Assembly: GCA_017473615.1 (NCBI GenBank)
Contig: JAFUKL010000011.1
Coordinates: forward strand, 1 to 64,000
Direction: 5' to 3'
DNA length: 64,000 nucleotides
From: Muribaculaceae bacterium
GTDB taxonomy: Bacteria > Bacteroidota > Bacteroidia > Bacteroidales > Muribaculaceae
Under the pieces are notes generated by a model that was not told the origin of the DNA, did no database searches, and worked only from the letters and a program-made list of their open reading frames with translations. Shown piece after piece: positions 1 through 64,000 of the stretch (its first letter is position 1; each line of letters begins with the position of its first letter). Made by a program: the position numbers and the translations under genes.

Positions 1-338
1 ACCTTACACTTGCTAAGATTATGACTCAAAAGCACATGGCTATGATGTTCTCAGTAGAACAATTTAATGACATGCGTCGTTATGATTATGACTCAAACGT
101 ATTCTTGAACTGGGAAATTCCGGCTGAATACTACATCAATGCTACAGCTCAACGTTATATTCCTCTTGGTAAAGATCTTCGTCGCTGGAGACAGTGTTCA
201 CATGAGTACAACTACAACTCAACTCAGCTTATCGCAATCGGTCCTAAAGTACCGGGCGCAAAAGTTGATTCCAAGAACTGGAATATGGAAGACGATGCTT
301 GGACAATTCCTGTATGGTGGGATTCTGACCAAGAATAA
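1..338 (+). CDS. SusD/RagB-family nutrient-binding outer-membrane lipoprotein, C-terminal end (5' partial)
   Basis: The reading frame is open from the left edge, and about 111 residues remain. The tail contains RRYDYD, RRWRQ, EYNYNST and a terminal DDAWTIPVWWD stretch. This resembles the C-terminal end of SusD-like lipoproteins, which sit on the outer membrane beside a SusC TonB transporter and capture glycans or peptides; a susC partner would be expected upstream, outside the window. A strong intrinsic terminator follows 24 bp after the stop, so this is the last gene of its unit. The start is not visible and the ligand cannot be inferred. Confidence 0.7.
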   Translation, partial: LTLAKIMTQKHMAMMFSVEQFNDMRRYDYDSNVFLNWEIPAEYYINATAQRYIPLGKDLRRWRQCSHEYNYNSTQLIAIGPKVPGAKVDSKNWNMEDDAWTIPVWWDSDQE

Positions 339-362
339 TCTTGCATTAAGCACACATATTGC

Positions 363-398
363 CGGGGTTACCTTTTCATGGGTAACCCCGCTTTTTTT
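363..398 (+). terminator. Rho-independent terminator of the SusD-like unit
   Basis: A perfect 10-bp stem CGGGGTTACC (363-372) / GGTAACCCCG (381-390) with an 8-nt loop is followed by seven T residues (392-398). It sits directly behind the SusD-like stop codon. Confidence 0.9.
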
Positions 399-454
399 AG
401 AAGATTTATCAGAAAGAAACCGAAGAATCCAAATAGAAACATAGTTTAGGTGTC

Positions 455-1291
455 TTAAAATTTTTGAATGTCCTTCAGGATAAATCGAGCAACGGAATGA
501 GTGTGATTAGGCTCGATTATCTCATGAGCTATAACTTTTACTTCGTCTACGGCATTCTCGGGAGCTACGGCATAGTCGGCAATCTGCATCATAGGTATGT
601 CGTTACGATTATCCCCGAATACCACCAAACGCTCTGCACCTGCCATCTCGGTCAGGCTGCGTATGGCAGCAGCCTTGGATACGCCCGGTGCGTATGTCTC
701 CATAAGCCCTGCCGCAGGATTGAAAATATCGTGATAGCACACCGACGAGCAATCTACATGCTTTATTACATCATTATATACGGGCATAAGGCGATCATAT
801 CCATTCATGGCGAAAATCAATAGAGCCTCCTTGTCATTAATCTTGTAATCGGCATCTTTCAGGAATATTTGCTTAAGCCCCAAGTGTTTTCTATCCTCGA
901 TGAAAGCCTCTTCCTCCGGTGACAGCGTGCCGAAGTGATGTACTTCTATCATATTCCCGTTACGACGGTAAACAAGAGGGTGCAAACCGTAGGATTCGAA
1001 TGTGTCACACACCTGCGTAACACAACTTTGCGGAATGGGAATGGTGCTGATGAATTGTTCTTTGGCATTATCCCACATTGCAGCTCCGTTCATAACCACA
1101 AACGGCAACTTGGTGCGTACTCGTTCCATTATGTTCACCACCGTGGCGGGTGTTCTTGCGGTGGCTATGGTGAAATTCACATTCTGCTCACCGATAAGCG
1201 TATTCAATATCGATATACTCTCCTCGCTCAATTGCGAATTACGGTCAAGAAGCGTCCCATCGAGATCGCTTACGTATAAAGTTTTTTTCAT
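455..1291 (-). CDS. Cof-type HAD-superfamily phosphatase
   Basis: A cytoplasmic 278-residue hydrolase of the Cof/YidA subfamily (HAD class IIB), which usually dephosphorylates sugar phosphates or other small phosphometabolites. Motif I is DLDGT at residues 9-13 (nucleophile Asp9, acid/base Asp11). A C2-type cap fills the middle. The C-terminal motif VFGDNRNDIPMM supplies the Mg2+-binding aspartates. The length is normal for the family. It is transcribed alone on the minus strand. A TATCTTTG -7 element (1350-1357, minus strand) lies about 60 bp upstream of the start. The substrate cannot be told from the sequence. Confidence 0.9.
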   Translation of the reverse strand: MKKTLYVSDLDGTLLDRNSQLSEESISILNTLIGEQNVNFTIATARTPATVVNIMERVRTKLPFVVMNGAAMWDNAKEQFISTIPIPQSCVTQVCDTFESYGLHPLVYRRNGNMIEVHHFGTLSPEEEAFIEDRKHLGLKQIFLKDADYKINDKEALLIFAMNGYDRLMPVYNDVIKHVDCSSVCYHDIFNPAAGLMETYAPGVSKAAAIRSLTEMAGAERLVVFGDNRNDIPMMQIADYAVAPENAVDEVKVIAHEIIEPNHTHSVARFILKDIQKF

Positions 1292-1503
1292 ATCTGATTA
1301 TAGTGTGTATCGGTGTTCGGCAAAACTACCGCCCCCCTCTACCACCACGCAAAGATACAAAAGTGAAAAATATAATGAACATATATCGACGATATTTGTT
1401 GTTAAAAACAAAAAAACAGATGTTCAACCGCGGCTTTACGGGTGTGAAAAGGCAAAAAAACAACAGTTTTTTAGCTTAAATTTCGATTTTTGACACCAAA
1501 ATG

Positions 1504-1534
1504 TTGATTATTAATCAGAATGTTTATACCTTTG
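1504..1534 (+). promoter_or_regulatory. Bacteroidetes promoter of the DUF177-rpmF operon
   Basis: TTG (1504-1506), a 20-bp spacer and TATACCTTTG with the -7 element TAccTTTG at 1527-1534. It fits the Bacteroidetes TTTG-N19-21-TAnnTTTG consensus and puts the transcription start about 20 bp before the TTG start of the DUF177 gene. Confidence 0.7.
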
Positions 1535-1557
1535 TGCCGATTTAACAAAAAAATATT

Positions 1558-2139
1558 TTGGGAAAGTTTGCAGCGTTTAAATTGCCTTTGCGTGGCATGA
1601 CACGCGGTACTCAGCATTTCGAGTACGTTTTGGATACCGATTTTTTCAGAAACATGGAAAGTGAGGATATCCTGAAAGGTAATGTTAATATTGCCCTTAC
1701 AGTAAATTGTAAAGGCGATTATTATGAACTGGATTTCACAATGAAAGGTGTGGTCTATATCCCCTGCGACCGCTGTCTCGATGAGATGGAACATGAGGTT
1801 GACACCACCTATCATTTGTGCGTGAAATACGGTGATCGCTATAATGACGAGAACGATGAACTGCTTATCATTCCCGAAAGTGATGCTTACCTGAATATTG
1901 CTTATATAGTATATGACACGGTAGCGCTTACCATTCCGTTGAAACATGTACATCCTACGGGAAAGTGTAACAAAGGAATGGCAAAACACTTGAAGATGCA
2001 TGCTGCATCACATGCCGACGACGAATTTGAAGACGAACTCTTCGATGACGATGCATCGGGCGAAAACGAAGAAAGAGATAATAACACTCAGATCGACCCC
2101 AGATGGGACGCTCTGAGAAAATTAACAGAAAATAATTAA
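1558..2139 (+). CDS. DUF177 (YceD-family) protein, precedes rpmF
   Basis: A 193-residue acidic protein of the YceD/DUF177 family, whose genes sit directly upstream of rpmF in most bacteria; the family has been linked to 23S rRNA and large-subunit biogenesis. The family pattern is visible: GTQHFEYVLDTDFF near the N-terminus and CDRCLDEMEHEVD with a Cys-x2-Cys in the middle. The tail is very acidic (DDEFEDELFDDDASGENEE). The start is taken as TTG at 1558, because the family's conserved N-terminal segment begins before the first ATG (1594). rpmF starts 14 bp downstream, so the two are cotranscribed from the promoter at 1504-1534. Confidence 0.88.
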   Translation: MGKFAAFKLPLRGMTRGTQHFEYVLDTDFFRNMESEDILKGNVNIALTVNCKGDYYELDFTMKGVVYIPCDRCLDEMEHEVDTTYHLCVKYGDRYNDENDELLIIPESDAYLNIAYIVYDTVALTIPLKHVHPTGKCNKGMAKHLKMHAASHADDEFEDELFDDDASGENEERDNNTQIDPRWDALRKLTENN

Positions 2140-2153
2140 AAATAAATAGAAAG

Positions 2154-2339
2154 ATGGCACATCCTAAAAGAAAACAATCTAAGACTAGAACAGCCAAGAG
2201 AAGAACTCATGACAAGGCTGTAACTCCAACATTGTCACTTTGTTCAAACTGTGGTGCTTGGCACGTATGCCACACTGTATGCCCTGAATGCGGCTACTAT
2301 CGTGGAAGAATAGCTATCGAAAAATCAGCAGCAGTTTAA
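2154..2339 (+). CDS. rpmF: 50S ribosomal protein L32
   Basis: A 61-residue basic protein that starts AHPKRKQSKTRTAKRRTHD, typical of L32, and carries a zinc-finger pattern CSNCGAWHVCHTVCPECG with paired Cys-x2-Cys units. It is a structural component of the large ribosomal subunit. It lies 14 bp behind the DUF177 gene and before fabH, the conserved yceD-rpmF-fab order. A 13-bp inverted repeat lies between it and fabH. Confidence 0.98.
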   Translation: MAHPKRKQSKTRTAKRRTHDKAVTPTLSLCSNCGAWHVCHTVCPECGYYRGRIAIEKSAAV

Positions 2340-2377
2340 TCAATTGCTAAATCCGATTTTTTGAAAACAATGTGATA

Positions 2378-2417
2378 TTATCCTAAATAATAAGTATAAA
2401 TTTTTTATTTAGGATAA
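2378..2417 (+). promoter_or_regulatory. 13-bp perfect inverted repeat between rpmF and fabH
   Basis: TTATCCTAAATAA (2378-2390) and its exact complement TTATTTAGGATAA (2405-2417), separated by a 14-nt AT-rich loop and followed by ATTTTT. It can act as a weak terminator or attenuator of rpmF, or as an operator for fabH, whose ATG is 32 bp further on. The sequence alone does not decide between them. Confidence 0.6.
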
Positions 2418-2449
2418 ATTTTTCATATTTACTCATTTAGAAAGATATT

Positions 2450-3433
2450 ATGCTTAATGCTAAAATAAGCGGAATCGCTTCATTCGTACCAGATTTCAAA
2501 CTCACCAACGATGATTTGTCGAAGATGGTTGACACCAACGACGAATGGATAACGACTCGAGTTGGAATCAAAGAACGTCGCATATTGAAAGAACCGAATG
2601 CAGGCTCTTCATATATGGGCATAAAGGCTGTAAACAAGCTTATAGCGGAAACCGGTGTTTCTGCCGGCGAGATAGACTTGGTTATCTGCGCCACTTCCAA
2701 CCCCGACTACCGTTTCCCGAGTACTGCATCCATAATCGCTCACGGTTGTGGTATCGCCAATTGCTACGCATACGACATACAAGCGGCATGCGCAGGCTTT
2801 ATTGTTGCATTGCAGGCGGGTAATGCTTATATAAAATCGGGATTATACAAGAAAGTTGTGATAGTAGCGGCAGAAATGATGTCCAGCATGACCGATTATG
2901 AAGATCGCAGCACATGCCCTCTATTTGGTGATGCTGCAGCTGCTGTACTTCTTGAGCCTACCGAAGAAAATATCGGTATCATCGATGGAGTATACCACAT
3001 CAATGGTGAAGGTCTGCCCAACTTAGTCATGAAAGCCGGAGGCTCTGTTGAACCGGCATCGCATGAAACGGTTGACGCACGTCACCACTTCGTATATCAG
3101 GAAGGAAGAGCTGTATATAAGCATGCCGTTACCGACATGGTAGAATCTTCACAAGAAGTCATGGAACGCAATGGCGTAACAGTGGATGATATCGACTGGT
3201 TTATCCCGCATCAGGCCAACCTGCGTATCATCGAGGCTGTAGGCGGACGTCTTGGTATAGCCGAAGATAAAGTGCTTGTAAACATTCAACACTACGGAAA
3301 CACAAGTGCTGCGTCAATACCGTTGTGTATCGATGAATACAAGGATAAGTTGAAGAAAGGCGACAAAGTGGTTCTTACCGCATTCGGTGCAGGATTCACT
3401 TGGGGCGCAATGTATATCGTGTGGGGATGTTAA
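2450..3433 (+). CDS. fabH: Beta-ketoacyl-ACP synthase III (KAS III)
   Basis: A 327-residue cytosolic thiolase-fold enzyme that condenses an acyl-CoA primer with malonyl-ACP to start fatty-acid synthesis. The catalytic triad is visible: Cys114 in QAACAGF, His254 in IPHQAN and Asn284 in HYGNTSAAS. The length is normal. It follows rpmF as in many bacteria. The upstream inverted repeat and the hairpin with a T-tract at 3496-3518 suggest that fabH can be regulated and ended separately from era. Confidence 0.97.
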   Translation: MLNAKISGIASFVPDFKLTNDDLSKMVDTNDEWITTRVGIKERRILKEPNAGSSYMGIKAVNKLIAETGVSAGEIDLVICATSNPDYRFPSTASIIAHGCGIANCYAYDIQAACAGFIVALQAGNAYIKSGLYKKVVIVAAEMMSSMTDYEDRSTCPLFGDAAAAVLLEPTEENIGIIDGVYHINGEGLPNLVMKAGGSVEPASHETVDARHHFVYQEGRAVYKHAVTDMVESSQEVMERNGVTVDDIDWFIPHQANLRIIEAVGGRLGIAEDKVLVNIQHYGNTSAASIPLCIDEYKDKLKKGDKVVLTAFGAGFTWGAMYIVWGC

Positions 3434-3495
3434 TCCCTGCACTCCTTTGACGGTTTCCCCTTTCGGCGTAAAGGAGGGTCGTCTGTGAAAAAAAT

Positions 3496-3518
3496 GCATC
3501 ATTACTGATGCTTTTTTT
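3496..3518 (+). terminator. Probable terminator between fabH and era
   Basis: GCATC (3496-3500) / GATGC (3507-3511) with a 6-nt loop, preceded by seven A (3488-3494) and followed by seven T (3512-3518), so A-T pairs can extend the stem. It lies 62 bp after the fabH stop. Confidence 0.7.
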
Positions 3519-3572
3519 GTTTGCATGATGTAGTAAACAGGCGGATAATCCGCATGATAGAACGAGAAAAAT

Positions 3573-4454
3573 ATGCACAAGGCAGGTTTTGTAAATATTG
3601 TAGGCAACCCCAATGTAGGTAAATCCACATTGATGAATGAACTTGTGGGGGAACGTATCTCCATTATCACCTCCAAAGCTCAAACCACACGCCACCGTAT
3701 AATGGGAATTGTCAACACCGACGATTACCAGATAGTATTTTCCGATACCCCGGGAGTACTGAAGCCCAAGTACAAGCTTCAAGAGAGCATGCTGGAGTTT
3801 TCTAAAGGTGCGCTCACCGATGCCGACATTATAGTGTATGTGACCGATGTGGTGGAATCACCCGACAAAAACAGGGATTTCATTGATTCCGTGGTGAAGA
3901 CCGACGTACCGGTACTATTGGTTATAAACAAGATTGACCTGCTCAAAGGACAGGACGACCTTGTCACAGTTGTCGACAAATGGCATGAATTACTGCCCAA
4001 AGCTGAAATTTATCCTACTTCGGCAAAAGAGCATTTCAATGTGGATATGCTCATGAAGCGCATCGTAAGTCTTTTGCCCGACTCACCTCCTTTCTTTGGC
4101 AAGGACGCTCTCACCGACAAGCCGGCAAGATTTTTCGTTACAGAGATTGTACGCGAAAAAATACTCCTCGATTACGACCAAGAGATACCTTATGCGGTTC
4201 AAGCCGTAGTGGAGAAATTTGATGAAACCGATACGTCTATTCATATCATGGTCGTGATTTACGCAGAGCGAGACAGCCAAAAGGCTATACTCATAGGCAA
4301 AGGCGGCACAAAACTGAAACGCGTGGGTATAGAAGCGCGTAAGGACATAGAGACGTTTTTCCAAAAACGCGTATATTTGGAGATGTTTGTAAAAGTGGAA
4401 AAAGACTGGAGAAACAGAGAAAATATACTGCGTTCATTCGGATATATAGAATAA
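3573..4454 (+). CDS. era: GTPase Era
   Basis: A 293-residue GTPase that binds the 3' end of 16S rRNA and helps mature the small ribosomal subunit. G1 is GNPNVGKST (residues 11-19), G3 is DTPG (58-61) and G4 is NKID (119-122). A C-terminal KH RNA-binding domain carries [12 protein letters not shown]. The length is normal. A short palindrome, GCGGATAATCCGC (3541-3553), sits 19 bp before the ATG. der follows after 74 bp on the same strand, so the two ribosome-assembly GTPases are probably transcribed together. Confidence 0.98.
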
Positions 4455-4528
4455 GGAACCGGCATCAACAGGTTTTCAAGACAGTTTCAAAACGGACAAA
4501 AAACAGGATAAAACAAAAGAATATAATT

Positions 4529-5845
4529 ATGGGAAATTTAGTTGCTATAGTGGGACGCCCTAATGTGGGGAAATCCACACTTTTCAACCGCTTGACACAG
4601 ACCCGCTCTGCCATAGTAGACGATACGTCGGGAACTACGCGCGACCGTCAATATGGAAAATATGAATGGTGCGGACGAGAATATTCTGTTGTCGATACCG
4701 GCGGATGGGTGGTAAATTCCGAAGACATATTCGAGGAAGAGATAAACAAGCAGGTGAGTATCGCTATAGAAGAATCGGATGTCATCCTTTTTATGGTGGA
4801 TGTAACCAACGGGGTGACCGATCTCGATGATCATGTGGCGGCTATTTTGCGCCGTTCCAAAAAGCCTATAATCCTTGTTACCAACAAGGCTGAGAATAAT
4901 GATTCCATATACGCCGAAGCTGAATTTTATTCGTTGGGGCTTGGAGATCCATTCTCTATTTCTGCTATGACCGGCTCAGGAACCGGCGACTTGCTCGACG
5001 AGATAGCCAAAAGAATACCGCAAGATAATGCAGAAAACAATAAATTGGAGGAGTTGCCTCGATTTGCCATCGTGGGTCGACCAAATGCAGGCAAATCATC
5101 AATTATCAATTCGTTTATCGGCGAGGAACGAAATATCGTCACCGAGATAGCCGGAACCACACGAGACAGCATCTACACACGCTACAATAAGTTCGGATTT
5201 GATTTCTACCTTGTAGATACAGCCGGAATACGCAAGAAAGGCAAAGTAAACGAGGATATCGAATATTATTCGGTAATACGCAGTATTCGTGCAATAGAAA
5301 ACAGCGACGTGTGCATCCTTATGATTGATGCAACACGAGGCATCGAAAGTCAGGATGTGAACATCTTCTCGCTTGTGAACAGAAACAAAAAGGGACTTGT
5401 GGTGTGCGTGAATAAATGGGATCTTGTTCAAGACAAGAGCCAGACGGCAATAAAGCACTTCGAGAACACGATCAGAGACCGTTTTGCCCCATTTACCGAT
5501 TTCCCCATAATATTCGGTTCAGCATTGACAAAACAGCGCATTCACAAGGTTCTTGAAGAAGCCGTGAAAGTATATGAAAACCGTAAGCGCACTGTTCCCA
5601 CCTCAAAACTTAACGAAGTTATGCAAGAGGTCATTTCAGCATATCCGCCACCTGCAACAAAGGGCAAATATGTGAAGATAAAATACATTACAATGCTGAA
5701 AGGTGCAGCTGTTCCCACTTTCATTTTCTTCTGCAACCTTCCGCAATGGGTTAAAGAACCATATCGCCGCTACTTGGAAAACAAAATACGCGAAAACTGG
5801 AATTTTTCAGGGACACCGGTCAATGTATTCATGCGCGAAAAGTAA
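4529..5845 (+). CDS. der: Ribosome biogenesis GTPase Der (EngA)
   Basis: A 438-residue protein with two tandem GTPase domains and a C-terminal KH-like domain, needed for assembly of the 50S subunit. The first P-loop is GRPNVGKST (residues 9-17) and the second is GRPNAGKSS (about residue 185). Both domains carry DT(G/A)G switch motifs and NK(A/W) base-recognition motifs. The length matches the family. It lies downstream of era on the same strand. The following 350 bp hold a promoter and terminator that bracket a probable small RNA. Confidence 0.98.
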
Positions 5846-5899
5846 TTAATAATGCAAGGTACGTCTTAACATTATTTAAATATTGTTTTATGTATATTT

Positions 5900-5932
5900 T
5901 TTGCATTATTGCATGACAAAACATTACCTTTG
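5900..5932 (+). promoter_or_regulatory. Promoter in the der-subtilase intergenic region
   Basis: TTTG (5900-5903), a 21-bp spacer and the -7 element TAccTTTG (5925-5932) form a good Bacteroidetes promoter. No coding sequence follows before the terminator at 6021-6052, so it appears to serve a short noncoding transcript. Confidence 0.65.
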
Positions 5933-5938
5933 CAATGG

Positions 5939-6052
5939 AGTAACGCGCAAAGGCGTTATAAATTAAATAAGGCAACAACAAACAACAAAAATAATATACT
6001 TGAATTTTGGTTATGAAGGGGCGACTCATCTGTGAAGATGGGTCGCTTTTTT
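5939..6052 (+). ncRNA. Candidate intergenic small RNA of about 113 nt
   Basis: The predicted transcript starts about 7 nt after the TAccTTTG element at 5925-5932. It opens with a 5' hairpin, TAACGC (5941-5946) / GCGTTA (5953-5958). A single-stranded A/C-rich stretch (about 5960-6010, rich in AACAAC) follows. It ends at a 10-bp hairpin, GCGACTCATC (6021-6030) / GATGGGTCGC (6037-6046), with a T tract. No plausible coding frame is contained. I do not recognise it as 6S, tmRNA, SRP or RNase P RNA. The architecture (5' hairpin, unpaired linker, terminator) is that of a trans-acting sRNA. Transcription is inferred from the signals alone. Confidence 0.5.
6021..6052 (+). terminator. Rho-independent terminator of the candidate sRNA
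   Basis: GCGACTCATC (6021-6030) pairs with GATGGGTCGC (6037-6046) with one G-T wobble and a 6-nt loop, and is followed by TTTTTT (6047-6052). Confidence 0.85.
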
Positions 6053-6129
6053 ATTGCCCCCTCCACCACCACCCTATTGAGACCGCTCCGAAAACCGGCT
6101 TAAGCCGAATCTACGGAAACCACGGCACG

Positions 6130-6168
6130 CCAAAAAGAAAGGCGGTGTGCCGTAAAAAGCACACCGCC
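6130..6168 (-). terminator. Rho-independent terminator of the giant subtilase gene
   Basis: A perfect 10-bp GC-rich stem, GGCGGTGTGC / GCACACCGCC (6141-6150 and 6159-6168). Read on the minus strand, TTTCTTTTT follows at 6140-6132. It lies 28 bp behind the subtilase stop codon. Confidence 0.9.
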
Positions 6169-6195
6169 TGAATGAATAGCGATTATATGAGTCGG

Positions 6196-9100
6196 TTACT
6201 TCTTTACTACATGGAATGTAGCAGAACCGTTCTCTGTTGTCACTTTAAGAACGTAAACGCCTTCAGCAAGGTTGGCTACGTTGATAGACTTGGATTCACC
6301 TTGAACCGCAGCGCCCTTTGAAGAGTAAACCAAAGAGCCATTAGCCGCATAGATTGCATATACAGCGTTCTTATCAGAGAAATCACATGTTACATACAAA
6401 GTCTCGACTACCGGATTAGGATAAACCTCAACCTTAGCATTCAAGCTGTTTTCATCGATGCCCGAAGGTTCGGTAACGATTACCTTGAATTCAGTCGATG
6501 TTGACGCTCCGTTAGCATCGGTAGCTACAACTTTCACTGTCACCTCACCTACATTTGTTCCTATGAATATTACGTTGGTTGCGTTAACGAATGAACTTAC
6601 GATGCCCTCTTTGCTTAGAATAAGCTCATAAGTCATTTCATCACCGTCAGGATCACTGAACAGGTTTTCTAATGCAATCACCGGAGACACTGCGTCAAGA
6701 GCAATCTGAAGGTCTTCCATTACGATTGCCTCAGGAGCACGGTTAACATCCTGCACTTCATAATTTACGATAGCCTGAGCTTTGCTTTCATAAACATCGG
6801 AAGCAGTCAAAGTGAAAGCATATTTGCCCGCATCTTCATAAGAAGGAGTAACAGAAACCTCTACAACAGCACCCGAAGGAGCGTTCTTAACCGATATTGT
6901 ACCGTCTTCGGCAGTTACAACCTCGGCAGTAGTGTCAACCGATTTAACCGATTTCACTGTAGCCAATTGTGACGGATCACTGAACATCAATGTCAAGTCA
7001 TCGCCCTCGGCATCGGTAACATTGATTGTCACATTGGTTTCAGCACCTTCCTTGGCATATACACTTTCGGTAGGAGCGGTAATAGTTGGAGCTCCGTTCA
7101 AGTCAAGGTAAATCGGGAAGTTGATAATCGGTTGTTGCGGGTCGTTGCTCTTAATCACAAGCATTGCCTTGTTGCCCTTCTCCAACGGAGCTGCTGCCGC
7201 ATTGATAGCGATATTGATGTCTACAGACTCTTCAACAGCGATTTCACCGGTAGAAGTCTCGTTGAGTACCTTAACCCAAGGTTCACCCGGAACGGTCTCA
7301 AGAGCGGTCATTATGTAACCAAGCGAACCGTAAGTATCCTTAAACATAGAAGCAACGTCAAACCATCCGTATCCGTCTACGTAACCCATATAGCGGTTAG
7401 AAACCACGCTATCTTCTTTGTAAGTCATGTATGCAGGATATTTAACTCCTATCGGGTAAGTAATGCGGATATAGAATCCTTGTCCGCCCTCCAAGTAAAC
7501 AGCCTTGTCAAGAGGAGCAATGATGAATTGAGCACCATCCATCTCGTCCACATGGAATGTACCCTTACCGAGTACAGTACCATTCTCATAATCATCGCCG
7601 GCAACAATTTCAATAGTGTAATCAACATTTGAAAGCACCGATTCGATATTACCCTTATCATCAAGGTTACTTAGAGTTGAAGCGAAGTAAACATGCGAGA
7701 TGTTGAAACCTTCTTCAGGAACTTCGTAGTAGGTAGCGGCTATATACTGTCCGTAGGTAGTACCGGAACCGTAAGATAGAGACCCGCGACCGGTCAACGA
7801 CGGATGATAAAGAGCATTGTTATACTCGAAAGCATCAGCAGAAGGTGCATCCAACACATTTTCAGTCTTGTTGGCAAGCGGAGTAATTTCCGTCTTGAGA
7901 TTTGAGCTAAGCACCTTAACAGCAGTGTCGGCAAGAACATCTACAGTGTGGCTCATCGGAGCGATACCGCCACCGCCAAGGTTATCTGCTTCTTCACCAA
8001 CGCCGGTAGGGTCAAGTTTAAGCTCATATTTAAGTTTGTAAGCACCCATGTTGCTCAAAGTCACAGTCTCTACGCTCTTGTGGTCAGGAGCTGCATTCTC
8101 TATACGAATTTCGGTAACCGGTTCCATTTCCTTATTGATATAAGCATAAGGAATATCGGTAACAATCACCTTAAACGGAATACGAATTTCGCTAACGTCC
8201 TCAAGTCCTGATACCATCAATACAACTTCACCCTTATATTCACCTATTTTATTTGCAACATCGTAAGCAACCGGGATAGCCAATTTCAATCCCTTATTGT
8301 CTACAACAATCGGAGAGCCTTGATAAAGCCCCCAGCCTTCATAGCTTGTACCGAACCAAGAATCATAATGCATACCATAATAGCCGAGATATTGGAATGC
8401 AGGTAATTCGTCTCCATAATATGGGTCAAGATAAGTGGCATCACTGACAATTTCCATGTAATCAACAGAGAAAGATGCCTTACCGGTATTTGCTATATCG
8501 ATAAGAATATCGTAACTACCCACACCATTAGCCGGACCGAATGGATCATTGTAATCGACATATCCTGCCACATGCTCTTCAACGATGGTGTCTGTCGGGA
8601 ACACCGGAACAGCCACACCTGTGACTGTAAGATTAACCGGAATTTCAATCTTTTCTTTTGCCGGAATGTTGGTGTTAACAGTGATAACATCGGTGTAAGC
8701 GCCTGCCATCTTGTCGGTGTCGACAACCACATTCAGGCTCTTGCTTTCGCTTGGAGCAATGGTGGTTTCAACTACAGGATAGAACTGAACGGCATTATTG
8801 AATTGAATCAAGCGATCCGGAATGACAAGGCTTTGTGAACCGTCTTCGTTGGCTACGCCTGCAAGTCCGAATGCATCATAGATTACAGGATATTCACCAT
8901 AGCCCTTGTATTGGAACTTGAATGAACCGTCCTTCTTCATAATCAACTGATAACATACACCCATGTTCATTGTGTTACCGTATTCCATCCAAGATACCAC
9001 TGCCTGATCTTCTGTTACATAATGGTAAGTACCGGCAGTCTTGCTAACATCCATTGTGTGAAGACCCCAATAAGGAGCGATGATGTTGGTGTAGATAGAA

Positions 9101-12100
9101 CCACCCGGGAATACAGCCGGCGGTTCAGGCCACATATTCTGATCATCACGCTTGGTGAATGACACAAAACCGGTGTTATAGATATACATTTCGGTATATT
9201 TCTTACCGTAGAATGGGAATTCAAACGGAAGTTCTACCGTAGTGTAATCATTCTGGTTGTAATATGAGAAGTTGTATTGTTCTCCCAAACCTGTAGTTTC
9301 GATGTCAACCCACTCATAGGCAATATTTTCATCATCTACGGCAGTCTTGTAAGCATAAGAAACATCAGCATCGCCCGGATTGTTGTCGATAATATTGGTA
9401 AATGCGCCCGGAAGCACTGAGAATACAAGATTTTCATCACCACTATTGCTTACAGTAAGTTCTTTTGTCAACTCAGCACCACTTTCCACAGTTTCTGTAA
9501 TCTCACTGAAACTTAATGTAGCCGCAGGACAACCGATAACTTCACCAACAAGTGTAACTTGCATTTCTCCCGTGGTTGCTGTAATTGTCATCTTATCTGT
9601 TACAGAGCCTTCGGTTTCAGTAGGCAATGTAACTACAATATCCTTAGCCATACCCGGTTCTATAGTGAACGGAGTTGTCACATCTGTCTTAAACAAGCCC
9701 GAAGCTATGACTACAGAAGACACTTCAAGAACTGATTTACCGGCATTCTTAACGGTAACAGGAAGTTGAGACACTGAAGTGCGGAATACTTGACCGAAGT
9801 CTATCACATCACTTTCAAGTACTGCATCAGCCGTCAAACTTGCTCCGGTGATGTTGGCATTGAAGTTTACATAAGCGGTAGCTGCGTTTGGATCATTGGT
9901 CTCAATAGTCAGTCTGTTGGTTGTCGCTCCTGCATACATCGTATCGTTTGCCTTAACGGTAGCGTTCACCGTTACCGATTCACCCGGATTTACCAAACCA
10001 TAAGCCGGTTCGATAGCTGTAATGAAGTAAGCAGCCGGAGCTTCAATCTTCACAGAGCTTCCCGTTGTGAAATGCTCATATAGATGAGCAGCAGCGTCAT
10101 CGGGATAATTACCCCAATAGTCGGCAATGTCGGCTGAAGTGATTACCAACGGGTCGTTTCCTTCAGGATCTTTTATTGCACAGAACAGAGTAGAACCGCC
10201 TTGGAACAAACGGTCGATTTCGAATTCCCCAGTCCAATCATCATAACCCATTTCTGTGCGGATATAGTCATCATAGAAAATTTCCACGTCACCGTTAGCC
10301 GACAGCATGATACGGAATGAGATAGGAGTGGTCTCAACATCATATTTCACAGCCAACACATTTTCGAACTTAACCACGAACTTGCCGTCCTGCTTAGCGT
10401 AAACGACCTTTGAGTTAGGACCGAATTGCAATTGATGACCGTAGGCCGAGATATAACCCACGCCCTTGATACTCTCCGATGATTCCGATAGTGGCGGGAA
10501 ATAAGAATATTCGCCCACCGAGAATGCAATAGCACCAAGGCTGTTGATATACACCTTATCGTAGGTCTTACCGTAGAATGGGAAGTCAAAGCCAAGCGGA
10601 ATAGCGTTGGTTACCTTCACATCGTCGGTAAATGTAGAAGTTATATCTATACCGCCAATAAGTTCCGGATTACCATCGTAAGCGAAATCGGTTGCACCTT
10701 TTAAGTTGGTCAGCGCAGTGTAGCCATACTTATGAGACGCTTTTCCGTTGCTTACCTCAAGTTTTTGATCGGAGAATTTCGGGAATACGTATTCAAGCGG
10801 ATAGTTACCTTCATTCTTGATAGTGAACTCAGAAGTAACTGCTTCTGCCTCTACATCCACATCACCCAAATCAAGTGTGTCGGGTTCTATTACTATCTTG
10901 GCAGGGTCGGTGGCAACACCTTGAACGGTAATCTTAAACTCGATACCATTTGCATTCTTGATTGTGACCGTTCCGGTATGGCTGCCAGCCGATTGCGGAG
11001 TGTATTTCACAGTCAATTTTGCAGCAGAGCGAGCAGCGATACCCGATGATGGTATATTGTCTACAGAATAGTGTTCTGAAGATATGGTGCAGTCACTCTT
11101 TTGAAGCGCACCGTATTTACCGGTAAACACACCATAACCTTCGTTATACAATTCCACGTCTATCGACTTGCTTTCTCCTACCAAGAGTGAACCGAAATTG
11201 ATAACCTTAACAGGAACCAACTGCGGAACATTGCCTTTCACGGTTACTGTTACAGGAATCTTGGTAGTGTTAGTTTCGCTTTCGTTGGTAGTAAAACTTA
11301 CATTGAATTTATAAGTACCGTTAACGAGTTTCTGACCATCGTTTAACATCGATACTTCTTGTGACTCGCCATATTTGACTTGACCTTCCGACGGGCTAAG
11401 CGTGAACACCTTGTCCCAAGCCGGATTCTTGCTTATGGCAGTGATAGCCCAAGACACACCGTTGCCCATTGTTTCATACGGGCTGCCCTTCAATGCTTCA
11501 GACAACAGCATCCAAGTCTTACCCATGTCGTTACTCATATAGCTGTAAGAACCGTAAGTTTCTTCAGCAGTGGCAAGACCGAGCGGATAATTTTCTTGGT
11601 TACTTTCAGCAGGGAAGTGTACAACCACCCAGAATGACGTCCCGGGAGCAAAGAATATTTGCTCGCTAAGCGGTACTTGATAACCGTTATAGAAATAAGA
11701 CGGGGTTACCTCGGCAAGAAGAGTAGCAGAACTTATAGCTTTGCTGCCGTCATAAATCTGGATTGTAGGATTTTGCCCGTAAGTGGAATTAATTTCTACA
11801 TTGGTAAGATTGAATCCGTTAGGATAGGTGGCTGCATCAACAGTAAACCATTGAGCTTCAGAGTTAGGAAGTGACTTATCTGATTCACCGATGGATGCCC
11901 AATACTCTTTGTAATATTTAAAGCTCTGCGGATAATCGTCTTTTTCGTAGTCGGCGGTAACTAATTCCGATGCTTTGGACGCATAAGGAGTTATGCCTAT
12001 TTTTGATTTCGAAGAAACAACATTACCGATTGTAGGTCTGATTGAACCAAGTGACCTTGTTGCCGGAGTATAACTTGTTGTGCCAATTTTACCTTGCCAC

Positions 12101-14043
12101 TTCAACAATCCCTCGTCTTGGTTACTTATGTTAAAGATTGCGTTTCCTGTATCGCTTATAGAGGCATCGATAGTGAAAGACAGCGAAGTCTTGTCTATAG
12201 CCATCTTAGGACCGGCATTTGTAGTAGCCGAAATCACCGGAGACAAAGCCGATGCTTCACCCCAACGGTTCACAGCCTTCAATGCCATATAATAGGTAGT
12301 AAGCGGTTGAAGACCGGTAAGCTCGTATGTAGCAGTCTCACCGGATGAAAGGAATTTTGTATCGATACTTACACGGTCGATTGCTGACAAGTCGGAAGAT
12401 GCGTCAAATTCGGTAGTACTGTAATACAGGATATGGTTGAACACATTGTTGTCGCTTGATGCTGGAACAACCCATTCCAACGATACATTGTCTTGTCCCG
12501 GATAAGCGTTTATGGCAGCAACCGCTTCGGGTGCACTGCCGTCGCCCATAACAAGCACTTTGGCGGCATCGATGTAACCGCTACCGAACAGTCCCTCTAC
12601 TTGAGGATTGGCTGTATAGAAGTCATTGACCGATGTTACAAGTTGCTGGCGTAAAGTTTCGTTAACGAATTCCGGTTTGCCATATTTACTCAAGAACAAT
12701 GCAGCAATACCCGAAACGTGAGGTGTTGCCATTGAAGTACCTTCGCTATAACCGTATTGGTTATTCGGGAGCGTACTCAGGATTCCGTGTATGTCACCGA
12801 AGTCCATAATTCCACCCGGAGCTACCACGTCAACCCATTCTCCGTAGTTGGAGTAAGAAGACGGAGTGAGGTCGTCGTTCATGGCAGCAACACACACAAC
12901 CGGTTCGTAACAACCGGGATACCAATTGCCTGTAGAACCGCTGTTTCCTGCTGCGAATATACACAGACCGCCTGTCATATTGTCGCCTCCGGCATATTTT
13001 GTAAAGTAGTCGATAGCGTCAAGAACCGATTGTTCCACATAGTCGGCTGAAGCCCAGCCCCAAGAGCATTGGGCGATTGAAGCCCCGCGTCTTGCAGCAT
13101 ATACGATAGCTGCAGCAAAATCGGCATCTTGAGTACCCGAACGAGAGTCGAATACCTGAACTGAAATCATTTTCACACCGCTATCGGTGTTTCCGTTACC
13201 ACCGGCTACACCGGCCACACCCTTGCCGTTATTGTTTACGGCGGCAACAGTTCCTGCCACGTGTGTACCGTGGTCGTGAGGATAGATTTCTCCGGTATTG
13301 GTACAGAAGTTCCAGCCGTAGATGTCATCTACATATCCGTTATTGTCATCATCTACACCCGTAGTACCGTTCAATTCGGCAGTATTCACTGCGATATTGG
13401 CAGCAAGGTCTTCGTGAGTAAGGTCGATACCTCCGTCTATGACAGCCACAATAACGTCTTTACTACCTGTTGTGGTTTCCCACGCTTTGAACAAGTTGAT
13501 GTCGGCACCGGCTTTACTCTGCGATATGCTGCCGTCATTGTTGTAATGCCATTGAGAAGGCAGATACGGGTCATTGAACGGCATTGTGGAGCTTGCAGCT
13601 TTTGGCGCAGCTTTAACCTTGCGGAATTTTGCGTCTTCTTTAAGTTCCATAGGGATGATGCCGTGAGCGTACTGCACACCTGCCGTACGTTTAAACACAC
13701 TTATCGCCTGCTCGGTGGTTACGCTCTCATCGAAGGTAATATCATACCAACGATTAAGACCGAATTCAGCCAATCGAGCTTCATCCTTAGGCGAGTAAGG
13801 AATCATTCTGCGGATGCTGTAAGCCTTGATTGCCTTGGAAGAGGCATCAAGTGGCGTGATACCGGTAGAAAGTACGCCTGCAGTCTTCATGCGTGGCGAG
13901 TTACCCACTTGAGCTGCAACCTCAGGCTGCAGTTTAACGCGGATAACACCTTTTCTCGGTGTCACCTGTACGGCATACGCAAAAACATTGCCACTCACAA
14001 ATACCATGAGCAACAATAACAATCTTAGTGCTAATTTTTGCAT
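6196..14043 (-). CDS. Very large secreted S8 (subtilisin-like) serine protease with T9SS sorting domain
   Basis: A 2615-residue multidomain protein. A signal peptide ends near residue 22. A propeptide region (about 25-150) precedes an S8 catalytic domain (about 160-500) with Asp203 (VIDGGID), His258 (HGTHVAG), oxyanion Asn367 (AAGNSG) and Ser437 (GTSMATP). Downstream are a fibronectin type III-like module (about 505-610), several Ig/ASH-like beta modules and at least two repeats built around the pattern FPFYGK-x-Y-x5-N-x-G. A cadherin-like segment (SDPDGDEMTYEL) follows, then a C-terminal T9SS type A domain (VYPNPVVETLYV ... LAEGVYVLKV). It is probably exported and anchored to the cell surface, where it cleaves host, dietary or bacterial proteins. 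Substrate is unknown. The minus-strand leader is about 120 nt, with a TAACTTTG element at 14169-14176. Confidence 0.93.
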   Translation of the reverse strand: MQKLALRLLLLLMVFVSGNVFAYAVQVTPRKGVIRVKLQPEVAAQVGNSPRMKTAGVLSTGITPLDASSKAIKAYSIRRMIPYSPKDEARLAEFGLNRWYDITFDESVTTEQAISVFKRTAGVQYAHGIIPMELKEDAKFRKVKAAPKAASSTMPFNDPYLPSQWHYNNDGSISQSKAGADINLFKAWETTTGSKDVIVAVIDGGIDLTHEDLAANIAVNTAELNGTTGVDDDNNGYVDDIYGWNFCTNTGEIYPHDHGTHVAGTVAAVNNNGKGVAGVAGGNGNTDSGVKMISVQVFDSRSGTQDADFAAAIVYAARRGASIAQCSWGWASADYVEQSVLDAIDYFTKYAGGDNMTGGLCIFAAGNSGSTGNWYPGCYEPVVCVAAMNDDLTPSSYSNYGEWVDVVAPGGIMDFGDIHGILSTLPNNQYGYSEGTSMATPHVSGIAALFLSKYGKPEFVNETLRQQLVTSVNDFYTANPQVEGLFGSGYIDAAKVLVMGDGSAPEAVAAINAYPGQDNVSLEWVVPASSDNNVFNHILYYSTTEFDASSDLSAIDRVSIDTKFLSSGETATYELTGLQPLTTYYMALKAVNRWGEASALSPVISATTNAGPKMAIDKTSLSFTIDASISDTGNAIFNISNQDEGLLKWQGKIGTTSYTPATRSLGSIRPTIGNVVSSKSKIGITPYASKASELVTADYEKDDYPQSFKYYKEYWASIGESDKSLPNSEAQWFTVDAATYPNGFNLTNVEINSTYGQNPTIQIYDGSKAISSATLLAEVTPSYFYNGYQVPLSEQIFFAPGTSFWVVVHFPAESNQENYPLGLATAEETYGSYSYMSNDMGKTWMLLSEALKGSPYETMGNGVSWAITAISKNPAWDKVFTLSPSEGQVKYGESQEVSMLNDGQKLVNGTYKFNVSFTTNESETNTTKIPVTVTVKGNVPQLVPVKVINFGSLLVGESKSIDVELYNEGYGVFTGKYGALQKSDCTISSEHYSVDNIPSSGIAARSAAKLTVKYTPQSAGSHTGTVTIKNANGIEFKITVQGVATDPAKIVIEPDTLDLGDVDVEAEAVTSEFTIKNEGNYPLEYVFPKFSDQKLEVSNGKASHKYGYTALTNLKGATDFAYDGNPELIGGIDITSTFTDDVKVTNAIPLGFDFPFYGKTYDKVYINSLGAIAFSVGEYSYFPPLSESSESIKGVGYISAYGHQLQFGPNSKVVYAKQDGKFVVKFENVLAVKYDVETTPISFRIMLSANGDVEIFYDDYIRTEMGYDDWTGEFEIDRLFQGGSTLFCAIKDPEGNDPLVITSADIADYWGNYPDDAAAHLYEHFTTGSSVKIEAPAAYFITAIEPAYGLVNPGESVTVNATVKANDTMYAGATTNRLTIETNDPNAATAYVNFNANITGASLTADAVLESDVIDFGQVFRTSVSQLPVTVKNAGKSVLEVSSVVIASGLFKTDVTTPFTIEPGMAKDIVVTLPTETEGSVTDKMTITATTGEMQVTLVGEVIGCPAATLSFSEITETVESGAELTKELTVSNSGDENLVFSVLPGAFTNIIDNNPGDADVSYAYKTAVDDENIAYEWVDIETTGLGEQYNFSYYNQNDYTTVELPFEFPFYGKKYTEMYIYNTGFVSFTKRDDQNMWPEPPAVFPGGSIYTNIIAPYWGLHTMDVSKTAGTYHYVTEDQAVVSWMEYGNTMNMGVCYQLIMKKDGSFKFQYKGYGEYPVIYDAFGLAGVANEDGSQSLVIPDRLIQFNNAVQFYPVVETTIAPSESKSLNVVVDTDKMAGAYTDVITVNTNIPAKEKIEIPVNLTVTGVAVPVFPTDTIVEEHVAGYVDYNDPFGPANGVGSYDILIDIANTGKASFSVDYMEIVSDATYLDPYYGDELPAFQYLGYYGMHYDSWFGTSYEGWGLYQGSPIVVDNKGLKLAIPVAYDVANKIGEYKGEVVLMVSGLEDVSEIRIPFKVIVTDIPYAYINKEMEPVTEIRIENAAPDHKSVETVTLSNMGAYKLKYELKLDPTGVGEEADNLGGGGIAPMSHTVDVLADTAVKVLSSNLKTEITPLANKTENVLDAPSADAFEYNNALYHPSLTGRGSLSYGSGTTYGQYIAATYYEVPEEGFNISHVYFASTLSNLDDKGNIESVLSNVDYTIEIVAGDDYENGTVLGKGTFHVDEMDGAQFIIAPLDKAVYLEGGQGFYIRITYPIGVKYPAYMTYKEDSVVSNRYMGYVDGYGWFDVASMFKDTYGSLGYIMTALETVPGEPWVKVLNETSTGEIAVEESVDINIAINAAAAPLEKGNKAMLVIKSNDPQQPIINFPIYLDLNGAPTITAPTESVYAKEGAETNVTINVTDAEGDDLTLMFSDPSQLATVKSVKSVDTTAEVVTAEDGTISVKNAPSGAVVEVSVTPSYEDAGKYAFTLTASDVYESKAQAIVNYEVQDVNRAPEAIVMEDLQIALDAVSPVIALENLFSDPDGDEMTYELILSKEGIVSSFVNATNVIFIGTNVGEVTVKVVATDANGASTSTEFKVIVTEPSGIDENSLNAKVEVYPNPVVETLYVTCDFSDKNAVYAIYAANGSLVYSSKGAAVQGESKSINVANLAEGVYVLKVTTENGSATFHVVKK

Positions 14044-14168
14044 AATTCGATAAATTAGTGAATAATATAGTTAATTAAATAGAAATAATCTACGACAATC
14101 TTTTTTAACACTTCAAGACGATATAAAACCGCTTGTATTCAAGTTTATAAACTATAAAATCGAATTCA

Positions 14169-14176
14169 CAAAGTTA
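14169..14176 (-). promoter_or_regulatory. Putative -7 element of the subtilase gene
   Basis: On the minus strand the sequence reads TAACTTTG, matching TAnnTTTG. No good -33 box is seen. It implies a leader of about 119 nt that ends in a motif (ATTCACTAATTTA) shared with the secreted-protein gene that starts at 34351. Confidence 0.4.
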
Positions 14177-14270
14177 ACACTTTTATTACGAAAAACGGAG
14201 AATTTGTGATAAAATGTTGTAAAACGATAACAAATTTAACTAATTTGTGCGTTTTAGAAAATTAAAAAAA

Positions 14271-15479
14271 CTATTTGCGCGGCAATTCGATACGGAAAGT
14301 AGTGCCACGACCTACTTCCGACTCTTTCACGTAGATGCGCCCGTCATGATATTCTTCAATGATGCGTTTCACCAATGTAAGCCCTAATCCCCAACCGCGT
14401 TTTTTGGTTGTGTAACCGGGATTGAACACCGTCTTGAAATTCTTGCGTGCTATGCCTTTTCCGGAATCGGTCACATCGATGAATATGGTACTCTGATTGC
14501 TTGATATAGCCACGGTTATAGAGCCTTCACCCTGCATGGCATCCACTGCGTTTTTGGTAAGATTCTCCATTACCCATTCAAAAAGAGACATACAAAGCAG
14601 GACACCGCACTCTTCCTCGGCAGGACTAATGGTGAGACTTACTCGCTGCGATATACGCGTGCGCATGTATTCAAGGCTTTCGGTCACCGATTCATTGATG
14701 AAAGCAAGTTCCATTTCGGGTTTTGAACCTATCTTCGAAAATCGATCGGCTATTATCGACAACCTATGCACATCCTTGTTCATGTCTTCCACAATCGAAT
14801 GGTCGAGTTCGGTGGTCTCAAGCATCTGCATCCATGCCATAAGCGATGAAATGGGCGTACCGAGTTGGTGCGCTGTCTCTTTTGACAATCCCACCCACAC
14901 CTTGTTTTGTTCTGCTTTCTTGATGCTTATCAGGGCAAAATACACGATCAGGATAAACACAATGAGTACCCCCAACATTACATACGGAAATATTTGCAGC
15001 CTGTAAAGCAGAGTAGAATCTTCGTAATAGAGGTGTTGGGTAACACCTTCATCGATGTGGATGTCGATGCGGTTGGAAGTGTTTTTCAATGCTTTAAGTT
15101 TGCCTGCAAGAAAAGCCTCGTTTTCAGGTGTCAAGTCATATAATCCTATACTGTCGGCAGGATTGGGCAGTGTGAAATTTCGGTGTAACAATATATTGTC
15201 CATCTCGTCTACAAGAAGAACAGGAATATTGTCGTTGGCTTCAATGATACTCAGCAGAAAGTTTACATTGGCAGTCGATGCCGAATCGGTTGCGAATGAT
15301 GCCGATGCAAGCTCTTTGGTTGCGTCAGCCCATATTTGCATGCGGTTGCGCTCCTGTTTCGACAAATCCTTTACCAGATTATTGGAAAAATACAGGAAAT
15401 TGCCTACAAGCAGAATGGAAACAGCCACAAGAACCCATTTCCATATTCGACGTGCGTGATATATATCAAAGAAAGCCAT
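14271..15479 (-). CDS. Membrane-bound sensor histidine kinase
   Basis: A 402-residue kinase. Two membrane helices (about 15-32 and 164-186) enclose a periplasmic sensor segment of about 130 residues. The H-box KETAHQLGTPISSLMAW follows with phospho-acceptor His204; then come an N-box (ENLTKNAVDAM), a G1 box (DSGKGI) and a G2 box (GWGLGLTLVKRI) of the HATPase domain. No response regulator gene is adjacent, so it is an orphan kinase with an unknown partner and signal. A well-formed promoter (15500-15530, minus strand) lies just upstream, divergent from the DUF2723 gene. Confidence 0.93.
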   Translation of the reverse strand: MAFFDIYHARRIWKWVLVAVSILLVGNFLYFSNNLVKDLSKQERNRMQIWADATKELASASFATDSASTANVNFLLSIIEANDNIPVLLVDEMDNILLHRNFTLPNPADSIGLYDLTPENEAFLAGKLKALKNTSNRIDIHIDEGVTQHLYYEDSTLLYRLQIFPYVMLGVLIVFILIVYFALISIKKAEQNKVWVGLSKETAHQLGTPISSLMAWMQMLETTELDHSIVEDMNKDVHRLSIIADRFSKIGSKPEMELAFINESVTESLEYMRTRISQRVSLTISPAEEECGVLLCMSLFEWVMENLTKNAVDAMQGEGSITVAISSNQSTIFIDVTDSGKGIARKNFKTVFNPGYTTKKRGWGLGLTLVKRIIEEYHDGRIYVKESEVGRGTTFRIELPRK

Positions 15480-15499
15480 GCGTCAGTTAATATACATCG

Positions 15500-15530
15500 C
15501 AAAAATACGCAAGTTTACCCGATTTTCAAA
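15500..15530 (-). promoter_or_regulatory. Promoter of the histidine kinase gene
   Basis: On the minus strand TTTG (15530-15527), an exact 19-bp spacer and TATTTTTG (15507-15500), a full match to the Bacteroidetes consensus. The predicted start is about 14 nt before the ATG. Confidence 0.75.
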
Positions 15531-15622
15531 AATAATAGGCATCAGGAATGCTCCTAATCGTGTAAAGAACTTAAAAAACTTAATTTTTGGCACAGTTTAC
15601 GTGATATTCAGATGCGTTGTAT

Positions 15623-15630
15623 TATCTTTG
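15623..15630 (+). promoter_or_regulatory. Putative -7 element of the DUF2723 operon
   Basis: TATCTTTG, a perfect TAnnTTTG match, 52 bp before the ATG. The -33 region (around 15596-15600, GTTTAC) is only a weak match. Confidence 0.5.
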
Positions 15631-15681
15631 TTGATTGAATAATTGTGAAATAACGTAATTAATAATATAGATCTCAGTCAA

Positions 15682-18600
15682 ATGATGAGAAAATACAATG
15701 TAATTAACACAACGCTGGGATGGCTTATGTTTGCCGTAGCTGCTGTCACTTATATGCTTACGATAGAGCCTACTGCCAGTTTTTGGGATTGTGGAGAGTT
15801 CATCTCACAAGGTTACAAACTTGAAGTAGGACACCCGCCGGGCAACCCTATCTTTATTTTGGCGGCACGTTTCATGATAAATTTCGTGGGCAACGATATC
15901 ACTAAAATTGCAATGGCGGTCAACGCCATGAGTGCATTATTCAGTGCAGGCACGATATTGTTGCTTTTCTGGACGATAACACACTTGGTGAAACGCCTTG
16001 TCGTGAAAGACGATGAAGAGGATAGTATGTCGCTTGTACAGATGCTTGTGATTTTCGGCAGCGGAGTGTGCGGTTCGTTGGTATATGCTTGGAGTGACAC
16101 ATTCTGGTTCTCGGCTGTTGAGGCTGAAGTGTATGCATTCTCTTCATTCTGTACTGCACTCGTTTTTTGGCTTATACTGAAATGGGAAAGCCATGCCGAT
16201 GAGGCACATAGCGACCGTTATCTGATACTTATAGCTTACATTGTAGGTGTTTCGATTGCCGTGCATTTGCTTAACCTGCTTTGTATTCCTGCCATCGTGC
16301 TTGTTTACTATTACAAGAAATACAGCAACACAACGGTAAAAGGCTCATTGCTCGCACTGCTGCTGTCGTTTGTTATCATTGCATTTATCTTGTACGGATT
16401 GGTACCGGGATTTGTTGAAATGGGACAATGGTTTGAATTGCTCTTTGTAAATACGTTAGGTTTTGGCTTCAATAGCGGAGTACTATTCTATGCAATTCTT
16501 GATGTAGCTATATTTTCTTGGTGTATATATGAGTTATATAAGCAGAAGAGTGCAGTTCGCATAAAGCTATCATTCTTCTGCACCTTGTTTTTCTCCGGAA
16601 TGCTGCTTATCGGTAATGGCGTTCTATTGCCTCTGCTTCTCACAGCAGCTTTGGCAGTTTATTTATGGAAATTCTGCAAGAAAATTCCGGTACGTTGGTT
16701 TACAATCACGGCAATGAGTATTTTTGTGATATTCATAGGATATTCCTCTTATGCTGTGATTCTTATACGCTCCAATGCTCAGACACCTATGGATCAGAAC
16801 TCACCTGACAATGTGTTCGCTCTTTCAAGCTATCTTAACCGCGAGCAGTATGGAGACCGCCCCTTACTATATGGGCAGACTTTTAACTCAGGTGTCGTGT
16901 ACCAAGCCAATTCCGCAGGAAACTTGAAACCAATTATAAGTGAAGGCAAGACACTGTATGCCAAGGAAGTAAAAACCGACTCAACTGCTCCCGACAGATA
17001 TGTTGCCATAGGCAAGTCTAAGGAATATAAAATGACTCCGGAGCTTGATATGCTCTTCCCGCGCATGTACAGCGGACAGCATGCCGCACAATACAAAGAA
17101 TGGGTGGGTATGAAAGGTAAGCCGGTAAACGCAACCACTTATATGGATGAAAAGGGTAATCCTATAGGAATGGATACAAAGATAAAGCCCACATTCCTTG
17201 AAAATCTGCAGTTCTTCTTGGATTATCAATTGAGCTACATGTACTGGAGATATTTCATGTGGAACTTCGCCGGACGCCAAAATGACATTCAAGGCAATGG
17301 AGAAATTACGCAAGGAAACTGGATAAGCGGTATTCCGTTTATCGATAATCTGCGCTTGGGAGACCAGAGCCTTATGCCAAGTGACCTTACAACAGGCAAC
17401 AAGGGGCACAACGTGTTCTATATGTTGCCGTTGATTCTCGGTATCATAGGACTGCTTTGGCAGGCATACGCCAATAAGCGAGGCATCGAGCAGTTCTGGG
17501 TTATATTCTTCCTATTCTTTATGACCGGTATTGCTATTGTAATATACCTTAACCAAACACCGAGCCAAGTGCGCGAACGCGATTACGCATACGCAGGTTC
17601 ATTCTATGCGTTTGCAATATGGGTGGGAATGGGTGTAGCCGGATTGTGGAAACTCATTACATATCTGCTTGGTAAAGCCGGCTCAAAAATGAAAGCCTAC
17701 GGACAAGACAGACAAAACCTTGCAGCAGCATGCGCAGCAGCAGTCATAGGTTTGCTTGTACCGTTGCAAATGGTAAGCCAGACTTGGGATGACCATGACC
17801 GTTCCGGACGCTATTGCGCACGAGATTTCGGCATGAACTATCTCTCCAGTGTGGATGAAAACGGTATAATCTTCACCAACGGAGATAACGACACATTCCC
17901 GTTGTGGTATGCACAGGAAGTTGAAGATTATCGCACCGACGTAAGAGTGGTAAATTTGAGTTATCTGTCTACCGACTGGTATATCAATCAGATGAAACGC
18001 TCGGCTTACGGCTCGGCTCCGTTGCCTATGATGGCTAAGGATGACAGTTTTGCTTATGACCGACGCCAATACGGATATTTCATCGAACCCGATACATTGC
18101 GCGTACCGGCGTTGAAGGCTCTTGAACACTATTATGGAGATCACAGTAAGAATAAGGCTTATAATTTGTATGAGTTCAAATACCCTGTAATGTACATCCC
18201 TTCAAATGCCGAAGAGGCTGTAAAGCAAAAAGTGGTTCCGGAACGATACAAGGATTACGCCAATCCTTATATAGACTTGAATATGCTTATGGAGAAAGAG
18301 GCTGCAGCCGATGAAGCATTAAGCTCAAGCAAAGTGATGTCAATAGACATCATAGCATCAAGTATTGCCGAGGGTTGGAAACGTCCTGTATATTTTGCCA
18401 TGACAGTTCCACAAAAGTACTATTTGGGTCTCAGCCCATACATGATGAATACCGGTATGGCTTATCAGGTAACACCGCTAAGCTACAATATGAGCGGTGA
18501 GGCAGGTGTGAATACCGAAAAAATGTATGAGAATGTAACTCGTAAATTCCGCTGGGGCGGACTTGATACGGCTGAGCCGGGTTCGCTTTATTTGGATGAA

Positions 18601-19155
18601 ACGGTACGCCGAATGGTTGCATCCACACGCTCCAATCTATTGGATCTTGCAAGCGCATTGCTGCAAGAAGGCTATACGGAAGAAGCTGAAACAGAGACTT
18701 TGGATAAGAATGATTCCGCTTATGCAGAGGGGAAAAAATCCGCTGAGGATAAGTATAATAAAGCTCGCGAAATTCTTGACCTGATGGTAGAGAAGCTCCC
18801 TGTAGAAACATGTCCTTATTCTTTAGGTGTGGGTGAAACCGTTGCCAACTATTATTACATGTTGAGCGAGTTTACCGGCAATAAGGAGGATTTAAAGAAA
18901 GCAGAGGAAATAATCCATAACGAAGTTATGCGATATGCCGAGTACATCAGATTCTATCAATCGTTGGAACCCGGTATGTATTATCGCTTGACAAGCCAAG
19001 ATATGTATATCGACCGGACCATGTTTATGGACTATGTGAGTACGTATAAAGATATTACCGGCGAAGAAAAGACCGAAGAGTTACTGAATGAACTTGAAGG
19101 AATGGGCGTGAACTTTGGACGTATAGTGGAAATGAGTAAAAATCAAAAGAGTTGA
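15682..19155 (+). CDS. DUF2723 multi-spanning membrane protein (TMEM260-like, putative GT-C O-glycosyltransferase)
   Basis: 1157 residues. The N-terminus carries the DUF2723 signature: one membrane helix, then EPTASFWDCGEFI and a G-H-P-P-G-N-P segment. About ten or more hydrophobic helices lie in the first 700 residues, with a luminal/periplasmic acidic motif (NGDNDTFPLWYAQE) and a long soluble C-terminal part. The human DUF2723 protein TMEM260 is an O-mannosyltransferase with a GT-C-like fold. A role in protein O-glycosylation at the inner membrane is therefore an inference. The two genes behind it (1-bp and 14-bp gaps) form one unit with it. A TATCTTTG element (15623-15630) precedes it. Confidence 0.88.
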   Translation: MMRKYNVINTTLGWLMFAVAAVTYMLTIEPTASFWDCGEFISQGYKLEVGHPPGNPIFILAARFMINFVGNDITKIAMAVNAMSALFSAGTILLLFWTITHLVKRLVVKDDEEDSMSLVQMLVIFGSGVCGSLVYAWSDTFWFSAVEAEVYAFSSFCTALVFWLILKWESHADEAHSDRYLILIAYIVGVSIAVHLLNLLCIPAIVLVYYYKKYSNTTVKGSLLALLLSFVIIAFILYGLVPGFVEMGQWFELLFVNTLGFGFNSGVLFYAILDVAIFSWCIYELYKQKSAVRIKLSFFCTLFFSGMLLIGNGVLLPLLLTAALAVYLWKFCKKIPVRWFTITAMSIFVIFIGYSSYAVILIRSNAQTPMDQNSPDNVFALSSYLNREQYGDRPLLYGQTFNSGVVYQANSAGNLKPIISEGKTLYAKEVKTDSTAPDRYVAIGKSKEYKMTPELDMLFPRMYSGQHAAQYKEWVGMKGKPVNATTYMDEKGNPIGMDTKIKPTFLENLQFFLDYQLSYMYWRYFMWNFAGRQNDIQGNGEITQGNWISGIPFIDNLRLGDQSLMPSDLTTGNKGHNVFYMLPLILGIIGLLWQAYANKRGIEQFWVIFFLFFMTGIAIVIYLNQTPSQVRERDYAYAGSFYAFAIWVGMGVAGLWKLITYLLGKAGSKMKAYGQDRQNLAAACAAAVIGLLVPLQMVSQTWDDHDRSGRYCARDFGMNYLSSVDENGIIFTNGDNDTFPLWYAQEVEDYRTDVRVVNLSYLSTDWYINQMKRSAYGSAPLPMMAKDDSFAYDRRQYGYFIEPDTLRVPALKALEHYYGDHSKNKAYNLYEFKYPVMYIPSNAEEAVKQKVVPERYKDYANPYIDLNMLMEKEAAADEALSSSKVMSIDIIASSIAEGWKRPVYFAMTVPQKYYLGLSPYMMNTGMAYQVTPLSYNMSGEAGVNTEKMYENVTRKFRWGGLDTAEPGSLYLDETVRRMVASTRSNLLDLASALLQEGYTEEAETETLDKNDSAYAEGKKSAEDKYNKAREILDLMVEKLPVETCPYSLGVGETVANYYYMLSEFTGNKEDLKKAEEIIHNEVMRYAEYIRFYQSLEPGMYYRLTSQDMYIDRTMFMDYVSTYKDITGEEKTEELLNELEGMGVNFGRIVEMSKNQKS

Positions 19156-19156
19156 T

Positions 19157-19780
19157 ATGTTTATAGAACAACCGCCTCTGTTTTATCGTATTCTGTTTCC
19201 TGAATGCGTGTGGCGATTGCACAAGAAACGCAAATGCGTATATCTTACTTTTGACGACGGACCTATTCCGGAAGTAACCCCGTGGGTATTGGATACGCTT
19301 GACAGGTATGGGGTGAAAGCCACATTCTTCTGCGTGGGCGATAACGTAAAACGCAATCCGGGGCTGTTTGAAGAAATAAAGCGGAGGGGGCATAGTGTGG
19401 GAAACCACACTATGAACCACCTGCAAGGTATGAAGGTAACGGCACGCAGGTATCTGCGTAATGTTGCAGAAGCCAATATGCTCATAAAATCTCCTCTTTT
19501 CCGTCCGCCACACGGTCTGCTGAAATGGGCGCAATCAAATGTGCTGCGAGAACATTTCACGATTGTAATGTATGATGTGGTGTCACGAGACTATAGCCGT
19601 AAACTCACAGGCGAACAAGTGTTGAAAAACATAAAGCGTTATGTGAGGAAAGGCTCTATAATCGTTTTTCATGATTCGTTGAAAGCAGAAAAGAACATGA
19701 AATACGCCCTACCCAAAGCGATAGAATGGCTTATGGAAAAGGGGTATTCGATTGAACGCATCAAGTCAAGCGAGGAATAA
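19157..19780 (+). CDS. Polysaccharide deacetylase (NodB-homology, CE4)
   Basis: 207 residues with CE4 motifs: YLTFDDGP (residues 29-36) with catalytic and metal-binding aspartates, HTMNH (84-88) supplying metal-binding histidines, RPPHG (116-120), and IIVFHDS near the C-terminus. These enzymes remove acetyl groups from GlcNAc-containing glycans such as peptidoglycan or capsule. No clear signal peptide is present, which is common in Bacteroidetes members, so the substrate and location are uncertain. It starts 1 bp after the DUF2723 stop and is followed 14 bp later by queG. Confidence 0.9.
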   Translation: MFIEQPPLFYRILFPECVWRLHKKRKCVYLTFDDGPIPEVTPWVLDTLDRYGVKATFFCVGDNVKRNPGLFEEIKRRGHSVGNHTMNHLQGMKVTARRYLRNVAEANMLIKSPLFRPPHGLLKWAQSNVLREHFTIVMYDVVSRDYSRKLTGEQVLKNIKRYVRKGSIIVFHDSLKAEKNMKYALPKAIEWLMEKGYSIERIKSSEE

Positions 19781-19794
19781 AAGCCACCTTAAAC

Positions 19795-20730
19795 ATGGAT
19801 TTCATTGACGATAAGAAAGAACTTATCAGAGCCAAAGCATTGGAACTTGGTTTTGATGCCTGCGGTTTTGCCATTGCCGAAAGAGTGGATGAAGACGCCA
19901 TGGTTCAATATCTTTCTTGGATAGAGAATGGTAAGAATGACTGTATGGATTATGCAGCAAAATATATGCCATTGAGGAACGACCCTCGTGAACTTTTTCC
20001 GGGTGCAAAAACCATGATATGCGCAGCTATGAACTATTTTCCTGCCGTAAAGCAACCAAAGAATGCCCCGCAGTTTTCTTATTATGCCTATGGAAAGGAT
20101 TATCATAATGTGGTACGCAATCGGCTAAAATTATTGGCACGGTTCATAAAAGATAATTGGGGCGCAGATTCCCGTGCGTGTGTCGACACGGCTCCTGTCA
20201 GAGAAAAATATTGGGCAAGAAAAGCAGGGATAGGTATGATAGGACGTAACAATATGCTTATTATACCCGGAAAAGGCTCCTATTTTTTCCTTGGAGAACT
20301 CATCACAGAGCTTGAGATTTCCCCCGATGCTCCTTGCACACTGACTTGCGGCGATTGCAATGAATGTGTTGACAGATGCCCGGGCGGCGCTTTAGCTGAA
20401 AAAGGCAGCCTTGATGCACGCCGATGCCTTTCATGCCAACTTATAGAGAATCGCAGTACATTGCCTGCATGGGTAGGCGCTGTGGCGGGGAAACAAGTGT
20501 ATGGATGTGACGAATGCCAAAAATGCTGTCCGCATAACAAAAATGCTCAACACACCGACATTCCGGAATTCACCCCCGATGAAAAGATGCTTTCACTCAC
20601 TCTCGATGATATAATCCTGATGACTGACGTGCGTTTTAAGGAATTATTCGGGAAAAGTGCAGTCAAAAGAGTTAAACTTGAAGGGCTGAAACGCAATGCG
20701 CAAATTATAGCCAAAGAGTTCAAAAAGTAG
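19795..20730 (+). CDS. queG: Epoxyqueuosine reductase QueG
   Basis: A 311-residue cobalamin and iron-sulfur enzyme for the last step of queuosine biosynthesis in tRNA (epoxyqueuosine to queuosine). The catalytic acid lies in VDTAPVREKYWARKAGIG (Asp131). Two [4Fe-4S] clusters are supplied by Cys185/188/191/195 and by Cys238/241/244 or 245 (CDECQKCCPHNK) with the nearby CLSC pair. It is the third gene of the DUF2723-deacetylase unit, with no obvious functional link to its neighbours. Length is on the short side but complete. Confidence 0.96.
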   Translation: MDFIDDKKELIRAKALELGFDACGFAIAERVDEDAMVQYLSWIENGKNDCMDYAAKYMPLRNDPRELFPGAKTMICAAMNYFPAVKQPKNAPQFSYYAYGKDYHNVVRNRLKLLARFIKDNWGADSRACVDTAPVREKYWARKAGIGMIGRNNMLIIPGKGSYFFLGELITELEISPDAPCTLTCGDCNECVDRCPGGALAEKGSLDARRCLSCQLIENRSTLPAWVGAVAGKQVYGCDECQKCCPHNKNAQHTDIPEFTPDEKMLSLTLDDIILMTDVRFKELFGKSAVKRVKLEGLKRNAQIIAKEFKK

Positions 20731-20758
20731 TTATATAAATAAAATATAATTACCGGTA

Positions 20759-20792
20759 TTTGTAGTATAAGAATAAAATTTACTTACCTTTG
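20759..20792 (+). promoter_or_regulatory. Promoter of the small lipoprotein gene
   Basis: TTTG (20759-20762), a 22-bp spacer (slightly long) and TAccTTTG (20785-20792). The predicted start is about 50 nt before the ATG at 20850. Confidence 0.5.
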
Positions 20793-20849
20793 TGGCTGTG
20801 AGTGAATCAAGCAAAATAATGTCATATAATAATTTATATCGAAAAAATT

Positions 20850-21308
20850 ATGGTAGAGAAAATGAAATTTAAAAGTCTTTTTATGTTTGTGATGGCTGTA
20901 TTGATGTCAGTAACAGCCGTTTCTTGTTTAGGTGACGATGAAGAAGAAATCGTGTGGGTTGAAGAGGTTGCGTCTGAAACCGGATTGTGCAATGCAACTT
21001 GGGTATTGACAAGTATTATAGGTGAAGAAGTAGAGACAGACGTCCCCTATAAATCATACACATTCAATATATCGGGTACAGGCTATTTGCAATACACCGA
21101 TGAGGCAACAGGTGAAATCAAGACAGACAATTTCACATGGAAATCATATAAGTACGGTACTTCTCATAAATTGAGCCTGATTGTAGAAGGATATGAAAAT
21201 CAAGGCGCAGCAGAAACTCTGTACGCCATTCAAAACTTGGTTACATTACGCTTGCAAGTACAGGCTGAAAACGGTTATATAGCTGTAGAAGAATATACAG
21301 CCGAATAA
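20850..21308 (+). CDS. Small lipoprotein of unknown function
   Basis: 152 residues. A hydrophobic signal segment (about 9-25) ends in the lipobox TAVSC with Cys26 as the lipidation site, followed by an acidic tether (DDEEEIVWVEE), as in Bacteroidetes surface lipoproteins. The mature part (about 110 residues) is predicted beta-rich, with ATWVLTS and YKSYTFNISGTGYLQY stretches resembling small lipocalin-like domains; this is only a resemblance. An alternative start is ATG at 20862. It ends 4 bp from the convergent polA stop. Confidence 0.8.
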   Translation: MVEKMKFKSLFMFVMAVLMSVTAVSCLGDDEEEIVWVEEVASETGLCNATWVLTSIIGEEVETDVPYKSYTFNISGTGYLQYTDEATGEIKTDNFTWKSYKYGTSHKLSLIVEGYENQGAAETLYAIQNLVTLRLQVQAENGYIAVEEYTAE

Positions 21309-21312
21309 ATCA

Positions 21313-24111
21313 TCAATGAGCCTCAAGCCAATTATGGGCAGCGCCTGCCGAAGGTATCATAGGAACCTTACCGCGATAGGCGTTGCTCATTTCGTTTAAT
21401 ACGATATTACGCACTGTTTCAAGTTCTTCAGGTACTACGTCAAAGTTCAATTCATCGTGTACCTGCATTATCATCTTAGACCTCAGCCCTTCATCTTTGA
21501 AACGGCGATAGATACGCACCATAGCAATCTTGATGATATCTGCGGCAGTTCCTTGGATAGGTGCATTGATAGCATTCCTTTCGGAGAATCCTCGCACTAC
21601 AGCATTACGCGAATTAATATCGGGCAGCATACGTCGCCTTCCGAGCATTGTGCTTACGTATTCCTGCTGTTTTGCTTTTTCTATCGCAGAATCCATGTAT
21701 TCCTTTACTTTAGGAAACATGGAAAAATATCCGTCAATGAGCATTTTTGCCTCTGCACGCGGAATCTCAAGACGTTGAGCCAGCCCAAAAGCCGATATTC
21801 CGTATAAAATACCGAAATTGGCAGTCTTTGCTTTGCGGCGCTGATCGGGCGTAACGTCATTCGGCTCTTCATGATAAATTTTCGAGGCTGTAAGAGTGTG
21901 TATGTCTTCACCTTTATTGAATGCCGTTACCATTGTTTCATCTCCGCTGAAATCAGCTACAAGGCGCAACTCGATTTGTGAATAATCGGCAGAAAAGAAT
22001 ACATTACCTTCAGCCGGAATGAATGCTTTACGAATTTCTCTACCCTCCTCGCTACGCACAGGCACGTTTTGCATATTAGGGTTAGCCGAAGACAATCGTC
22101 CGGTGGCTGTAACCGTCTGATTATAGGTTGTATGCACACGTCCCGTACGCCGATTGATAAGTAAGGGAAGAGCCTCTACATAGGTAGAAAGCAACTTACG
22201 TAATCCCCTCACATCAAGAATCTTGCCCACAATGGGATTTTTATCTTTAAGTCGCAGCAGCACCTCTTCCGATGTTGAATATTTACCGCCCTTGGTCTTT
22301 TTCGCATTTTCATCGAGTTTCATCTGCCGGAAGAGTATGTCTCCCACTTGCAAAGGTGATGATATATTGAATTCCGTACCTGCCAATGCATAAATTTCTT
22401 GTTCTAAATCATGCATTTGAGTTTTTAGTATTGTTGCATAGTCATTAAGTACACTCACATCAATTCTTACGCCGTTTTTCTCCATATCGGCGAGAACTTC
22501 AATGAGAGGAAGTTCCACGTCGGTAAACAACGTTTCCATTCCCAATTCCTTGATTTGCGGCTCAAGTTCCGATTTAAGCCGTAACGCAATATCAGCCTGT
22601 TCACAAGCGTAGTCACGCAAGAACTCAAGCGGAGCATCCTCGGCAGCACGTTTCAGTCGTCCTCCTCCATCGGTTAATTTTTCCGATGGAATCATTTCAT
22701 ACTTCAACAGTGCGGATGCAAGCCGCGATATATCATGACTGTTTTCCGGCTGAATAAGATAATGGGCTACCGAAGTATCATAATATGGAGCACTTATATT
22801 AATGCCATCGTTCTGCAATGCGAGCATGTTGTTTTTTACATCGGCACTAACCAATATTGACGATGTGTTCTCAAATATGGGTTTTAATGCCGACAGCATT
22901 TCCTTACGCAACGTTTTGTCGTTTGGTATAGGGATATAAGCAGCAACCGATTTCATTGCAGAAAATCCCATGCCTATAATACGCTGGTCGATATTGTCGA
23001 TACCATCGGTCAATATACACACACCGAATTCTTTTATAGACGTTAGTTTTTTTGCCAATTTATAGACTAATGCAGGATTGTCGATTATGTCATAGCGATG
23101 ATTTTCCGTTTCGATTGACGCTAAAGGTACTGATATGGATTCAAGCTGATTATCAGTGTCATTCCCGAAGAGAGATGGTTGTGCCGTATCGCTATTTGAT
23201 GCGGCATCAGCCATTGTTTGCTGGGATAAGTTTTTACCTATAATCCTTGTGATAAGCGTCTTGAATTCCAATTCATTGAAGACCTCATACAAAGCATTAT
23301 AGTCAGGTTCTTCTCGAATTAACGTTTGTTCGTTGAAATCGACGGGCACATCGGTTTTTATCGTGGCGAGAAACTTGGAGAAACGAATCTGTTCGGCGTT
23401 TTCTTCAACCTTGGCTTTCATCGCACCTTTCAGTTCTCCCGAACGTTCAAGCAATCCTTCAACAGAACCAAATTGCTTTATCAATTTTATAGCCGTAATC
23501 TTCCCCACCCCCGGGCAACCCGGAATATTATCCACTTTGTCACCCATCAAAGCCAAGTAATCTATCACTTGAAGGGGGGTATCGAAATCATACATTTCGC
23601 ATACTTCCTTCACTCCAAGAACTTCAAAATCGGCTCCCTGCTTACCCGGCTTATACTGGAAGATACATTCATCCACCACCTGACCGAAATCCTTGTCGGG
23701 AGTCATCATATATGCTTTAAAACCTTTTTCCTGCGCTTTCTTCGCCAAAGTACCTATCACATCATCGGCCTCATATCCAAGCACTTCTATTACAGGAATA
23801 CGATAAGCTTCCAAGATGCGCTTGATGTAAGGTATAGCCAAACGAATGTCTTCGGGTGTAGGCGGACGTTCTGCTTTATAACCCTCAAATGCATCATGGC
23901 GGAAAGTGGGCCCCGGTGGGTCGAAACACACCGCAATGTGTGTGGGATTCTCTCGTTTCAATACATCCTGCAATGTATTGACAAAACCGTATATCGCAGA
24001 GGTGTTGAACCCCTTCGACGACATGCGAGGAGCATTAATGAGCGCATAATAAGCCCTATATATCAGTGCATAAGCATCAAGCAAAAATAGTTTTTTTTCT
24101 TCCATTTCCAT
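21313..24111 (-). CDS. polA: DNA polymerase I, with a degenerate 3'-5' exonuclease domain
   Basis: 932 residues with an N-terminal 5' nuclease (1-290), a central exonuclease-fold domain (about 330-520) and a family A polymerase (about 540-932). Polymerase motifs are visible: FSADYSQIELR (motif A), RRKAKTANFGILYG (motif B) and MQVHDEL (motif C). In the exonuclease domain the four metal-binding carboxylates of E. coli Pol I (D355, E357, D424, D501) align with C, L, N and Q, so proofreading is very probably lost, as in Taq polymerase. The ATG at 24111 is chosen; a TTG precedes it and a second ATG lies at 24105. It works in Okazaki-fragment processing and repair. Confidence 0.96.
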   Translation of the reverse strand: MEMEEKKLFLLDAYALIYRAYYALINAPRMSSKGFNTSAIYGFVNTLQDVLKRENPTHIAVCFDPPGPTFRHDAFEGYKAERPPTPEDIRLAIPYIKRILEAYRIPVIEVLGYEADDVIGTLAKKAQEKGFKAYMMTPDKDFGQVVDECIFQYKPGKQGADFEVLGVKEVCEMYDFDTPLQVIDYLALMGDKVDNIPGCPGVGKITAIKLIKQFGSVEGLLERSGELKGAMKAKVEENAEQIRFSKFLATIKTDVPVDFNEQTLIREEPDYNALYEVFNELEFKTLITRIIGKNLSQQTMADAASNSDTAQPSLFGNDTDNQLESISVPLASIETENHRYDIIDNPALVYKLAKKLTSIKEFGVCILTDGIDNIDQRIIGMGFSAMKSVAAYIPIPNDKTLRKEMLSALKPIFENTSSILVSADVKNNMLALQNDGINISAPYYDTSVAHYLIQPENSHDISRLASALLKYEMIPSEKLTDGGGRLKRAAEDAPLEFLRDYACEQADIALRLKSELEPQIKELGMETLFTDVELPLIEVLADMEKNGVRIDVSVLNDYATILKTQMHDLEQEIYALAGTEFNISSPLQVGDILFRQMKLDENAKKTKGGKYSTSEEVLLRLKDKNPIVGKILDVRGLRKLLSTYVEALPLLINRRTGRVHTTYNQTVTATGRLSSANPNMQNVPVRSEEGREIRKAFIPAEGNVFFSADYSQIELRLVADFSGDETMVTAFNKGEDIHTLTASKIYHEEPNDVTPDQRRKAKTANFGILYGISAFGLAQRLEIPRAEAKMLIDGYFSMFPKVKEYMDSAIEKAKQQEYVSTMLGRRRMLPDINSRNAVVRGFSERNAINAPIQGTAADIIKIAMVRIYRRFKDEGLRSKMIMQVHDELNFDVVPEELETVRNIVLNEMSNAYRGKVPMIPSAGAAHNWLEAH

Positions 24112-24225
24112 CAACAGGAGTTTAGTGTTATGCGAATTTACAACTATTTCTCAATATAGACCAATTGAAATAACTCAAAATAAAGAACTTTTCCTTCTTA
24201 TGCGTTTTAAATCGATAAAAATTAC

Positions 24226-24256
24226 TTGAAGGTTCTGAGATTTATTGTTACTTTTG
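24226..24256 (+). promoter_or_regulatory. Promoter of the polyprenyl synthase-rnhB-epimerase operon
   Basis: CTTG (TTG at 24226-24228), a 20-bp spacer and TACTTTTG (24249-24256). The predicted transcription start is about 12 nt before the ATG at 24275. This is also why the in-frame TTG at 24245 is rejected as the start, since it would lie inside the promoter. Confidence 0.7.
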
Positions 24257-24274
24257 CAACTTAATCGTCGATTT

Positions 24275-25249
24275 ATGGGAGGTATTAAAACAATTCAACA
24301 AAATATAGCTCAGGATCTTTCCAAGCTTAACGATATTATCAAGGATGCTCTTAACAGCGATTCTGCCCTAATGCACCGTATTGTTTCCGGATTTTTGGAA
24401 TCTAAAGGCAAGCAGATACGTCCGATACTTGTGATTCTTAGCGGAAGATTCTTTGGCGGAGTAAACAACAGCGTTCTATATGCAGGAGCAGCGATAGAAC
24501 TTCTGCATAATGCTTCGCTTATCCATGATGACGTTATAGATGAATCCAAAGAACGCCGCGGGCAGCCTACCATCAACCGAATTTGGGACAACCACATCTC
24601 GGTACTTGTAGGTGACTTTTTCGTAAGCGCATCTTTGCATTGTGCTGTACAAACAGAGAACCATAATATCACGGCTGTGCTTTCCCGTTTGGGCAGAGAA
24701 CTGTCACTCGGCGAAATGAGCCAAATCGACAATGCACGCCGGCATAATATTGACGAAAACACTTATTTAGATATCATAAAGCACAAAACGGCATCTTTGT
24801 TCAAATGCTGCGTGGAGGTGAGCGGACATGCGACCAATGCCGATACCAAGCAACTTGATGACTTGATGAAGTTCACCGAATTGTTAGGCTTGTGTTTCCA
24901 GATAAAAGACGATATTTTTGACTATTTTGAGGACAAAAATATAGGTAAGCCTACAGGCAACGACCTAAGAGAGGGTAAAGTGACTTTACCTCTCATTTAT
25001 GCTCTCTCGAAAGTGACGGCAGAAAACCATGACGAAATGGTGGCTACCGTAAAGAAGAATGAACTTTCAAGTGAAGAAATTGCGGCACTTATCGAGTATG
25101 CAAAAAATGAAGGAGGTATAGAATATGCTTATGCCACTATGGAACGCCTCCGCGATGAAGCTTTTGCCATTCTTGACGGTTATCCTCGGAAAGAGGCTGT
25201 AGAGGACTTCAAGGAACTTTTCAACTTCATTATACAACGCAACAAATAA
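24275..25249 (+). CDS. Polyprenyl diphosphate synthase (long-chain trans-isoprenyl type)
   Basis: 324 residues with both aspartate-rich motifs: IHDDVIDESKERRGQPT (first DDxxD) and QIKDDIFDYF (second DDxxD). It condenses isopentenyl diphosphate onto an allylic primer to make the C35-C45 side chain of menaquinone; the chain length cannot be read from the sequence. The start is ATG at 24275, because the promoter at 24226-24256 excludes the upstream TTG. rnhB follows after 3 bp. Confidence 0.92.
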   Translation: MGGIKTIQQNIAQDLSKLNDIIKDALNSDSALMHRIVSGFLESKGKQIRPILVILSGRFFGGVNNSVLYAGAAIELLHNASLIHDDVIDESKERRGQPTINRIWDNHISVLVGDFFVSASLHCAVQTENHNITAVLSRLGRELSLGEMSQIDNARRHNIDENTYLDIIKHKTASLFKCCVEVSGHATNADTKQLDDLMKFTELLGLCFQIKDDIFDYFEDKNIGKPTGNDLREGKVTLPLIYALSKVTAENHDEMVATVKKNELSSEEIAALIEYAKNEGGIEYAYATMERLRDEAFAILDGYPRKEAVEDFKELFNFIIQRNK

Positions 25250-25252
25250 CGA

Positions 25253-25849
25253 ATGCTTGAACCGTATCTCATAAAAGGACGTATCGAGGCGGGATGCGAT
25301 GAAGCCGGAAGGGGGTGTCTTGCCGGTCCGGTAACGGCAGCGGCTGTGATACTTCCTGAAGGGTTCAGCAATGAATTACTCAATGATTCCAAACAACTTA
25401 CCGAAAAACAGCGCGACTTGTTGCGCCCTATCATAGAACGTGAAGCATTGGCATGGGCTGTTGCGTTTGTTTCTCCGCAAGAAATCGACGAAATAAATAT
25501 TCTTAAAGCGTCTTTCACTGCCATGCACCGTGCTATAGACCAATTATCGGTACGCCCCGAGGCTCTTCTGATTGATGGTAACAGATTCATGAAATACCAC
25601 GACGTGCCTCACACATGTATTGTGAAAGGAGACGGAAAGATGATGAGTATTGCAGCTGCATCGGTATTGGCAAAGACTCATCGCGATGAATATATGCGCA
25701 AGATAGCACAAGACTATCCGCAATATGCATGGGACAAGAACAAAGGATATCCCACAAAGGATCACAGAATGGCAATCGAGAATTGTGGAACCACGCCGCA
25801 CCACCGCATGACCTTTCAGCTCCTCAACCCCCATTTAAGCTTATTTTAA
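25253..25849 (+). CDS. rnhB: Ribonuclease HII
   Basis: A 198-residue enzyme that cleaves RNA in RNA-DNA hybrids and at single misincorporated ribonucleotides. The active-site motif DEAGRG follows AGC near residues 13-19. LLIDGN and [17 protein letters not shown] carry the other catalytic carboxylates. The length is normal. It is translationally close to the polyprenyl synthase upstream (3-bp gap) and is followed after 20 bp by an epimerase gene. Confidence 0.97.
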
Positions 25850-25869
25850 CCACATATCACAGCAACATT

Positions 25870-26883
25870 ATGGCAAAGAAGATTTTAATTACAGGTGCCG
25901 GCGGTTTTGTTGGCGGTTTTATTGTTGAGGAAGCTCTCAAGAGAGGATATGAGACTTGGGCGGCAGTACGCGCCACCACATCGCTTGAATATCTCACTGA
26001 TGAAAGAATAAATATCATTGAACTGGATTTTGCCAATCCAGAAACGCTAAAAAAGCAAATATCCATGTTTATTGCCGAAAAAGGCAAATGGGACTATATC
26101 ATTCATAATTTGGGCGCAACTAAATGCGCCAATTTCAGAGACTTCAACCGTATTAACAGCGATTACCTGAGAGACTTCACCGACATTCTATGCGAAACCG
26201 ATGGAGTTCCTGAGAAATTCCTGCTCATGAGCAGCCTTAGCGTTATGGGAATCGGTGATGACAATAACTATACTCCGTTCAAGACTTCGGATATTCCCAT
26301 GCCTAACACGTTCTATGGCGTATCTAAGCTCATGGGTGAACAGAAAATCAAGACAATTCCGGATTTCCCGTATATTATCTTCAGAGCCACCGGCGTATAC
26401 GGACCTCACGAAAAGGATTATTATCTGATGATAAAAAGTATTGCGCGCGGGTTTGATTTCAGCGTAGGATTCAAGAAACAAATGCTCACTTTCATCTACG
26501 TAAAAGATTTGGCGCATGCCATGATAGACGCTCTTGAATCTCCCAAGGCTATAAGAAAAACTTATTTTATAGCAGAAAAGAGAGGATACACTCAGAAAGA
26601 GTTTCGTAAAATAGTGGCTGACGCTTTGGGAAAGAAATTCGTAATACCTATTTGCGCACCGCTTTGGCTAACACGCATAATATGCCGGATTTCGGAACAA
26701 ATAGGAATCATTCGCATGAAACCAAGCACACTCAACAGCGACAAATTCAGAATCATCAAACAACGCAATTGGCTATGCGACGTGAGCGATGGGGAAAAGG
26801 ATTTCAACTTCTCTCCGGAATACGACCTTGAAACAGGTATTCGCGAATCCATAAAATGGTATAAACAAGCCGGCTGGCTTTAA
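25870..26883 (+). CDS. NAD(P)-dependent epimerase/dehydratase (extended SDR)
   Basis: 337 residues. The Rossmann motif GAGGFVGGF (residues 8-16) is followed by the catalytic YGVSK motif (Tyr-x3-Lys) and a Thr/Gly-rich RATGVYGPHE segment typical of extended SDR sugar epimerases and related reductases. The start is ATG at 25870, immediately before KKILITGAGG; the frame is open further upstream inside rnhB. The substrate is not clear. It is the last gene of the polyprenyl synthase-rnhB unit. Confidence 0.87.
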   Translation: MAKKILITGAGGFVGGFIVEEALKRGYETWAAVRATTSLEYLTDERINIIELDFANPETLKKQISMFIAEKGKWDYIIHNLGATKCANFRDFNRINSDYLRDFTDILCETDGVPEKFLLMSSLSVMGIGDDNNYTPFKTSDIPMPNTFYGVSKLMGEQKIKTIPDFPYIIFRATGVYGPHEKDYYLMIKSIARGFDFSVGFKKQMLTFIYVKDLAHAMIDALESPKAIRKTYFIAEKRGYTQKEFRKIVADALGKKFVIPICAPLWLTRIICRISEQIGIIRMKPSTLNSDKFRIIKQRNWLCDVSDGEKDFNFSPEYDLETGIRESIKWYKQAGWL

Positions 26884-27119
26884 TGGTTTTCACCCTCTCT
26901 CCATGAATGAGGTACAACAATCGGAGGATGCGTAGGCTTATAATTAGCAGGTTTATTTGCTTTCATACGTGCAGCGGCAGCAGCTGCCGTTAAAGTGGGA
27001 CTAAACGTCAAAGAAGCAGAGACGATATTCGACACTATAAAGGAGATTACGAAAAAGAATACATAAGTCCAAGGGCAAAGCTAAACCAACACAAAGAATC
27101 TGTTTAAAACAAAGGCGGT

Positions 27120-28946
27120 TTAGAACGTCTGCATGTCCACCAAGCGTTTATAGTAATTGTCGAGAGCGATAAGTTCATCATGGGTGCCGCGCTCAACAAT
27201 CTTTCCTTCATGCATCACGCATATCATATCGGCATTTTTGATTGTGGACAGACGGTGAGCAATCACTATCGTGGTGCGATTCTTCATCAATCGGTCAAGA
27301 GCTTCCTGTACCAAACGCTCACTTTCCGTATCGAGAGCCGAGGTCGCCTCATCCAATATCAATATAGGAGGATTTTTCAGTATGGCACGGGCGATACTGA
27401 TGCGTTGGCGTTGACCGCCCGACAATTTGCAACCGCGGTCGCCTATATTGGTGTCAAATCCGTTTTCCGACGCCATAATGAAATCATAAGCGTTGGCTAC
27501 CTTAGCCGCATCTATCACTTGCTCCATAGTAGCGTTTTCCACGCCGAAAGTTATATTGTTATAGAATGTGTCATTGAACAAAATCGCCTCTTGGTTGACA
27601 TTACCCATAACTCCACGCAAGTCAGCTACGTTAAAGTTGCGAATATCGATACCTCCTATTGTAATACAGCCCTCATTTACGTCATAGAAACGCGGCAGAA
27701 GGTCGGCAAGAGTGGATTTTCCCGAGCCTGACTGCCCCACAAGAGCTACCGTTTTGCCGTATTCGACATCGAGACTTATGTCATCGATGACCCAGTCATT
27801 CCGATAGCGGAAACGCACATTTCTGTATGATATATTACCTGCTTTGCTGTTCATCGGAACAGGTTTTTCGGGATTCTTAATCGGATTTTCGGCATTAAGG
27901 ATTGCATCTATACGCTCCATCGATGCTATACCTTTCTGAATAGAGTATGAAGCTTTGGATAAATCCTTGGCAGGATTGATGATATTATAAAATATCACCA
28001 TGTAATAAATGAACGATGCAGCTGTGATAGATGAGTGTCCCGACAATATGAGTGTTCCGCCGAACCACAGCACGATGGCAATAGTTGCCGTTCCAAGCAA
28101 TTCACTCATAGGATGGGCAAGATCATATCGACGGTTTCGCTTGTTGTAGAGTTCGGCATATAATTGATTCTCTCTTTGAAAACGATTTCTTACCTTCTGT
28201 TCGGCATTGAACGCTTTTATTATACGCAATCCGCCAAGTGTCTCCTCTATCGTGGACAGGAGTACACCCCATTGCTTTTGCCCCTTGAGCGATACGCGTT
28301 TCAATGTTTTACCCACTCTGCCCATTACCATTCCTGCTATAGGCAAAAGAATAAGCACAAACACAGTCAACTGCCAACTTACGGCTATCATCATTGCAAG
28401 GCATGCTATTATCATCACGGGATTCTTGAGCATCATGTCGAGAGATGCCATTATCGAGTTATCCACCTCTATCACGTCACCGCTCATTCGTGCTATCACA
28501 TCGCCTTTTCGCTCATTGGAGAAGAATCCTATAGGCAGACTTGTAAGTTTATTGAAGATGACATTTCTAATATCACGCACCACACCCGAGCGCACCGGAA
28601 TAAGGAAATAAGAACCTAAGTAAGCCGAGCCGGTCTTCAAAGCGGTCATTATCACAAGAACGATGGCTAAAGTTGCAAGCGCCACCGATTGCCCGCTGTT
28701 CTCCACAATCTGCTGAACGTAATAATAGAAATTATTTACCGCAACGTCCTTTAAAGAACCGCTTCCCCATGCCATGAAAGCGTAGACCTTCTCGTCTATC
28801 TTGAACAGCATCTGCAGGATAGGTATAATAAGGGCAAAAGAGAATAACGTGAGGAATGCCGTCAAAATGTTAAAAAGAAAATTTAATGCAATATATTTCT
28901 TATACGGCGGTACAAATCTCACAAATATTCTAAAAAAATCTTTCAT
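27120..28946 (-). CDS. ABC exporter, fused permease/ATPase (MsbA-like)
   Basis: 608 residues: an N-terminal six-helix ABC transmembrane domain (about 20-320) and a C-terminal ATPase. The ATPase shows Walker A GQSGSGKST, signature LSGGQRQR, Walker B ILILDEATSALD and the H-loop AHRLST. As a homodimer it would export a lipid, lipid-linked glycan or drug across the inner membrane. MsbA (lipid A flippase) is the closest familiar type, but the substrate is inference. It is monocistronic, with a TATCTTTG element at 28976-28983 on the minus strand. Confidence 0.93.
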   Translation of the reverse strand: MKDFFRIFVRFVPPYKKYIALNFLFNILTAFLTLFSFALIIPILQMLFKIDEKVYAFMAWGSGSLKDVAVNNFYYYVQQIVENSGQSVALATLAIVLVIMTALKTGSAYLGSYFLIPVRSGVVRDIRNVIFNKLTSLPIGFFSNERKGDVIARMSGDVIEVDNSIMASLDMMLKNPVMIIACLAMMIAVSWQLTVFVLILLPIAGMVMGRVGKTLKRVSLKGQKQWGVLLSTIEETLGGLRIIKAFNAEQKVRNRFQRENQLYAELYNKRNRRYDLAHPMSELLGTATIAIVLWFGGTLILSGHSSITAASFIYYMVIFYNIINPAKDLSKASYSIQKGIASMERIDAILNAENPIKNPEKPVPMNSKAGNISYRNVRFRYRNDWVIDDISLDVEYGKTVALVGQSGSGKSTLADLLPRFYDVNEGCITIGGIDIRNFNVADLRGVMGNVNQEAILFNDTFYNNITFGVENATMEQVIDAAKVANAYDFIMASENGFDTNIGDRGCKLSGGQRQRISIARAILKNPPILILDEATSALDTESERLVQEALDRLMKNRTTIVIAHRLSTIKNADMICVMHEGKIVERGTHDELIALDNYYKRLVDMQTF

Positions 28947-28975
28947 TGTCGATATTAATTAATTTTTTGAGACTA

Positions 28976-28983
28976 CAAAGATA
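28976..28983 (-). promoter_or_regulatory. Putative -7 element of the ABC exporter gene
   Basis: TATCTTTG on the minus strand, 30 bp upstream of the ATG. No clear -33 box was found. Confidence 0.45.
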
Positions 28984-29112
28984 GAACTTTTAAACTTTAT
29001 AGCTTACTTTGCATCGAAAAAAATACATACGAGGGAATTCCCCCATTAATAGAATAATTTTTACTATGTGGAATTATATGAAGATTCCATTGACAAATAA
29101 GTATAAATCGAG

Positions 29113-32061
29113 ATGAATTTGAATAGAAGATTTGAATCTGCTTTATTGTGTGCTGTGATTGCACTGTTTCTATCTACTGTTTCAGCTGTAACGATAACCG
29201 GAAGGGCTGTTGATGCCGGCGACAAGTCAGGTTTGGCGGGGGCTACGGTAAAATTGCTGAAAGCCGGTCGCGACAGTTCCCTTGTAAAGGGGGTAAGTAC
29301 CGATGTAAACGGTCTTTTCCGTATTTCCGGGATTGAACAGGGTAAATATGTGGTGAATATATCCTACATAGGATATAAGACTTATAGCAAGAATATTACG
29401 GTAGCCAAAGGCGGCAACAACATTCGCCTCGGCGATATTCCCGTAGAACCGGGTTCTATCATGCTGAAAGAGGCAGTCGTTACCGGAGTAAAGACTGAAA
29501 TAACGGTAAAAGAAGATACGGTAGAATATAATGCCGATTCTTATAAGACGCAACCCAATGCCGTGGTCGAGGACTTATTGAAACGTTTACCCGGTGTGGA
29601 GGTCGGCAGTGACGGAAAAATCACCGCCAACGGAAAGGAAGTCACCAAAATTCTTATCGACGGTAAAGAATTCTTTGCCGATGATACCAAAGTGGGTACA
29701 AAAAATCTACCGGTGAATATCGTGGATAAGGTTCAGGTTGTGGACAGGAAATCTGATTTGGCTCGTCTCACCGGTGTAGATGACGGAGAGGATGAAACCG
29801 TCATCAACCTCTCGATCAAAAAAGGTATGAACAACGGGTGGTTCGGAAACGTATCAGCAGGCTATGGAACCGATGACCGTTATGAGGTTAATTTTATGCT
29901 TAACCGCTTTAATGACGGAAACCAGTACACTTTCCTCGGAGGTGGCAACAACACCAACAATATGGGGTTCACCAATGGAGCCATGTCCCGCTTTAATCGT
30001 TTCGGTGGCAATAACGGAATCAATACCACTCAGAATGTAGGTTTCAACTTCAACGTAGGCAGCAAGGACAGCGAGAAGTTCCGTGCCGGAGGACATGTGA
30101 TGTATTCTCACAGCGATCAGGATTCCCGCAACCGGAATGATCGCCAATACCTGATAGAACCTACCACCTACAGCCATTCGCGCACTTACAGTCGCGACAA
30201 GAGCCACAATGTAAACGGTAGTTTCCGCATCAAGTGGGAGGCTGACTCTTTCAATACATTTGAGTTTCGCCCTAATTTCTCGTTTAACTTCAACAATTCC
30301 ACAAAGATTGACTCCACTCGCACCCTCGACGGAGAGATGCGTAATGTAAACTATATTTACAATAATGATAATTCTGATGGCAGCAGCTATGAATTCGGCG
30401 GTCAACTCGTTTATAACCATAAGGTGCGCTCTCATCCCGGACGCAGTTTCAGCGCACAGTTGCGCTATAACTTCAGTGATGTAAACGAAGATGGCAACAG
30501 CTACACCGAAAATATTTATTATCAAACCGATGACCCGGATGAATTTATCCGGCAAATAGAGGAAAATCATCGCTGGAGCAATAATGTACAGGGTCGATTG
30601 ACATGGACTGAGCCTATTGGCGATATCAAGAAAGCCCTTTTCTTCGACATAGCTTATCGTGCGCAATACCGTTTCAATAACGCCGACAAGTTTGTATATG
30701 ACGTGCCTTATGTTCCGGCTACCGACGGAGCTGTGGAGGCAGGGCGTTTGGCACGATTAAGCCGCTTGCTACAAACTCCGGGGGTCAGAGATTACATCGA
30801 GGAAACCTATACATCATTTGCGCTCACTAATCCCGTTCTGCTGGAACAAGTGCTTTCAGATGAATCGATGATGTCCGACCCGGTGCTGAACACCGATGAC
30901 AGCAACAGTTTCCGCAACGATTTCTTCTCTCAGTCACTCGAGCTGGGAATACGCAAGGTAACAAAAGATCTTAATGCCAACGCCGGTATATCGTTTAATC
31001 CGTCGATGTCGCGCAGTCGCAACCTGTCTGACCCCGACAAGAGCATACCCACTCGCTGGGTGTGGAATTTCGCCCCCTATGCACGCATCAGGTTCAAGAT
31101 GTCAAAGACACGCTCATTACAATTGAATTACCGTGCAAGCACAAGCCAACCGTCGATGACACAATTGCAACCGGTGGAAGACAACTCCAATCCGTTGCGT
31201 GTGGTAAAGGGTAATCCCGATTTGAAACCATCGTTTACCCAGCGATTACACTTCCGCTACAACGATTTCAATCAAGATGCGCAACGCAGTATAATGGCTA
31301 TGGCTTTTATGCAATACACGCTGAACAGCATTATATCGATGACCGACTATAACAGCGAGACCGGAGGACAGTATACCACCTACGGTAACGTGAACGGCGT
31401 GTGGAACGCCTTTGCAATGGGTATGATAAGCGTACCGCTCAAGAATAAGAAATTCTATTTCTCTTCACACTTGAACACACGCTATTCAAGCACCGTGGGT
31501 TATAACAACGGAGAGTATAACCGCAGCGGTTCTCTTTCGGTAAACGTATCGCCGGGAATGACCTACCGCTCGGATTATGTGGAAATCCAGTTGCGCCCTA
31601 ATTACAATATACAGACCACCCATAACACCGTCAACACGCAGAACGACCTTACCGTACACCGCTATGGCGGCATGCTCGACGGTAATGTGACATTGCCTTT
31701 CGGGCTGTCCTTGAATACCGACATTAATTTCTCGGCATCGAGAGGCTATTCCGACGGATATGATACCGACCAGTGGCTATGGAATGCATCGGTTTCTTAC
31801 GAGTTCTTGAAGGGGCGACAAGCATCGATCACAGCCAAAGTATATGACATCTTGGGACAGAAGAAAAGTATTTCCCGCACGGTGAATGCCAACTATATAC
31901 AGGATAGCGAATATAATGCACTCACACGCTATGCCATGTTCACATTCGCTTATAAGTTCAATACTTTCGGCTCTGACAAGGATCTTCCGGAAGGAGCGCG
32001 CAACTACGGCGGATGGGGAGCCGGTCCCGGAAGAAGTATGAGAGGACCCGGCAGGCGATAA
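29113..32061 (+). CDS. Outer-membrane beta-barrel protein, TonB-receptor-like with carboxypeptidase-like plug domain
   Basis: 982 residues. A signal peptide ends near residue 25. A carboxypeptidase-regulatory-like domain (about 27-110: GRAVDAGDKSGLAGATVKLL ... YIGYKT) is followed by a plug-like domain (about 120-240: VVEDLLKRLPGVEV, ILIDGKEFF). A large C-terminal barrel of the outer-membrane beta-barrel-3 type follows, with many alternating aromatic strands and a Gly-rich tail. Such proteins move substrates or assemble at the outer membrane; no SusD partner is adjacent, so it does not look like a glycan-utilisation pair. It ends at a bidirectional terminator shared with the glucosaminidase gene. 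Confidence 0.9.
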   Translation: MNLNRRFESALLCAVIALFLSTVSAVTITGRAVDAGDKSGLAGATVKLLKAGRDSSLVKGVSTDVNGLFRISGIEQGKYVVNISYIGYKTYSKNITVAKGGNNIRLGDIPVEPGSIMLKEAVVTGVKTEITVKEDTVEYNADSYKTQPNAVVEDLLKRLPGVEVGSDGKITANGKEVTKILIDGKEFFADDTKVGTKNLPVNIVDKVQVVDRKSDLARLTGVDDGEDETVINLSIKKGMNNGWFGNVSAGYGTDDRYEVNFMLNRFNDGNQYTFLGGGNNTNNMGFTNGAMSRFNRFGGNNGINTTQNVGFNFNVGSKDSEKFRAGGHVMYSHSDQDSRNRNDRQYLIEPTTYSHSRTYSRDKSHNVNGSFRIKWEADSFNTFEFRPNFSFNFNNSTKIDSTRTLDGEMRNVNYIYNNDNSDGSSYEFGGQLVYNHKVRSHPGRSFSAQLRYNFSDVNEDGNSYTENIYYQTDDPDEFIRQIEENHRWSNNVQGRLTWTEPIGDIKKALFFDIAYRAQYRFNNADKFVYDVPYVPATDGAVEAGRLARLSRLLQTPGVRDYIEETYTSFALTNPVLLEQVLSDESMMSDPVLNTDDSNSFRNDFFSQSLELGIRKVTKDLNANAGISFNPSMSRSRNLSDPDKSIPTRWVWNFAPYARIRFKMSKTRSLQLNYRASTSQPSMTQLQPVEDNSNPLRVVKGNPDLKPSFTQRLHFRYNDFNQDAQRSIMAMAFMQYTLNSIISMTDYNSETGGQYTTYGNVNGVWNAFAMGMISVPLKNKKFYFSSHLNTRYSSTVGYNNGEYNRSGSLSVNVSPGMTYRSDYVEIQLRPNYNIQTTHNTVNTQNDLTVHRYGGMLDGNVTLPFGLSLNTDINFSASRGYSDGYDTDQWLWNASVSYEFLKGRQASITAKVYDILGQKKSISRTVNANYIQDSEYNALTRYAMFTFAYKFNTFGSDKDLPEGARNYGGWGAGPGRSMRGPGRR

Positions 32062-32063
32062 AT

Positions 32064-32093
32064 AACAAAAAGGGCTATTTGCCCTTTTTTGTT
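32064..32093. terminator. Bidirectional terminator between the barrel gene and the glucosaminidase gene
   Basis: AACAAAAAGGGC (32064-32075) and GCCCTTTTTTGTT (32081-32093) form a GC-capped hairpin with A and T tracts on either side. It works in both directions between convergent genes; the glucosaminidase stop codon lies within it. Confidence 0.85.
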
Positions 32094-32647
32094 ATACGCT
32101 GCAGGTCATACCGTTCTATCAGGCTTATCAGTTTGTCGGGATACTTGGAATCGGTCGCATAGCCACACTTGCGCAATGCCTTAGCCCATTTTTTGTAGTC
32201 GGTAACTTTGTGTTTGAAAAGCGGTTCATAGCGCTTGCGTTTCAAGAACAGTGCATGGTCTCGGAAAGAATCCTCGGCTTTATCATATTTGCGGAAACAT
32301 TCGTTTCCGCTTTCTGCTTTATGGCTTATAGTTTCCCCTTCCCAGTCGCCACCGCACTTTATCCCGAAATGGTTGTTTGCCTCCGTTGCAAGACGACTTC
32401 TGCCGGCATTGCTTTCCAGCAACCCCTGCGCAAGCGTGATGCTTGCAGGAATTCCGTATTTCTTCTGATGTTTAAGTGCTATGTCCTTGTATCGCTTGAT
32501 ATACTCGACATGCTCCTGAGATTGCTGCGCCATAGCTCGCGAACTGCCCATAGCCGGGATTAAAAACACCGCTATCAGCATGGAAAAAACTCTCAAGTAA
32601 TTGAATTTTGAGAAAATACCGTTATATTTGTGGAAATACTTGTACAT
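32075..32647 (-). CDS. Secreted glucosaminidase-domain protein (FlgJ-type muramidase fold)
   Basis: 190 residues from the chosen start. A hydrophobic signal segment (LRVFSMLIAVFLIPAM) with a cleavage region near AMAQ precedes a glucosaminidase domain with SITLAQGLLESNAGRS (catalytic Glu in LLESNAG) and NNHFGIKC. It would cleave peptidoglycan glycan strands in the periplasm. Two starts are possible: ATG 32647 (MYKYFHK, with a basic n-region) and ATG 32581, inside the hydrophobic core. 32647 is preferred because a TATCTTTG element (32676-32683, minus) sits just upstream. Its start codon is 6 bp from that of the divergent cdd. Confidence 0.82.
   Translation of the reverse strand: MYKYFHKYNGIFSKFNYLRVFSMLIAVFLIPAMGSSRAMAQQSQEHVEYIKRYKDIALKHQKKYGIPASITLAQGLLESNAGRSRLATEANNHFGIKCGGDWEGETISHKAESGNECFRKYDKAEDSFRDHALFLKRKRYEPLFKHKVTDYKKWAKALRKCGYATDSKYPDKLISLIERYDLQRITKKGK
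32601..32630 (+). promoter_or_regulatory. Promoter of cdd, inside the glucosaminidase coding region
   Basis: TTG (32601-32603), an exact 19-bp spacer and TATATTTG (32623-32630). The predicted start is about 17 nt before the cdd ATG. It overlaps the signal-peptide codons of the opposite-strand gene. Confidence 0.7.
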
Positions 32648-32653
32648 AAAATT

Positions 32654-33124
32654 ATGGAAAATAGAATTATAACGACAAAGATAGGGGTTTATTCGCATAA
32701 TGAACTTTCTGCCGAAGATAAAAATCTTGTGGAATGCGCAAAAAACGCTACAGCAACATCCTATTCGCCTTACAGCAAGTTCCAAGTGGGTGCGGCATTG
32801 CTGCTCGATAACGGTGAGGTGATTTCCGGCTCCAATCAGGAAAATGCGGCGTTTCCCAGCGGTACATGTGCCGAGCGTACCACAATCTTTTATGCCTCGG
32901 CTCGCTACCCCGGGGTAAGATTTCGAAAATTGGCGATTGCGGCGTTTACCGAGGGAATGTTTGTAGAAGAGCCTGTATCACCGTGCGGTGCTTGCCGTCA
33001 GGCTATACTGGAATATGAAAAGCTTGGTGGAGAACCTATCGAGATTCTTCTTGTAGGGCGAGATAAGGTGTATAAACTTGCCGGAATACGTTCGTTACTG
33101 CCGCTTTCATTTGAAGATTTTTGA
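32654..33124 (+). CDS. cdd: Cytidine deaminase
   Basis: A 156-residue zinc-dependent enzyme of pyrimidine salvage that converts cytidine and deoxycytidine to uridine and deoxyuridine. The active-site motif TCAERT gives Cys72 and the proton-shuttling Glu74; PCGACRQ gives Cys111 and Cys114. Length and motif spacing match the homotetrameric class. ATG 32654 is chosen because the promoter at 32601-32630 excludes the GTG at 32630. A strong terminator follows at 33161-33204. Confidence 0.96.
   Translation: MENRIITTKIGVYSHNELSAEDKNLVECAKNATATSYSPYSKFQVGAALLLDNGEVISGSNQENAAFPSGTCAERTTIFYASARYPGVRFRKLAIAAFTEGMFVEEPVSPCGACRQAILEYEKLGGEPIEILLVGRDKVYKLAGIRSLLPLSFEDF
32676..32683 (-). promoter_or_regulatory. 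Putative -7 element of the glucosaminidase gene, inside cdd
   Basis: TATCTTTG on the minus strand within the first codons of cdd. It places the transcript start about 20 nt before ATG 32647. The -33 box is poor. Confidence 0.5.
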
Positions 33125-33160
33125 CGATGCAGCAGCACTGAAAACAAGACGGTCAAATTA

Positions 33161-33204
33161 AAACCGGATGCACTCCAAAAAGAAAGAATGCATCCGGTTT
33201 TTTT
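33161..33204. terminator. Terminator between cdd and the secreted-protein gene
   Basis: A perfect 12-bp stem, AAACCGGATGCA (33161-33172) / TGCATCCGGTTT (33189-33200), with a T run to 33204. It is strong for cdd on the plus strand and plausible as a weaker terminator for the minus-strand gene that ends at 33242. Confidence 0.85.
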
Positions 33205-33241
33205 GATTTTATGATATCTATTGTGTCAATAGTTCTTATAG

Positions 33242-34351
33242 TTATAGCACTACCTTAGTTGCCTTTGAACCTTGACGCTTGATAAAGATTCCGTTTTCAG
33301 GATTAGCCACCTTCACACCCTGCAAATTGTAATATACAGCAGGAACATCATCAATACCGATTTCCTCGATACCGGTCAACTTATCATCAGCTGTATATTG
33401 GATTTTCTTTGTAGTGGTATTTACTATAATATACCATTCTCCTGCAGGTAATTTCATATTTGGCTCTGGGTTGTTCGTATAGGAATATTCAGTATCAGCA
33501 GCAGCTAAAGAATTGTAAATATTCGAGCCGTTGAATGCATCCCAGTTACCCTGTTTTGTACTTAATTTAAATTCAACTGCCGATGCTGAAGATACAAAAT
33601 AATAGTAATGATCTTGATCTGCCAAATAAATAAACTCTTCGGCTTCTTCAGGATTCCATTGTGCTTTTGTAAATGAGCCTGTAATAAATACGCTGTCCTT
33701 TTTGTAAACCTTAATAATGCTTTCCGAACTTGCAAGTTCATCTTTTGTACTGCTTAAACAAGTTACTTTTACAGTATAAGAACCGGCTTCAGTTGCAGTC
33801 CATGTCGCTGTAGTGCCTTCTGTAACCTCACCATCAACATCTATCTGAATAATAGAACCTGTCGGTTGATTTTTTGCTGTTACACTTATAGAAACGACAT
33901 CACCGGGATATACGGCATCCGGAGTAATGTTTACCGACAAAATGACATCTTCCGTTACTCCGTAGTATGACCAAGTACCGCCACCATTATCCCAAGTACC
34001 GGATTTCACCGTATAGTGGTTGTTTGTTCCATCATAAGTCAAATCAGCAGTTTGATTCCATTTGGTGTCCCAACTGTTTGTTGTATTTGATGGATTCATA
34101 CGACAAAAAATTAAATTGTCCCATGTTCCTGCCGGCACTTCTACTTCATAAAGATTTGTTTCTCCGCTTACTGCTGTCATTGACTTCCAAGTATTTCCAC
34201 TATTATTCCAAAAATAAACAGCAAAACGAGCACTTGCTTCTAACCAGTTACTATTTGGTGTCAAATAAAGTTTTGTTCCGCCGGGAATGCTTGCTGCGTT
34301 TGTAACGATTGCACAAATAAGTGCCAAGGTTAAAAAGTAAAATTTCTTCAT
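33242..34351 (-). CDS. Secreted carbohydrate-binding-like protein with T9SS-type tail
   Basis: 369 residues. A signal peptide (about 1-20) is followed by a CBM-like module (about 25-125) that begins KLYLTPNSNWLEASARFAVY and contains FCRMNPSNTT, resembling starch- or amylase-binding modules found in Bacteroidetes. An Ig-like module (about 133-215) and a third beta module (about 220-320) follow. The C-terminus (IEEIGIDDVPAVYYNLQGVKV ... QGSKATKVVL) is the type seen on T9SS-exported proteins. No catalytic domain is visible. The gene has an unusual leader of about 145 nt with a three-way-junction fold. A truncated inverted copy lies at 34781-34898. Confidence 0.78.
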   Translation of the reverse strand: MKKFYFLTLALICAIVTNAASIPGGTKLYLTPNSNWLEASARFAVYFWNNSGNTWKSMTAVSGETNLYEVEVPAGTWDNLIFCRMNPSNTTNSWDTKWNQTADLTYDGTNNHYTVKSGTWDNGGGTWSYYGVTEDVILSVNITPDAVYPGDVVSISVTAKNQPTGSIIQIDVDGEVTEGTTATWTATEAGSYTVKVTCLSSTKDELASSESIIKVYKKDSVFITGSFTKAQWNPEEAEEFIYLADQDHYYYFVSSASAVEFKLSTKQGNWDAFNGSNIYNSLAAADTEYSYTNNPEPNMKLPAGEWYIIVNTTTKKIQYTADDKLTGIEEIGIDDVPAVYYNLQGVKVANPENGIFIKRQGSKATKVVL

Positions 34352-34414
34352 AATGTCTTAAAGTTTTAAATTAGTGAATCTATTTAGTTAAGTCTTAAAC
34401 TTCTACATCTGCCC

Positions 34415-34488
34415 TTTCTGTCTCAAAAGGCATCTGCCTTGCCTGTATCCTCTCTTACCAAGAGAGCGTACACCCCGACAGACAGAAA
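34415..34488 (-). promoter_or_regulatory. Structured leader: predicted three-way-junction RNA upstream of the secreted-protein gene
   Basis: In the minus-strand transcript a perfect 9-bp closing helix (34480-34488 with 34415-34423, TTTCTGTCT / AGACAGAAA) encloses two hairpins: CTCTCTT-ggt-AAGAGAG (34450-34466) and AAGGC-agat-GCCTT (34427-34440). A TACATTTG element at 34502-34509 puts the transcript start near 34496. The leader is about 145 nt. The layout resembles a cis-regulatory RNA, but no known riboswitch class is recognised. Confidence 0.5.
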
Positions 34489-34501
34489 CAGGATTATCTT
34501 G

Positions 34502-34509
34502 CAAATGTA
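34502..34509 (-). promoter_or_regulatory. Putative -7 element of the secreted-protein gene
   Basis: TACATTTG on the minus strand matches TAnnTTTG. No -33 box of good quality is found at the usual spacing. Confidence 0.5.
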
Positions 34510-34780
34510 GCATATTTTATAAAAAATAGGTCTCCATTTTTGCAAATATTTTCTAAAAACTGCTTTAAAACATATTATTCTTCATTATTCTACAACTTAC
34601 TTCAATGATTTACTGCCGATATGCCCTCTCTATCCATAACCTCCGGGTAAAATGGTAACACTAAAATCGGAAAGAAGTAAGACAATCAGAATCTATAACC
34701 TACTGATACACAAAAATAGCATAACGTGAAACAAGCTGATTTTCAGGAGGTAACACAAGTTTCTTAGCTATAACATAAGA

Positions 34781-34898
34781 GGTGTACGCTCTCTTGGTAA
34801 GAGAAGATACAAGGTTCAAAAGCAACTAAGGTAGTGTTATAACTATAAGAACTATTGACAATATAGTTACTATTGCCACAATAGATACCATAACATCA
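34781..34898 (+). pseudogene. Internally deleted inverted copy of the secreted-protein gene (leader fused to 3' end)
   Basis: On the plus strand, 34781-34809 repeats the core of the leader of the gene at 33242-34351, including the CTCTCTT-ggt hairpin. It runs directly into CAA GGT TCA... (34810-34842), which encodes QGSKATKVVL and a stop, the last ten codons of that gene. A matching 3' untranslated region follows, with one insertion of about 16-20 nt. The whole coding body is missing. It is a relic of a second, oppositely oriented paralogue. Confidence 0.7.
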
Positions 34899-34936
34899 AA
34901 AAGAGATGCGTTCCACCAAGGGAGCGCATCTCTTTT
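34899..34936. terminator. Bidirectional terminator
   Basis: A perfect 12-bp stem, AAAAGAGATGCG (34899-34910) / CGCATCTCTTTT (34925-34936). T tracts follow on both strands. It ends the M16 peptidase gene on the minus strand and originally the relic on the plus strand. Confidence 0.85.
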
Positions 34937-34961
34937 GTGTTATAAACCGATTTTCTTTCGC

Positions 34962-37787
34962 TTATTCAGCAGGTGGCAACATTACAAATTGAATGCGGTT
35001 GCCTGAAGCAAGTATTTGCTTGACAAAATCCTGAACAGCAGCAGGGGTAAGACCGCTTACGATGTCGCGGTAGCCCGCGTTACGATTTACACCTGTCAAC
35101 AGATTGGTTCGCATAGTATTCAACCAATAACGGTTTTCGTGTTCGTTCTGGTCTATTGCCTTAAGCATATATTCTTTCACCTTGCTTAAATCGTCTTCTT
35201 TTACCGCTGTAGAAAGGTCGGTAAGCGCCTTAGTGGTGAGTTCACACACTTTTTCTTTCTTATTGGCATCTATTCCGAATACGGCTTGAACAGCGAGTGT
35301 GGGTTCAAATGACATATTCAATGAAGCCGATGCGTGAGGACTGTATGCCGCACCTTCGTCTTCACGTACACTGTTGGTAAGGTTGGTACTCATCAACTGA
35401 CCCACGATGCTTGCCTTGATTATATTTTCCGGAGTGTAAGGAATATTGTTTGTATTCCAGATAGCAGCATACATGGCTTGCTTATTCTCGGTAGCATACA
35501 CAAATTCACCGTAAACATCGCCTTTCTTCAAATCCAAGTGGTCGTTTACAGCAACTTCTTTATTACCTTTCTTCACCGGAAGCGATGCAATATATTGAGC
35601 GATATACTGTCTTAGCTGAGCTTCATCGAAGTTACCTATGATAATGAAGTCAAATTCTGCCGCATTGCCAAAACGTTCCTTGTGAATTTCAAGCATACGG
35701 TTGTAATCAGCCTTAGCAAGCAATTCAGGACCTATGATTTGAGCCTTAGGATTGTTTGCATAGATAAAGTTTGTCAGAGAGTCTTGGAACACATAGTTAG
35801 GCGAATTAACCTGATTCTTGAGTGCGCCTGCCACCATGTCCCTGACAACGTTGAATCCGTCGATGTCGTTTCTCGGACTCACGATGCCGGCATAAAGCAA
35901 CTGCATCATCGTTTCAAGATCTTTAGGAGTGGTACGGGCTGTGATGAACTCGTTGGCTCCGCCGATGTTGAATGACACCGATGCCTGCTTACCGCTCATG
36001 AATTTGTTGAGATCATTGTAAGACAACTTGTCAACACCGTTCATGCTCCACAATTGGTTGTAGATGGATATGTTAGCGTGATCTTCGGCTCCGTATAGAG
36101 CTTCACCTCCCCAGCTTGATGCAGAAAGAGCTACTTCATCGTTTTTGAAATCGGTCTTTTTGATGTAAACCTTAACACCGTTGGAAAGTGTCAATTCGGT
36201 GAAACCGAACTTAGCCGGAGCTTCTTTCACAATAGAGCCGGCAGCAGGGATTTCGTTCAACAAGGTTAGGTTCATAGCCTCTTCGGCAGGCTTTTCGGTA
36301 GAAACAGCTTGTACTTCCTTGGCAGCGGCAGCCATTTCGGCATCGCTCATAAGGGTTACACCTTCCTTGACAGGACCGAGATTAAGCACCACAAGGTTTT
36401 TGCCGTTAAGGTCTATCAACTGCTTCATTGTAGCATTGATGATTTCAACGGGTAGCATCGGAGCCATTTGATTGATTTTCTCATATTCGTAAGCAATACC
36501 GCTTATCGGAGTATTGTCAAGGAAATGTGCAATATAAGATTGAGCGTATGCGTCATGTTTCTGCTTGTCACGGTTAGTGTAAGCCTTTTCAAGGCGGCTT
36601 AGGTATTCGTTGCGAGCGCGATCATATTCGCTTGCAGTGAATCCGTGTTCTGCTATACGCTTTATTTCGGTAAGCAAAGCCTGCAAAGCCGATTTTCCGC
36701 CTTTCTCGTTCACGTATGCCTGAACTGAAAGCGCACCTTTGTAGTTAGACAATAAGAATTCACCGAAACCGCCTCCTGCACTACCGAACGGTGCACCCGG
36801 TTTCATTGAGATTTCATCAAATCTTTGAGCTATCATGATGTCGGCTACACCGAAGATATAGTCATTCACGTATTGAGCATCGCTGTTACGCATTTCGCGT
36901 GGCAGGATGTCATATTTAACGAATGCCCATACAAGTTCGGCAGGCATTTCCTTATCGGCATAGCTTACGAAGATAGGTTGGTCGTTGTCAGGCACCGGGA
37001 AGTATTCAAACGGAGCCGGATTTTCGGGCATTTGGATGTGACCGAAAAGGTTCTTGATTTTTGCTTCCATCAGGTCAACATCTATATCGCCCACCACCAC
37101 TATACCTTGAAGGTCGGGACGATACCACTTGTGGTAGTAGCTGCGCAAGTCGTCATACTTGAAGTTATCGATAACCTCGATAAGACCTATCGGCAGACGT
37201 TCGCCATATTTGCTGCCCGGGTAAATCGTAGGACCATGCTTTTCAATCATGCGGGTAATGGCATTGCCAAGTCGCCATTCTTCGTGAATAACTCCGCGTT
37301 CCTTGTCGATTTCGGCGTCTTCAAGCAACAATGCGCTTGCCCAGTCGTGAAGAATAAGCAAACATGAGTCTATCACAGCTTCTTTGGCTGTAGGTACACT
37401 TGTGATTCGATACACGGTGCGGTCGGTAGATGTATAAGCATTCAAGTCAGCACCGAATTTAATACCTTTTGATTCAAGCCAAGTCACGATTTTGTTTCCG
37501 GGGAAATTCTTTGTTCCGTTGAAACACATGTGTTCAAGGAAGTGTGCAAGACCGCGCTGACTTTCCTCTTCCTGAACCGAACCCACTTTTTGAGCGATGT
37601 GGAAATCGACTTGATTCTTTGGGAACTCGTTGTGACGGATGTAATAAGTCAATCCGTTGGCGAGTTTTCCAACTCTCACGGCAGAATCCACCGGAGCTGC
37701 CGGCACTTGCGGCATCTGTGCGCTCATGGTCGCAGACAGACCTATAAAAGCTATCGCTGCAAGTAGAAAATTGTAAATTTTTTTCAT
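34962..37787 (-). CDS. Secreted M16 family zinc metallopeptidase (PqqL/insulinase-like)
   Basis: 941 residues. A signal peptide (about 1-22) precedes tandem M16 domains. The inverted zinc motif HFLEH lies at residues 82-86 (His82, Glu85, His86), with the third ligand in the ERGVIHEE segment. The C-terminal half is a second, inactive M16 repeat. This is a periplasmic two-domain peptidase that degrades peptides in a closed chamber. It is transcribed alone. A TAATTTTG element (37898-37905, minus strand) is a possible promoter and would give a leader of about 105 nt. Confidence 0.93.
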   Translation of the reverse strand: MKKIYNFLLAAIAFIGLSATMSAQMPQVPAAPVDSAVRVGKLANGLTYYIRHNEFPKNQVDFHIAQKVGSVQEEESQRGLAHFLEHMCFNGTKNFPGNKIVTWLESKGIKFGADLNAYTSTDRTVYRITSVPTAKEAVIDSCLLILHDWASALLLEDAEIDKERGVIHEEWRLGNAITRMIEKHGPTIYPGSKYGERLPIGLIEVIDNFKYDDLRSYYHKWYRPDLQGIVVVGDIDVDLMEAKIKNLFGHIQMPENPAPFEYFPVPDNDQPIFVSYADKEMPAELVWAFVKYDILPREMRNSDAQYVNDYIFGVADIMIAQRFDEISMKPGAPFGSAGGGFGEFLLSNYKGALSVQAYVNEKGGKSALQALLTEIKRIAEHGFTASEYDRARNEYLSRLEKAYTNRDKQKHDAYAQSYIAHFLDNTPISGIAYEYEKINQMAPMLPVEIINATMKQLIDLNGKNLVVLNLGPVKEGVTLMSDAEMAAAAKEVQAVSTEKPAEEAMNLTLLNEIPAAGSIVKEAPAKFGFTELTLSNGVKVYIKKTDFKNDEVALSASSWGGEALYGAEDHANISIYNQLWSMNGVDKLSYNDLNKFMSGKQASVSFNIGGANEFITARTTPKDLETMMQLLYAGIVSPRNDIDGFNVVRDMVAGALKNQVNSPNYVFQDSLTNFIYANNPKAQIIGPELLAKADYNRMLEIHKERFGNAAEFDFIIIGNFDEAQLRQYIAQYIASLPVKKGNKEVAVNDHLDLKKGDVYGEFVYATENKQAMYAAIWNTNNIPYTPENIIKASIVGQLMSTNLTNSVREDEGAAYSPHASASLNMSFEPTLAVQAVFGIDANKKEKVCELTTKALTDLSTAVKEDDLSKVKEYMLKAIDQNEHENRYWLNTMRTNLLTGVNRNAGYRDIVSGLTPAAVQDFVKQILASGNRIQFVMLPPAE

Positions 37788-38090
37788 TGTTTATTGAATT
37801 AAAATAAATGTGATGTACTATCTATTATGTATCCTTAAAATCTCTGAACCTATCAATTACCGTAAGGTCTTTAAAGACCTTGACTAAAACAATTTGCCAA
37901 AATTAGGTAAATTCTCCCAATGTACGTTCCGTTTGCCGTTAAAAAACGTATAAACACACATATTAGACGTATTTTGCAGGTAAAAAGTTGCATTTCCACC
38001 CCAAAAAACTGCACAATTCCACATTTCTTCCCTCAAAAAAGCAAAAACGTTATCTCCTATAATTAATTTATGGCTATTCAAAACAACTTC
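37788..38090. other. Gap upstream of the M16 peptidase gene
   Basis: 303 bp without a credible gene. It holds a perfect 18-bp palindrome AAGGTCTTTAAAGACCTT (37864-37881) and a possible minus-strand -7 element TAATTTTG (37898-37905). A 65-codon minus-strand frame (37884-38081) has no recognisable features. Nothing else is seen. Confidence 0.5.
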
Positions 38091-39425
38091 TTATATCATA
38101 CCGGTCATATATACAGGTAAGTAACTGATGTCATCGTTTCTTTGAAAATCTTTTGTATATAGTACATAACTATGCTTTATGCGAGATGAAAATTTTTCTC
38201 GAAAAGCATTTAACGATGTATGTGATTTATATCCGGAAGATTTCACCTCGATAGGGCATATTTTATTACCTCGAGAAATCAAAAAGTCTATTTCATAAAA
38301 ATGTTTTTCATCAGCAGGGAAAGTGTAATAAAACAATTTATTTCCGGTGGCAACGAGCATTTGAGCTACCAAATTCTCATATACATATCCTAAATTAGCT
38401 TCCAACTTGTCGGTAAGTAATTTTTGATATATTATGTTTTCGGTGAAATCTTTATCCCAAAATGCCATGGTAACAAACAATCCTGTATCAACAATAAATA
38501 GTTTATATCGTGAAATATCTTGGGTTAGCGACATGCCTATATTGGGGTCATCGGCGTGGTAAGCAATCGAAACCACCTTGCTGTCCTCCAAATTTATAAG
38601 CATTTCTTCTTCCCTATTGTTTTCAACTTTCCCTATTACTGTTTGAAAATAATATCGTGAAACGTTTCGACTTAATTGAGCAGGAATTGCCATAAATAAT
38701 TTACTCGTTTTTCCGGTTGGATCTATTTTCAAAAAATCATCGGCATATAACCTGACAATATTTCTTTTAACTGCATCAACCTTTGCCAAATTATTAGTGT
38801 CAAGGTATTCATTCACAGCTTGAGGCATACCTCCCACCAACATATACAGCCTTAAATCTCTTTGTTTCTCTCTATGAGCTGAGCCTAATGGAAGTCCTTT
38901 ATCATAGAAAGTTTTAATCATAGGTAATGAAATCGTATCTCCTAACGCCCAACGAAATTCTTCAAAATCCATAGGGTACATATCGATTGTATCCTCTTCA
39001 CTTGGGATTGTAATATTCTTAGTGTTTTGCTTAATGCTGATAAGCGAACCGGTTTCTATATAATCATATCTCCCGTCTTGAACCAAATATTTTATGGCTT
39101 GGCGAGCCAAGGGACACTTTTGTACCTCATCAAATATTATAAGCGATTTGCGTTCTTCAAGTACAACATTAAACGAGGCTTGTAATTGAAGAAAAATGAA
39201 CTCAAGATTCATCAAATCATTAAACAAAGAACTGATACTCGGCGAAACTTTATTAAAATCAATGAGGATATAAGATTTATACTCGTTTTTTGCAAATTCT
39301 TCCACAATAGTGGATTTACCTATACGTCTTGCTCCTTGTATCAACAAAGCCCTTCTACCGGCTGCCTCATGCTTCCATTTAAGCAGTTTATCATATATTT
39401 TTCGCTTGAACACTTTCTTTACCAT
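38091..39425 (-). CDS. AAA ATPase with DUF4143 domain
   Basis: 444 residues. A P-loop ATPase domain (Walker A GARRIGKST at 31-39, Walker B SLIIFDEVQ at about 93-101) is followed by a C-terminal DUF4143 domain with PD-(D/E)xK-like features (EIDFLISRG ... CPIEVKSSG). These proteins are common as lone accessory genes in Bacteroidetes, and their function is not established. It is a single gene on the minus strand. A 33-bp tandem repeat starts 40 bp upstream of its start codon, with no obvious terminator downstream. Confidence 0.9.
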   Translation of the reverse strand: MVKKVFKRKIYDKLLKWKHEAAGRRALLIQGARRIGKSTIVEEFAKNEYKSYILIDFNKVSPSISSLFNDLMNLEFIFLQLQASFNVVLEERKSLIIFDEVQKCPLARQAIKYLVQDGRYDYIETGSLISIKQNTKNITIPSEEDTIDMYPMDFEEFRWALGDTISLPMIKTFYDKGLPLGSAHREKQRDLRLYMLVGGMPQAVNEYLDTNNLAKVDAVKRNIVRLYADDFLKIDPTGKTSKLFMAIPAQLSRNVSRYYFQTVIGKVENNREEEMLINLEDSKVVSIAYHADDPNIGMSLTQDISRYKLFIVDTGLFVTMAFWDKDFTENIIYQKLLTDKLEANLGYVYENLVAQMLVATGNKLFYYTFPADEKHFYEIDFLISRGNKICPIEVKSSGYKSHTSLNAFREKFSSRIKHSYVLYTKDFQRNDDISYLPVYMTGMI

Positions 39426-39465
39426 AGCTAAAAGATTGTTTTACAGTGCGAATATATAATAAAAA

Positions 39466-39553
39466 TCCCTTTCCCGCAAATTCAAAACGCCATTTTCCTC
39501 CCTTTCCCGTAAATTTGAAACGCCATTTTCCTCCCTTTCCCGTAAATTTGAAA
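39466..39553. repeat. 33-bp tandem repeat, about 2.7 copies
   Basis: Units begin at 39466, 39499 and 39532 with TCCCTTTCCCG and run through AAATT...AAACGCCATTTTCC. The period is exactly 33 bp. The first copy differs at two or three positions and the last is truncated after TTTGAAA. The period is a multiple of three, so an 11-residue peptide repeats in some frames, but no gene is evident. Confidence 0.9.
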
Positions 39554-39780
39554 AACAAAAAATGCACCAACCTCCAAAAACAAAAATACCTGCTCGGGAC
39601 AGAAAATGTGGGCGATATTGTTCAGTGAACGTTGTGTGCGGTTTTGGTGTGTAAAATTAGTGTGTAAATGCTTTTGGAATGCACACACCATAGCCTTGCA
39701 TACCTCGCTGTTAATCAAATGTTTAGAAAATTTATTTGAGTTGGGAGCAAAAAAAATTGATTGTCTCACGACAACCAACC

Positions 39781-39828
39781 TTAATTAACCTTAAATCTAA
39801 TACCATGAAAAACACGTTGCAAATTTAA
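39781..39828 (+). pseudogene. Remnant leader and first codons of a secreted/outer-membrane gene
   Basis: TTAATTAACCTTAAATC followed by TAATACCATG is typical of the 5' ends of Bacteroidetes SusC-like and secreted-protein genes. Here the ATG (39805) is followed by only six codons (KNTLQI) and a stop at 39826-39828. No homologous coding sequence follows. Confidence 0.35.
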
Positions 39829-40109
39829 GCGTTTTTTCAATTCTGTCAATACCTTTTACAGAAAAAACGCACAATATTAATATTCTTTAATTTATTTTCA
39901 GTATTTGAAACAAATATTTATTTCAAGAAAACCTATAAGAATTTAGAGCAAATTCACATTTTATTTCGGGAATTAATTTTAAGGAGTATTTTGGTATGGA
40001 TTTATGCAAAATTATGAAAGTAATAGCAGGCCGGCTTTTTCCAAATAGTTTGGTAAAAAGACAATCAAAAGAGCTTTAAAGAAAACGAAACTCGCTTTGA
40101 GTATAAGCC
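39829..40109. other. AT-rich gap between the gene remnant and the small charged protein gene
   Basis: 281 bp. It contains a hairpin, TTTTTCCAAA/TTTGGTAAAAA (around 40036-40060). A possible 27-codon frame, 39996-40079 (+), has an AAGGAG sequence 9 nt before its ATG. Neither is supported further. Confidence 0.4.
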
Positions 40110-40277
40110 TCAGGGAGTTTCATCATCTCCTTTAACAGCCAATGCATCCGCTTTAAGTTTTTCTTTATAGGCTTGCAATCGTTTTCGCCAAGCTGCTCGT
40201 TTTGCGGCTTCTTTTGCAGCCTTTTGCTTGAGATACTGCTCGTATTGGTTTTCCAAAAAATTATCTGCCATATTCAT
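40110..40277 (-). CDS. Small charged helical protein of unknown function
   Basis: 55 residues (MNMADNFLENQ...). After an acidic N-terminus the middle is a continuous Lys/Arg/Ala/Glu-rich amphipathic helix (residues 7-45, KQKAAKEAAKRAAWRKR). The composition is typical of small conserved Bacteroidetes proteins and not of random sequence, but I do not recognise the family. The start could be ATG 40277 or 40271. It lies downstream of tRNA-Pro and its terminator hairpin on the same strand. Confidence 0.55.
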   Translation of the reverse strand: MNMADNFLENQYEQYLKQKAAKEAAKRAAWRKRLQAYKEKLKADALAVKGDDETP

Positions 40278-40309
40278 CTGATACAAAAAAAGGCGGTGAG
40301 CCATAATCT

Positions 40310-40355
40310 AAAGGAGCTGAGCCAAAAATAACTTTTGACACAACTCCTCTGTTTT
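40310..40355 (-). terminator. Terminator hairpin of tRNA-Pro (repeated element, copy 1)
   Basis: On the minus strand GAGGAG / CTCCTTT close an imperfect stem of about 19 bp with an AAAA/TTTT upper helix. It starts 2 nt after the tRNA 3' end. About 42 nt are nearly identical to the hairpin at 53508-53554. Confidence 0.65.
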
Positions 40356-40356
40356 G

Positions 40357-40429
40357 TCGGGGTGAGAAGACTCGAACTTCCGACCTCTACGTCCCGAACG
40401 TAGCGCGCTGCCAACTGTGCTACACCCCG
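40357..40429 (-). tRNA. tRNA-Pro, anticodon CGG
   Basis: A full cloverleaf on the minus strand: acceptor stem CGGGGTG/CACCCCG, D-arm GCAC-AGTTGGCA-GCGC, anticodon arm CTACG-TTCGGGA-CGTAG with anticodon CGG, variable loop AGGTC, T-arm GGAAG-TTCGAGT-CTTCT and discriminator A. It is 73 nt; CCA is not encoded. A TATCTTTG -7 element (40450-40457, minus) lies about 20 bp upstream. Confidence 0.97.
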
Positions 40430-40449
40430 CCTACTTTGTTTATCGGGTG

Positions 40450-40457
40450 CAAAGATA
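40450..40457 (-). promoter_or_regulatory. -7 element of tRNA-Pro
   Basis: TATCTTTG on the minus strand, 20 bp before the mature tRNA 5' end. Confidence 0.5.
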
Positions 40458-40501
40458 ATGCAAATAAATGAAAAAATCGCACTCCTGACAAAAAAAATTC
40501 A

Positions 40502-41638
40502 TCATAAGGATTTCTTATAAGCACGGCGACGCTTATGCTGCTCCGTATCGAAATACTGCCATTGAGACTGAACCTTTTGATTTATTTCCAATTCCGGATT
40601 ACTTTCGGCAAAGCGATAGCCGTTTTTAATATATTCCGGAATAAGATCGGCAAAAAGTAATGCGTTCACGCCTTTGCTCTGATATTCCGGTTTTATGGCT
40701 ACAAGCATAAGGTCGACAATATCATTTTTTCCGCGCAAAGCTTTCAACAAATGCCACCAACCAAACGGGAACAAGCGTCCGCGTGATTTCTGCAATGCCT
40801 TCGACATGGACGGCAATGTTATACCCACTCCTATCAACTCTCCACTTTCCTCGGCAATAAGGCACACATTCTCCAACCTGAGTATAGGCAAATACATGTT
40901 TATATAGTGCTTTATCTGCTTATTGGTTAGAGGCGAATAACCGTAAAGAGGGTCATAAGCCTCGTTTATCAGTTTGAAAATTGCTTCGCCATAATCTTTC
41001 ACCAACTTCTTTGAGCTGGTATATTTCGGCGTAGACAGATTATACTTCCGCCTTATAATATCGGCTATACGTGCCATTTTTTCAGGTACAGCCTCAGGTA
41101 CACGCATTTTGAATTCTATCCAGTCTATCTCTTTTTCAAACCCGAGAGCCTCCAAATGCTCGGGATAGTAAGGATAGTTATAAATCGTAGCCATCGTGCT
41201 TAATTGGTCGTAACCCTCTATAAGCATACCTTCCGGATCCATATCGGTAAATCCCAACGGTCCCACAATGGTATCCATCCCTTTCTCACGCCCCCATTGT
41301 TCAACAGCCTCAATCAAAGCCCTGCTCACTTCCTTGTCATCTATGAAATCAACAAAACCGAAGCGCACGTGCCGCTCGTTATATTTCTCATTGGTGACTT
41401 TATTGATGATACCCGCTATTCTACCCACAGGTTTTCCCGAAACATCATCATAAGCCATGAAATACTTGGATTCACAGAATTCAAATGCCGGATTTCCACT
41501 TGGTACAAGTGTGTTCAACTCGTCAAGGACAAGCGATGGTACATAATACTCATTACCCTTGTACAGATTAATACCGAAGTCAACAAACTTTTCAAGTTTG
41601 CTCTTCTTAGCCGGAATCTCTTTTATTATAACTGCCAT
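40502..41638 (-). CDS. GNAT-like N-acetyltransferase-related protein
   Basis: 378 residues; a Bacteroidetes family usually annotated as GNAT-like. The N-terminal half contains VGRIAGIINKV and GPLGFTDMDPEGMLIEGYD. The C-terminal half contains LIGVGITLPSM and DLMLVAIKPEYQSKGVNALLF, which resembles the acetyl-CoA-binding motif A of GNAT enzymes. The substrate is unknown. It lies downstream of the MBOAT gene and the 29-codon membrane ORF on the same strand. Confidence 0.75.
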   Translation of the reverse strand: MAVIIKEIPAKKSKLEKFVDFGINLYKGNEYYVPSLVLDELNTLVPSGNPAFEFCESKYFMAYDDVSGKPVGRIAGIINKVTNEKYNERHVRFGFVDFIDDKEVSRALIEAVEQWGREKGMDTIVGPLGFTDMDPEGMLIEGYDQLSTMATIYNYPYYPEHLEALGFEKEIDWIEFKMRVPEAVPEKMARIADIIRRKYNLSTPKYTSSKKLVKDYGEAIFKLINEAYDPLYGYSPLTNKQIKHYINMYLPILRLENVCLIAEESGELIGVGITLPSMSKALQKSRGRLFPFGWWHLLKALRGKNDIVDLMLVAIKPEYQSKGVNALLFADLIPEYIKNGYRFAESNPELEINQKVQSQWQYFDTEQHKRRRAYKKSL

Positions 41639-41721
41639 ATAATTTTTCTTATTTGCTCCGATGACATATCAACTTTCGCATTGAGTGCCATTCCGCTTCA
41701 CGGGGTCAAAATTACTTAAAA

Positions 41722-41811
41722 TTAGTTATTATACCAAATCAGCACAGCAACAGCCGCTATAATGATGACCGTGAGTGCCACATACACTTTATCGTACTTA
41801 TGTTTATTCAT
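41722..41811 (-). CDS. Putative 29-residue single-span membrane microprotein
   Basis: MNKHKYDKVYVALTVIIIAA is followed by VAVLIWYNN and a stop. It has a basic N-terminus, one hydrophobic helix of about 18 residues and a short polar tail, the pattern of an N-in membrane microprotein. It lies between the MBOAT gene (ends at 41853) and the GNAT-like gene on the same strand. Because Dlt-type acylation complexes use a small membrane subunit, a link to the MBOAT is tempting, but it lacks a shuttle hexapeptide. Not recognised as a known family. Confidence 0.45.
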   Translation of the reverse strand: MNKHKYDKVYVALTVIIIAAVAVLIWYNN

Positions 41812-41852
41812 AACCGTATATTATCGTTATAGTACCTTATTTTTTTATCTAC

Positions 41853-43325
41853 TTAGAACTGGAAATAAATGAACGGCGACACATCTTCACTCATGAATTG
41901 AACCACCAACTGCACCACAATCAGGAATACTGCCAACTTGACAATCCACGGAGAACGCACAAAACGCTCACCTGCCAGCGCCCACCATCGCTTGGGCAGA
42001 GCATGAGCGATAATTATTACCGACATAAGTATGCACCACACATAGCGAACCTCTACAAACACGGGAAGATAGTCAATATGGAAATTGGAGAAAATATTCT
42101 TAATGATAAGCCATGAGTCCATCCATGAATCAGCACGGAAAAACACCCACAGCAACGATACGTATATAATAGTTATCGCCCAACACACCGACCGAACCCA
42201 CCATTTATCGGGAATTCTCGACAGCCAAGGCTTTGACGCCTTATGCACCGCTAATCCCGCACCATGCATAGCTCCCCAAAAGACAAATTTCCACGCTGCG
42301 CCATGCCAAAGCCCGCCTATAAGCATAGTAAGAAAATTGTTCACATAGGTGCGGAACGTGCCTTTACGATTACCACCCAATGGAATATACACATAATCGC
42401 GCAACCATGACGACAATGAAATGTGCCAACGTCTCCAGAACTCTGTCAGATTAAGCGATTTATAGGGGAAGTCAAAGTTTGCACTCAACTTGAATCCCAT
42501 TATCAGCGCAATACCTATTGCCATGTCAGAATAACCCGAAAAGTCACAATATATCTGCATAGTGTAACCTATTACTCCCATCAGGCTCTCCAATCCGGTA
42601 TAACCGGTGGGATTGGCAAAAATCAAGTCGTTGTATTGCGATATGTAATCGGCTATAAGAGATTTCTTTATAACTCCGAGGATTATCAGCCAAAATCCGT
42701 AATAAATTTCTTCCTGCGTGGCCCTGGTATTATCTTTTATTTGTGGGAGAAAATAATCGGCTCTTACTATGGGACCGGCTACAAGTGCAGGAAAAAACGA
42801 CAAGAAAAACGCATATTCAAGCCATGTATCGGTAGGTTTCACACGCCCTTTATATACATCCACTATATAACTTATAGACTGAAATGTATAGAACGATATT
42901 CCCACCGGCAGAATGATGTCAAGCGGCTGAAAATTACCGTTTACCATCATGCTCCAGTTCCACATGAAGAAATTGGCATACTTAAAGTAGCAAAGCACGC
43001 TCAACGATGCTGCAACAGACACCGCAACACAAAGTTTTCGTTTCAGCTCGGTTTTCTGTCTTACAAGGACTTTAGACAAAGTCCAGTCAAGCAATGACGT
43101 ACCAACGAGTAACAGGAAAAAGACTCCGCTTGATTTATAATAGAAATACAAGCTGAAAGCAACCACAAACACAAGCATTTGCCAACGTCGCTCCTTCAGC
43201 ATGGCATAAACAGGCATAAACACGATGAATAAAGCCCAGAAAATGCCCGATGAAAAAATCATTGGGGCATCTTTTTGGTAGGTGAGCAGTTCTGCGATGT
43301 TATGCCAAATGAGTGAAAAATCCAT
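41853..43325 (-). CDS. MBOAT family membrane-bound O-acyltransferase with C-terminal acyl-shuttle hexapeptide
   Basis: 490 residues with about 11-12 membrane helices. It carries the DltB/AlgI-type core: VGISFYTFQSISYIVDVYKG, FWRRWHISLSSWLRDYVYIPLGG and the catalytic His341 in LWHGAAWKFVFWG. The last six residues are FIYFQF. In the Dlt and related systems an extracytoplasmic C-terminal hexapeptide (F-x-Y-x-x-F type) with a tyrosine carries the acyl group from the MBOAT to a serine transferase. Here it is fused to the MBOAT. The SGNH gene directly upstream (13-bp gap) is the probable partner. The acceptor polymer is unknown. Confidence 0.93.
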   Translation of the reverse strand: MDFSLIWHNIAELLTYQKDAPMIFSSGIFWALFIVFMPVYAMLKERRWQMLVFVVAFSLYFYYKSSGVFFLLLVGTSLLDWTLSKVLVRQKTELKRKLCVAVSVAASLSVLCYFKYANFFMWNWSMMVNGNFQPLDIILPVGISFYTFQSISYIVDVYKGRVKPTDTWLEYAFFLSFFPALVAGPIVRADYFLPQIKDNTRATQEEIYYGFWLIILGVIKKSLIADYISQYNDLIFANPTGYTGLESLMGVIGYTMQIYCDFSGYSDMAIGIALIMGFKLSANFDFPYKSLNLTEFWRRWHISLSSWLRDYVYIPLGGNRKGTFRTYVNNFLTMLIGGLWHGAAWKFVFWGAMHGAGLAVHKASKPWLSRIPDKWWVRSVCWAITIIYVSLLWVFFRADSWMDSWLIIKNIFSNFHIDYLPVFVEVRYVWCILMSVIIIAHALPKRWWALAGERFVRSPWIVKLAVFLIVVQLVVQFMSEDVSPFIYFQF

Positions 43326-43338
43326 GTCCTGAGAAAGA

Positions 43339-44118
43339 TTATTTTTTAGGTTGCAGAATTATCACTCGTTTCGGGCGAGCCTTAGCCGCCTCAGGCTTAT
43401 CCATTTTTATGGGATGTGCAGCATGCTCAGGCATCCAGCGTGCTACGCTGTCCATCCACAGCCCCGCCGATTTGCGCGTGGGATGCGCACCGTCCTTGGC
43501 ACGGTCAAAGTGCATTCCATTCGACAAAAAGAATGAGCCGTTCCTCGCATTCTTGGCTATCAAGTCGTTAATGCCGGTATCCGGTTTCCAGTTAGGCGGA
43601 CCTATCCATACGTATGGCAAATTCCCTATCTGAGAAATAATATTTTTAACAAATTTATCGCGACGCTCAGCAATATTGCGTACAAACAGTTCATTGGCAC
43701 CAAGCGAAATAAACACGTATGTAGGCTTAAACTCCTCGATATATTCTTGAAGTTTGGTAGTTTCACCCCACACCTCCGATGTAGAACTATACCAAATGAC
43801 GGAATATAACGTATGTCCGTTTGCCTCGGCGTATGCAGCCAGACGCGGCGAAAGTCCTTCGAGCATGGAGTCTCCTATGAAAAGAATGGTTTGAGGCGTT
43901 TCATCCACCTCTTTAGGTTGTTCTACCACAGTATCGGGCATGCAAGCAAGGCTGTCATGAGCCACGACAGCCGTATCGGGTGCTTTGGTAAGGCGATCAA
44001 TCATTCCCGACGACCTCAATTCAAAACCTCCCACCTTTATCGAGTCAAACCCCGATAAAGTCAAGAATATAGCAAACGATATAACCAATATCGCCCAAAA
44101 TCCGAAATATTTCTTCAT
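43339..44118 (-). CDS. Membrane-anchored SGNH/GDSL-like hydrolase or acyltransferase, partner of the MBOAT
   Basis: 259 residues. One N-terminal membrane helix (about 5-22) leaves an extracytoplasmic domain with the SGNH blocks: FIGDSML (Ser84), SLGANE (Gly140, Asn142) and DGAHPT (Asp209, His212). Together with the adjacent MBOAT, it would take an acyl group, probably acetyl, from the shuttle tyrosine and place it on a periplasmic or surface glycan. An inverted repeat (44132-44151) lies 14-33 bp upstream of the start. This and the MBOAT gene form one operon. Confidence 0.85.
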   Translation of the reverse strand: MKKYFGFWAILVISFAIFLTLSGFDSIKVGGFELRSSGMIDRLTKAPDTAVVAHDSLACMPDTVVEQPKEVDETPQTILFIGDSMLEGLSPRLAAYAEANGHTLYSVIWYSSTSEVWGETTKLQEYIEEFKPTYVFISLGANELFVRNIAERRDKFVKNIISQIGNLPYVWIGPPNWKPDTGINDLIAKNARNGSFFLSNGMHFDRAKDGAHPTRKSAGLWMDSVARWMPEHAAHPIKMDKPEAAKARPKRVIILQPKK

Positions 44119-44131
44119 AAAAGTACTGCAA

Positions 44132-44151
44132 AGACGTGTTCACACACGTCT
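44132..44151. promoter_or_regulatory. Inverted repeat upstream of the O-acylation operon
   Basis: AGACGTG (44132-44138) / CACGTCT (44145-44151), 6-nt spacer, 14-33 bp before the SGNH start codon. It could be an operator or part of the leader; there is no further evidence. Confidence 0.4.
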
Positions 44152-44293
44152 AAGGATTCTTTATTTCAACACGTTATTCTGTCTAAAACGCATTGACAAT
44201 TATTTTCATTTGCAAAAATCGCAAGACTTTTGCAAATACGCAAACTTTCCCCCATAAAACTATTTTTCTTCAATCAATCTCAGAATCTGTTTT

Positions 44294-45535
44294 CTAAAAA
44301 GAGCCACAGCTTTCAATATCATTAAAAAGCCTAATCAGAGCCCGCCCTATTGCGTAAGATAAATTTACCGGTACTGCATTCCCTATTTGTTTATATTGAG
44401 AATTTAAATTACCTGAAAATTCCCAACTATCAGGAAAAGTTTGTATTCTTGCGTATTCCCTCACTGTCAAGGGACGAGTTTCAGTAGGATGACAACGTTC
44501 CGTTTGTTTCTGAGCCGGAGCACAAGTAAGTGTCAAACTCGGCTCATCCAAAGACAATCTCCTTGCCATTCCGGTTTTTCCGCCTTCTTGTTCAAAACTT
44601 TTACCCATGTATTCTTTTTGAACTTTTAGAGGTAAATCTTTCCAATAACCTCCCATAGGTACCAATTCCATCACCCGTTTTTTCTTTTCCGGATACTTTT
44701 GTCCGCACGACATAGGAACATCCGTATCATACAATATCCCTTTAAACAACGCATCCCTAAGCGTCATTACACGGAAATACGGAGACGGCCAATGAAATAC
44801 AACCTTTCGGGCTATATCATTCCTTATAGCCACCATTATCAGGCGTTCTCTTTTTTGGGGAACTTGATATTTTATAGCCTGTAATACTCTGGGTTCAACA
44901 AGAGAATATCCCAATTCAGCAATAACATTCTTTACTACTTTAAGAGTATTCCCATTATCATGAGTAAGAAACCCTCTAACATTCTCACACATAAAAACTT
45001 TAGGGTTTATCTCCTTTACCGCTCTCGCCAATTCAAAAAACAACGTACCACGCGTATCGTTAAATCCACCCTTATTACCGGCATAGCTAAATGCTTGACA
45101 AGGAAATCCCCCTGTCAACAAATCCACCTTGTCCCTATACTCAGTGAAATCCAAAGAATGAATATCTGCTTCTACAACATTCCATTCAGGACGATTCCTT
45201 TTAAGCGTACTGCACGCATCACGGTCACATTCATTTAATAATACATGTTTAAAACCGGCTTTACTCATCCCCAAAGCCAAACCTCCGGCACCCGCAAAAA
45301 GTTCAACGCTTGTATATTCCCTTTTGGGTATGATTCTCATTTCATCACACCAATTGGTCTCTATCATTTCCTTTATTTCCGGAATGCCGACAAGATCTTT
45401 AACATAAAAAAAGACTTGCCCCCTCTCGTTTTCATGAGCTTTATACTTTCCCTTGTCTTTCCAACTTTGCAAAGTACGTTTTGACACACCCATTATGTCG
45501 GCAAAGTTCGTTTCAGTTATAATTGTAGGAGCCAT
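44294..45535 (-). CDS. Type II DNA (cytosine-5) methyltransferase
   Basis: 413 residues from ATG 45535. Motif I is FAGAGG (80-85), motif IV GGFPCQAFS with catalytic Cys146, motif VI ENV (184-186) and motif VIII QKRERL, with IGNAVPV of motif X near the C-terminus. An N-terminal helix-turn-helix-like segment (about 5-45, FADIMGVSKRTLQSWKDKG) suggests that the enzyme may repress its own operon. The restriction gene lies immediately upstream (2-bp gap). A TTG at 45541 is an alternative start. It would protect the host from the Eco47II-like nuclease, so the site is probably GGNCC. Confidence 0.93.
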   Translation of the reverse strand: MAPTIITETNFADIMGVSKRTLQSWKDKGKYKAHENERGQVFFYVKDLVGIPEIKEMIETNWCDEMRIIPKREYTSVELFAGAGGLALGMSKAGFKHVLLNECDRDACSTLKRNRPEWNVVEADIHSLDFTEYRDKVDLLTGGFPCQAFSYAGNKGGFNDTRGTLFFELARAVKEINPKVFMCENVRGFLTHDNGNTLKVVKNVIAELGYSLVEPRVLQAIKYQVPQKRERLIMVAIRNDIARKVVFHWPSPYFRVMTLRDALFKGILYDTDVPMSCGQKYPEKKKRVMELVPMGGYWKDLPLKVQKEYMGKSFEQEGGKTGMARRLSLDEPSLTLTCAPAQKQTERCHPTETRPLTVREYARIQTFPDSWEFSGNLNSQYKQIGNAVPVNLSYAIGRALIRLFNDIESCGSF

Positions 45536-45537
45536 AA

Positions 45538-46293
45538 TCAAAAGTTTTCAAATCCCTCATAAGTTTTAAACGCAAGTAAATAAAGGCTTCTATAGAAATC
45601 GGTCTTATCCAATTCATCATATACCGTATTGCTTAGTTTTGCCGACACATCTTCGCTCACTACATCATCTAATATACATGGCAGCACCTTACACAATTTG
45701 AAAAAGGCATATTTATCACCAAAAACAATCTCATAAAATTTATCCATAGAAACTCTACGGATACGCTCATGCGAATAAGACTCTTTTCGGCCTTTCTCAT
45801 TTATAGTTAAATTCCATACTTCATTTTGTGATTTTTTAGCAATAGTTTCCACCAACATGCAAACCGCTTTATCATCTTTGAGTATTTTACTTTGCATTTT
45901 CACATAAGTATCTGACGCACTTGCCGAATTCATTGTATTATGCTTATTTTTCATTTCCACATAAATGTGCAAATCATCATTCAAAACATCAAACCCACCA
46001 AGATCGCCATTTTCCGGAACAACCCAACCATTTCCGGCATATTTGAATAAATACTGATGAAAATACCCTATTCTGTTATTATTTGTCTTATCTATTTGCC
46101 GGAAACACTCCGCCTCTATTGCCTGACGAATATTTTGACCATAAATCTTAGCATCAAAAGTCATTTTTATCGGGTCTACTATATTTTTGTTAAACTCTTT
46201 CAAGTTTATGTTTCTTCGATATTGTAAAACGGTATTTTTCACATGATTGTATATATCAATATTTGAAATAAAACCGAGATTATAATCTTTCAT
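45538..46293 (-). CDS. Eco47II-family type II restriction endonuclease
   Basis: 251 residues with the Eco47II/Sau96I-family pattern LGFISNIDIYNHVKNTV, IGYFHQYLFKYAGNGW and a PD-(D/E)xK-like centre (Asp102; Glu113 and Lys115 in YVEMKNKHNTM). Members of this family cut GGNCC. The gene is noticeably AT-rich compared with its neighbours, and the restriction-then-methylase order with near-overlap is typical of a compact, transferable type II system. A TATCTTTG element (46328-46335, minus) lies upstream. No vsp or controller gene is present. Confidence 0.9.
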   Translation of the reverse strand: MKDYNLGFISNIDIYNHVKNTVLQYRRNINLKEFNKNIVDPIKMTFDAKIYGQNIRQAIEAECFRQIDKTNNNRIGYFHQYLFKYAGNGWVVPENGDLGGFDVLNDDLHIYVEMKNKHNTMNSASASDTYVKMQSKILKDDKAVCMLVETIAKKSQNEVWNLTINEKGRKESYSHERIRRVSMDKFYEIVFGDKYAFFKLCKVLPCILDDVVSEDVSAKLSNTVYDELDKTDFYRSLYLLAFKTYEGFENF

Positions 46294-46327
46294 ATCTAAA
46301 AGTCTTATATATTTATATTACTCACGG

Positions 46328-46335
46328 CAAAGATA
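46328..46335 (-). promoter_or_regulatory. -7 element of the restriction-modification operon
   Basis: TATCTTTG on the minus strand, 34 bp upstream of the restriction gene start. Confidence 0.5.
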
Positions 46336-46486
46336 CGTAATTTTCAATCAACGCCATTCATAAACCGCTTAAATTTATTTAGATAGGGTTTATAGTTTCC
46401 CTATACGGACTTCCCACGCCATATTTTACACCAAACCAACGACGGCTGAAATGTGTTTAATTAATCAACGGTATTATCGTAATTTT

Positions 46487-47881
46487 ATGGAAAAGAAAGG
46501 CTTTTTTATTCAGATAAAGCAATACTTGAAAGAATATTTCGATTTGAAAGCTGAATTAGACGACGAGAAAACCGCCGTAGAAGCTGTGATGGACGGGGTG
46601 TCGTTCAAAGGTGCCAACATCATAATCTTGATTTTGGCAATTTTCATTGCATCGTTAGGCTTAAACACCAATTCGGCGGCAGTGATAATAGGTGCAATGC
46701 TTATTTCTCCGCTTATGGGTCCTATTATCGGTATGGGATTCGGATTGGGAATCTACGATTTCGACCTGATTAAACGGTCGTTCCGCAATCTTGCCATAGC
46801 GGCGGCATTCAGTGTTCTTGCATCCACGGTATATTTTCTTATATCACCTGTGAGCGAGGGGCGTTCAGAATTGCTGGCACGCACGTCTCCATCGATATAT
46901 GATGTGCTGATAGGCTTTTTCGGCGGACTTGCCGGAATCGTGGCTCTTGCATGCCGCAAAAAAGGTAATGTAATACCCGGCGTTGCCATTGCTACAGCCC
47001 TTATGCCGCCACTCTGCACTGCCGGATATGGGCTTGCCACTTGGCAGTTGCAATATTTCTTCGGTGCATTCTACTTATTTCTCATAAACTCCATTTTTAT
47101 AGGCTACGCCACTACAGTGGGTGTGAAATTCTTAGGTTTCAAGCAACGAACTTTCGTACATGAAACGACAAAACACAAAGTAAAAAAATATGTCACCACT
47201 ATTATTATTGTCACTTTATTGCCAAGCATTTGGCTCACTTTCTCAATGATACGCGACAGCTATTTTGAGAACAGCGCAAACAACTTCATCAACACCGAGT
47301 TTGTGTTCCCCAATACACAAGTACTCAACAAGGATGCCGGAGTGAAAAACGGAAAGAAATTCATTCATGTGACATTGATTGGCGAACGTCTCAATACCGA
47401 TTCTCTGCATATAGCCATGATGAAGAAAATAGATGGTAACCGATGGCTTAGAGGCACAGAGCTGACGATACAGCAGGGAGTGGCAATAGGAACAGCCAAT
47501 CCGTTGAGTTCCCGGGAAATCACTGCTTCCATGTTTAATGAAATCTATGCCGACAACCAAAAGAAAATAGCGATTCAAGCCGAACAAATAGACTCTCTTA
47601 TCCGCTGCATCACAATGGAAACGGAATTTGAGAACCTGTCACGGCAACTCGCACCGGAAATAAAGGTATTATTCCCCAAAGTGAAGGATATAGCCCTCAG
47701 TAAAAATGTATTCTGTTCCATCAACGAACAAAAGACCGATACGGTGAATCTCGCCATTGTGGAAGTGAACGGATTCATGCCAGCCAATGAAATGAAAAAA
47801 TTTGAATCATATATCGAAGTACGTTCGGGCGTAAGCCCCATTAAAATAGTAAAAAGCGAAGTAATCGGAGTAAGATATTAA
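46487..47881 (+). CDS. DUF389 membrane protein (TIGR00341/TIGR00271 type)
   Basis: 464 residues. A soluble N-terminal stretch is followed by about six to seven hydrophobic helices (about 45-260) with the DUF389 signature NTNSAAVIIGAMLISPLMGPIIGMG. The C-terminal half (about 270-464) is soluble. The function is unknown. ATG 46487 is preferred over the ATG at 46451, because the family's N-terminus starts near MEKKGFF. A glycosyltransferase follows after 61 bp. Confidence 0.88.
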   Translation: MEKKGFFIQIKQYLKEYFDLKAELDDEKTAVEAVMDGVSFKGANIIILILAIFIASLGLNTNSAAVIIGAMLISPLMGPIIGMGFGLGIYDFDLIKRSFRNLAIAAAFSVLASTVYFLISPVSEGRSELLARTSPSIYDVLIGFFGGLAGIVALACRKKGNVIPGVAIATALMPPLCTAGYGLATWQLQYFFGAFYLFLINSIFIGYATTVGVKFLGFKQRTFVHETTKHKVKKYVTTIIIVTLLPSIWLTFSMIRDSYFENSANNFINTEFVFPNTQVLNKDAGVKNGKKFIHVTLIGERLNTDSLHIAMMKKIDGNRWLRGTELTIQQGVAIGTANPLSSREITASMFNEIYADNQKKIAIQAEQIDSLIRCITMETEFENLSRQLAPEIKVLFPKVKDIALSKNVFCSINEQKTDTVNLAIVEVNGFMPANEMKKFESYIEVRSGVSPIKIVKSEVIGVRY

Positions 47882-47942
47882 GAATCTGTTCTTATCTCGA
47901 TAAAATTCACTATTTTTGCCGGCAAATATTCATCGCATAAAA

Positions 47943-49178
47943 ATGAGGATAGCGATTATCAACAGAAGCGACTTGAACGGCGGAGCGGCAGTGTTTTCCT
48001 ACCGCCTGCTTAAAGCCTTGCGCTCTCAGGACATAGACGCAAAAATGCTCGTCACCGAAAAACTAAGCGACAGCGACGATGTCCTGCGTTATGCTTCCCC
48101 TATATGCGACCGATATGCATTCTTAGCCGAAAGGCTGCAGATATTCCTGCAAAACGGGTTCTCTCGCAAAAATCTATTCAAAGTGGACACTGCCGACTTC
48201 GGACGGGATATTTCCAAGCATCCCATTGTGAAGAACGCCGATGTAATCATACTCAACTGGATAAATCAGGGAGCTGTGTCGCTCGATTGCGTGAAGAAAC
48301 TATGCGATAGCGGAAAACCCGTAATATGGAATATGCACGACATGTGGGAGTGTACCGGAATATGTCACCACGCTTACGAATGCGAACGGTATAAGGATGC
48401 GTGCGGAAAATGCATCTACTTGCGTTCGAATAACGAAAAAGACCTGTCACATAAGTCATGGTTGAAGAAAAAAGCAATATTTTCTTCAAAAAACCTTCAC
48501 TTCGTGGCGGTGAGCAACTGGCTTGCACGGAAATGCCGGGAAAGCAGCTTATTAGGCGACAAAAACGTTACGGTAATACCCAACACTATTGCCGTAGAAG
48601 AGTTTTCATTCAACAGGCGCAGAAATATCGATATGGAAATACCGAATAACCGCAAAATCATTACAATGGGCGCCGCACGTCTTGACGACCCGGTGAAAGG
48701 TTTTCCCATCCTGCTCGGAGCATTAAAATGGCTGAAAGCGCACAAACCTGAGATAGCCGAAAATTTACACCTTCTATTGTTCGGCGGCATTAGAGACGCC
48801 TCATTGCTGCTTGAAATAGACCTACCGTTCACCTATTTAGGACGCATCGATGAGAAACGGGTAAAAGAAGTTCTGTCACACACCGATGTCATTCTGTCTT
48901 CATCACTATATGAATCTTTTGGAGGTACACTCATAGAAGGAATGGCGGCAGGATGTATTCCGGTAACTTTCGGCAACGGAGGACAAGGCGATATTGTAAA
49001 CCATTTACAAACAGGGTATATTGCAAAATATAAATCTTGCGAAGACTTCGCAAATGGAATCGAATGGGCTGTAAATTCAGGGATTGACAGAGCTTTCCTT
49101 CACGAAACGGCGGAAAAGCGTTTTGCCCCACCGATAATAGTCGATAAATACCTGCGACTCATCACCGAAGTTATATAA
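47943..49178 (+). CDS. Family 4-type glycosyltransferase
   Basis: 411 residues with a GT-B fold. The N-terminal GGAAVFSYRLLKAL motif (residues 11-24) marks the acceptor-side domain. The C-terminal domain carries NTIAVEEF, MGAARLDDPVKGF and the donor-binding ESFGGTLIEGMAAGCIPV motif. A Cys-rich segment around residues 135-160 (CTGICHHAYECERYKDACGKC) is seen in colanic-acid/capsule transferases. Capsule or LPS glycan assembly is likely, but the sugar is unknown. ATG 47943 is chosen; a TATTTTTG element sits at 47911-47918. Confidence 0.9.
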   Translation: MRIAIINRSDLNGGAAVFSYRLLKALRSQDIDAKMLVTEKLSDSDDVLRYASPICDRYAFLAERLQIFLQNGFSRKNLFKVDTADFGRDISKHPIVKNADVIILNWINQGAVSLDCVKKLCDSGKPVIWNMHDMWECTGICHHAYECERYKDACGKCIYLRSNNEKDLSHKSWLKKKAIFSSKNLHFVAVSNWLARKCRESSLLGDKNVTVIPNTIAVEEFSFNRRRNIDMEIPNNRKIITMGAARLDDPVKGFPILLGALKWLKAHKPEIAENLHLLLFGGIRDASLLLEIDLPFTYLGRIDEKRVKEVLSHTDVILSSSLYESFGGTLIEGMAAGCIPVTFGNGGQGDIVNHLQTGYIAKYKSCEDFANGIEWAVNSGIDRAFLHETAEKRFAPPIIVDKYLRLITEVI

Positions 49179-49400
49179 ACCATGCAATAGCAGGGGACAA
49201 CTTACACCCAATGATACCATATAGGGATACACAGATGGAGCGTGCAGGCTATGTTAAAAAATGTAACCGAACAGGCTGCCATTCCTTTTTCTGTTTATCT
49301 TTGTTTAATGATTTAGGGAAGTTCCCTAAAGTACTTTTTGATGATTTATGATTTATACTTTGCTGAATAAGCATAACGAGTTATACGATTGAGAAATAAT

Positions 49401-50180
49401 ATGCAGACAGTTCTTTTTCATGAAACGGTTTTCGGACCGATACACAGTCGCCGTTTAGGCGTATCGTTGGGAATCAATCTTATGCCTAACGACGGAAAGA
49501 TATGTTCATTTGATTGTATCTATTGCGAAGCCGGATACAACGCCCAAGGCGCAGGCAAGAGCGGCATACCTTCACGGGAAGCCGTAAAGAAAAGTCTTAA
49601 CCGTAAACTCAAAACAATGGCAGAGGCAGGCGAACAGCTTGATGTCATCACATTCTCCGGTAACGGCGAACCCACTCTTCACCCGCAATTCAAGGATATA
49701 GTTCATGACGTACTGCTACTTCGTGACCGCTATTTCCCAAGTGTAAAAGTCAGCGTATTGAGCAACAGCACCATGCTTAATAAAGCCACGGTGGTAGAGG
49801 CATTGAAAAAAGTGGATAACAACATTCTTAAATTAGACTCCGCCATAGCTCCCACGATGCGGGCTATAAATCAACCGACGTCAAACGGTGTTTTGCCCGA
49901 AGGTGTAATAGCCGACTTGAAGAAGTTTGGTGACAAGTGCATAGTACAGACGATGTTCTTGCGCGGAGAACACAACGGAAAGAAGATAGACAACACCACC
50001 GACACCGAGATAGAAGCCCTTATCGAAGCATACAAAGAAATATCTCCGAAAGAGGTAATGATTTACTCTATTGACCGCAAAACACCCGAGGAAAACCTTG
50101 AAAAAATAACAAAAGAGGAATTGGCTGCTATAGGCAAACGAATAGAAACCGCCGGCATTAAAGTCCAAGTAAACGCCTAA
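49401..50180 (+). CDS. Radical SAM protein
   Basis: 259 residues. The cluster motif is CSFDCIYC (Cys35, Cys39, Cys42), with a GNGEPTLHP segment typical of the radical SAM GGEP motif. The N-terminus GPIHSRRLGVSLGIN is characteristic of a widespread small radical SAM family of unknown reaction. ATG 49401 is chosen over the TTG at 49389. A TATCTTTG element (49296-49303) lies about 100 bp upstream. It is followed after 27 bp by an LD-carboxypeptidase gene. Confidence 0.88.
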   Translation: MQTVLFHETVFGPIHSRRLGVSLGINLMPNDGKICSFDCIYCEAGYNAQGAGKSGIPSREAVKKSLNRKLKTMAEAGEQLDVITFSGNGEPTLHPQFKDIVHDVLLLRDRYFPSVKVSVLSNSTMLNKATVVEALKKVDNNILKLDSAIAPTMRAINQPTSNGVLPEGVIADLKKFGDKCIVQTMFLRGEHNGKKIDNTTDTEIEALIEAYKEISPKEVMIYSIDRKTPEENLEKITKEELAAIGKRIETAGIKVQVNA

Positions 50181-50207
50181 CCAATATAGTTAAAGCAAAA
50201 GAGCGAT

Positions 50208-51104
50208 ATGATAGTACCTCCATTCCTGAAAAAAGGGGATAAGGTGGCGATAGTATCACCGGCAAGTGCAGTGAATCCCGACTATGTGGATGCAGCTTGT
50301 CGTATGCTTTCGGAGTGGGGATATATTCCGGTTCCGGGTAAGCATTGTAAGGGACGGAACGGCTATTACAGCGGAACTGCCTATGAGCGATTGAGCGACC
50401 TTAAAGAAGCGATGCTTGAACCGGAAATAAAAGCCATTCTTTGCGGTCGAGGCGGATATGGCTCGGTACATCTTGTGGAACATTTACCACTTGAAATGAT
50501 TCGTTCCTGTGCCAAGTGGATAATAGGTTTCAGTGATATATCAGTATTACATGCTTTATTTAACCGTGCAGGAGTGTCAAGTATTCATGCTTCCATGGCA
50601 AAACACATGTATTTTCATGGTATTGAAGACAGGTGCAACATGTATTTAAGGGACATCTTGCAAGGAGAACCACCCACGTATAAATTGCCCGGACATGAAT
50701 TTAACCGTTTGGGAACAGCGCAGGGGATGCTTGCAGGTGGTAACCTCGCTGTACTCGGAGGACTTTCGGGAACAGACTATGATATGCTTAAAGGAGACAG
50801 AATACTCTTCATAGAGGACATAGCCGAACCTATCTACAAAGTAGAACGTATTCTATACAACTTGCGGCTCTCCGGCGTTCTGCAACGACTGAAAGGACTT
50901 ATAGTGGGACAGTTCACACAATATGATGAACCTGATTCCGCAGGAGAAACAATGTACGGCATGATAAAGGACATGACAGCATCATATACATATCCGATTG
51001 CATTTGATTTTCCGGTCGGGCATGTCGATCGAAATTATCCTTTGATTATAGGAGCCAATACAACCCTTACAGTCAATAAAGAAAGTATATCTCTTTCTTT
51101 TTGA
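50208..51104 (+). CDS. LD-carboxypeptidase (peptidase S66, LdcA type)
   Basis: 298 residues. The substrate loop GRGGYGS is followed by the nucleophile motif GFSDISVLH (catalytic Ser). The Glu and His of the Ser-Glu-His triad lie in the C-terminal half, near FIEDIAE and FPVGHVDRNYP. It trims the terminal D-alanine from tetrapeptides in murein recycling in the cytoplasm. It is in the same unit as the radical SAM gene. Confidence 0.93.
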   Translation: MIVPPFLKKGDKVAIVSPASAVNPDYVDAACRMLSEWGYIPVPGKHCKGRNGYYSGTAYERLSDLKEAMLEPEIKAILCGRGGYGSVHLVEHLPLEMIRSCAKWIIGFSDISVLHALFNRAGVSSIHASMAKHMYFHGIEDRCNMYLRDILQGEPPTYKLPGHEFNRLGTAQGMLAGGNLAVLGGLSGTDYDMLKGDRILFIEDIAEPIYKVERILYNLRLSGVLQRLKGLIVGQFTQYDEPDSAGETMYGMIKDMTASYTYPIAFDFPVGHVDRNYPLIIGANTTLTVNKESISLSF

Positions 51105-51272
51105 AATCATATTGTAACATAGCAACTACAACAAGAACTAATCATCTCCTATAAACAAAACTATTCAGAAACAGCTCTACAGCACATCATTAAGAAATTA
51201 ACAGGCTGTGTTATTTAATGTTAAAGATAAATTTTTTTGTCTGTTTTCTATTTTTTATTAATTTTTTTGTTA

Positions 51273-51280
51273 TACATTTG
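51273..51280 (+). promoter_or_regulatory. Putative -7 element of the sigma-region-4-like gene
   Basis: TACATTTG 47 bp before the ATG at 51327; a -33 box of normal spacing was not found. Confidence 0.45.
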
Positions 51281-51326
51281 TGTCGTTAAAGTTACAAATA
51301 TGTGACATTACAAAAAATAGAATATT

Positions 51327-51701
51327 ATGAAAACTACAATTAGCCAAAAAGAAGCGTATCAAGAGGCTTACAGCCTACTTAACACACCCTCCACTGAAGG
51401 TTTAAACCTCACAGAAAACATCAAGCATGCTCTTATAGCGGCAAAAAACAGCGTAAAGAACACTATCAGCCGATTTATCAAAATCATACCCCTCGGAAAG
51501 TCTCACACTATCGTAAAAATCGAAAATCTGCATGACACATGCCGCAAAACCAATCCACCCGCACGCCGCGTATTCATACTTTACGTTAAAGGCTACTCAA
51601 TGGAAGAAATAACGCAATTATCAGGAACAAAAAGAAAACATATAATTCCTACCATACACAGTATACTTAGCGCAATAAGAAAGGAAACACACATTTCATA
51701 G
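51327..51701 (+). CDS. Small protein with a sigma-70 region-4-like helix-turn-helix
   Basis: 124 residues. The C-terminal third (about 78-120, RRVFILYVKGYSMEEITQLS, followed by an Arg/Lys-rich recognition-like helix) resembles region 4 of ECF sigma factors. The N-terminal part lacks a recognisable region 2, so it could not act as a normal sigma factor. It may be a DNA-binding regulator or a remnant. The central segment is basic. I do not recognise the family. The gene stands alone 94 bp before an endonuclease I gene. Confidence 0.6.
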   Translation: MKTTISQKEAYQEAYSLLNTPSTEGLNLTENIKHALIAAKNSVKNTISRFIKIIPLGKSHTIVKIENLHDTCRKTNPPARRVFILYVKGYSMEEITQLSGTKRKHIIPTIHSILSAIRKETHIS

Positions 51702-51794
51702 GCATAATTGTCGTTTTTTTATGATTCCTTTCCCATAATCAAAAAAGTTATAGTATCTTTAAAATCGTTTTTCCCAATTATTGAATTTAAAGAT

Positions 51795-53492
51795 ATGAAA
51801 CAGAAGTTTATTTCACTTATAATAATCGGATTAGGCTTGCTGCAATTGAACGCTGCCGCTCCCGATGGATATTACTCCACACTCAACGGTAAATCAGGCG
51901 AAAATCTGAAAAATGCAATTCACGACTTGATTCGACCACACACAAAGTTGACGTATTCCAGTCTATGGAACTATTTCCCTCAAACCGATGCATATCCCGA
52001 CAGGGTAGACAACAAACTCTTGGTATGGGACATGTATTCCGACAATATGAATAGCCGACAATATTGGTACTATGGTGGGACAAGAGGGTTGAACCGAGAG
52101 CATTCTGTGCCCAAAAGTTGGTGGAACTCACCAAGCAATGTGGAAGCCTATGAAGCCGGTACTGACATCATGCACCTGTTCCCCAGCGACGGTGATGCCA
52201 ATTCCGCAAAAAGCAATTATCCATTAGGAGAAGTAAACACCTCACTAACGGTAAAATTCAACAACGGCGTATCAAAAGTGGGTTATCCGTCAAGTAATGG
52301 AAGCGGGAACAATTACGTATTTGAACCGGATGATGAATACAAAGGTGATTTCGCCAGAGTGTATTTCTACATGGCAACATGCTACCAAGATTACACATGG
52401 AAATACACCTATATGTTCAACAACTCAAATTACATGACATTAAACCAATATTCACGGGAATTACTGATGGAATGGCATAACAACGACCCCGTGAGCGATA
52501 AAGAGCGTAACCGCAACGATGCTGTTTATAATATACAAGGAAACCGTAACCCGTTTGTCGACGACCCGACACTCGCCGAATATATATGGGGCGCAAAAAT
52601 GGGAGAAACATATACCGGAGGTGGCAGCAGTACTGTTACCGGCGACCCTGAGATTCTATATCCGCAACTTGGCAGTACACTCGACTTCGGAGAAACAGGC
52701 TTGGGCAAATCCAATAATCTGGAGTTATACATCAAAGGTAAAAACGTAAGCGGATATGGTGTGACACTTGCCTTGTACGACGACAATAAGCACTATAATA
52801 TGTTCTCTCTGTCAACCGAGAAGATATCGGCAAGCGCAATGAATTCAAACGAAGGTTATAAGTTGACGATAACCTACAAACCCACAGCAACAGGCACGCA
52901 CTCCACATGCATTTATTTCTATGACGGAGGACTTAGCGGAAGTATAACCGGAATTTACCTGACCGGTGTATGCCTTGATGCACCCGACCTTACAGCTCCA
53001 CTTGCATTACCTGCAGAAAACATTACCCCGGAAGGCTATAGGGCGGTATGGCAAGCCGTAGAAGAACAAATAGACTACTATATAGTGACACGCAGTATCT
53101 ACAAGAACGGCTCCTTGATTTCCACCGAACACGTAGACACCGATGAAACCTTCTATGATTTCACACGACAAGAAGGTACAAGCGAAACCTATTACGTACA
53201 AAGTTGCCGATTGGGGTATGAATCGGAGAAATCAAACGTCATAACCATTGCCGAAAACAGCGGAATAGAAGGTGTTCAAGCAGGAAGAATCATGGCGGTG
53301 GTACCAACCGAGGTCGGCGTGAGATTCATCTGTAACGAAGACTTGACAAACGTTCGTATATACAATACCCAAGGCATAATTATAAAACACTTGACGACGA
53401 TACAAAACGACACCCTTACTTATCTGCCTTCAGGTATATATATAATAACAGCCGACAATGTACAACATCCGATAAAAGTAATAGTAAAATAA
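51795..53492 (+). CDS. Secreted endonuclease I family nuclease with T9SS-like tail
   Basis: 565 residues. A signal peptide (about 1-18) precedes an endonuclease I domain (about 25-280), with NREHSVPKSWW and the metal-site segment FPSDGDANSAKSNYPLGE. A beta module, a fibronectin type III-like module (about 395-490) and a C-terminal sorting segment (VRIYNTQGIIIKHL ... LPSGIYIITAD) follow. It is probably exported by T9SS to degrade extracellular DNA or RNA for nutrients or against neutrophil traps. ATG 51795 is chosen (MKQKFISLIIIGLG); the longer frame upstream has no signal peptide. It ends at a bidirectional hairpin. Confidence 0.9.
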   Translation: MKQKFISLIIIGLGLLQLNAAAPDGYYSTLNGKSGENLKNAIHDLIRPHTKLTYSSLWNYFPQTDAYPDRVDNKLLVWDMYSDNMNSRQYWYYGGTRGLNREHSVPKSWWNSPSNVEAYEAGTDIMHLFPSDGDANSAKSNYPLGEVNTSLTVKFNNGVSKVGYPSSNGSGNNYVFEPDDEYKGDFARVYFYMATCYQDYTWKYTYMFNNSNYMTLNQYSRELLMEWHNNDPVSDKERNRNDAVYNIQGNRNPFVDDPTLAEYIWGAKMGETYTGGGSSTVTGDPEILYPQLGSTLDFGETGLGKSNNLELYIKGKNVSGYGVTLALYDDNKHYNMFSLSTEKISASAMNSNEGYKLTITYKPTATGTHSTCIYFYDGGLSGSITGIYLTGVCLDAPDLTAPLALPAENITPEGYRAVWQAVEEQIDYYIVTRSIYKNGSLISTEHVDTDETFYDFTRQEGTSETYYVQSCRLGYESEKSNVITIAENSGIEGVQAGRIMAVVPTEVGVRFICNEDLTNVRIYNTQGIIIKHLTTIQNDTLTYLPSGIYIITADNVQHPIKVIVK

Positions 53493-53507
53493 CTTCTTAC
53501 AAAAGAA

Positions 53508-53554
53508 AAGGAGCTGAGCCAAAAATAATTTTTGACACAACTCCTTTTCTTTTA
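53508..53554. terminator. Bidirectional terminator hairpin (repeated element, copy 2)
   Basis: AAAAGGAG / CTCCTTTT closes an extended stem with an AAAAATAATTTTT upper part. It lies between the convergent endonuclease and deoC genes and has a T-rich tail on both strands. About 42 nt match the hairpin at 40310-40355, with one or two differences. Confidence 0.75.
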
Positions 53555-53566
53555 CCACTTTCTTCG

Positions 53567-54499
53567 TCAGAACGGCTTTAAATCACTGCCGGCAATGTCG
53601 GCAAACAAATTATTGGCAAGGCTTGACGCACCTATACGGAAATATTCGTTAGTAAGCCATTTCTCTCCCAACACTTCCTTGACAATGGTATAATATTTCA
53701 CCGCATCCTCGGTGGTACGTATTCCACCCGAAGCTTTGAAACCTTTCATTACACCATGTTTTTCATAATACTCCTTGATGCACTTGCACATCACGTATGC
53801 AGCCTCCAACGAAGCACCCGGGTACATCTTTCCTGTAGAAGTTTTTATAAAGTCAGCACCCGAATACATCGACAATATCGACGCATTACGAATATGTTCG
53901 GCTGTTTTCAAAGCTCCCGTCTCAAGAATCACCTTCAAATGGGCGTCTTTTGCAGCCTCTTTTATTTCGGAAATCTCGTCACACAGTTCCTCATAAGCTC
54001 CGTCACGGTACAATCCAAGATTAAAGACAATATCCACTTCATTCGCCCCGTCCTGAACGGCTAAGGCTGTTTCTACGGTCTTAACCTCAAGTCTTGCCTG
54101 TGATGACGGGAAATTAGCAGAACAAACCGCAATATTCACTTCTGAAACCTCCAAAGCAGCCCTTACCACCTCGGCAAATCGAGAATAGACACAAATAGCA
54201 GCCACATTCTTATACATAGGATAATTTGTCTCAAAATCGTTTACCTTCTGCACAAATCCTGCCACCGAGCTCTCAGAATCTTCCGAGCTTAAGGTTGTAA
54301 GATCTATCGCATTAAGCAAAAACTTATATACATCGGTATTGCTGTTTTCCTCAGCATGTTTTGAGATTATATCCGTAACAGCAGCGGCTACCTTGGCGTC
54401 GTCCACGCACACGCTGCTCTGCTTTATCGCATTCTGATACTTGTTGTGATTTTGTTCGTGTTCATGTTCATGAACATGATTACAATTACATCCTTCCAT
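53567..54499 (-). CDS. deoC: Deoxyribose-phosphate aldolase
   Basis: 310 residues: a class I aldolase that splits 2-deoxyribose 5-phosphate into glyceraldehyde 3-phosphate and acetaldehyde, for nucleoside catabolism. The Schiff-base lysine lies in GADFIKTSTGKM, and FKASGGIRTTEDA holds the second lysine. The N-terminus carries an unusual extension of about 20 residues with CNCNHVHEHEHEQNHN, a Cys/His-rich potential metal-binding tail. It is the last gene of the ybeY-to-deoC run and ends at the hairpin at 53508-53554. Confidence 0.95.
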   Translation of the reverse strand: MEGCNCNHVHEHEHEQNHNKYQNAIKQSSVCVDDAKVAAAVTDIISKHAEENSNTDVYKFLLNAIDLTTLSSEDSESSVAGFVQKVNDFETNYPMYKNVAAICVYSRFAEVVRAALEVSEVNIAVCSANFPSSQARLEVKTVETALAVQDGANEVDIVFNLGLYRDGAYEELCDEISEIKEAAKDAHLKVILETGALKTAEHIRNASILSMYSGADFIKTSTGKMYPGASLEAAYVMCKCIKEYYEKHGVMKGFKASGGIRTTEDAVKYYTIVKEVLGEKWLTNEYFRIGASSLANNLFADIAGSDLKPF

Positions 54500-54501
54500 A
54501 A

Positions 54502-54846
54502 TTATACTGTTTGTTGATTTTCTGTTAATTTTTCATTATTTAAATGCCGATCCTTGTCACGGCATGTCTTTTTCCGAAAATTAGCCTCCAATGCGTCAGT
54601 AAGATTCACCCCGGTTTGATTGGCAAGGCACATTACGACCCATAACACATCAGCAAGTTCATCAGCAAGATCCTTATTCTCATCACTCGGTTTAAAAGAC
54701 TGGTCACCGTATTTTCTGGAGATGATACGAGCTACTTCCCCAACCTCTTCAGTAAGGATAGCCATATTGGTTAACTCACTGAAATAGCGCACCCCATAGG
54801 TATGAATCCAATCGTCTACACGTCTTTGAGCCTCTTCTAAAGTCAT
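54502..54846 (-). CDS. MazG-like nucleotide pyrophosphohydrolase
   Basis: 114 residues from ATG 54846 (MTLEEAQ). It shows the all-alpha NTP-PPase pattern: ILTEEVGEVARIISRKYGDQ (first EExxE-like helix) and DELADVLWVVMCLANQTG (second Glu/Asp-Asp helix pair). It probably hydrolyses non-canonical or excess nucleoside triphosphates. The frame is open to a TTG at 54903, but ATG 54846 with an AAGGAAA sequence upstream fits better. dtd lies upstream, and deoC starts 2 bp after its stop. Confidence 0.9.
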   Translation of the reverse strand: MTLEEAQRRVDDWIHTYGVRYFSELTNMAILTEEVGEVARIISRKYGDQSFKPSDENKDLADELADVLWVVMCLANQTGVNLTDALEANFRKKTCRDKDRHLNNEKLTENQQTV

Positions 54847-54912
54847 TTTCCTTACGTTATTTTTAATGATGCCCTGCTTCGGGTCGTAAATTTCAATTCT
54901 CAACTCTCAAAG

Positions 54913-55365
54913 TTACTCTTTTAATTTTGAATCCACAATAATTGTTACAGGTCCATCATTAACAAGCGCAACCTGCATATCTGCACCGAACACGCCTTTT
55001 TTCACATCCTTGCCAATAAGCTGTTGCATACGCTCGCAGAATTTATCATATAAAGGAATCGCCACATCATGACCGGCAGCATGTATGTATGAAGGTCTGT
55101 TGCCTTTTTTCGTACTCGCCGATAATGTAAATTGGCTAACTGCAAGTACTTCACCGCCAACATCAATAACACTACGATTCATTACACCGTTTTCATCATC
55201 AAAAATACGCATATTGGCAGCCTTAGCAGCGAGCCACTCCATATCTTGTTCCGTGTCACCTTCCGCAACGCCCACAAGAATCATAAGACCCTGATTTATA
55301 GCACTGTACACCTCGCAATCTATTGATACAGAAGCGTTTAGCACCCTTTGCACAACAATTCTCAT
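54913..55365 (-). CDS. dtd: D-aminoacyl-tRNA deacylase
   Basis: 150 residues. It removes D-amino acids mischarged on tRNAs. The family's SQFTL active-site motif (VSQFTLSAST) and the NDGPVT cross-subunit Gly-Pro motif are present. The length is normal for the DTD1 type. It lies 5 bp downstream of uvrC on the same strand. Confidence 0.97.
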   Translation of the reverse strand: MRIVVQRVLNASVSIDCEVYSAINQGLMILVGVAEGDTEQDMEWLAAKAANMRIFDDENGVMNRSVIDVGGEVLAVSQFTLSASTKKGNRPSYIHAAGHDVAIPLYDKFCERMQQLIGKDVKKGVFGADMQVALVNDGPVTIIVDSKLKE

Positions 55366-55370
55366 ATTTA

Positions 55371-57170
55371 TTATAAATTCTTTAAACCTTCTAATATTAT
55401 TTTAGCCTTCGCCTTACCCACAACAGATGATATTTCTTTTTCATCGGCTTCTCTCAATCTCTTCAGACTTTTAAAATGCTTTATCAAGGTGTTACGGGTA
55501 ATCTCACCTACACCTTTTATCCCATCAAGAACTGATACAGTCTGCCCCTTACTACGTCGATTCCGGTGATGAGTGATACCAAAACGGTGAGCCTCATCGC
55601 GCAAGCGCTGAACGACTCGCAATGATTCACTGTTTTTATCTATATATAAGGGTACACTATCACCGGGAAAATATATTTCCTCCAAACGTTTGGCAATACC
55701 CACAAGAGCTACCTTTCCTCTTATTCCCATTTCGGTAAATGCCTCAACCGCAGCACTCAACTGACCTTTACCTCCATCCACAATTACTAATTGCGGCAAT
55801 TCCTCCCCTTCTGTCATCAGCCGAGTGTATCTGCGCGTGAGCACCTCTTTCATAGAAGCAAAATCATCAGGTCCCACCACAGTCTTTATATTGAAATGAC
55901 GATAATCTTTTTTAGAAGGTACAGCATCCTTAAAGACAACGCATGAAGCCACAGGATTAGTCCCCTGCATATTGGAATTATCAAAACATTCTATATGTCT
56001 CGGGAGAACCTCAAGTCTGAAATCACGTTGCATGGTAGCCAATACCCGCATTGTGCGCTGCTGCGGATTAAGTTTTTCCGAACGTGCCAATTTATCGATC
56101 ATATATTGTTTGGCATTCTTCAAGGCGATTTCCATAAGTTTCTTTTTATCCCCTATTCTGGGGACTGTAAACAGCACACCACTCATCTCCGTTTCAGGCA
56201 CGGCAGGAACTATTATCTCTTTCGGTTTTCGACCGAATTTAGCAATGATTTCAGCTATTGCCATTGACAACAGTTCTTCATCGCTTTCCTCCATTTTTAC
56301 ACTATATTCCAATGTGAGACATTGCACAATCGAACCGTTGCGCAAATGCAAGTAGTTTATATACGCATTCTTGTCATCACGATGCACGGCAAAAACATCA
56401 ACATCCGTGATGTGAGTACTCACTATAACTGATTTTGCCCGATATTTCTCGACCAAATCGTATTTTTCTTTTACTATCTGCGCTTCCTCAAATTTTAATT
56501 CTCCGGCAAGTCGTCCCATTTCATCGACAAGAAAATCACACAATTGTTGTGTATTACCATTTAGAATCTGTCTGATTTCATCGATAAATTTTCTATACTC
56601 ATCTGGTGTAATATTACCAGTACAACACCCCATACAGTTCTTTATGTGATATTGTAGACACAACCCGATTTTATGTCGGTCTATAGCTTCTTGAGTTATG
56701 ACATGCCTACACGTCCTTATAGGATAAAGTTCCCGTATCAATTCTATAACAGTTCGAGCTACTCCTACATTAGAATAAGGGCCATAATACTTGGCACCTT
56801 TCGATGGAGTTTCACGCGTGAGAAAGACCCGCGGATACAGTTCGTTGGTAACACATATCCACGGGTATGACTTATCATCTTTCAACAGCACATTGTAACG
56901 CGGCTTATACTCCTTTATCAAGCTATTCTCAAGATGAAGAGCATCTTCTTCCGAATCAACTACAATATACTTTAAATCACATATATTTCTTACTAAAACA
57001 TTGGTGCGAGCAACGCTATGCACCCTGTTAAAATAAGAACTGACCCTACGTTTTAACCGCTTTGCCTTACCCACATAAATAATTTTCCCCTCGCTGTCAA
57101 AATACATATATACACCGGGAGAATCGGGCAACAGCCCCACTTTCATCATCAGGTTTTCACGAGCATCCAC
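55371..57170 (-). CDS. uvrC: Excinuclease ABC subunit C
   Basis: 599 residues. An N-terminal GIY-YIG nuclease (about 13-95; SPGVYMYFDSEGKIIYVGKA) makes the 3' incision. A Cys-rich linker (CLQYHIKNCMGCCTG) and a UVR-type helical segment that binds UvrB (about 205-240) follow. The RNase H-like 5'-incision domain contains IECFDNSNMQGT and VDGGKGQ. A helix-hairpin-helix tail (about 555-599) completes it. It is in the nucleotide-excision repair pathway and is cotranscribed with apt and dtd, with gaps of 10 and 5 bp. Confidence 0.97.
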   Translation of the reverse strand: MDARENLMMKVGLLPDSPGVYMYFDSEGKIIYVGKAKRLKRRVSSYFNRVHSVARTNVLVRNICDLKYIVVDSEEDALHLENSLIKEYKPRYNVLLKDDKSYPWICVTNELYPRVFLTRETPSKGAKYYGPYSNVGVARTVIELIRELYPIRTCRHVITQEAIDRHKIGLCLQYHIKNCMGCCTGNITPDEYRKFIDEIRQILNGNTQQLCDFLVDEMGRLAGELKFEEAQIVKEKYDLVEKYRAKSVIVSTHITDVDVFAVHRDDKNAYINYLHLRNGSIVQCLTLEYSVKMEESDEELLSMAIAEIIAKFGRKPKEIIVPAVPETEMSGVLFTVPRIGDKKKLMEIALKNAKQYMIDKLARSEKLNPQQRTMRVLATMQRDFRLEVLPRHIECFDNSNMQGTNPVASCVVFKDAVPSKKDYRHFNIKTVVGPDDFASMKEVLTRRYTRLMTEGEELPQLVIVDGGKGQLSAAVEAFTEMGIRGKVALVGIAKRLEEIYFPGDSVPLYIDKNSESLRVVQRLRDEAHRFGITHHRNRRSKGQTVSVLDGIKGVGEITRNTLIKHFKSLKRLREADEKEISSVVGKAKAKIILEGLKNL

Positions 57171-57180
57171 GGCTACTCTA

Positions 57181-57714
57181 TCAATATTTAATCAAAGATG
57201 TAATTTCGGCATCGGCGGGGAAAGCACGTCTGCCATTTAAAATCGAAAGTTCTACAATAAAATTAATATAAACTTTCTTGGGGTTCATACTTTTTACAAG
57301 TTCATAAGCAGCAGCCATTGTACCACCGGTTGCAAGAAGATCGTCATGAAGCACTACGATATCATTTTCATCAATAGCATCGCGATGAATTTCTATTGTA
57401 TCCGTACCATACTCCTTTGCATAAGTTTTATTAATAGTAATAGCAGGCAGTTTACCCGGTTTACGCAAAGGAACAAAACCGGCATTCAATTCATAAGCAA
57501 GAATAGATGCGCCTATAAACCCTCGAGCCTCGATACCCACCACCTTGGTTACTCCAAGATTCTTATACATATCCTTTAAGGTTTCTCCTATCTCATGCAA
57601 CGACTGACTGTCTTTCAGAGCTGTTGTAAGATCCCTAAACAAAATTCCCTTTTGCGGAAAATCAGGAATATCACGAATCAAACTTTTCACTCTTTCCATT
57701 TTGTTCTTATCCAT
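57181..57714 (-). CDS. apt: Adenine phosphoribosyltransferase
   Basis: 177 residues. It makes AMP from adenine and PRPP in purine salvage. The PRPP-binding loop is VVLHDDLLATGGTM, and GIEARGFIGAS is the conserved APRT segment. The length is normal. mnmG lies upstream; the 45-bp spacer between them contains the parS site at 57736-57751. Confidence 0.97.
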   Translation of the reverse strand: MDKNKMERVKSLIRDIPDFPQKGILFRDLTTALKDSQSLHEIGETLKDMYKNLGVTKVVGIEARGFIGASILAYELNAGFVPLRKPGKLPAITINKTYAKEYGTDTIEIHRDAIDENDIVVLHDDLLATGGTMAAAYELVKSMNPKKVYINFIVELSILNGRRAFPADAEITSLIKY

Positions 57715-57735
57715 GTTATATATCGTTTTAGTTAA

Positions 57736-57751
57736 TGTTCCACGTGAAACA
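57736..57751. promoter_or_regulatory. parS centromere site
   Basis: TGTTCCACGTGAAACA, an exact match to the 16-bp consensus TGTTNCACGTGAAACA recognised by ParB. It is intergenic, between mnmG and apt. No other parS match was found in the window, and no parA/parB genes are present here. Confidence 0.88.
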
Positions 57752-57759
57752 ATTTTAAT

Positions 57760-59637
57760 TTATCTTCCTAATAATAGGAGCAATATATTAATATCACTTG
57801 GCGATATTCCGGGTATTCTGGCAGCTTGTGCTACAGTTTCCGGATCAATTTTTTCCAATTTTTGACGCGCCTCTGTCGATATAGCTTTTATTTCACTATA
57901 CTTCAATTTTCCTTTCAGTTTTACATGCTCCAAACGCATCACTTTTTCTGCAATCATCTTTTCCCTGTCAATATAACCCTGATACTTTATCAGAATTTCT
58001 GCAGCTTCAATAATTTCATCTCGACGCTGCTTATCCAATGTCGACAAAAAGCTCTTCAGAGGTTGTATAACATCTGCAAGCATATTTATATCTAATTGTG
58101 GTCGAAGTATCAACGCATGCAATTTACACCCTTCTTTCAAAGGAGATGTTCCCAACCGAATCAAATCCTCATTAATCAGTGACGGCTTAACTGAAAATTC
58201 TTTACAGAAATCTACCAAGCGATCCCTTTGTTCTCGTTTTTCAAGCATCAACCTGTAACGCTCTTCCGTTGCCAATCCTAATTTATAGGATTTTTCGGTA
58301 AGACGCATATCCGCATCATCTTGACGAAGCAATATTCGGTATTCAGCGCGCGAGGTAAACATTCTGTATGGCTCATCCACACCCTTTGTAACCAAATCAT
58401 CAATCAACACACCAATATACGCCTCATCTCTACTCAATATAAACGGCTCTCCACCTACAATATTCAAGTGCGCATTTATACCGGCTATAAGTCCTTGTCC
58501 GGCAGCTTCTTCATATCCCGTCGTTCCATTAACCTGACCCGCAAAAAACAAATTTTTCACCAACTTGGTTTCAAGCGTATGCTTTAATTGTGTAGGGTCA
58601 AAGAAATCATATTCTATAGCATAACCCGGGCGATAGATCTGAACATCGGATAAAGCCGGAATCTTTTGCAATGCATTAAACTGTACATCCAAGGGAAGCG
58701 ATGAAGAAAAGCCATTCACATAGTATTCGTTGGTTGTTTCACCCTCCGGCTCTAAAAACAACTGATGAGAATCCTTATCGGCAAATGTAACAATCTTCGT
58801 CTCAATGCTCGGGCAATAACGAGGACCTATACTTTTTATCTGCCCATTATAAAGAGGTGAATCCGGTAATCCCGCTCTCAAAATTTCATGTACATCGGAA
58901 TTTGTATTCACAATCCAGCACGGTCGTTGTTTCAACTCCCTCTTTACATCAGGGAGATAAGAAAATTTGTGAAAATCGTCATCACCCTCTTGTTTTTCGG
59001 CTAATTCAAACTTTATAGATCGAGCATCGATTCGTACCGGTGTTCCGGTCTTCATACGCTCAGCCCTGAAACCCAACTCTTTAAGTTGTTCGGTTATGCC
59101 ATGCGACGCAGGTTCCGAAATTCTTCCGCCTCTGATTTGGACACGCCCTACATGCATAAGTCCGTTAAGAAAAGTACCTGCCGTTAGAACAACAGCCTTA
59201 GCAGCAAACTCTACTCCAAACGCTGTTTTTACTCCTACAACAGTCTCATTCTCAATAATAAAACCTATTGCATCATCCTGCCATAAATAAAGATTCGGTG
59301 TATTCTCTATTATGTTTCGCCACTCAGCCATAAATTTCATTCTGTCGCTTTGCGCACGTGGACTCCACATAGCAGGTCCTTTTGAACGATTAAGCATTCT
59401 AAACTGAATAGCCGATCGATCTGTTACGATACCCATCTCTCCACCTAAGGCATCTATTTCGCGCACAATCTGACCCTTAGCAATCCCACCAACAGCGGGA
59501 TTACAGCTCATCTGTGCTATCTTATTCATATCCAATGTGATAAGTAATGTAGAAGAACCTAAATGAGCCGCAGCACATGCAGCTTCACAACCGGCATGAC
59601 CGGCACCTATCACTATTACATCATAATCAAATTTCAT
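57760..59637 (-). CDS. mnmG: tRNA uridine-5-carboxymethylaminomethyl modification enzyme (MnmG/GidA)
   Basis: 625 residues. With MnmE it installs the cmnm5 group on wobble U34 of certain tRNAs. The FAD-binding Rossmann motif is VIGAGHAGCEAACAAA (residues 10-25). The MnmG signatures SCNPAVGGIAKGQIVREIDALGG and the C-terminal helical domain are present. Length is normal. ybeY precedes it by 15 bp. The gene is often close to the chromosome origin, which fits the adjacent parS. Confidence 0.98.
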   Translation of the reverse strand: MKFDYDVIVIGAGHAGCEAACAAAHLGSSTLLITLDMNKIAQMSCNPAVGGIAKGQIVREIDALGGEMGIVTDRSAIQFRMLNRSKGPAMWSPRAQSDRMKFMAEWRNIIENTPNLYLWQDDAIGFIIENETVVGVKTAFGVEFAAKAVVLTAGTFLNGLMHVGRVQIRGGRISEPASHGITEQLKELGFRAERMKTGTPVRIDARSIKFELAEKQEGDDDFHKFSYLPDVKRELKQRPCWIVNTNSDVHEILRAGLPDSPLYNGQIKSIGPRYCPSIETKIVTFADKDSHQLFLEPEGETTNEYYVNGFSSSLPLDVQFNALQKIPALSDVQIYRPGYAIEYDFFDPTQLKHTLETKLVKNLFFAGQVNGTTGYEEAAGQGLIAGINAHLNIVGGEPFILSRDEAYIGVLIDDLVTKGVDEPYRMFTSRAEYRILLRQDDADMRLTEKSYKLGLATEERYRLMLEKREQRDRLVDFCKEFSVKPSLINEDLIRLGTSPLKEGCKLHALILRPQLDINMLADVIQPLKSFLSTLDKQRRDEIIEAAEILIKYQGYIDREKMIAEKVMRLEHVKLKGKLKYSEIKAISTEARQKLEKIDPETVAQAARIPGISPSDINILLLLLGR

Positions 59638-59652
59638 AACCCTAAAACAAAA

Positions 59653-60072
59653 TTAAAACAGCAACGCAAGCGATTCATTTTCATGGCGTTCCATTATTTC
59701 ACGTTCCCCTTCGCCTTTGTCGTTTACACCACATAGGTGAAGAACCCCGTGTATAATCACACGCATCAATTCCTCCTCATATTCTCGACAGAACAATTTC
59801 GCATTGCTCCTCACTGTATCAAGTGAAATAAACATGTCACCGCTTATTCTCCGTCTATTAGAATAATCAAAAGTTATTATATCGGTATAATAATCATGCC
59901 TTAGGAATTCACGGTTCACCTCAAGAATACGCTCATCATTACAGAATATGTATGTCAAAGTCCCTACCCTCTTTCCGAATGAGGAAGCAACCTTTTCTAT
60001 CCAAGCGCAAATTTTCGTTTCATCGAAAATCGGCTTTTCTACTTTTTGTGTAGTAAAATTTATTACAGACAT
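59653..60072 (-). CDS. ybeY: rRNA maturation endoribonuclease YbeY
   Basis: 139 residues. The metal-site segment is HGVLHLCGVNDKGEGE. The first two histidines are present, but the third ligand position of the HGxLHLxGYDH pattern is Lys here (NDK), a pattern I recall from other Bacteroidetes YbeY proteins. It acts on the 3' end of 16S rRNA and in ribosome quality control. It is the first gene of the seven-gene run; a TATCTTTG element is at 60093-60100 (minus). Confidence 0.95.
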   Translation of the reverse strand: MSVINFTTQKVEKPIFDETKICAWIEKVASSFGKRVGTLTYIFCNDERILEVNREFLRHDYYTDIITFDYSNRRRISGDMFISLDTVRSNAKLFCREYEEELMRVIIHGVLHLCGVNDKGEGEREIMERHENESLALLF

Positions 60073-60092
60073 AATTTACCTAATATAACATA

Positions 60093-60100
60093 CAAAGATA
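60093..60100 (-). promoter_or_regulatory. Putative -7 element of the ybeY-to-deoC run
   Basis: TATCTTTG on the minus strand, 21 bp before the ybeY ATG. A possible TTTG box lies at 60124-60127 (minus), at a slightly long 23-bp spacing. Confidence 0.5.
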
Positions 60101-60343
60101 AGATAGAAAAGATATACGACCACCAAAAATTAACAAAAATTTACAGATAACTCTTTTCTTGGAACAAATCGATTTTTCCGAGTATTTTTCACACAAACTC
60201 AAAAAGAGATTTAACTTTCTGATACCATGCCAATTAGACAAATTTTAAGTCGCCGAGATTTAAAAATTCAATTAATATCAAGCAATTTACCCGAAGAATT
60301 TTAAGGATTTTCGCTATTTTTACTCTGAAAAAAGGAAAACAAG

Positions 60344-61057
60344 ATGAAAGCAGAAAATTGGAAAAAAGAATTGGAAATGTTGGCAAACCAAGAAAAAGCA
60401 AAAATTCTCTCAGGCTTTTTCAAAACCGGAAAAGGTCAATATGGAGAAGGTGATATATTCATTGGTATTACCGTTCCACAAAATCGTGAGGTAGCTAAAA
60501 AATATTGTGATGCACCACTCGATGACATTAAAGAACTTTTGTACTCCCCTATTCACGAATTCCGTTTTTCTGCTCTTGCGACATTAGTACTACAATACAA
60601 GAAATGCAAAGAAGAAGAAAAAAGAAAAGTTCTCGTTGATTTCTATTTGGCTAATACATCACATGTCAACAATTGGGATTTGGTGGACCTAAGTTGTCCG
60701 TATATTCTCGGTGAATATTTGCTTAACCGCTCTCATGAAATCCTATTCAAATTGAGTGAAAGTACCAACTTATGGGAACAACGTATTGCAATCGTAACCA
60801 CACTTACGTTTATCCGTAACGGTAGTTTTGACACCACTCTTTCACTTTCAGAAAAATATCTTACACATAAGCACGATTTAATTCATAAAGCCACCGGTTG
60901 GATGTTACGTGAAATAGGAAAGAAAGACACAACTGTTCTAAAAAGATTTCTCGACCGCCACGCAGCCCACATGCCCCGCACTGCATTACGTTATTCCATC
61001 GAAAAACTTCCGCTTAACGAACGCAACTACTACATGTCACGGAAATCCTCTACCTGA
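60344..61057 (+). CDS. AlkD-like DNA alkylation repair protein
   Basis: 237 residues, HEAT-repeat all-alpha fold of the AlkC/AlkD DNA glycosylase superfamily. The family's central motif NNWDLVDLSCPYILGEYLL carries the Trp-Asp pair that contacts the DNA lesion in AlkD. It probably removes 3- or 7-alkylpurines. It stands alone on the plus strand between two minus-strand groups; its stop is 34 bp from the yifB stop. Confidence 0.93.
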   Translation: MKAENWKKELEMLANQEKAKILSGFFKTGKGQYGEGDIFIGITVPQNREVAKKYCDAPLDDIKELLYSPIHEFRFSALATLVLQYKKCKEEEKRKVLVDFYLANTSHVNNWDLVDLSCPYILGEYLLNRSHEILFKLSESTNLWEQRIAIVTTLTFIRNGSFDTTLSLSEKYLTHKHDLIHKATGWMLREIGKKDTTVLKRFLDRHAAHMPRTALRYSIEKLPLNERNYYMSRKSST

Positions 61058-61091
61058 TTTGCAGACACAACTCAAACACCGAAAAGAGGTC

Positions 61092-62627
61092 TTAAATGCG
61101 GTCTTCCCTATCGAGGTTGCGGTAATTGATAGCCTCACCTATGTGTTGTGATTTTACACTGTCACTGCCGGCAAGGTCAGCAATGGTACGCGCAACTTTT
61201 AAAATGCGGTCGTATGCCCGCGCGCTCATATTCAGACGCGTCATGGCATCGCGCAATCGTTCTAATCCTTTCTCATCAGGCTGTGCGTACTCATGTAAGA
61301 GAGATGACGTCATTTGAGCGTTACAATGCACTCCTTTCACACTCTTAAAACGTTCTGTCTGTATCTCACGTGCCTTTATAACACGCTTTCTTATGTCGGC
61401 ACTGCTCTCACTCGGAATCGTGGAAGAAATGTCGTCAAATTCCACGGGAGACACCTCTATCTGTATATCGATGCGATCCAATAAAGGACCTGAAATTCTG
61501 TTCATATAACGCTGTCGTGTACCCGGTTGACAAATACACTCCTTTGTAGGATGACCGTAGTATCCGCAGGGACATGGATTCATCGATGCCACCATCATAA
61601 ACGATGCAGGGTATTCAACCGAATATTTTGCGCGAGAAATTGAAATTATCCTGTCTTCAAGCGGCTGGCGCATCACTTCCAATACCGAACGATTAAATTC
61701 GGGCAACTCATCCAAGAAAAGTATTCCGTTATGAGCAAGGCTTATCTCTCCGGGCATAGGATTTGTCCCTCCACCTACCAACGCAACAGGCGAAACGGTG
61801 TGGTGTGGCGAGCGGAACGGACGCTGCGTCATAAGCGTTGAACCTCGCTTGAGTTTGCCCGCAACCGAATGAATCGTAGTAGTTTCCAAAGCCTCTCGCA
61901 GGGTGAGTGGCGGCAAAATAGACGGAAGACGTTTCGCCATCATAGATTTTCCCGAACCCGGACTGCCAATAAGCATAATATTATGCCCTCCTGCACAAGC
62001 CACCTCAAAAGCACGTTTCACATTATCCTGCCCTTTAACTTCAGAAAAATCGAACTCATAACTGTTAATACTGTTGAAGAACTCCTCACGGGTATTTACA
62101 ACAGTAGGTTCTATCGTTCCCATTCCGTTAAAGAAATTCACCACCTCGAAAATATTATCAACACCGAGAACTTCAAGATTATTGACAACAGCCGCCTCTT
62201 TTGCGTTGGCACGCGGTACGATAAATCCCTTGAAACCCTCTGCACGCGCCTTTATAGCCATAGGTAAAATACCTCGTATAGGTAATATCGTTCCGTCAAG
62301 TGACAATTCTCCCATTATCATATACTGTTGCAGACGCTCGACTGCAAGTTTGCCGTCTGCTGCAAGCACAGCCACTGCAATAGGTAAATCGTATGCTGCC
62401 CCCTCCTTCTTGACATCGGCAGGAGACATGTTGACAACCACATCCTTACGCGGAAATTCTACGCCATACACTTTTATGGCAGAACGAACGCGCTCGTAAC
62501 TTTCTTTAACGGCTGTATCAGGCAATCCCACGATACAGAAACCATAACCGCCCTCCAAAGCTACCTCCATAGTCACCACTATGGCATCTACACCACATAC
62601 AGCAGCACCGTAAGTCTTTGTCAACAT
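61092..62627 (-). CDS. YifB family Mg-chelatase-like AAA ATPase (ComM-like)
   Basis: 511 residues. An N-terminal Lon-like S5-fold domain (about 20-130) is followed by an Mg-chelatase-type AAA ATPase with Walker A GSPGSGKSMMAK (about 222-233) and Walker B ILFLDELPE. A C-terminal Cys cluster (CPCGYYGHPTKECIC) is typical of the family, as is the C-terminal domain with ARAYDRILKVARTIADL. In competent bacteria ComM is a branch-migration helicase for incoming DNA; here that role is inference. It is downstream of the DUF4369 lipoprotein gene (11-bp gap). Confidence 0.96.
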   Translation of the reverse strand: MLTKTYGAAVCGVDAIVVTMEVALEGGYGFCIVGLPDTAVKESYERVRSAIKVYGVEFPRKDVVVNMSPADVKKEGAAYDLPIAVAVLAADGKLAVERLQQYMIMGELSLDGTILPIRGILPMAIKARAEGFKGFIVPRANAKEAAVVNNLEVLGVDNIFEVVNFFNGMGTIEPTVVNTREEFFNSINSYEFDFSEVKGQDNVKRAFEVACAGGHNIMLIGSPGSGKSMMAKRLPSILPPLTLREALETTTIHSVAGKLKRGSTLMTQRPFRSPHHTVSPVALVGGGTNPMPGEISLAHNGILFLDELPEFNRSVLEVMRQPLEDRIISISRAKYSVEYPASFMMVASMNPCPCGYYGHPTKECICQPGTRQRYMNRISGPLLDRIDIQIEVSPVEFDDISSTIPSESSADIRKRVIKAREIQTERFKSVKGVHCNAQMTSSLLHEYAQPDEKGLERLRDAMTRLNMSARAYDRILKVARTIADLAGSDSVKSQHIGEAINYRNLDREDRI

Positions 62628-62638
62628 AAATTTATCCC

Positions 62639-63706
62639 CTATTTCTTTTTGCTTTTAGACTTATTTTTCTTGGTATCTATCCTATTCTTTAACTTAGAAT
62701 TTATAAGTTTGGATACAGCCTCAATGGAATCACCGCGATATATAGGCTGACCTATGGAATCAAGAACAAAAAACTCAGGTGTGGATTTAATTTGCAAATC
62801 CACTACAGCCTTATTCATAATACCTCCTACAGCCCATAAATGCGTCCATTCCGTATTCTCCCTGCGTAAAGCACGCTTCCATTTAAGGGTATCACTATCA
62901 AGCACTACATCCACAATCTGTAATTGTTTCTTATTATCATATTTAGCATACAAACTATCCAATTCAGTCACAATATCTTTTCTCGCATCATCTATTCCCC
63001 AAAAGTACAAGATACTTATATAGCTGCGAACCGGGACAAAAGCTTCCAATGAATCATTTTCATTATAAAACATCATAGAATTGAATCTCTTTCTCGGCTC
63101 ATTCTTAGCCACCATCATGGCATTCATTTCCGTATAAGCCTTCAAAACACTTGCCGGACGCGCTTTTTCATCTATTTTATTAAGTAATTCATGCACTTTC
63201 TTTGTATCATCAAGATGACTATAATCACACAACAACAGCAACAGCCCTGCCATTCTGCTACCGTCATGCTCTATGTATTCTTCTATTTTCTTGTCAAGCA
63301 AATGTTCTTTACCTTCCTCATAAAGCAAATGATTCTCACGCCTGAAATCACTCCAATCCTCATTCACATCACTGCCTTTCACCTCAATAAGATTAGAATG
63401 CTTTATTGTTCCACGCATTTTAATATTATCACCGTTTTTAACCGCAACTTTAGCAATAAATTTATCATTCTTGCCATATAGGTAGAGCACCGTATAATTA
63501 GGAGCAACACCTTCCATTGTGAAACGCCCCTCCTCAACAAGAGCCTTAATCGTTTGTACCCCTGCCTCATTCACATACACAGCACGGAACGTCTGTTCTC
63601 CTGCATCAGGAAAATTTCCCTCCAACTTGAAACTCTCACTGCTGCAACCCATAAGGACAAAACCGAACAAACAAAGTAAAAACGCCTTAAATATATTATT
63701 ACACAT
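62639..63706 (-). CDS. DUF4369 lipoprotein with thioredoxin-like fold
   Basis: 355 residues. A lipoprotein signal peptide ends in LMGC with Cys21 lipidated. A DUF4369-like beta domain (about 25-125) is followed by a helical linker and a C-terminal thioredoxin-like segment (about 210-335, STPEFFVLDSIGQPIYRG). No CxxC redox motif is visible in the thioredoxin-like part, so disulfide exchange is unlikely. The tail is strikingly Lys/Ser-rich (KKNKSKSKKK). It is in one unit with yifB and probably with the WbqC-like gene upstream. Confidence 0.87.
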   Translation of the reverse strand: MCNNIFKAFLLCLFGFVLMGCSSESFKLEGNFPDAGEQTFRAVYVNEAGVQTIKALVEEGRFTMEGVAPNYTVLYLYGKNDKFIAKVAVKNGDNIKMRGTIKHSNLIEVKGSDVNEDWSDFRRENHLLYEEGKEHLLDKKIEEYIEHDGSRMAGLLLLLCDYSHLDDTKKVHELLNKIDEKARPASVLKAYTEMNAMMVAKNEPRKRFNSMMFYNENDSLEAFVPVRSYISILYFWGIDDARKDIVTELDSLYAKYDNKKQLQIVDVVLDSDTLKWKRALRRENTEWTHLWAVGGIMNKAVVDLQIKSTPEFFVLDSIGQPIYRGDSIEAVSKLINSKLKNRIDTKKNKSKSKKK

Positions 63707-63753
63707 AATCCAAAATATTTAATTTACAAATTAAATTTTCTTTTATGATAAAA

Positions 63754-64000
63754 CTAAACCTCCAGCATCCGACGAAGAATAAAAACCGATTCTCTCCCGT
63801 GAGTCATAAGCAAATCAAATATACTCAGGTCTTGCTTGAATCCATGTCGCTCCTGCCACACCTGCCAATAAGAGACATTCTTAATAAAAGATAAACCATC
63901 GGGAATATTTCTGCCTATCCGTCCACGGAAATCTTTTATATCGCTGCTATCCGAACTGATTTCATTAACCGATACCGTATCGATAGGCAAATCCATAAAA
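63754..64000 (-). CDS. WbqC-like protein, C-terminal end (3' part of the gene, 5' end outside the window)
   Basis: About 82 residues run from the right edge to the stop. The end YWQVWQERHGFKQDLSIFDLLMTHGRES matches the C-terminal pattern of WbqC-family proteins, which are often found near glycan or lipid biosynthesis genes and whose function is unknown. The start and the N-terminal half are not in the window. It precedes the DUF4369 lipoprotein gene by 47 bp on the same strand. Confidence 0.6.
   Translation of the reverse strand, partial: FMDLPIDTVSVNEISSDSSDIKDFRGRIGRNIPDGLSFIKNVSYWQVWQERHGFKQDLSIFDLLMTHGRESVFILRRMLEV

Follow-up and report, generated by a model that had tools for sequence, protein, structure and literature searches.

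Chromosome segregation by ParABS has been described in the model species Bacillus subtilis, Caulobacter and Pseudomonas, in which the parS sites form a cluster, with parAB beside them and dnaA near. After docking at parS, ParB closes into a CTP clamp and slides, and the resulting complex is moved by ParA. The Noc-binding site (NBS) is also short and palindromic, and the protein that binds it is ParB-like; the NBS consensus differs from that of parS. In the same phylum as the organism dealt with here are Bacteroides caecimuris and Muribaculum intestinale, whose parS sites are covered by the OMM12 Hi-C study (PMC10197239). The portion of that report consulted gives 1 to 10 parS sites per genome across 12 species, places the origin by parS together with GC skew, states that the origin does not track dnaA systematically, and credits neither B. 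caecimuris nor M. intestinale with a homologue of the known condensins. Unlike the present work, that portion neither names the gene adjoining each parS site nor gives the conservation of the sites across relatives. According to the part of PMC7022226 consulted, origin positioning is said to need no more than a single parS near oriC, and this fits a genome with one site such as that described below.

The locus under study lies in the window, the whole stretch of 64,000 nucleotides that was analysed, which represents bases 1-64000 of a contig (C50) of 80,233 bases. The contig belongs to a Muribaculaceae-like MAG of 2,006,793 bases in 51 contigs, 78.08% complete, and the best named match to its MnmG is found in a Muribaculaceae MAG (L034), with 91% identity. 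The relevant features are as follows.

57736..57751, no strand assigned: parS, predicted ParB loading site, 16-bp imperfect palindrome TGTTCCACGTGAAACA.
57715..57759, no strand assigned: mnmG-apt spacer of 45 bp, which holds parS; the letters beyond the 16 bp vary among relatives.
57760..59637, minus strand: mnmG (gidA), TIGR00136, 803.9 bits; the neighbour of parS in most Bacteroidota loci examined.
57181..57714, minus strand: apt, adenine phosphoribosyltransferase, TIGR01090, 194.2 bits; the usual, but not constant, downstream neighbour.
55371..57170, minus strand: uvrC, TIGR00194, 542.7 bits; the gene after apt.

The 16 bases at 57736-57751 are a canonical parS of the ordinary, well-known kind. 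They agree exactly with TGTTNCACGTGNAACA, the palindromic 16-bp consensus of chromosomal parS, and the sequence-only reading, which had described a fit to the ParB-binding consensus at the fixed positions and a location within a 45-bp spacer between mnmG and apt, is borne out in both respects. The spacer is noncoding, and within it the site stands 8 bp beyond the mnmG stop and 21 bp ahead of the apt ATG on the minus strand. The palindrome is imperfect in that 7 of its 8 symmetric positions pair, the exception being positions 5 (C) and 12 (A). This is the same 16-bp consensus as in the ParABS systems of B. subtilis, Caulobacter and Pseudomonas, quoted as TGTTTCACGTGAAACA in the portion of PMC10197239 consulted, and the likeness to these systems extends to a Spo0J-family ParB and to an origin-side position in three relatives. 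The layout differs from that of the model species, since one site was found here rather than a cluster, parAB are off-site, and dnaA is far away in four relatives (G091, G172, G486 and G489). We hold with high confidence that the site is the chromosomal parS of this gut Muribaculaceae bacterium, probably the sole one, and the predicted point of ParB loading; its earlier identification as a canonical parS is supported and was right in substance.

The exact 16-mer is present as a single copy in the 2,006,793-base, 78% complete assembly, and a search that allowed up to two mismatches gave one further place, TGTTCCACATGAAAGA on contig C37. On single-base composition, about 0.001 exact copies would be expected by chance in DNA of the size of the assembly, and about 1.6e-8 in the spacer. 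A few copies had been anticipated, but only one was found in this 78%-complete assembly; the accompanying expectation that copies would not be scattered did hold.

The partner proteins are encoded on another contig, C42, in agreement with the remark that parAB are absent from the window. The identification had been made to depend on the genome having a parB, and one TIGR00180 gene (180.7 bits) is found on C42 in the 78% complete genome. ParA (L228:2483-3277) lies directly upstream of ParB (L228:3318-4220), the adjacent pair spanning L228:2483-4220 and carrying the Pfam domains AAA_31, ParB_N and HTH_ParB, with ParB_C also present in ParB. The ParB protein contains a GERRYRA stretch and, when compared with solved structures, is matched best by Spo0J (1vz0, E 5.8e-53), with Noc and further ParB chains next. 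Where the Noc chain reads GKGQSTIAN and TERHARA, this ParB has GKKRATIAN and MGHARA, with R and G, respectively, in place of the Q and R of the Noc chain, and we take these stretches to include specificity positions. No match to SMC_prok_B above the family cut-off was found in any of four genomes searched (the genome under study, G091, G486 and B. fragilis G489), which gave weak matches only.

Within the family, the exact 16-mer occurs in 112 of 198 genomes, one copy in each, and its reversed control in none. The form TGTTYCACGTGRAACA, with up to one mismatch, is found in 193 of the 198, and at this tolerance it was not found in G154, G162, G167, G171 and G187; the reversed control at one mismatch matches in 18 of the 198. 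Exactly one place within one mismatch is seen in 151 of these genomes and two or more in 42. Thirty of the 112 exact-match loci were retrieved (L004-L033) and, having been chosen by motif, they test position only and not sequence. The site is between mnmG and apt in 28 of the 30; in L026 it is at a contig end, beside mnmG, and in L013 (G194) it is 2.8 kb 5' of mnmG, with another copy in G194 at the 3' flank of mnmG. Both position and sequence are tested by nine family loci retrieved via MnmG (L034-L042), and the site is present in all nine. Here the 16 bp vary only at positions 5 and 12 (Y/R) and in the last base of L042, and the spacers range from 38 to 200 bp, with turnover of the letters around the site. 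The suggestion that the placement between mnmG and apt is kept in relatives therefore stands for 28 of the 30 family loci, but the conserved partner is mnmG and not the mnmG-apt pair.

The association extends through the order. A scan with MnmG, which does not select for the motif, gave at least 581 matches, the best 80 of which were kept, with titles from Bacteroidales and close relatives. Within 1.3 kb 3' of mnmG, exact TGTTYCACGTGRAACA is present in 62 of these best 80 loci (of at least 581), and with up to one mismatch in 77, including 75 within 250 bp. Elsewhere in the 993,790 bases of the 80 loci there are 11 more sites, and the reversed control gives 0. Two of the misses among the best 80, L055 and L062, have sites 3.6-4.9 kb further on, and L093 is the sole miss for which no site was found. 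In four Parabacteroides loci (L044, L046, L052 and L054), the site is still by mnmG with no apt hit adjoining, and several Prevotella-like loci have a second site after apt. On the evidence of sequence comparison, parS is kept by selection in relatives, being present at 77 of the best 80 MnmG loci (of at least 581) and in 193 of 198 family genomes.

Exact TGTTYCACGTGRAACA is found in 180 of 295 genomes drawn from the order, with up to 4 copies each and none for the reversed control, and was not found in 115. Six pairs of sites about 1.9-2.0 kb apart in this draw (L235-L240) were opened, and in all six mnmG is flanked on both sides. Among 31 genomes re-examined out of the 115 without exact TGTTYCACGTGRAACA, 18 contain NGTTNCACGTGNAACN and 13 were found to be without even this form. 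At the 18 NGTTNCACGTGNAACN loci the motif flanks mnmG in 16, falls within mnmG in one (L262) and is elsewhere in one (L256). ParB scores over the cut-off in 27 of the 31 re-examined genomes, including 9 of the 13 without any motif. The L262 case is that of G205, where a parS-like 14-mer is inside the mnmG reading frame (L262:1008-2990) and not beside the gene.

Beyond the order, an exact form of the motif is present in 144 of 198 genomes drawn from the phylum. The 29 motif-bearing loci obtained from this draw in addition to the one under study all belong to genomes labelled 'same class', and the site is at mnmG in 22 of them, 18 on the 5' side and 4 on the 3' side; mnmG was not seen by the site in the remaining seven (L269-L272, L276, L277 and L287, the last near a contig end). 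For the other classes, one motif-bearing genome was taken from each of 25 families labelled 'same phylum', with the first site considered in each. This first site is beside mnmG in 17 of the 25, and mnmG was not seen within loci of up to 3 kb in eight (L334, L342, L344-L348 and L351). At 22 of 29 and 17 of 25, the tie to mnmG is frequent, though with exceptions. A position of parS by mnmG through much of the Bacteroidota, with parAB and dnaA wandering, has good support in the order and is often seen in the other groups examined.

These comparisons make it very improbable that the parS has become a relic, carried along by linkage while segregation is nucleated at another place. Such a history would accord with the 78% completeness of the genome, as other copies could be in the missing parts, and with the 13 of 31 re-examined order genomes that have no recognisable copy, 9 of which keep a ParB over the cut-off. 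However, the MnmG-retrieved family loci L034-L042 keep the 16 bp, save for the Y/R positions 5 and 12 and the last base of L042, as the surroundings turn over, and 151 of the 198 family genomes contain just a single place at up to one mismatch. There is likewise scant probability that the palindrome acts in regulation or termination, as an operator or hairpin of the mnmG-apt unit whose likeness to parS is incidental. The palindrome does lie between co-directional genes, 21 bp ahead of the apt start, and as RNA the 16-mer could form a 6-bp stem; a 32-nt RNA piece on its own folds somewhat better than shuffles (z -1.35, with 18 of 200 shuffles equally good), whereas for a 76-nt RNA the folding is on a par with shuffles (z 0.25). 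The motif stays by mnmG where apt is not found, and in other groups it occurs on the 5' side of mnmG or flanks the gene at either end. These changing neighbours, together with the lack of a terminator-like site at the palindrome, where no stable hairpin with a T run after it was seen on the transcribed strand, and of any Rfam family matching the region, led to rejection of the terminator, RNA-element and operator readings. A Noc-binding site, although likewise a short palindrome, does not fit, since the sequence is that of the parS consensus and only one TIGR00180 gene, with no Noc-type paralogue, was found in the 78%-complete genome; the ParB also differs from the Noc chain.

The relation of the canonical parS to the replication origin was assessed in relatives, with parB and dnaA searched for in ten and GC skew sampled in five of these. 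In G091, G486 and B. fragilis NZ_CP018937 (G489), the interval containing parS is also where the best skew split locates the origin switch, and the fine skew minimum is, respectively, 44 kb, 33 kb and 104 kb from parS. Round the circle, the distance to parS in the same three chromosomes is 0.64 Mb, 1.27 Mb and 0.95 Mb for dnaA, and 0.97 Mb, 0.42 Mb and 0.78 Mb for parB; across G091, G172, G486 and G489, dnaA is 0.64-1.6 Mb and parB 0.37-0.97 Mb from mnmG-parS. The skew is weak in G172 (20-kb samples) and G451 (4-kb samples only), and their best splits are not at parS. In the contig under study, negative skew sets in at about 40 kb and persists up to the last base, 80,233, where the minimum is reached with no switch. 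This suggests an origin to the right of parS, separated from it by 22.5 kb or more, although gene direction may contribute to the skew; mnmG points away from the implied origin. Given a MAG of 78% completeness and a contig that stops 22.5 kb beyond parS without a switch, origin proximity in this genome is only indirect. The assignment of the window to an origin-proximal region of segregation nucleation thus finds agreement in three of five relatives, with the other two having no usable skew and the host genome giving indirect indications.

In G486, no more than about 0.2-0.3 Mb separates dnaA from the skew terminus, and dnaA is therefore a poor marker of the origin there. At G486:C1:1838454 the same chromosome has three relaxed DnaA boxes in a stretch of 400 bp, near the skew minimum and about 34.5 kb from parS; this cluster is a possible oriC, and the only, modest, DnaA-box candidate.

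From these observations we infer that ParB binds, loads and slides at parS and that segregation proceeds from it, the site probably being, as predicted from its sequence, a ParB-loading centromere. A dimer of the ParB encoded with ParA on the other contig, acting as a CTP-switch clamp, would dock on the palindrome, close with CTP, and slide into mnmG and apt. The sliding would build one partition complex, and ParA would then move this complex and the origin region apart after replication. With no Smc above the cut-off in the four genomes, the complex may work via ParA alone or via an unrecognised condensin.

In evolutionary terms, we lean slightly towards the proposal that the Bacteroidota centromere has been anchored to mnmG through much of the history of the phylum, while parAB, dnaA and other neighbours have left. 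In the family, a single 16-bp site, without a recognisable Smc in the few genomes checked, would then be the whole nucleation point. This site may descend from an ancient mnmG(gidA)-parAB-parS cluster at the origin, from which the genes, but not the site, were lost. The firm tie between parS and mnmG, while parAB, dnaA and apt move, may be new. No report of parS tied to mnmG in Bacteroidota was found among titles and opening abstracts, and the Livny 2007 survey of parS may already state it.

Many gut Bacteroidota are known only as fragmented MAGs, and for these a rule of the type 'find mnmG, find parS, probably origin side' would mark the origin-proximal contig, a marker that dnaA does not provide in the chromosomes tested. 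The rule would also give a single site to delete or tag, and a one-site ParABS without a recognisable Smc would be a simple case in which to ask what ParA and ParB can do alone.

Some members of the family have more than one site. In genus g18 of the family draw, most genomes differ from the bulk of the family in having two places at up to one mismatch. G189 has ten perfect copies of TGTTCCACGTGGAACA on ten contigs (L245, L246 and L319-L326), one of them at mnmG-apt (L325) and others within long stop-free frames. L245 and L246 share an 87-bp stretch (74%) round the site, and L319 is similar just before the site, so some of the copies may ride on a repeat. G189 shows a dispersed expansion of parS, where most of the family have one site.
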